In this document: positions 1 through 22,687 of the stretch, one piece after another | Numbering within the stretch: position 1 is the stretch's first letter | Layout of the letters: each line of letters begins with the position of its first letter | Virus record (IMG/VR): IMGVR_UViG_3300034198_011294 | Location: 1 to 22,687 of that record | Source: a virus | Reading direction: 5' to 3' (one strand) | DNA: 22,687 bases | Program-made: the position numbers and the translations under genes | The notes under the pieces: model-generated | The model's database searches: none | What the model was told of the DNA's origin: nothing | What the model saw: the letters and a program-made list of their open reading frames with translations, nothing else

Positions 1-2
1 AC

Positions 3-416
3 GAGCATTTGGCTGGCCTTGACGCGGCCCTTGAATCCAAGGCAGAGAATTACGCAGGCTTTATTCGCGAACTTGAACTGCGAGCCAAGGCGCGAAAAGA
101 AGAAGCAGACCGAATTCGCGCCCTTGCAACGGCAGACGCAGCCCTTGCGGATCGCCTAAAGGAGCGCCTGAAGGCGGCTATGGAAGCCAGCGGGAAACTG
201 AAGATTGAAACAAATCGTTTCCGTCTGTCTGTTTCTAACAATGGCGGCGCTCAACCACTCGATGTTGATGCGTCGCATATGAATGCTTGGGATCCCCCGT
301 TCCGCAAGATTATTACGGAACCAAACCGCGAAGCAATTCGCATTGCTTTGGAGAACGGCGCTACCATTCCGGGATGCTCGCTCCGTGAACGCGGAACAAG
401 CCTGCGCATCAAGTAG
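3..416 (+). CDS. Siphovirus Gp157-like protein (5' partial)
   Basis: This is the only real plus-strand gene. The reading frame is open to the window edge: the codons before the TTG at 9 continue in frame, so the true start lies upstream. The visible protein has a charged helical N-terminal half (runs of Lys/Glu/Arg/Ala, coiled-coil-like) followed by a segment with the pattern of the Gp157 family: LKAAMEASGKLKIETNRFRLSV, then NNGG, a proline-containing stretch, REAIRIALENGATIPGCSL and a basic end (SLRIK). Gp157 proteins usually sit among early or recombination genes of siphophages; one streptococcal phage member was linked to phage resistance, but the biochemical role is not established. It converges with the minus-strand structural operon, overlapping its last gene tail-to-tail by 8 bases, and a terminator hairpin follows its stop. 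Family assignment is from recalled sequence pattern only. Confidence 0.8.
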   Translation, partial: EHLAGLDAALESKAENYAGFIRELELRAKARKEEADRIRALATADAALADRLKERLKAAMEASGKLKIETNRFRLSVSNNGGAQPLDVDASHMNAWDPPFRKIITEPNREAIRIALENGATIPGCSLRERGTSLRIK

Positions 417-825
417 TATTGTCTGCTGGTTTCTTCTCCCCCCCGTCCATGGCCGCAGGAAGTTGGCTGTCGGACGGGGGGTTTTCATTTCCAAACGGCA
501 TGAGTCGATTGAGTGCTTCGCGTCTCTTCTCGCATGCAGAGCATGGCTTGATGCCAACGGCCTTTGTCGCGGCTGCAATGACATCGCCAACGCCGCGAAA
601 CTGACTGGACGAAGTTGAGTAGGGACGCACTTGCATTGACGGCAGCGTCGGCATTTGAGGCAATCCCGTATTGGGTTCGCCTTCGGTTCGTTGGTTGCAG
701 CGAGCGCAACTATCGCCTTCGATTGTTAATCCCAGTCCGCATGATGGCCTTCCGTCCTTCAACTGCCATGACGAGCATTGCGGGACCGGGAATACGCCTT
801 CACTTGTCTTGATTTCTTGCGTCAT
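409..825 (-). CDS. Conserved small phage protein with paired Cys motifs
   Basis: This 138-residue protein is the last gene of the minus-strand block. It has six cysteines, at 17, 29, 40, 43, 95 and 98, including two CxxC pairs (CARC and CSAC). The segment at about 78-111, GVGDVIAAATKAVGIKPC followed by CEKRREALNRLMPF, matches a motif I recall from many phage and prophage proteins of unknown function at the end of structural modules. The four N-terminal cysteines could bind zinc, but this is inference. The ATG at 825 overlaps the preceding stop by ATGA, consistent with coupling. The C-terminal 25 residues are low in complexity and encode the hairpin used by the convergent gene. Function unknown. 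Confidence 0.8.
   Translation of the reverse strand: MTQEIKTSEGVFPVPQCSSWQLKDGRPSCGLGLTIEGDSCARCNQRTEGEPNTGLPQMPTLPSMQVRPYSTSSSQFRGVGDVIAAATKAVGIKPCSACEKRREALNRLMPFGNENPPSDSQLPAAMDGGEKKPADNTT
439..485 (+). terminator. Rho-independent terminator of the Gp157-like gene
   Basis: A perfect 10-bp GC-rich stem (439-448 with 472-481, six C facing six G) encloses a 23-nt loop and is followed by TTTT at 482-485. It lies 22 nt after the TAG of the plus-strand gene, so it fits as that gene's terminator. The loop can form a further 4-bp helix (451-454 with 465-468). On the minus strand the hairpin is followed by a purine-rich rather than U-rich stretch, so it is oriented to stop plus-strand transcription. 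It lies entirely inside the coding region of the convergent minus-strand gene, at about residues 115-129 of that protein. Confidence 0.75.
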
Positions 826-2222
826 CCAAGAATCGCATTCTGGCCGTTTTGTTGACTAATTGGGTAGCAATTATTGCCCGTTGATCGTGATTCGCTTTGC
901 AGCGTCAGAGCAAACATGGACATGGTTACCGGAACGCCATATTCAGCAAATAGACCATTTGCAGATTGCCATGATGCGCCAATAAGGTGATTATTTGGTT
1001 CGGTGCTGTTGCACACCAAAGGCGAAATGGTTCCATAATCGCACGAATATGCGCATCCCGGTTGCGATCCGAAACTAATTGTCACATATGCAGACAGAAT
1101 TGGCCGAGCCTCAAACACTACCGACGTAGGAGTGGATGATGCCAGTTGCCATTCATACGGCTGATCGGGCAGGCAGTTGTTGCATGCATTGGAGTATTTC
1201 GGACATGCTGTTCCAATCCAAGCAGAATTGCCGGAAGCAGTCACTAGGTCTTTCAAAATCAAATTGATTTGACTTGCTAGCGTGCTAGCGCGTGCGTTGA
1301 CTTCAAAAACGCATCCATCAATGATGACTTGATTGCTAACGATGTTTGCCCAATAATTGGATGTTGCTGGGCAAGACCGCGTCAGGGTTAGTGATGTAAC
1401 AAAGTTACGCGAGTAATCACGCCCCCATGACATGGTTACGCCGCAGGTTGATACTTTGTTTGGTCTGCCTTGACCATCAATGCAGCAAACTTGATTGGGA
1501 TATTGCGTATTGCAATTACTCCCATAATTAGTTGCACTTGGAGAAGAGCCAACATAGACCGTCCCTGTATTGCAGTTGCACGCCGCCGCGGGCGTGCTGT
1601 TGCACAACTGCGAATTGAGCATGACTGCTTGCGGTCCGTAATTCATCTGCACGACGCCATGGAATGTCTGTGATCCAACACTACCAACCGCTGCGCTGTA
1701 AAGCAGGGGTCGACGCGTGCCGCACGGAAACACAGTCACACAATCTGCAGGCTTGCCGCAATCCAAATCCCCGGCGCAGTTCAGCAACTTGTTGTCGTAG
1801 TAGACCGTTGGCCAGTTGATATTGACGGTAAACGTGCTGCCGCAGGCAAACCAACCATTCCACGGCTCGTTTACCTTATAGAAAGCATCAACCGTGCAGC
1901 ATCCGTCTTCCGGGGTTTGAAATGTCCCGACATACTGACCGACATTTTTAGGATAGATGTATGTGCTTGGCGGGCAAGTCGGCACATTGACCGGGGCATA
2001 CACCTGATAGATGCATCCCTGATAGGACACGAAATAGCATTGATCCACCAGCATGGGGTACGGCATTCCCATTGCTGCACGGTATGTGTCGCAAAATCCA
2101 ATTTCAGGCGCGCATGGTTGCGGACAGTTTGTTTTGTCTACGCATGAAGACGCGCACAGCAAAGCCCTATACCACAATGAAGGCTTGGTGCAGCAACAAG
2201 ATGCCGCCGTCTCCCCGCTCAC
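822..2222 (-). CDS. Cysteine-rich putative virion or exported protein
   Basis: I do not recognise this 466-residue protein. It contains 34 cysteines (about 7%), many in CC, CxC or CxxC arrangements, and is rich in Asn, Ser, Thr, Tyr and Gly like phage fibre or spike proteins. I prefer the GTG at 2222 because it overlaps the preceding TGA by GTGA, the pattern used across this operon. The frame is open back to a TTG at 2315, which would overlap the upstream small gene deeply and gives an unconvincing N-terminus. Directly upstream in another frame is a 15-codon ORF resembling a signal peptide, so export with disulfide formation is possible if the two are joined by frameshift or if the sequence has a one-base error. 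Position after the tail fibre and membrane genes suggests an adsorption, surface or lysis-related role. Confidence 0.7.
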   Translation of the reverse strand: MSGETAASCCCTKPSLWYRALLCASSCVDKTNCPQPCAPEIGFCDTYRAAMGMPYPMLVDQCYFVSYQGCIYQVYAPVNVPTCPPSTYIYPKNVGQYVGTFQTPEDGCCTVDAFYKVNEPWNGWFACGSTFTVNINWPTVYYDNKLLNCAGDLDCGKPADCVTVFPCGTRRPLLYSAAVGSVGSQTFHGVVQMNYGPQAVMLNSQLCNSTPAAACNCNTGTVYVGSSPSATNYGSNCNTQYPNQVCCIDGQGRPNKVSTCGVTMSWGRDYSRNFVTSLTLTRSCPATSNYWANIVSNQVIIDGCVFEVNARASTLASQINLILKDLVTASGNSAWIGTACPKYSNACNNCLPDQPYEWQLASSTPTSVVFEARPILSAYVTISFGSQPGCAYSCDYGTISPLVCNSTEPNNHLIGASWQSANGLFAEYGVPVTMSMFALTLQSESRSTGNNCYPISQQNGQNAILG

Positions 2223-2266
2223 GCCACCATGACCAATGCGGAAATCAAGATGACAAAGAACTTCAT
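2219..2266 (-). CDS. Signal-peptide-like 15-residue micro-ORF
   Basis: The ORF encodes MKFFVILISALVMVA and stops at TGA. Its ATG overlaps the stop of the 37-residue gene (TGATG) and its TGA overlaps the GTG proposed for the Cys-rich protein (GTGA). The peptide looks like the n- and h-region of a signal peptide. Reading continues into the Cys-rich protein if the ribosome moves back one base near the end, but I see no canonical slippery heptamer. It may be a coupling ORF, the true N-terminus of the next protein separated by a sequence error, or chance. Confidence 0.35.
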   Translation of the reverse strand: MKFFVILISALVMVA

Positions 2267-2379
2267 CACTTAATCCGCCCGCTCTTACAGAGATACACGC
2301 CCACGCCAACACCAACGGCGCAAAGCATCAAAGCGAACCACACCGAACCGAGAAAAGACGAGAAGTCTGCAAGGATCAT
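2266..2379 (-). CDS. Small single-pass membrane protein (37 residues)
   Basis: A short gene just below usual ORF cut-offs. It starts with ATG overlapping the upstream TGA (ATGA, 2376-2379) and has an AAAGG Shine-Dalgarno sequence at 2387-2391, seven bases before the start. The protein begins MILADFSSFLGSVWFALMLC, continues with an unusual run of alternating Gly and Val, and ends with a basic tail (KSGRIK). Residues 12-31 form one plausible transmembrane segment, N-terminus out and C-terminus in by the positive-inside rule. It lies between a lipoprotein-like gene and the Cys-rich gene. A holin-like or accessory membrane role is possible, but I cannot assign a family. Confidence 0.6.
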   Translation of the reverse strand: MILADFSSFLGSVWFALMLCAVGVGVGVYLCKSGRIK

Positions 2380-2879
2380 GTCTTAGCCTTTCTGCGTTCT
2401 TGGGCGGCACGGAATGCCGCATCGAATTCGGGATCCTGCGCCCGCATTGCTGCTACATACTCTCGCTCCCCTTCGGGGCGATTTGGGTCTAGCATATCAA
2501 CGGCCAGTTCCGCTTGAGATACTTTTTTCCGTGGCAACCAGCCAATAAGCAATCGTAATCCGCTGAAGATTCCAGATTGCCACCCAATCAGCAACATCGC
2601 TATTCCCACCACCGCGATGGCAATCCATGTAAGCATGGATACCCACGCCGGGATTTTGTCCGTCGTACCCGCGAGGTCCGCATGAATCCCCGCTGCCAAC
2701 GTGTCGATATGTTCGGCACGCGAAACCACTTCCGGATCGTTCGTGGCGTTTCCATGATTGATAAGTTGTCGCGCTTCGGCGCGAATTTCATTTGCTCCGG
2801 TTGCGATATGTTGCGTTGCACTACAACCGCATATAACCAACAGCATCGTTATTGTTGCCAATAACCATACGCGGCTCAT
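2376..2879 (-). CDS. Putative lipoprotein with internal transmembrane segment
   Basis: This 167-residue protein starts with a lipoprotein-type signal: Met-Ser-Arg, a hydrophobic stretch, then ICGC with the candidate lipidated cysteine at 19 (the Cys at -2 is unusual for a lipobox). A helical, Ala/Glu/His-rich segment spans about 25-72. A strong transmembrane segment covers about 77-100, a second amphipathic hydrophobic stretch about 104-115, then a charged C-terminal 50 residues ending in a Lys/Arg-rich tail. A lipid anchor at one end plus a membrane span further on recalls u-spanins, which link outer and inner membranes during lysis; the preceding gene has i-spanin-like form. The assignment rests on architecture and context, not sequence similarity. 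It overlaps both neighbours by ATGA. Confidence 0.7.
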   Translation of the reverse strand: MSRVWLLATITMLLVICGCSATQHIATGANEIRAEARQLINHGNATNDPEVVSRAEHIDTLAAGIHADLAGTTDKIPAWVSMLTWIAIAVVGIAMLLIGWQSGIFSGLRLLIGWLPRKKVSQAELAVDMLDPNRPEGEREYVAAMRAQDPEFDAAFRAAQERRKAKT

Positions 2880-3139
2880 TTTCGTTCGATCCGCGATACG
2901 CGTTCCTCCAGCACACCCATTCGCACATTCAACACGCGGATTTGGGCGTTGCCCTCCCCGGCCTGTTCTTGCATCTTCTGCATTTCCGATGCCATTCGAT
3001 CCAACGCCCGTGTCTGCTGCTCATCGCGCTCGCTGCGTTGCCCCGCATAAATAAACGCCCCAATCAGCGCAATAAAGGCAACGCTTGTCTGCATGGTCTT
3101 ATGCCATCGGTCGATTGCCTGTGCTGTTTCTGTAGTCAT
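2876..3139 (-). CDS. Membrane-anchored coiled-coil protein, i-spanin-like form
   Basis: An 87-residue protein with a short polar N-terminus, one transmembrane segment at about 16-33 (VAFIALIGAFIYAG) and a highly charged coiled-coil region to the end, in which Arg, Glu, Gln and Met dominate. This order (short cytoplasmic end, membrane span, periplasmic coiled coil) is that of Rz-type i-spanins, and the next gene downstream is a lipoprotein, as in Rz/Rz1 pairs. It is shorter than most Rz proteins, and XhlA-like or holin-associated membrane proteins are an alternative. It begins three bases after the tail-fibre stop with a GGTGAG-like Shine-Dalgarno sequence, and ends in an ATGA overlap. No endolysin gene is visible nearby, which weakens the lysis reading. 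Confidence 0.72.
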   Translation of the reverse strand: MTTETAQAIDRWHKTMQTSVAFIALIGAFIYAGQRSERDEQQTRALDRMASEMQKMQEQAGEGNAQIRVLNVRMGVLEERVSRIERK

Positions 3140-3142
3140 GAC

Positions 3143-5257
3143 TCACCACGAAGAAATGATGCACACAATCCCGCCGCCGCCAGCACCGCCTGCGCCCGTT
3201 GCAATCACACCTGCGCCCGAACCGCCACCACCCGCGCCATAGCCACCAGCGCCACCTGCCGCGCTTGTTCCAATAGCCGACGGCGAGCCGCCACCGCCCG
3301 AACCGTAGAAACCCACATTAGACCCGGCGCTGCCAGAAGTACCACTACCGCCAGTTCCGATATACAGTCGCGTGCCACCATTGCCACCGTTATAAACAGT
3401 TCCGCTGGTACTGATTCCCCCACCGCCGCCACCGCCGGGACCGCCATGCGAAATGTCTCCCGCTGTACCAGCGGCGGCGCCACCACCAGAACCACCCGCT
3501 TCCCCAAGCCACATTCCTGATCCATTAGTCTGCGCCGCTCCGCCTGTGCCACCAGAACCCGTTCCGCCAGCGCCATAATTTCCGCCGTTGGCATAGGCGT
3601 ACTGCACGCCGCTCAATGCGACATACGATGCTCCGCCCGCCGTTCCGTTGTTTCCATTTGTTCCTGACGAAACGCCCGCACCACCCGTACCGCCAGCACC
3701 AACAGTAACAGTCAGCGTTGCCGGAATTGCACTTGCGCGATATGTAAGTTCCGTAATTGCGCCACCCGCGCCAGCGCCGCCGCCGCCACGGGTTCCGGAA
3801 TTATCCGCATGTCCGCTGCCTGCCCCGCCGCCGCCACCGATGCAAATAATGTTGATTGACTTGCAGCCAAGAGGCTTGGTCCATGTGCCAGAAGACGTGA
3901 ACAATTGCACGTCTTCGGATCCGCCTGATGTCCAAAGACCCGTGCTGGCAACATACCGAAGAATGTCGCCATCGCTGGGAGAACTAACGGACAATCCAAC
4001 GCCCTGAATCTTGTTAACGGTCGGGCTTGGATATGTACCGCTCAAATCGCCAGACGCCGTACCCGTAGGCGTACGAGAATCAGATAGGCGTGAATCATTT
4101 CCAACACAAACCGTTGAACTGCTTGTTCCGAACGAGACAGCAAGCGTTCGATTGGCCGCAAGCGTTCCGCCACCAGTCAAGCCAGTTCCAGCGGTGATGG
4201 ATGTTGCCGTCAATGCGCGCGCAGACAAATCGCTGGTCAGATTCGTGACCTGACTTTGCGAAAGCGTCAGAGGATCGCTACCAGCCGCAGCATGCGTAGA
4301 CGCATGCGAGGTCGGAGTCCGCGCGTCACTCAAACGGGAATCGTTGCCCACACAAGCCGTTGTCGATGTCGTTCCGTAGTTGACAGAAAGAGTTCTATCA
4401 ACATTCAACGTACCACCGCCAGAAAGACCCGTTCCGCTATTGACCGCGCGAGAAACGTCAACTTTGGAATTCAGATACGCATTCAAATCGTTGACTTGCT
4501 CAACGTCAATCGTAATCGGATCCGATCCGTCCGCGGCATGACTTGGCGCATGCGCTTGCGGTTGACGCGTATTGCTAAGCCGATAATCATTTCCCGCACA
4601 TGCCGTGGTCGATGTCGTTCCAAAAGATACATTGAGCGTCACATCGCTTCCAAGCGATCCGCCGCCCGTAAGTGCCGTGCCCGCAATGACGCTTCGGGTT
4701 GTAGGAACCTTCCCAGCAAGAGCCGTTGTAAGACCGGACACTTGCGATTGTGCTAGACCGTTATCGGGAATGGCGTCTGACCCGCCATATGAATGCGTGG
4801 ATCCGTGCGTAGTCGGCGTGCGCGCGTCGGAAAGACGCGAATCGTTTCCGGCGCATGCAGAAGAGCCGCTCGTTCCAAAGATGACCGAAAGCGTTCTGTC
4901 CGCAGCAAGCGTACCGCCGCCAGACAATCCAGTTCCCGTGTTGATGGATGTCGTGGTAAGCGCCCGCGCCGCAAGGTCTGTCGTTAGATTGGTAACTTGA
5001 CTTTCCGCAATCGTAATTGGATCGCTGCCACCAGATTGATGACTTGTTGCATGCACAGTAGGCGTGCGCGAATCCGACAGTCTGGAATCATTGCCTTGGC
5101 AAATTGTCCCGGACGCGACTCCAAAATTCGCCGAAATCGTTCCCGATGACGTAATCGTTCCGCCCGTCAGTCCTGTGCCTGCCGTAACCGACGTGACAGC
5201 GCCCGCATTGATTGTCGCGCCGTTATTGACAATCGAAATGGAAACCTGATCGGCCAT
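3143..5257 (-). CDS. Tail fibre protein with repeats and glycine-rich tip
   Basis: The 704-residue protein has three parts. Residues 1-24 are an N-terminal leader. Residues 25-398 are four complete and one partial copies of a roughly 82-residue repeat, each with GTGLTGGGTL, then R/V-T-L, FGT, a single Cys, GNDSRLSD-R-P, a His-Ser/Thr-His motif and GSDP. Residues 399-455 contain GDLSGTYPSPTV and DGDILRYVASTGLWTSG, both common linkers in phage fibres. Residues 456-704 start with SGTWTKP and are mostly glycine in GGGG and GGxGG runs; this is the pattern of polyglycine-rich tip domains used for receptor binding (compare Gp38-type adhesins). It likely forms an adhesion fibre at the tail end. The ATG overlaps the previous stop as TAATG. 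Confidence 0.88.
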   Translation of the reverse strand: MADQVSISIVNNGATINAGAVTSVTAGTGLTGGTITSSGTISANFGVASGTICQGNDSRLSDSRTPTVHATSHQSGGSDPITIAESQVTNLTTDLAARALTTTSINTGTGLSGGGTLAADRTLSVIFGTSGSSACAGNDSRLSDARTPTTHGSTHSYGGSDAIPDNGLAQSQVSGLTTALAGKVPTTRSVIAGTALTGGGSLGSDVTLNVSFGTTSTTACAGNDYRLSNTRQPQAHAPSHAADGSDPITIDVEQVNDLNAYLNSKVDVSRAVNSGTGLSGGGTLNVDRTLSVNYGTTSTTACVGNDSRLSDARTPTSHASTHAAAGSDPLTLSQSQVTNLTSDLSARALTATSITAGTGLTGGGTLAANRTLAVSFGTSSSTVCVGNDSRLSDSRTPTGTASGDLSGTYPSPTVNKIQGVGLSVSSPSDGDILRYVASTGLWTSGGSEDVQLFTSSGTWTKPLGCKSINIICIGGGGGAGSGHADNSGTRGGGGAGAGGAITELTYRASAIPATLTVTVGAGGTGGAGVSSGTNGNNGTAGGASYVALSGVQYAYANGGNYGAGGTGSGGTGGAAQTNGSGMWLGEAGGSGGGAAAGTAGDISHGGPGGGGGGGISTSGTVYNGGNGGTRLYIGTGGSGTSGSAGSNVGFYGSGGGGSPSAIGTSAAGGAGGYGAGGGGSGAGVIATGAGGAGGGGIVCIISSW
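3146..3892 (-). repeat. Low-complexity glycine-codon tract (fibre tip)
   Basis: This part of the fibre gene encodes the glycine-rich C-terminal domain. On the plus strand it appears as runs of CCACCGCC-like triplets. Codon choice for Gly varies, so it is protein-level rather than simple nucleotide repetition. Long open frames in other registers here are by-products of the composition. Confidence 0.7.
4064..5185 (-). repeat. Tandem ~82-codon repeats in the tail-fibre gene
   Basis: Units cover residues 25-105, 106-190, 191-272, 273-354 and a partial unit 355-398. Each carries the core GNDSRLSD (GNDYRLSN in unit 3) and a GSD motif. Unit 2 is longest (85 residues, extra residues near DNGLAQ). 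The first unit is the most divergent at its start (GGTITSSGTISAN). The divergence between units argues for old duplications rather than recent slippage. Confidence 0.85.
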
Positions 5258-5613
5258 TACGTTGACCCCGCATAAATGTTGGTCTGCACCTGTCCAAGCG
5301 AAATAAGTCGCTTGATGACATTATTAGGCGATCCCGGAAAGATGATGTCTAGGTCGTAATAACCAAGTCCCGCAGGAAACCCGGAAGTAATCTGCTGTGG
5401 AACAATAATGGTCGCAGAAGTTTTTGCGCCATTCAGGGTAATGTAATTTGCGGTCGTTGCCGTCAGAAATGCCGTTCCACCGGGTTGAGCGACGCGAAGG
5501 CGCCAATCCGTAGCCGTAGATAGGGCTGGATAATTGCTCGGCCAATTATCAACCGACACGGTTGCTTGAAATTCGGCGCCCTGCTGAAAGATGATGTTCC
5601 AGACGGTATCCAT
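5257..5613 (-). CDS. Ig-like small tail/baseplate-associated protein
   Basis: The 118-residue protein begins MDTVWNIIFQQGAEFQATVS, continues with an alternating beta-strand pattern (WRLRVAQPGG, an LTATTANYITLNG strand pair), then FPAGLGYYDLDIIFPGSP and a final VIKRLISLGQVQ. This order (an opening about input and gradient terms, a material-like middle, then YDL-E/D-I, a Gly turn, and KRLL-G-V-V) is typical of a small beta-sandwich protein often encoded just before phage tail fibres. Its exact role is not established; an adaptor or baseplate cover is plausible. Initiation looks strong: GGAGGAAG lies just upstream of the ATG. It is one of few genes in the block not overlapped by its predecessor. 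Confidence 0.75.
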   Translation of the reverse strand: MDTVWNIIFQQGAEFQATVSVDNWPSNYPALSTATDWRLRVAQPGGTAFLTATTANYITLNGAKTSATIIVPQQITSGFPAGLGYYDLDIIFPGSPNNVIKRLISLGQVQTNIYAGST

Positions 5614-5615
5614 GG

Positions 5616-5623
5616 CTTCCTCC
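5616..5623 (-). promoter_or_regulatory. Strong Shine-Dalgarno site of the Ig-like protein
   Basis: GGAGGAAG ends two bases before the ATG at 5613 (GGAGG core to ATG spacing five bases). It fixes the start and suggests higher translation than for the coupled neighbours. Confidence 0.75.
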
Positions 5624-5628
5624 GTAGT

Positions 5629-7425
5629 TTACGCGCCGCACGTCACAAGTACGGCATTGGCCATCGAGAACCAATATTGCGGTTTAAATGTTGCTGTTGC
5701 CAATTGATTGGCAACTGATACCGTAGGGAAATGCTCACACATCATGACAATCGTTCCCGCAGAAATTGGTTTGGCATACACAACTTGACCGTTGCCGTAA
5801 TCGGATTGATTCACTCCGGGCGCAATGACATTTCCAATATTTCCATTGGATACAAAGATGTTGCCATTTTCTGACATGTTAATGGCAACGTCTCCAGTAC
5901 GAGCATATGAACCAATATCAACGGCTTGTTTGCCCAGATGGCCGGGAATTGATTGTTCCGGCTCAACTTCGACGAATCCGTAACGCCATTTCCATGTTGC
6001 ATATTGTTCGGCGCTGGTAATGCGCGCCGGGAAGACACGAGTATTGGGAGGCGGTGCATCAATGATGGTTGAACCAACGCAGTTGCGATAAGCCTGCGCC
6101 TTCCCCTTGGCCGTAATTACCTTTGCCGGATCCGTCTCGGCGTATCCCGGCGCTCCAAAAATCCAGTCGTTTTCGTCTGCAATGGAAATTGTGTATGGCG
6201 ACAATTCGCCATCAATAATCGCAAGTCGATATGACACACAACCAATTTGTCCAATGCACAGTCCTTCGGCATAGGCATTCAACCATCCTGCCCAAACCGT
6301 TCGACCAAACGGAACATTTCTATATCGTCCCGCATATTGCTGTGCAACTGCGGCTGTCAAAGCCGCAGGATCCCATCCCGGTGGCGTTTTAAGAACCCCG
6401 GAAGAAGAATTGGTAACAACTGCCGATTCCGTCAAACACGCCACACCCGGACCAACACCAATGCGATTCCAAACTGGCACTTGATAGTTGAATGACAGGG
6501 AATTTGTAGCAAAATTTCGCTGCGAAGGAATTGTGTTTGACAAGGCGCAATTGTCGTAAACTGTCATTCCTTCTACATAACGGGAGGGATAAATGACGTA
6601 GGTTCCACCCGGACATCTGCGCTGATATCCATATGTGTTCCACAGATTTACAAGCGCGTCATTTCCACCAGCAACGCCCGCAGTCGGTTCACATCCCCCA
6701 CGAATTGCGCGTTTATACAGACGCATGTAATCGTCGTAATAACTGAATAAACTATCTCTATTGACATAAATCAACGGATTTTGCGTCGGATCAGCCGGAC
6801 TTGCCGCATGAATAATGACTTGCGAACTTGCTACGGCGATGGCATCAAGCAGCAACGCAAGACTGATATTGGGTGATCCAACAAAATCGGACAGGCGAGT
6901 AATCGGATCAAGCGGCGGAGTCGTATACCCAAACGGCATTTGCAAAGCAAACGATGATGCTGCCGTGCTAATCGCGGCCGTCAATGTGCCAATATCCGGC
7001 AGGTCGTTTACTTCCCATCGGCCATCGGATGACCATGCCGAATACAGCGCGTTTCCCGTCGCTGCTGTACTAAATTTCCATGCCCATCTGTCATCAACCA
7101 ATTCGACAAGCACAGTTCCGCCTTGTTGGCCATAGAACAATGGCTGCGGTGGGCGTGCGGTCAATCGCGAATACACCACCGGAAAACCACTACCATCATC
7201 AAGAGTCAACGACACATATACCGAATCCGCATAAAGCGTCGCCAACTGCGTACTGGCGATCATGAGCGATGCGCGAAAATGCCTTGACAATCCGGCGGGA
7301 TTATCAATTCGAAACAAATCGGCTTCATCAATTCCAATCTGCCGCGCAGTCTCCCTCATTCGATCCGAGGGAAACAACACGGGAATATCAGTAGTTCCAA
7401 CGGTAATGTAAGCCTGAAGGGTCAT
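5629..7425 (-). CDS. Large tail protein (tip/baseplate), unrecognised family
   Basis: I do not recognise this 598-residue protein by sequence. The N-terminal 130 residues alternate hydrophobic and polar (YITVGTTDIPVLFPSDR, then VYVSLTLDDGSGFPVVYSRLTA), as in distal tail or hub proteins that form beta-barrels. The middle is rich in Tyr, Asn and Pro, and the C-terminal 150 residues hold Gly/Asn-rich beta-type sequence (GNGQVVYAKPISAGTIVMMCEHFP). There is no signal peptide or membrane segment. Its place after the tape-measure-like gene and another large tail protein and before the Ig-like protein and fibre is where siphophages encode distal tail and tail-associated proteins. It overlaps the upstream gene by ATGA. 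Functional naming is by position only. Confidence 0.75.
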   Translation of the reverse strand: MTLQAYITVGTTDIPVLFPSDRMRETARQIGIDEADLFRIDNPAGLSRHFRASLMIASTQLATLYADSVYVSLTLDDGSGFPVVYSRLTARPPQPLFYGQQGGTVLVELVDDRWAWKFSTAATGNALYSAWSSDGRWEVNDLPDIGTLTAAISTAASSFALQMPFGYTTPPLDPITRLSDFVGSPNISLALLLDAIAVASSQVIIHAASPADPTQNPLIYVNRDSLFSYYDDYMRLYKRAIRGGCEPTAGVAGGNDALVNLWNTYGYQRRCPGGTYVIYPSRYVEGMTVYDNCALSNTIPSQRNFATNSLSFNYQVPVWNRIGVGPGVACLTESAVVTNSSSGVLKTPPGWDPAALTAAVAQQYAGRYRNVPFGRTVWAGWLNAYAEGLCIGQIGCVSYRLAIIDGELSPYTISIADENDWIFGAPGYAETDPAKVITAKGKAQAYRNCVGSTIIDAPPPNTRVFPARITSAEQYATWKWRYGFVEVEPEQSIPGHLGKQAVDIGSYARTGDVAINMSENGNIFVSNGNIGNVIAPGVNQSDYGNGQVVYAKPISAGTIVMMCEHFPTVSVANQLATATFKPQYWFSMANAVLVTCGA

Positions 7426-9287
7426 GCGTATGCCTGCGGCGATCCAAGCAGATAAGACTGCGGAGTAGTTCCAAAGACGGACACAGATTGATTTTGTCCA
7501 TCAGAGCCCGGTTCATAACCGAGAACAAGCGGTGCAGTTACCTTCTGCGAACTTGGCCACCATTGCCGTCTTCCGGAAACCGTGGAATATCCGCCGGACG
7601 TGGTTGCGCCGCCCGTATCCACGGATCGAAGGGTTCGTGTGTACACCCCAATATAGGTGCGATGTCCTGCCGGATCAACATCGCCAAAGTTGACTTTCCA
7701 ATCGTCCTTAATGACGATAAACCCAGAGGGAACAGGACGGAACACACGATTGGGCGGATCATTGACACGCTTAACCGTGCTGACTTCCTCTACCACAACA
7801 TCCGCCTTGCCCGCTTGGAACACGAAATCGCTTCCCTGCGTGTAAAGCGTCTGCAGTCGATGCATGCGCGTATCTGTTGAGACGCTTGTTACCGTCGATG
7901 CTCGCTCAACCGTGGCGGGCCAGCCGCCTGCTTCAAACGTGGTTTGCGATAGTCCTGAATACGGACCCGCTTGCATTTCCGCGTTCGCTGCATCAAACGA
8001 CGGATCCGATCCAGCCATGATGATTGTTGGAGTTCCCGGCTCGCACGCTTCGCTCAGCGTGGCAATGACATCGGCCACCGGAGTCGGAAGCACGGAATTC
8101 GTTGTCTTGGCCGACATTGTGTTGTCGTACCAATGAGGAATTCCCGCAACGCCGCCGTTGACGCCATCACCATACGCCGGAACCTGCCACGGGCAGTTAC
8201 GAAGAACGGAGAAATGCTTGCCAAGTTGTCCCGCAAGAACCACCGCGCTGGCCGTTCCGACGCCACCATCCCCCGAAGCAGCCGGATACAGGACCGATAG
8301 TTCAAACCGAATCTTCGGCTTGTCGAGCATTTCCGATTCAGTCACGCTCAATCGGTCAAATCGCGACTTCTTGAAATCAATTCGACTTGTCGCAAGAGCA
8401 ACCGCCGCGTCCACCAAAGAACGCGTGGTCGTGGTCATGGTTCCCGTCAGTTCGCAGTTGAATCGGAAGGTTGCCCATGACCAATTTGAAAGCGACCGCT
8501 CATAACTAAATTCCGCAGTTCCGGTAATGGCCGCATCCGGAAGATTGATTTTGGCCTGCTTATCAACGATGGTATAGATAAGCGAATTTCCTGATTCGTT
8601 GTATGCATACGTCTGCGAAGCACGACGCCATACATTTGCTGCAGTCGGAGTATCGCTGGAAAACAACGGACTGACAGCCTTTCGGAACAGGTCTGCCCAT
8701 GGCGCCTTGCCATTTGCAGCCCCAACATTCGATCCGGTTGCCGGGGTTTGACTTGTTCCGCCGCGATATTTGTCGAGCGACAGAATGAGTGTTCCAGTCA
8801 CGGTACGCGTGATAACACCTGATTCATCGAGTGCAAACGACGATACCCAGCGGTGCGCAACAATCGGATTGGAATCAGTCGACGAAGATGCAAGACCGCT
8901 CGTTGTCGATATTTGAATGCTGAATGTGACAACCGCTGTTCGACGGCCATTCAATTCCGTGACACTAAGTGCGACCAACGGACCATTCAGCGCGTCCGGG
9001 GCTTCTGCTCCCACAAGGATTTCCGTCGTGCCTTGATTGAGTTTCACATAAACGCTGTCAACTTTTCCCGATGCGTTGGCAAGAAGCAACTGCAATCCGA
9101 GAAATGTCTGATAGCCATCTGAAACTACTGCTGTTCCGGAAATGATGCGGTCGTATCGAATGGTCGTATAGCCATCTTCGGCATATACGGGCTTCATGTC
9201 ATATGAAGTCACATTGGCGAACTGAAGATAGTAATCAGTTCCCGCATAAGTGATTGTGACGTATGCATTTCCGGTTGCAATGCTCAT
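7422..9287 (-). CDS. Large tail protein (distal tail/hub), unrecognised family
   Basis: A 621-residue protein of predicted beta-rich character, with frequent Thr, Ser, Val, Gly and aromatic residues and no hydrophobic helices. The N-terminus (MSIATGNAYVTITYAGTDYY) reads as a strand-turn-strand; a segment around 115-170 (RTAVVTFSIQIST, then TRTVTGTLILSLD) has the look of an Ig-like or tail-tube-derived domain. Trp-rich spots occur near 270 (NWSWATFRF). It lies directly downstream of the tape-measure-like gene, the place of distal tail or baseplate hub proteins, with ATGA overlaps on both sides. I cannot match it to a named family from memory. It may have a structural role next to the 598-residue protein. 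Confidence 0.75.
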   Translation of the reverse strand: MSIATGNAYVTITYAGTDYYLQFANVTSYDMKPVYAEDGYTTIRYDRIISGTAVVSDGYQTFLGLQLLLANASGKVDSVYVKLNQGTTEILVGAEAPDALNGPLVALSVTELNGRRTAVVTFSIQISTTSGLASSSTDSNPIVAHRWVSSFALDESGVITRTVTGTLILSLDKYRGGTSQTPATGSNVGAANGKAPWADLFRKAVSPLFSSDTPTAANVWRRASQTYAYNESGNSLIYTIVDKQAKINLPDAAITGTAEFSYERSLSNWSWATFRFNCELTGTMTTTTRSLVDAAVALATSRIDFKKSRFDRLSVTESEMLDKPKIRFELSVLYPAASGDGGVGTASAVVLAGQLGKHFSVLRNCPWQVPAYGDGVNGGVAGIPHWYDNTMSAKTTNSVLPTPVADVIATLSEACEPGTPTIIMAGSDPSFDAANAEMQAGPYSGLSQTTFEAGGWPATVERASTVTSVSTDTRMHRLQTLYTQGSDFVFQAGKADVVVEEVSTVKRVNDPPNRVFRPVPSGFIVIKDDWKVNFGDVDPAGHRTYIGVYTRTLRSVDTGGATTSGGYSTVSGRRQWWPSSQKVTAPLVLGYEPGSDGQNQSVSVFGTTPQSYLLGSPQAYA

Positions 9288-10066
9288 GGAATCTTTGCTC
9301 CCATCAAGCGAAGGTCATTCAAGAAGCCCTGATTAATCTGAGAGAAGTCCGGATCGGGCGATGTATTGGTCTTGATGGCGCGAACGTCTCGCGACATTTG
9401 ATAGACGTTTGCTGCAATCACATTGAACACCACACCCGCCGCCGCGAACAATCCGCCTTGACCAACCAGATAGCCACCAATCTGATTGAAGACCATGGCA
9501 ATCACTTCCATAATCTTGGCAATACCTTCCAAGATTGCCGGAAGATATTGCTTCAAGAAGTCCAATCCGGCATTGATAGCCTTGAGCATCGGCTTCAGAA
9601 TGATCGACAGCAGACCCGATGCATAGCCCTTTAGTTCGGTAAGGCTTCGTTCCAGTCCGCCGACTTCCTGAATGTATCCACCGACGGCGCCACCAACCGC
9701 AGCCCCCATGCGGAACTTGGTGGCCATCATCTTGATTTCATTCTCCATGTCCGCCACCGCAACGGCTGGGCTAAAGTCCTTGATGCTGGCGGCAAAGTCC
9801 ATAATCTGATTATGCATAAACGCAATGGCCTTGGCCATGCCTTTAATTGCGGCAACGCCGATTTCAATTGCAGCACCAATCGCCACGAATGCCGCCCCGG
9901 TCGCGCTCACCGCGGCTTCTAGCGCCTCAAATTCGGTTCCCGCTGCTGCTTCGCTCGCGGCGGATTCCGCCGTCTTTGCCATGTCGCCAACGCCGCTGAC
10001 GCCTTCAGCCTTCCCGCCTCCGCCATTCTCATTGATGTCAATAATGATGCGCCCAAGGTCTTGCAT
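9284..10066 (-). CDS. Short tape-measure-like tail protein
   Basis: This 260-residue protein is helical and Ala/Gly/Ile/Met-rich. After a Gly-rich start (ENGGGG) it has a hydrophobic stretch at about 47-80 and another series at about 148-225, including LLSIILKPMLKAI, LEGIAKIMEVIAMVF and LFAAAGVVFNVIAANVY. Such hydrophobic helices in a soluble helical protein are typical of tape measure proteins, which set tail length and pass through the host membrane. Position supports this: it follows the tube, G/GT chaperones and terminator-like gene, and precedes the tip proteins. It is far shorter than most siphophage tape measures (often over 600 residues). A membrane-active pre-tail protein is the main alternative. 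It overlaps the downstream gene by ATGA. Confidence 0.65.
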   Translation of the reverse strand: MQDLGRIIIDINENGGGGKAEGVSGVGDMAKTAESAASEAAAGTEFEALEAAVSATGAAFVAIGAAIEIGVAAIKGMAKAIAFMHNQIMDFAASIKDFSPAVAVADMENEIKMMATKFRMGAAVGGAVGGYIQEVGGLERSLTELKGYASGLLSIILKPMLKAINAGLDFLKQYLPAILEGIAKIMEVIAMVFNQIGGYLVGQGGLFAAAGVVFNVIAANVYQMSRDVRAIKTNTSPDPDFSQINQGFLNDLRLMGAKIP

Positions 10067-10068
10067 GG

Positions 10069-10521
10069 TTACGCTCCCATATTCTCAAAGGCGCACACAA
10101 ATGTTTCCGTGCCGCGCATCCATCCCACCAAGTCCGTTACCTGCTCGACCTGACCACCAGAACGCCACGTCAATGGAATGGTCAACTGGCCGTTCAAATC
10201 ATTTTGATTTAAAAGGATTCGAAGACCATCAATGAATGACTCGATGCCCGCAGTTCCGGCAATTCGATAGGTCGCACGATTGGTTGGATCAAGAAGATTG
10301 CGCCACCAAACCACGATGTCAATCTTTGCTTCTTGAAGCGCAACGCCGCTACGCCAATGCAAGGCAGTATCACCGCCCGGAATCACCTGCACGGCATATT
10401 GGCTGATCGTTTCTTCTCCCGGCGCTTCGGACAGATACACAGAATTTCCGAAACCGTTATCGATCATCCACGCCTGAATTTCGGCAAGCAATTCATTCCA
10501 AACCGCGGAATTGGTACTCAT
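10069..10521 (-). CDS. Probable tail terminator/completion protein
   Basis: The 150-residue protein has an N-terminal helix (SAVWNELLAEIQAWMIDNG), then strands (YAVQVIPGGDTALHWRSG, ALQEAKIDIVVWWRN), a helix (GIESFIDGLRILLNQ) and closing strands. The order alpha-beta-beta-alpha-beta, and the phrase about a repeated measurement-like strand VVWWRNL, fit small tail terminator proteins of the lambda gpU class, which cap the tail tube and bind the head. In lambda the terminator lies before the tube gene; here it lies between the chaperones and tape measure, so the name is tentative. The ATG at 10521 overlaps the stop of the frameshift product (ATGA). Confidence 0.55.
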   Translation of the reverse strand: MSTNSAVWNELLAEIQAWMIDNGFGNSVYLSEAPGEETISQYAVQVIPGGDTALHWRSGVALQEAKIDIVVWWRNLLDPTNRATYRIAGTAGIESFIDGLRILLNQNDLNGQLTIPLTWRSGGQVEQVTDLVGWMRGTETFVCAFENMGA

Positions 10522-11026
10522 TGCATCACCGCCTTCTGATGTTCAGCCTGCATGCGAACCTTCCACGCCAGTTCGGCGTTTCCAGTCGCAGCCAGCACCG
10601 CCTGCTGTGCGGCCTCTCCTGAACCAAACGCAATGGCAATACCTCGGGCCAATGCAAGGCTCAGTCTTGCTTCAATCATGGGGATGTTTTGAGCAAGACC
10701 CATCGCAGTTTCCTTGTCAAAGTCGCTGGGAGGACGCCCGTAAACCGCGAGGAACAGCGCGGCCTCCCGTGTCAGTTTCCCGAAGTCTTGATCGCCCGTG
10801 CAATGCGCTCGCAGACGGCGACAAGAACTTCGTCCGTGGCCTGCGCAGCAACATCGGGCGTACGCGACACCTTGCGAACCGCCGCGGCAAGAGACTGCAT
10901 GTTTGGCGCCGCATCCGAAGTCGGCTGCGCGGCGGCACACACTTCAGTCCATTGAACGATCAGCGCGCCAGAGGGAATCTGCACGCGGAAGAGCAGGGGA
11001 TCATTATCTTCGTTCAGGTCAATCAT
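10518..11026 (-). CDS. Tail assembly chaperone GT (-1 frameshift product)
   Basis: The gene shares its first 84 codons with G and continues in the -1 frame after the slippery heptamer at 10775-10781, giving a predicted 169-residue protein. The extension begins LTREAALFLAVYGRPPS, contains a helical Ala/Leu-rich segment and ends KAVMQ. The extension frame has no plausible start with a Shine-Dalgarno site near the junction, and the overlap is exactly placed, so a frameshift is the best explanation. In lambda, gpG and gpGT coat and recruit the tape measure protein and tube subunits at a fixed ratio. The stop overlaps the start of the next gene (ATGA). The interval contains one internal -1 shift and is not one continuous frame. 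Confidence 0.85.
10772..11026 (-). CDS. Tail assembly chaperone G (zero-frame product)
   Basis: An 84-residue protein starting at the ATG at 11026, which overlaps the tube-protein stop as TAATG. It begins MIDLNEDNDPLLFRVQIPSG, has a strand (ALIVQWTEV) and a helical C-terminal half (VAAQATDEVLVAVCERIARAIK). Small size, place directly after the tube protein, and a frameshift extension at its 3' end are the marks of the lambda gpG type. It probably helps fold or hold the tape measure protein before tube assembly. Sequence similarity to named chaperones is not obvious by eye, which is usual for this fast-changing class. An open frame extends upstream to 11077, but that start would lie inside the tube gene. 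Confidence 0.82.
   Translation of the reverse strand: MIDLNEDNDPLLFRVQIPSGALIVQWTEVCAAAQPTSDAAPNMQSLAAAVRKVSRTPDVAAQATDEVLVAVCERIARAIKTSGN
10775..10781 (-). promoter_or_regulatory. GGGAAAC -1 ribosomal frameshift site
   Basis: On the minus strand the codons read TCG GGA AAC TGA, giving an in-phase X XXY YYZ heptamer, G GGA AAC, directly before the zero-frame stop. Slippage to GGG AAA enters the open -1 frame. Lambda uses the close relative GGGAAAG at its G-T junction. Twelve bases further downstream, 10762-10745 can form a small CCGCG/CGCGG hairpin with an 8-nt loop, which may or may not stimulate the shift. Confidence 0.88.
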
Positions 11027-11526
11027 TAGGAAGTTCCCGTAGCCATAAGAAGATTGGTGCTGGGCGTGGGGATGCAACGGAACGTCAGGCCAAGACGCTG
11101 CTCGACGTTTCCGAAATTCGAATGCGCCACGGCATCGCCAATCAGGAATGCCGTACCAAACGTATAGGTCGGTCGATTCGAAATGGTCGGCAGCAGTTTC
11201 AGACCAAAGGTTCCGCCGCCAGACACCAGCAGGCGTCCCACCGTAGTCTTATACCCATCGGTAGAGCCGGATCGCTGCTGCTGCAGCATGTTCAGGTAGT
11301 ACGTCGCATCCCATTTGACGAGCGTGCAACTCACCACCGCCTGCGTATTTCGCAGGACAAGTTCTTCCGGAACATCACCCGATGCCGATGTCTTGATTTC
11401 ATGCACGTTGTCGGTAAAGGTCATCTGCGGCAGGCTGTCGTTGTCAGTCATGCCCAAATCAAGCCAAGTACCCGTCAGATTAATCTGAACCTTTGTGGGA
11501 CCAGCAACAAAGATGCTCATTGCCAT
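11026..11526 (-). CDS. Tail tube (major tail) protein
   Basis: The 166-residue protein is beta-rich, with Thr/Gly/Leu strands (VQINLTGTWLDLGMTDNDSL, AVVSCTLVKWDATYYLNML, GTFGLKLLPTISNR, LGLTFRCIPTPST) around one short helix. The central domain resembles the tail tube fold: an N-terminal strand, the text SGDVPEELVLRNTQAVV as a loop, then a long hairpin. It lies directly after the neck protein and before the G/GT chaperones, which is the place of the major tail protein in siphophages. An AAGGA Shine-Dalgarno sequence is spaced about eight bases before the first ATG, supporting that start over the second Met. The start overlaps the previous stop as TAATG. Confidence 0.75.
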   Translation of the reverse strand: MAMSIFVAGPTKVQINLTGTWLDLGMTDNDSLPQMTFTDNVHEIKTSASGDVPEELVLRNTQAVVSCTLVKWDATYYLNMLQQQRSGSTDGYKTTVGRLLVSGGGTFGLKLLPTISNRPTYTFGTAFLIGDAVAHSNFGNVEQRLGLTFRCIPTPSTNLLMATGTS

Positions 11527-12206
11527 TACGTTCTTCCTTTCAAGATTCGCGCTAGGCCCATTCTAATGGACTTTCCGATTTCTACCCATTCGTTGTTCGT
11601 CGGAACCATGAATGGACGCTTGGGGACCGTGACGCCCCGCCATGCCATGATGTAATCCTTGCCCTGCAGCAAACCTTCCTTCGCCGGATTGTTTCCCGTG
11701 GCATGTTTCCGCTTGGCATTTCTAGTTAGCGGTATGAAGTTTGGCCCCTTGGTCTTGAAGCCCGATTCATGGAAAATGGCATGCAGCGGACCACGAATCG
11801 TGATCTGAATGTCCTTGCCGCGAGTATGGCTATTCGCTCCCATGTCCCGAAGCATCTGTCCCGTATCCAACAGCGGCTTGCCGCCTTCGCGATACGACAC
11901 GCTTTCAAGCAGATATTCAGTCACCTGAACTTCCTTGGCAACCGTCGTATCCCCCTGCTTGGTCAGTTCAATGACAGTCTTCTTGCGAGTCTGCTTCACC
12001 GAAGTCATGTCCTTCGGCTTCTTGATAGTCCAATACTCGCCCCGAATGGACTTCAGCGGCTTTAGCGCCGCTTCTTGTCCCGTGGCTCCCCGCCCCGCAC
12101 TATTCGCAATATGTTCCTTCGAATATCGCGCCACCAGAACGGCAATGCCGTTTTGCACGCTGGGATCAAGAAGTGCTGCCGCTACTTTCTTTCCCCACTT
12201 TCCCAT
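11526..12206 (-). CDS. Neck/virion morphogenesis protein (gpG/HK97 gp10-like)
   Basis: A 226-residue basic protein. The C-terminal 110 residues carry the features of the Mu gpG / HK97 gp10-like neck family: KPLLDTGQMLRDM, a strand pair (DIQITIRGPLHAIFHESG), a basic loop before the end, KRPFMVP and a final helix ending in Arg/Lys. These proteins join the portal-connector complex to the tail tube or act in head completion. The N-terminal half has a helix (VQNGIAVLVARYSKEHI) and an extended Lys-rich region (YWTIKKPKDMTSVKQTRKKT) not needed in minimal family members. Its neighbours (DUF1320-like connector, tube protein) agree with a neck position. It follows the connector by three bases. Confidence 0.72.
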   Translation of the reverse strand: MGKWGKKVAAALLDPSVQNGIAVLVARYSKEHIANSAGRGATGQEAALKPLKSIRGEYWTIKKPKDMTSVKQTRKKTVIELTKQGDTTVAKEVQVTEYLLESVSYREGGKPLLDTGQMLRDMGANSHTRGKDIQITIRGPLHAIFHESGFKTKGPNFIPLTRNAKRKHATGNNPAKEGLLQGKDYIMAWRGVTVPKRPFMVPTNNEWVEIGKSIRMGLARILKGRT

Positions 12207-12209
12207 GCA

Positions 12210-12704
12210 TCATCCCCCGCGGTAAACGTCGTTTGTGCGCGGCTTGAAGAACGCGCTGCTGCTCATGTTGTTGTACCACGACAGATTGTTGGCAGACACG
12301 GCAGAGACTTCGCCAACGCCCGCATTTGCTGCTTTGGACAGATTCCCGAAAATCATCTTGCCGTCACGCAGGGCTTCCAGCATCGCCTTTACCTGCGTCA
12401 ACTGCGCTTCCACGGCGGGCGGAATCTTCATAGCGCGACGCTGAAACAGCAGTTCCGCCGCAAGCCCGGTTGTAATCATGATGAGCAGGCCATCTTTGTT
12501 ACTGGCCAGCGTGTTCAAATCCAAGTCCGTATAAATGTTTCCAACTCGCGCATAGGCCTGCACAATGCTGGACGCACGCCCCAGAAGCGCCACAGCAATG
12601 GACGATCCGCTTGGATTGGAAGTCCCGGTATCGCTGCACAACTGCGCAATCACGTTTGCGTCAAGCGATGCCTCCAAGTCCGAATAAGTCGCATAGGCAG
12701 GCAT
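12210..12704 (-). CDS. Head-tail connector, DUF1320-like (Mu gp36)
   Basis: This 164-residue protein starts MPAYATYSDLEASLDANVIAQLCSD, followed by a variable loop and a helix (AVALLGRASSIVQAYARVG), a tyrosine/aspartate strand, LASNKDGLLIMITTGLAAELLFQRRA, PPAVEAQLTQVKAMLEALRDG and a Ser/Asn-rich tail. This helix order matches the DUF1320/Mu gp36 family, an adaptor that sits on the portal. The tail (about 120-164) is longer and lower in complexity than the core. It starts with ATG preceded by GAGGAAA, after an intergenic hairpin that separates it from the capsid gene. Assignment is by recalled pattern plus position after the capsid gene. Confidence 0.8.
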   Translation of the reverse strand: MPAYATYSDLEASLDANVIAQLCSDTGTSNPSGSSIAVALLGRASSIVQAYARVGNIYTDLDLNTLASNKDGLLIMITTGLAAELLFQRRAMKIPPAVEAQLTQVKAMLEALRDGKMIFGNLSKAANAGVGEVSAVSANNLSWYNNMSSSAFFKPRTNDVYRGG

Positions 12705-12722
12705 GTGATTTCCTCATGGTCC

Positions 12723-12752
12723 AAGGGGCAGGAACCGAAGTCCCTGCCCCTT
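12723..12752 (-). terminator. Intergenic hairpin with C(UUCG)G loop after the capsid gene
   Basis: Read on the minus strand, a perfect 10-bp stem (AAGGGGCAGG with its complement, 12752-12743 and 12732-12723) extends inward by G-U, A-U and C-G pairs to a UUCG tetraloop: an unbroken 13-bp stem. The UUCG loop exists only on the minus-strand RNA. No U-tract follows, so it may be a weak or Rho-assisted terminator, a processing site or an mRNA 3' stabiliser that raises capsid output over downstream genes. It lies in the 70-base gap between the capsid and connector genes. Confidence 0.7.
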
Positions 12753-12774
12753 GTTCCGAGTGGTTTTAAACCAA

Positions 12775-13839
12775 TTAGGACGCGACGCTGGCGATGTAGT
12801 AGCCAGACTGCGGAGCGACAATCGCGGCAACGCTATTGTCAATCACGCGGCCTTCAATGCGACGGTTGTTCGGATCCGTCCAGTTTTCCACGGTCATGTC
12901 TTCGAAAGCCATGATCTGAACCGTGCTGAACGAAGTCGAACCTTCGACGCCAACCAGACCGCCCGGACGCGAGAGGAACGCAACCTGATCGTCGCCCCAA
13001 GCGTAAGTGCGGGTTTCGGCACGCGTTCCGGTCTTCTTCTGCGTGCTGACAAGCACCGAATCATCGACAACCAACTTCACGCCGAAGATGTACGGGGGCA
13101 GGCCATACTTGCTGAAGATGTCAGAATTCTGAAGGAACGGCAGAGCCGCCGGGTAATTCTTGACGTAAGACCGGATTTCCGGCGACTGCGACATCTTGTA
13201 TGCAGTCGTGGGATTAAGAACCATGTTGATGTCTTCCGGACGGACAGCACCAGCGGTGGACTGCGCAATCTTGCGCAGGACAAACTGAATGGTTCCCTGA
13301 ATGTATCCGTTTCCTTCGGTTCCGGAGTACCACGAACCCTGACCGGGACCGCCGCTGCCTGCGCCCGCCGTGGCGGCATAATTGCCAACATCGGCAAACT
13401 CATTGCTGGAATTTAGGATGACGCTGGCAGCGCGCGAAGTACGCGCCGTCATCGCCAGTTGAGCCTTGCTGCGGGCATGCGCCGCAACAATGTCCCAAGC
13501 AGCCTGCTTCTGGGTTTCGGTCGGGATGAAGAAGGGGAACGCGAAACGCTGCGTCGTGAACTGCACGAACGCATGCTCGTTCTCCTTACCCATCGGACGC
13601 GAATCGCCCAGCGGCCAGTTGAACTCGTTGTTGGACTTAATGCGGACGTTATCGTCCGGATTAAGGCGCAGGTAGTAGCCAGTCATCTGGCTGACGGGAA
13701 CAATCTGCGCGTACTGCGTGATAGCAAACGTGTTAATGGCGCGGGTGAATTCCACCTGAAGTGCGCCAGAAACGATGGCATTCGTGGACGGGACATAAGC
13801 ATCAAGTCCGCCACCAGCCGTGATGAAAGAAACAGCCAT
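12775..13839 (-). CDS. Major capsid protein
   Basis: The 354-residue protein has the size and layout of an HK97-fold capsid protein. The N-terminal arm (residues 1-30) is followed by an extended strand region, a long helix (QKQAAWDIVAAHARSKAQLAM), a Gly/Ser-rich loop near 150-170, then INMVLNPTTAYKMSQSPEIRSYVKN, YGLPPYIFGVKLVVDD and a C-terminal beta domain (TRTYAWGDDQVAFLSRPGG). The VLNPTTAYKM...S...YGLPPYIFGVKLVVDD series is typical of capsid proteins of this fold. Residues 8-20 repeat a peptide found at the protease/scaffold junction. It has the best Shine-Dalgarno sequence of the block and is followed by a strong hairpin, both fitting high expression. Scaffold/protease and decoration genes lie just upstream. 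Confidence 0.9.
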   Translation of the reverse strand: MAVSFITAGGGLDAYVPSTNAIVSGALQVEFTRAINTFAITQYAQIVPVSQMTGYYLRLNPDDNVRIKSNNEFNWPLGDSRPMGKENEHAFVQFTTQRFAFPFFIPTETQKQAAWDIVAAHARSKAQLAMTARTSRAASVILNSSNEFADVGNYAATAGAGSGGPGQGSWYSGTEGNGYIQGTIQFVLRKIAQSTAGAVRPEDINMVLNPTTAYKMSQSPEIRSYVKNYPAALPFLQNSDIFSKYGLPPYIFGVKLVVDDSVLVSTQKKTGTRAETRTYAWGDDQVAFLSRPGGLVGVEGSTSFSTVQIMAFEDMTVENWTDPNNRRIEGRVIDNSVAAIVAPQSGYYIASVAS

Positions 13840-13846
13840 TGTGTGG

Positions 13847-13854
13847 CCTCCTTT
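13847..13854 (-). promoter_or_regulatory. Consensus Shine-Dalgarno of the capsid gene
   Basis: AAAGGAGG lies seven bases before the ATG at 13839 in a 23-base gap. It fixes the start and fits high output of the capsid protein. Confidence 0.85.
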
Positions 13855-13862
13855 AAGTTAAA

Positions 13863-14255
13863 TTAGGGGATTGCCTTGGTTGCGGAAAGACGATAGGCCC
13901 AAGCGATGTCGCCTGCCGATGCATCTTCCAGAGCAACATAAAGTGCAAGATCGGCAGAAGTCGTAGTCTTGATGGCAACGCCGCCCGTGCTGGGCTTCAG
14001 AGCCGCACCAGCGGTCCAACCGCCCGTCCCGGCTTCAATCTGCACGGTCGGAGAAGGCTGGAACGTGATCGGATCCTTGGCGGTCGCGTGAACGGTTGCG
14101 TTGAACAGGCGAACACTTCCGTCAGACACGCCGACAACATAATCACCATTCGCGGTGGCGGGAATGCCCTGCCACGACGTGGTGTCCATCTTGACGATGC
14201 GGTACGGGTTGATATCCGTCGAGCCGCAAATCAACTGGGGGGTGTAGTTAAACAC
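13863..14255 (-). CDS. Capsid decoration-like protein
   Basis: A 130-residue protein between scaffold and capsid genes. The start is a GTG with a good AAGGAG eight bases upstream, whose bases follow the TAA of the protease/scaffold gene. The protein reads as a small beta protein: ICGSTDINPYRIVKMDTTSWQG, ATANGDYVVGVSDGSVRLF, then a Gly-rich turn (GTGGWTAGAALKPSTGGVAIK) and ALYVALEDASAGDIAWAYR. The themes (initial value statement about PYR-V, G-VGVSD, LKP-TGG, ALEDASAGD) are those of the small capsid-decorating proteins encoded beside capsid genes in many siphophages (DUF2190-like type). It would bind the outside of the mature head. Assignment rests on pattern and position. Confidence 0.78.
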   Translation of the reverse strand: MFNYTPQLICGSTDINPYRIVKMDTTSWQGIPATANGDYVVGVSDGSVRLFNATVHATAKDPITFQPSPTVQIEAGTGGWTAGAALKPSTGGVAIKTTTSADLALYVALEDASAGDIAWAYRLSATKAIP

Positions 14256-14267
14256 TTGTATGTCTCC

Positions 14268-14993
14268 TTACTTCTTGATGCGAGAATTGATCGCCTTGGC
14301 AAACTCTTCGGGCTTGCCAGCGAACTGCTTGACCAGAGCGCCGATGTCATCCGGCGTAATGGACTTGGGAAGAGCCGCGCGGCTCATGTCGATCTTGGTC
14401 CCGATGGGATCGCGAGCGAACAGGTCGCGCCACGATTCAATCAGAGCAACCGGATCCTGCGAATGCATGAGGGTCATGAGCAGGTTGTCCCGCTGGCCCT
14501 CGGGGATCCGGTAACCATCCTGCGCCATCGAATCAAGGTCGCGGGAGAACTTCTCGCGCTTGATTTCGGCCTCAAGACGGCTCATGCGGTCCTTCAGACG
14601 AGCGTTCTCCGAACGGAGGGAGTAAGCAGACTTGCGCGAAGCAAGCACTTCCTCTTCCATGTCGGGAGCGCCCTGATGACTGCCCACGTCAATGTGGACG
14701 GTATCTTCGGCCATCTTGCGCTTCGCTTCGGCGGACATGGGCTTCTTGACGCGCTTCTTGGCGTCAGCCTCCTCGGACTCGTACTCCGCCTCAAAGGGAT
14801 TGTCCTTCTTGTGTTCCTTGGCTTCGTGCGCGTCTTCGGCCTCGTCCTCGGATTCGTACTTGCCCTTCCAGTCCTCATAACCCTTGGTCGTGGCGTCATG
14901 AGACTCGAACTTCGTCTTGATCGCTTCGCACATTGCTTCGAAGGAACGCTTCGCGGCCTCCATGTGCTTGCTGATCTCGTCGTGAGTAGCCAT
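14268..14993 (-). CDS. Nested scaffold protein (internal start, Nu3-like)
   Basis: An in-frame ATG at 14993 (residue 303 of the long ORF) is preceded by AAGGAG at 15003-15008, nine bases away. It would make a 241-residue protein starting MATHDEISKHMEAAKRSFEAM and holding only the charged coiled-coil region. Lambda-type phages make their scaffold from a start nested in the protease gene (C/Nu3), and the domain boundary falls at this point. The scaffold would guide capsid assembly and then be degraded by the protease. Whether the start is used is inferred from sequence. Confidence 0.6.
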   Translation of the reverse strand: MATHDEISKHMEAAKRSFEAMCEAIKTKFESHDATTKGYEDWKGKYESEDEAEDAHEAKEHKKDNPFEAEYESEEADAKKRVKKPMSAEAKRKMAEDTVHIDVGSHQGAPDMEEEVLASRKSAYSLRSENARLKDRMSRLEAEIKREKFSRDLDSMAQDGYRIPEGQRDNLLMTLMHSQDPVALIESWRDLFARDPIGTKIDMSRAALPKSITPDDIGALVKQFAGKPEEFAKAINSRIKK

Positions 14994-15899
14994 TTCGGCG
15001 TTCTCCTTCGTTGTGGTCGGCACATAAGTATTCAGTCCACCTCCGGCGCCGACCATATCGAAGTTGGACTTTGAACAAGTGATCTTTTTTCCCTGCCGTT
15101 CGAAATGCGTATCCGGCAGCGGACGGCGCGGCGTTTCGCGCCCAAGCAGCGCAATTTCCGAAAGATGATTGCTCTCGGACCAGATTTCCGCACTACGGCG
15201 CGGAAACGCATTGGTCGCAATCAGTTTGTCGAAAATCGGCTTATTGATTTCCATGTCTCCCACAATGTAGCCAATTCCATTGCGTTCTTCGTAATTGATT
15301 GCAGGAATTCGTCCTACGGCGCTCTTCGGCTCATCGCCCTGCTTCTCATGCAGGATGACTACCTGCGGGAACGAACCACGCGCCATGTGCGCTCGCGTGG
15401 TGGAAACAATCTTCTTCAGGCGCTCGTTGTTGAATCGCTTCAGTTCCGGATCGTTCTCGCCGTCATCAATGGACGGGTCAAATGCCATGAACAGTTCCAC
15501 GCGACGAACAATCGCCTTGTCACCATTTTCAATGACTTCGTGAGATGGCGTGCTAGGACGTTCGTTCATGGTTTTCTCCTTTCGATCCAGCGCATTCACC
15601 TTCGAATCCGCCCATGCCTTGCCGCTGTCTCCGCCCCACAGAAGCCACGCGACGTGTCCGGCGGACGGGTATCCCTCCGACCCGGCCTTCCATCCCTTTC
15701 CAGTCTTGTCCACTTCGTGACGAGCAAAGAAAGAATGCATTCGGCGCACCGTGTCCGGGGACAGGTTCTTGCGGTTCTTGATGTCCCGCGCTCGCGCAAC
15801 GCCGACTTCCGTGCCGCCACGCCCATGCTTCTCGCGCAGTTCCAGTCCGCGCGCAGCGTTGTGCGCCATCGCTTCGGTTGGCTTCAGGTCAATATCCAT
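14268..15899 (-). CDS. Prohead protease-scaffold with extra N-terminal domain
   Basis: A 543-residue ORF with three parts. Residues 1-100 hold a domain I recall from other phage head proteins, with GRGGTEVGVARARD, LSPDTVRRMHSFFARHEVDK and GYPSAGHVAWLLWGGD; its function is unknown. Residues about 130-275 resemble a prohead (HK97 or Mu I-type) serine protease: a His at 184 (VILHEKQ), a strand pair with GIGYIVGDMEI, a Ser at 236 (RRSAEIW) and a final LSEIALLGRETPRRPLPD. Catalytic roles for His184 and Ser236 are inferred. Residues 303-543 are a charged coiled-coil scaffold, with an acidic/basic tract near 345-400 and a leucine-rich C-terminal part (LRSENARLKDRMSRLEAEI). Two internal ATGs with strong Shine-Dalgarno sites (15569, 14993) suggest nested products. 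The first ATG overlaps the previous stop as TAATG. Confidence 0.85.
   Translation of the reverse strand: MDIDLKPTEAMAHNAARGLELREKHGRGGTEVGVARARDIKNRKNLSPDTVRRMHSFFARHEVDKTGKGWKAGSEGYPSAGHVAWLLWGGDSGKAWADSKVNALDRKEKTMNERPSTPSHEVIENGDKAIVRRVELFMAFDPSIDDGENDPELKRFNNERLKKIVSTTRAHMARGSFPQVVILHEKQGDEPKSAVGRIPAINYEERNGIGYIVGDMEINKPIFDKLIATNAFPRRSAEIWSESNHLSEIALLGRETPRRPLPDTHFERQGKKITCSKSNFDMVGAGGGLNTYVPTTTKENAEMATHDEISKHMEAAKRSFEAMCEAIKTKFESHDATTKGYEDWKGKYESEDEAEDAHEAKEHKKDNPFEAEYESEEADAKKRVKKPMSAEAKRKMAEDTVHIDVGSHQGAPDMEEEVLASRKSAYSLRSENARLKDRMSRLEAEIKREKFSRDLDSMAQDGYRIPEGQRDNLLMTLMHSQDPVALIESWRDLFARDPIGTKIDMSRAALPKSITPDDIGALVKQFAGKPEEFAKAINSRIKK
15003..15008 (-). promoter_or_regulatory. Internal Shine-Dalgarno before the nested scaffold start
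   Basis: AAGGAG, nine bases before the ATG at 14993. It is encoded by the Lys-Glu codons that follow the peptide AGGGLNTYVPTTT at the protease/scaffold junction. Confidence 0.6.
15576..15582 (-). promoter_or_regulatory. Internal Shine-Dalgarno before Met111 of the protease gene
   Basis: AAAGGAG lies six bases before the in-frame ATG at 15569. It would start a 433-residue protease-scaffold lacking the N-terminal phage domain. Whether the long form is also made depends on the coupled start at 15899, which has no comparable site. Confidence 0.7.
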
Positions 15900-16177
15900 T
15901 AGATGAATACCCGGTAGGGGACGGTGGGCAGCGGATCAACAAGCGGCAGCGCGGCAATCTGCTCTGCGGTCAAATCAACCGTGACGCGAAGATTGGCGTG
16001 ATAGCGAGTATCGCCATTGGGAATCGGAATCGGTCCAATTCGGTCAAGCGTCATGCCATACGCGGGCAAGAGAACAACTTCGCCTTCACCAATGTTTTGT
16101 TCCGACAAGATGCCTGCCGCTTCAAGCGCAGCATCCATAGCATCTTCCGTGTCGGTGCGAAGAAAATAGTCGATCAT
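15899..16177 (-). CDS. Small fibre-associated protein, YHANLR motif
   Basis: This 92-residue protein is placed from the ATG at 16177, which overlaps the stop of the lectin-like gene (ATGA); an open frame to 16243 would overlap that gene by 70 bases and is less likely. It starts MIDYFLRTDTEDAMDAALEAAG, followed by GEVVLLPAYGMTLDRIGPIPIP, RYHANLRVTVDL at 58-69, and ends PTVPYRVFI. This outline (a one-residue-change description of the phrase DYFL-T-TE-AMDAAL-AAG, then ID-IGPI, YHANLRV, TP-RVF) matches small proteins encoded beside phage fibre genes. A structural or chaperone role for the adjacent lectin-like protein is plausible. Function is not known. Confidence 0.72.
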   Translation of the reverse strand: MIDYFLRTDTEDAMDAALEAAGILSEQNIGEGEVVLLPAYGMTLDRIGPIPIPNGDTRYHANLRVTVDLTAEQIAALPLVDPLPTVPYRVFI

Positions 16178-17493
16178 GTGGTAATGCTTTGAAGCGTTGT
16201 GTTCGGCAGCCGTGTCGGCCAGAACTTGATTGACTTCAGCCAACAGTTAACATTCGCCGTACCTGCCTGACTGTTACCAATGTCCAACCGGGAAAGACTG
16301 GTCGGAAGCGAACTTGCGGTCTGTCCCGCACCGACACTCCCGTTGAGCGGTCGAACGGTGTTGCTTGTATTGGTGTCATACGCAATAGCGACCTTTCCGC
16401 CATTGGTAGTTGCACCACCAAACGTCACAACGAAGCCGGGTCCACTCGCAATGTAGATAGCCGATTCCGCTTGCCCAACCCAAATCTGATTGGTATAGGA
16501 ATTGTCGTTGATTGTTGCGAATCGACCACTTGACGCAGCCAATCCATCCCAACTGGCAAGCAGGGTGCCCGCGCTTGCGCTTGATGATCCAAACCACGAC
16601 AAGAATCCCGTGCCGCTCATGTAGCACAAGTCTTGGTTTCTCGTACCCGTGCTTGCTGTCGTTGGAATGTAGGACGATGCTGCCGATCCGGACTCCAACT
16701 GCGCCCCCCACATGATGATTCCGTTCGACGTACTTCCCGCAAAAGAATCATCGCTAGCGGTGGTGCTTGTAGACCGATTAATCTGCAAATAGATCGTTCC
16801 ATCGGCTGCGCGTGTTCCAATCAACGTGCAGCGATACCATCCATTTGGATATGCAACCCACGTTCCGGCGCGATTACCTGCGGTTCCAGAGACATTGACG
16901 GCATTGCCGCTAGTCCCCGTAGCCGTCAGATCAAACAGCGCACCCGCTCCAAGTGCGGTATTCGCATTGATATACAGTCGCCGTGGCGTATTGCTGTCAA
17001 CGCATTTTGCCCAAACAGACAGGGAATACGCACCGCTCAATCCGGTAAGCGAATATGTCCGCAGGCGATGCACGCCATTGGTTGTCGTTTCGTTGATCGG
17101 ATATGCATCCGTTGCGTTTCGCGGACTTGTCGTAAGCGTTCCAAGCGTTGCGTTTTCTGGCGTATTCCAATTCTGCACGCCACCGGAAGTGGCAAATGTC
17201 TCGCTCCAGTTGAGCAGGTTGGTTGCGCTTGTCTCAATGAGCAAACCACGAACCGCACCCGTTGATGGACTGCAATCGAATCGCGGAATGTTCGTTGATG
17301 CCGATGCGACAAATTTATTGCCGTCGATATAGGTCGCCGTTGTGCTGCTGCGCGTAAACGTCAATCGCGAATCCAGCACGCCCGTGGTGAAGTCGAGGGA
17401 CAGCGTGGAGCCATCGCCAGCAGGACGGAACAACTTACTGGAGTAAGTCGATCCAGTCACGCGTGACAGTCGTGGGCGGTTGCCTCGATTCAT
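16174..17493 (-). CDS. Fibre/spike protein with two lectin-like domains
   Basis: A 439-residue protein. Residues 30-100 read LDFTTGVLDSRLTFTRSSTTATYID, then GLLIETSATNLLNWSETF. Residues 100-285 form a carbohydrate-binding-like beta domain with YSLSVWAK, FDLTATGTSG, NGWYR at 217-221, IIMWGAQLESG at 259-269 and SSYIPTTAS at 273-281. Residues 290-439 form a second LamG/concanavalin-like domain, ending SRLDIGNS and LKSIKFWPTRLPNTTLQ. This is the signature of phage structural proteins that resemble head spike fibres or carbohydrate-binding fibres. It probably binds surface glycans. Its place among head genes, between MuF and the protease, points to a head-associated fibre more than the tail tip. 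It starts at a TAATG overlap. Confidence 0.82.
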   Translation of the reverse strand: MNRGNRPRLSRVTGSTYSSKLFRPAGDGSTLSLDFTTGVLDSRLTFTRSSTTATYIDGNKFVASASTNIPRFDCSPSTGAVRGLLIETSATNLLNWSETFATSGGVQNWNTPENATLGTLTTSPRNATDAYPINETTTNGVHRLRTYSLTGLSGAYSLSVWAKCVDSNTPRRLYINANTALGAGALFDLTATGTSGNAVNVSGTAGNRAGTWVAYPNGWYRCTLIGTRAADGTIYLQINRSTSTTASDDSFAGSTSNGIIMWGAQLESGSAASSYIPTTASTGTRNQDLCYMSGTGFLSWFGSSSASAGTLLASWDGLAASSGRFATINDNSYTNQIWVGQAESAIYIASGPGFVVTFGGATTNGGKVAIAYDTNTSNTVRPLNGSVGAGQTASSLPTSLSRLDIGNSQAGTANVNCWLKSIKFWPTRLPNTTLQSITT

Positions 17494-17987
17494 TACAGAT
17501 AGGCCCAGAGAATGCCCATGGTGGGCGCGGATGCAGCCTTGAACTGCACCGTCACCGCAGCGTGTCCAATCACGTCCACGACAACAGAGGCAATTTCGCC
17601 AGTTCCGGGGCTATACAGATTCGCAGACGGCGTACCGGAACCCTGCGTCACCGTGCTGAAGAAGTTATACGACGTGCCGTTGATGCTGCCCGTCGGGATG
17701 GTTCCACCGAAAGACGGAGCAAAATCCGCAAGCACGGTCGGACTCCAGACAACGCTATTGTCGGCGTTGTAATACCGACGCCAGCCAACAATGCGGAATC
17801 CCGGCGAACCCGTCGATGCGCTGCTGAACGGCTGCACATGCACGAAGTTCGGGCAGTTGTTGATGTCCTGATAGATCGTGTTTCCGACAGGCGATGAAGC
17901 CACGGTCACGGCGGTATAAGTCGTCGCAATCGACGATGACTGAATAACGCTTCCGTAGGCGCCCTGCGCAGTAATGATGTCTGGCAT
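17493..17987 (-). CDS. Beta-rich putative virion protein
   Basis: A 164-residue protein of unknown family. It is rich in Ser, Thr, Val, Gly and Asn, with alternating strands (TTYTAVTVASSPVGN, FVHVQPFSSASTGSPGFRIVGWRRYY, GEIASVVVDVIGHAAVTVQFKAAS) and no membrane segment. The repeated strand pattern, with RIVGWRRY and a PSFGGTIPTG loop, suggests a compact beta-sandwich such as a capsid or fibre accessory protein. It lies between the small helical gene and the lectin-like fibre gene; the three genes 17987-15899 may act together. Its ATG abuts the previous TAA, and its own TAA overlaps the next ATG by one base. Confidence 0.7.
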   Translation of the reverse strand: MPDIITAQGAYGSVIQSSSIATTYTAVTVASSPVGNTIYQDINNCPNFVHVQPFSSASTGSPGFRIVGWRRYYNADNSVVWSPTVLADFAPSFGGTIPTGSINGTSYNFFSTVTQGSGTPSANLYSPGTGEIASVVVDVIGHAAVTVQFKAASAPTMGILWAYL

Positions 17988-18236
17988 TTAAATTTCACCC
18001 TTTCGCTTCATGTCGAGCGCAATGGCAATCGCCTGCGCCTGCGGATAACCCTCGTCCATCAACTTTGCAATCTTGCGACTGACCGCAGGATCGGACGCCA
18101 TAAGCCACTTATCGCCCTCCTTCACAGTCTCCGCGGCGTTCTCCACCGCGTTCATGTGTCGCAGGGCTTCACTTTCAACCGCACCACCCATTGGGGAGGA
18201 CATGCGATCAAAGAAAGTCTTGTACGGATTGTTCAT
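17988..18236 (-). CDS. Small helical head-associated protein
   Basis: An 82-residue, mostly helical protein. The C-terminus, KLMDEGYPQAQAIAIALDMKRKGEI, follows a pattern (EG-P-QA-AIAL) seen in short phage and prophage proteins, often near head genes; its role is unknown to me. The N-terminal half is polar with MNNPYKTFFDRMSSPMGG. No convincing Shine-Dalgarno sequence precedes the ATG at 18236, which lies 29 bases after the previous stop. It could be an accessory of the minor head protein upstream. Confidence 0.7.
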   Translation of the reverse strand: MNNPYKTFFDRMSSPMGGAVESEALRHMNAVENAAETVKEGDKWLMASDPAVSRKIAKLMDEGYPQAQAIAIALDMKRKGEI

Positions 18237-18265
18237 AGATATATCTTACCGTTGTTTATGCACTT

Positions 18266-18571
18266 TCATGCATTCGTGAAACCGGGGTCCGGAATCTGTC
18301 CTGAATCAATCAACTTTTGCTGTTTGCGGTTGTGCTGCGCCAGCGCACGATGATTGACGTTGCCATCAATGTCCGTCCATCCGCGTTCGACCGCCCGCGC
18401 AGCAGGAACAGGGATCAGACTGCATCGGCAATTAAATCCACAAGGGGGGGCGCATTGCTGGCGGTCAAACATGTCCATGGTCCCGATGTAGCCGTGAAAC
18501 GCCGCATGCGTCGGGCGAGTCCGGTTGTCCCTGATTGCGCTGTATTCGACCAACGGCACGAATGCCTGCAC
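18266..18571 (-). CDS. MuF-type minor head protein, C-terminal half
   Basis: The first possible start is a GTG at 18571 with only a weak CGGGA upstream, but the frame is continuous with the 242-residue ORF upstream through a single in-frame TAA at 18604-18602. The sequence VEYSAIRDNRTRPTHAAFHGYI, then MDMFDR, APPCGFNCRCSLIPV is the end of the phage Mu F / SPP1 gp7 domain, with the conserved T/R-RP-H and P-GFNCRC elements. Alone it lacks the first half of the domain. It could be made by readthrough, by reinitiation, or not at all if the gene is broken. MuF proteins bind the portal and act in head assembly or DNA ejection. Confidence 0.7.
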   Translation of the reverse strand: MQAFVPLVEYSAIRDNRTRPTHAAFHGYIGTMDMFDRQQCAPPCGFNCRCSLIPVPAARAVERGWTDIDGNVNHRALAQHNRKQQKLIDSGQIPDPGFTNA

Positions 18572-18601
18572 CTTGGGATCCCGCAGCGTCTCCGCAAGCC
18601 C

Positions 18602-19330
18602 TTACGTCGATGCCCGATTCGTGTTCGTTCGCAACACCGTTTCCAGTCGCGCCGTCGTGAGATGCGTCCCCGTGACCGCCTTCGTCGTGGTCACGAAGTC
18701 ACCGAGATTCATCTTCCGTATCCACTTGCCCACCACGGACTTACCGGGACGCTCCTCAATGACGCGCGCAATCAATTCCTGCGTCTGCTTCGTCTGCTGC
18801 GCCGTCATTCCCGTGACGTAGAACGTATCGCGCATGACGCCCTTCCCGCCCGTCTTGTACCGCACCGCGCCACGCAGCAGTTCCCGCAATTCCGGCGTTC
18901 GCTCCAGCATGTCCTGCAGAGCATGCATTCGTTCATGTTGTGTGACATCCCCCGCACTCAATCGACACGCTTCCATCAACGAATCAAATTCATATCGCGT
19001 AATCGGGACGCGATTGCGAAACCAATTTGCAATCGGGCGCAGGTAATCCGCCGCAAAGCCCCGCAGCACCACGCCCGTATTCAAGGCAAATTCCTCGCGC
19101 TCTCCCGCAATGTTCCGAATGGCGCCATCCGTCATCCCAGAACCAGACACAACTTGCTTTGCGCCAAAGAGATACGACGAGAGCAGCAGCGCCGCCAACG
19201 CTTGATGAAAGATATCCCAATGCGAATTCGAATCCTCGCCGCGAATTTCCGCAGCAAGCGCCTTTCGATACGCCTGCTGCCCGTCGCGCAGCACATTCCG
19301 CAAATGCTTGTCCAGCGAGGATTTCGTCAT
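18602..19330 (-). CDS. MuF-type minor head protein, N-terminal half
   Basis: This ORF encodes 242 residues and ends at TAA. It is largely helical, with LFGAKQVVSGSGM, RGFAADYLRPIANWFRNRVPITRYEF, TFYVTGMTAQQTKQTQELIARVIEERPG and, at the end, LTTARLETVLRTNTNRAST. The last segment is the RTE/RTNT motif in the middle of the MuF domain, normally followed by a Tyr/Asn-containing helix and the RP-H and NCRC elements that appear in the same frame after the stop. MuF proteins are minor head proteins next to the portal. The ATG overlaps the portal stop (ATGA). The truncation point inside the domain makes a functional short protein doubtful. Confidence 0.8.
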   Translation of the reverse strand: MTKSSLDKHLRNVLRDGQQAYRKALAAEIRGEDSNSHWDIFHQALAALLLSSYLFGAKQVVSGSGMTDGAIRNIAGEREEFALNTGVVLRGFAADYLRPIANWFRNRVPITRYEFDSLMEACRLSAGDVTQHERMHALQDMLERTPELRELLRGAVRYKTGGKGVMRDTFYVTGMTAQQTKQTQELIARVIEERPGKSVVGKWIRKMNLGDFVTTTKAVTGTHLTTARLETVLRTNTNRAST

Positions 19331-20841
19331 TCGTCCTCGCTATCCGCCTTCCTCTTCCTGCGGCGCATCGAAACCGTCTTCGGCTGCGACTCCTCCGGCG
19401 GAACCCCCTCGCGCGAATCGTCCTTCCCAAGCACCGATTCCAGCGGGTTCTCCTGCACGTTCATTTCTCCGCCGCGACCAAGCACCGCTTCGCCATCGGC
19501 AGGCTGCGCAAGACCAAGCAGGTCACGCACTTCCTGCTCCGACACGCGACCGCCCAGATTCACGAACGTCTGCACCGCCTCCATGCGCTCCTTCGTGTTT
19601 GGGCGCTCCGGCGCAAAGGTGAATTGAATCTGACGCGCTTCCTCTTCCGTGGCGCCCAGCATGACCGCAATCACACGCACAAAGTCGGTTGTGACGCTTT
19701 CAGAAAGGCAATCCGCGTGATACCGAATGATGCGCGACAGCGTGTCTTGATGCAGTTCGGCAACCTTCGAACCCATACCCGTTGTATTTGCTTCGCTTGA
19801 CAGCGATTGACCAAGGATGGATTCCTTAATCTTCTCGCCGCACCAATCAATCATTTCCATGAAGATGGCAGACTTGCCGCTGTTCGCATCCTTGATGTCG
19901 ATGTCGTACATCGACTCGTTCGGTCCAATACGCGGGAGTACCACCGAATTGTCGTTGACGAGATTCTGCAGCACCGTCTGCATCTCGCTCTTCGCCGCAT
20001 CATTTCCGGACGGGTAGTACCCGACGCGAATGCCGAGCGCGTATCGCTCCGCGTATGCCGCGGCGTTCTGAAGGATTTCCTGCTTCAGAAGCCAGAGATA
20101 CCAGCACACATCACGCGCGCCAACGCCGCGATACACCTGATCCGACGTGTTCGGATCAATGAAGTTCGGCGCCGTCGTGAACACGCGATGCAGAATCACC
20201 GAGCGCCGCTCGTTCTCGTTGAACAGGTGAACAAGCGAATCAAACCCAAGATCCGTCACGCTCGCTTCGTTGATATACGCGCTACCCACACGCATGGCCA
20301 GATTGCCGCGCTGGTCGAACGCCAGCGTATCCGCCGCGAACGGAACCCATTCCTTCACCCGAATCCCCAGAAGCGCATCGCGTTCGTACACCACGTTCAC
20401 CGCGCTCACGCCGTACCACACCGCCTCATGCAGCGCACGGAACATGTCGCTGCGGCGCGGGATAGCGTTCACAATGTCCGTAATCCGATTGGCGAATTCA
20501 ACAACGCGCGGATTGTTTTCGTCATCCGACACCACCGCCCATTCAACGCCACCCAGCGTCACAAGCAGCGCACGCAAGACGCCCTCCACGTCCGCGTCAT
20601 AACGCATCATCGCCTGATACGTCGGATCAAGCCGATACGCCATGCTGCTGTTGCGCAGCATGAGCGAAGCAGTCCGGAAATACGTCCGCTGCACTTCCAC
20701 CGGAAGCGCCAGCGGCGCGGTCGGCCCACGCTCAATAGGCGCAGGCAGCGGCGCACGCGGCCTACGCTTCGGCGGCGTTCCCGCACCCGTCGTAGGGTGC
20801 GCAATGTTTCGCGGGTTGTTGGTCGGCTGTTCCACGGCCAT
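19327..20841 (-). CDS. Portal protein (Mu gp29-like, DUF935)
   Basis: A 504-residue portal protein. Residues 1-50 are Pro-rich and disordered. The body has YQAMMRYDADVEGVLRALLVTLGGVEW (about 75-101), RSDMFRALHEAVWYGVSAVNVVYER (130-154), WYLWLLKQEILQNAAAYAERYALG (247-270) and ESILGQSLSSEANTTGMGSKVAELHQDTLSR (340-370) followed by a helix with YHADCLSE. The ILGQ-L-S...GS-A--H--- pattern is typical of the Mu gp29/DUF935 portals. The protein forms the ring through which DNA enters and leaves the head and docks the terminase. The C-terminal 60 residues are acidic and basic by turns and end in RRRKRKADSEDE. It lies between the large terminase and MuF genes. Confidence 0.9.
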   Translation of the reverse strand: MAVEQPTNNPRNIAHPTTGAGTPPKRRPRAPLPAPIERGPTAPLALPVEVQRTYFRTASLMLRNSSMAYRLDPTYQAMMRYDADVEGVLRALLVTLGGVEWAVVSDDENNPRVVEFANRITDIVNAIPRRSDMFRALHEAVWYGVSAVNVVYERDALLGIRVKEWVPFAADTLAFDQRGNLAMRVGSAYINEASVTDLGFDSLVHLFNENERRSVILHRVFTTAPNFIDPNTSDQVYRGVGARDVCWYLWLLKQEILQNAAAYAERYALGIRVGYYPSGNDAAKSEMQTVLQNLVNDNSVVLPRIGPNESMYDIDIKDANSGKSAIFMEMIDWCGEKIKESILGQSLSSEANTTGMGSKVAELHQDTLSRIIRYHADCLSESVTTDFVRVIAVMLGATEEEARQIQFTFAPERPNTKERMEAVQTFVNLGGRVSEQEVRDLLGLAQPADGEAVLGRGGEMNVQENPLESVLGKDDSREGVPPEESQPKTVSMRRRKRKADSEDE

Positions 20842-20852
20842 AGTCTAATGAC

Positions 20853-22352
20853 TCAATCGTAAAACTTGCGCTTCACCGGACGCAAATCGTAGAACCGTGT
20901 CGGCGTTGTCTTCACCGTCATCGCTCCACCACGCGCGACAAACAATCCATTCGTTGCCGCATTGCACAAATCAACCACCACGTCCACCGTGTCATCGTGG
21001 TTGCCCGCAGGGAACGCCAACATCTCGTCCACCACCGGACGGAATTCGCGCGACACCTGCCCATCCGCACCCGAAGGGAAATGCAACTTGCCCTGCTCAA
21101 CAAACGGCTGCGCACCCGCGGCGCGCAAGTGCTTGTCCGCCCCACGCTCCACCGGAACCACCGGAATGCGACAGGATGATCGGAATTGATCGAAGACACC
21201 CTTCTGCGGCCCGTTCGCTTCCGCCATCGCCATCACGCACCCGCGACGCTCAATCAGTTCCCGCGCAAGCCTTGCAAACTCCGGGAAAGACTCACGCACC
21301 CGTAGGATGTCCGTCAAGTACAGATTCCGATTCGAATCCACTTCCCCCACGATGCACACGCTGTAGTCCGGGTCATCACGCTCCTGACGCTTGCGACCAT
21401 AGCCCCAGTCCATCGCCGCAATCGTCCGCGTACCCAAGTGTTCCCCGCGATGGTACTTCAGCCACTCCGCACGGAACACCAGCAGGTCCGAAGACAGCGG
21501 CACAAGTTCATACGCGCGGGCATACGCCATCGCTCCCATCTCGCGCCGATTACGCTCCAACAGTTCAGGCGTGAACACGTCCGGCCAAGGGGATACCGTG
21601 CCGTAACACGGACGGCGTAGCAACGTCCCACGCGCCGCGCATTCCCTGCGCCAATCCGCCGTCACGTCATCCGTGTGGAACGGCGTCGCCGTGCGCCAGA
21701 TTCGCCCCGGATGCGATGCCGACGGATCCAGCATCGGAAACCAAATATTGGCCAAGGCTTCCTTCACTTGCTCGCGTAAGGCTGGCTGCAGCACAGCGTT
21801 ACGCAAATCGCAGATATCGTCGGCCCATAACACGTCCGCACGGCCACCAGTACGCCCAAAGATACCGGACGCCTGCACGGACGGATCGCGGCGCGCCACC
21901 ATGCCCGGCGCAGTTACCGACCATGCCATGATCGTATCTTCGCCAGATTTCAGCGTGACATGCGGAAATATCGCGCGATATAGCGGAGAACGGATGACAT
22001 CGCGAAGAAACCGCGACGTGGCCGCGGCTGCGTCATCGTTGCTTCCGACCAACTTGATTCGCGTTCCCGGACGTTTGCCTAGCCACCATGCGCATAGGTA
22101 AGTAAGCGTTGACGTCTTCGCGTGTCCGCGGGGAATCTCTCCGTACCACGAGTGATGCGCGAGAGCATGCGCGATAAGTTCGCGCTGTAGCGGGGAAACC
22201 GCCTTGCCCAGCATGAGCGCAACGAATGCGGCTGGGTTATCGCGCGCTGCGGCGACGGCCGCGGCTGGCGTGAGCGCCGGGATCGCCGCGGGCGCATCGG
22301 CGGCCACGACGGGCAGCGTGTCCGATAGCGCGCCGTTATCCGGGTCCGTCAC
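20853..22352 (-). CDS. terL: Terminase large subunit
   Basis: I place the start at the GTG at 22352, which overlaps the preceding TGA (GTGA); an open frame reaches a GTG at 22388. The 499-residue protein shows both expected domains. The ATPase part has PRGHAKTS (about 74-81, a variant Walker A), a Walker B-like VLWADD (174-179) and TATPFH (about 221-226, coupling motif position). The nuclease part has AAMDWGYG (312-319), an acidic second site (MAEAN) and HDDTVDVV near the C-terminus (452-459), fitting the RNase H-like metal-binding acid residues. It cuts concatemeric DNA and drives it into the head through the portal. The N-terminal 45 residues are Ala/Pro-rich and disordered. The next gene is the portal, the usual order. 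Confidence 0.93.
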   Translation of the reverse strand: MTDPDNGALSDTLPVVAADAPAAIPALTPAAAVAAARDNPAAFVALMLGKAVSPLQRELIAHALAHHSWYGEIPRGHAKTSTLTYLCAWWLGKRPGTRIKLVGSNDDAAAATSRFLRDVIRSPLYRAIFPHVTLKSGEDTIMAWSVTAPGMVARRDPSVQASGIFGRTGGRADVLWADDICDLRNAVLQPALREQVKEALANIWFPMLDPSASHPGRIWRTATPFHTDDVTADWRRECAARGTLLRRPCYGTVSPWPDVFTPELLERNRREMGAMAYARAYELVPLSSDLLVFRAEWLKYHRGEHLGTRTIAAMDWGYGRKRQERDDPDYSVCIVGEVDSNRNLYLTDILRVRESFPEFARLARELIERRGCVMAMAEANGPQKGVFDQFRSSCRIPVVPVERGADKHLRAAGAQPFVEQGKLHFPSGADGQVSREFRPVVDEMLAFPAGNHDDTVDVVVDLCNAATNGLFVARGGAMTVKTTPTRFYDLRPVKRKFYD

Positions 22353-22687
22353 GCGTCCAACTTGGGCAGGGTTATCGGATTGACACACTCCGGCGATGGG
22401 AGCGCCGGATGCGGCGAGGACACGATGGACCGCGCGACAGCCTCCAACGCGCTATCGGGCATATCGGACACAACTTCCACGCGGTCGGTGGCCGTGCCGT
22501 CGTCAAGGCGATAGATGCGGTCGAGTTGGACGGTGGCGTCCACGCGGTCCCGCGACAGCGCCGCGAGCACTTCGATAGCGCGGATCCGGTTACGCGTGTT
22601 GGCGCTGGGGTCATTCGCTAGGTCGACCAAGAACGCGGGAGCATCCTTCCTAGCGTTATCGGGAATGTCCCACCCACCGTAGACCGC
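22349..22687 (-). CDS. Probable small terminase subunit (5' partial)
   Basis: The frame is open to the right edge of the window, so the start is outside; a TTG at 22630 is an in-frame codon and not a good start. The visible 112 codons begin AVYGGWDIPDNARKDAPAFL and continue DLANDPSANTRNRIRAIEVLAALSRDRVDATVQLDR. The pattern of a helical N-terminal module (V-GGW-P------F) followed by a helical repeat with RIRAIEVL-ALSRD is one I recall from proteins encoded just upstream of large terminases. Position directly before terL supports a small terminase, which recognises the packaging site. The C-terminal 30 residues are Pro/Ser-rich. Function is inferred from context. Confidence 0.6.
   Translation of the reverse strand, partial: AVYGGWDIPDNARKDAPAFLVDLANDPSANTRNRIRAIEVLAALSRDRVDATVQLDRIYRLDDGTATDRVEVVSDMPDSALEAVARSIVSSPHPALPSPECVNPITLPKLDA

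Follow-up and report, generated by a model that had tools for sequence, protein, structure and literature searches.

An internal stop codon in the MuF minor head protein gene of one metagenome-assembled phage record

The gene for a MuF-type (phage Mu gpF/SPP1 gp7-like) minor head protein in the viral record IMGVR_UViG_3300034198_011294 is interrupted by a single in-frame stop codon, which raises the question of whether the phage makes this protein in an unusual way, in two pieces or by decoding of the stop, or whether the stop is a lesion in the genome or a mistake in the record. Here, the window, i.e., the whole 22,687-nucleotide stretch of this record, was compared with a near-identical record and with other viral contigs encoding this protein.

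The interrupted gene and its neighbourhood

The initial annotation described a TAA codon that splits the MuF protein inside its conserved domain without naming the strand, which is the minus strand (Table 1). Read from 19330 to 18266, the frame comprises 355 codons, including the final stop, and its translation, MTKSSLDKH...VLRTNTNRAST*GLAETLRDPKVQAF...RPTHAAFHGY...CGFNCRC...PGFTNA*, contains a single internal TAA (18604-18602), past which the same frame runs on as far as a second stop (18268-18266). What follows the TAA matches the 112-position Phage_Mu_F profile (PF04233) with 42.2 bits, against a cutoff of 29.6; the N-terminal piece of 242 codons gave, on its own, no significant match in Pfam or PHROG. 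In an intact homologue, residues 216-306 match positions 27-112 of PF04233 (E = 3.1e-15), and the TAA at codon 243 therefore cuts the MuF domain, which is not continuous in this record. Thus, the translation and the extent of PF04233 confirm that an in-frame stop lies inside the MuF domain in the record as assembled, as had been proposed; the two parts had also been called halves, and the gene is indeed cut in two within the domain, but the term is loose for parts of 242 and 111 codons.

Table 1. Coordinates of the features discussed in the text, as positions of the window.
Feature	Position	Strand	Basis or context
MuF (phage Mu gpF/SPP1 gp7-like) minor head protein gene with a single in-frame stop	18266-19330	minus	Translation and profile matches; relatives without an internal stop
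In-frame TAA, codon 243, private to this record as judged by sequence comparison; sense codon for a conserved glutamate in relatives	18602-18604	minus	Translation and homologue comparison
N-terminal 242 codons, ending roughly a third of the way into the recognised MuF domain	18605-19330	minus	Intact homologue: domain match from residue 216
C-terminal 111 codons and stop, including the remainder of the MuF domain (RPTH, GFNCRC)	18266-18601	minus	PF04233, profile 67-112, E = 1.5e-10; phrog_220, E = 5.2e-14
175-bp block with six synonymous differences from the near-identical record	21762-21936	minus	Terminase large subunit gene; directly beside the 123-bp end repeat of the near-identical record

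The family assignment is clear for the intact homologue, which belongs to both PF04233 (57.3 bits; cutoff, 29.6) and TIGR01641, phageSPP1_gp7 (54.9 bits; cutoff, 39.65), and also matches phrog_220. The neighbourhood is that of a head module: the terminase large subunit gene (22388-20853) precedes a Mu-type portal gene (Portal_Mu, PF06074, E = 2e-46; 20841-19327), and the MuF gene comes directly after the latter, with which it overlaps by four bases. Hence the intact homologue and the place of the gene conform to the phage Mu gpF/SPP1 gp7 family, whereas a stop inside the domain was seen only in the present record. A search by sequence matched no solved structure to the intact homologue, and structure prediction gave a poor model (mean pLDDT of 44.9), onto which the stop was therefore not mapped.

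The stop codon position in close and distant relatives

The closest record, IMGVR_UViG_3300032271_000680 from IMG/VR (hereafter G001; also labelled L002), is 36,276 bp long and ends in a 123-bp repeat, and is therefore apparently complete. It spans the whole window with seven substitutions and no gaps, and we conclude that the two records represent the same phage. One of the seven differences is in the MuF stop codon, at which G001 has a sense codon; over the 1065 bases of the gene this is the only one, so that the MuF gene of G001 is intact and otherwise identical. The remaining six are all synonymous and fall within a 175-bp block of the terminase gene (Table 1), which represents either real strain variation or an assembly junction. 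Outside this block, the nonsense change is the sole difference between the window and G001, with no synonymous changes around it, and no other nonsense, frameshift or amino acid change was found over the 22.7 kb. A search for further near-identical records, made around both the stop and the terminase block, recovered only G001.

Relatives in general were collected by two scans of IMG/VR, which yielded 40 distinct viral contigs encoding this protein. The position of codon 243 is covered in 38 of these, and all 38 have a glutamate, specified by one of its codons in 24 contigs and by the other in 14. The initial annotation had suggested that the stop arose by a one-base change from a Tyr codon; this proved wrong, as tyrosine occurs at this position in none of the contigs. 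The glutamate column is invariant over 18 alignment rows, and the surrounding motif, NTNRAxTEGLAETLRxPKVQAFVPLVEYS, is almost invariant among the relatives. No MuF gene among the 40 contigs has an internal stop, and none is split into two reading frames. Two scans of genome contigs recovered no relative, and blastn against phage records no similar DNA; with tblastn, the same records gave only distant MuF proteins, of about 31-36% identity among the matches listed. Judged by these comparisons, the stop is private to this one record.

An intein-like insertion in the MuF protein of relatives

A separate feature of the family emerged from the same 40 contigs. In 11 of them, L066 (3001-4914), L025, L030, L063, L068-L072, L074 and L075, the MuF protein carries an insertion between GFN and CRC, 276 residues long in the nine measured over their full length. 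The insertion has features of a class 1 intein, namely a Cys as the first residue, a block-B-like TxxH (within ATANHPIL) and a final Asn followed by Cys+1. Its penultimate residue is a Ser; inteins usually have a His at this position (PMC4031507). The Pfam model Intein_splicing matches the insertion weakly and below its cutoff (E = 0.0017), and several NCBIfam models for proteins that contain inteins hit the inserted part, with a best E of 6e-6. Between L063 and L066 the insertion is 96% identical and the N-extein only 74%, a disparity that suggests, at the level of sequence, that the element moved horizontally or recombined. In L057, L058 and L060, which have no insertion, GGYSCRC replaces CGFNCRC, i.e., the insertion site is altered. 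A brief literature search found no report of an intein in a MuF protein. Neither the gene in the window nor that of G001 has the insertion, and the insertion site differs from the site of the stop.

Origin of the stop codon

Several explanations can be set against these data. That the stop is a consensus error in a single metagenome-assembled record, rather than a real but rare mutation, is the reading that we consider probable on the available comparisons. A single wrong base would have entered the consensus through sequencing, library damage or low-depth assembly, and the actual phage would have the whole gene, encoding next to the portal a 354-residue MuF minor head protein of the usual, unsplit kind. 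Because the stop is, by comparison, private, and because the near-identical G001 and all relatives covering the position are whole, it most likely reflects an error or, at most, one crippled copy. Moreover, true divergence should bring synonymous changes first, and a lone nonsense change therefore counts in favour of an error. By type, the nonsense change is a G:C to T:A transversion, typical of guanine that was oxidised in vivo or while the library was made. In these genes, 3.5% of random substitutions and 7.5% of G:C to T:A changes create a stop, although this rarity is no test by itself, since the site was picked for being a stop. Against an error stands the terminase block, the differences in which are plausible strain variants and indicate that the window and G001 did not simply come from reading one set of molecules twice; a second population could thus carry the stop as a true variant.

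The last point leads to the main competitor of a consensus error, a real nonsense mutation in a defective phage genome, either a minority or locally dominant, which we regard as possible though on balance doubtful. The truncated protein would lack the greater part of the MuF domain; its phage would be less fit or helped by intact genomes in co-infection. Apart from the six synonymous terminase differences, which look like true strain variation, such a mutation finds a precedent in SPP1: loss of its MuF protein, gp7, leaves assembly unaffected and about 25% of the virions still infectious (PMC6316719), so that MuF-type proteins can be partly dispensable and a real null genome is possible. However, every other relative covering the position (38 of 38) has kept the Glu codon, and no second sign of decay relative to G001 was found over 22.7 kb. 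For the same reason, i.e., no other lesion relative to the intact copy, a decaying prophage is unsupported. The initial annotation had listed a nonsense mutation or an assembly error among its options, and this option is the one favoured by a stop that seems private in a gene otherwise identical to an intact copy.

The options that assign the stop a function fare less well. Readthrough or suppression of the TAA, through near-cognate decoding or a host suppressor tRNA, would give some full-length protein, and the open frame with 111 conserved codons past the TAA is what readthrough would require; a change that is very recent or unreal explains it equally, however. The stop is conserved in none of the 38 relatives covering the position, neither the window nor the complete relative G001 yielded a tRNA gene, and TAA terminates 11 of the 23 listed genes. 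Because the gene matches the intact G001 copy everywhere except in the stop itself, the stop did not bring with it a new ribosome-binding site, start or recoding signal. We thus regard readthrough, for which no sequence feature speaks, as highly unlikely. A general or local reassignment of TAA was likewise rejected, given the use of TAA in the 11 genes and the lack of a tRNA gene; the prior view that TAA is not generally recoded here was correct. A natural two-gene arrangement, in which the TAA terminates the N-terminal part and reinitiation at GTG codon 254 or 258 starts a second protein, appears even less credible, to the point of being barely worth entertaining. These in-frame codons do lie 11-15 codons past the stop, with weak Shine-Dalgarno-like pairing (-4.1 and -3.9 kcal/mol, respectively), but the same codons in the same context are found in the intact G001 copy, 12 of the 23 listed genes have stronger pairing at their starts, and roughly the first half of the MuF domain would be missing from the second protein. 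Natural splitting with reinitiation was therefore rejected and, as a conserved design, is refuted, since no relative encodes two separate proteins. A stop both real and dominant in a natural population, with a phage that either lives without full MuF or relies on readthrough or suppression in its host, is most improbable.

Thus, the observation is true and its cause is most likely ordinary, with no new way of making the protein. The case is a caution to consult near-identical records, before invoking readthrough or splitting, whenever a phage gene assembled from a metagenome shows an isolated stop; here, one such record settles the stop as private. If the stop were true, the gene would be a naturally occurring null allele for a head protein the role of which is still poorly known.
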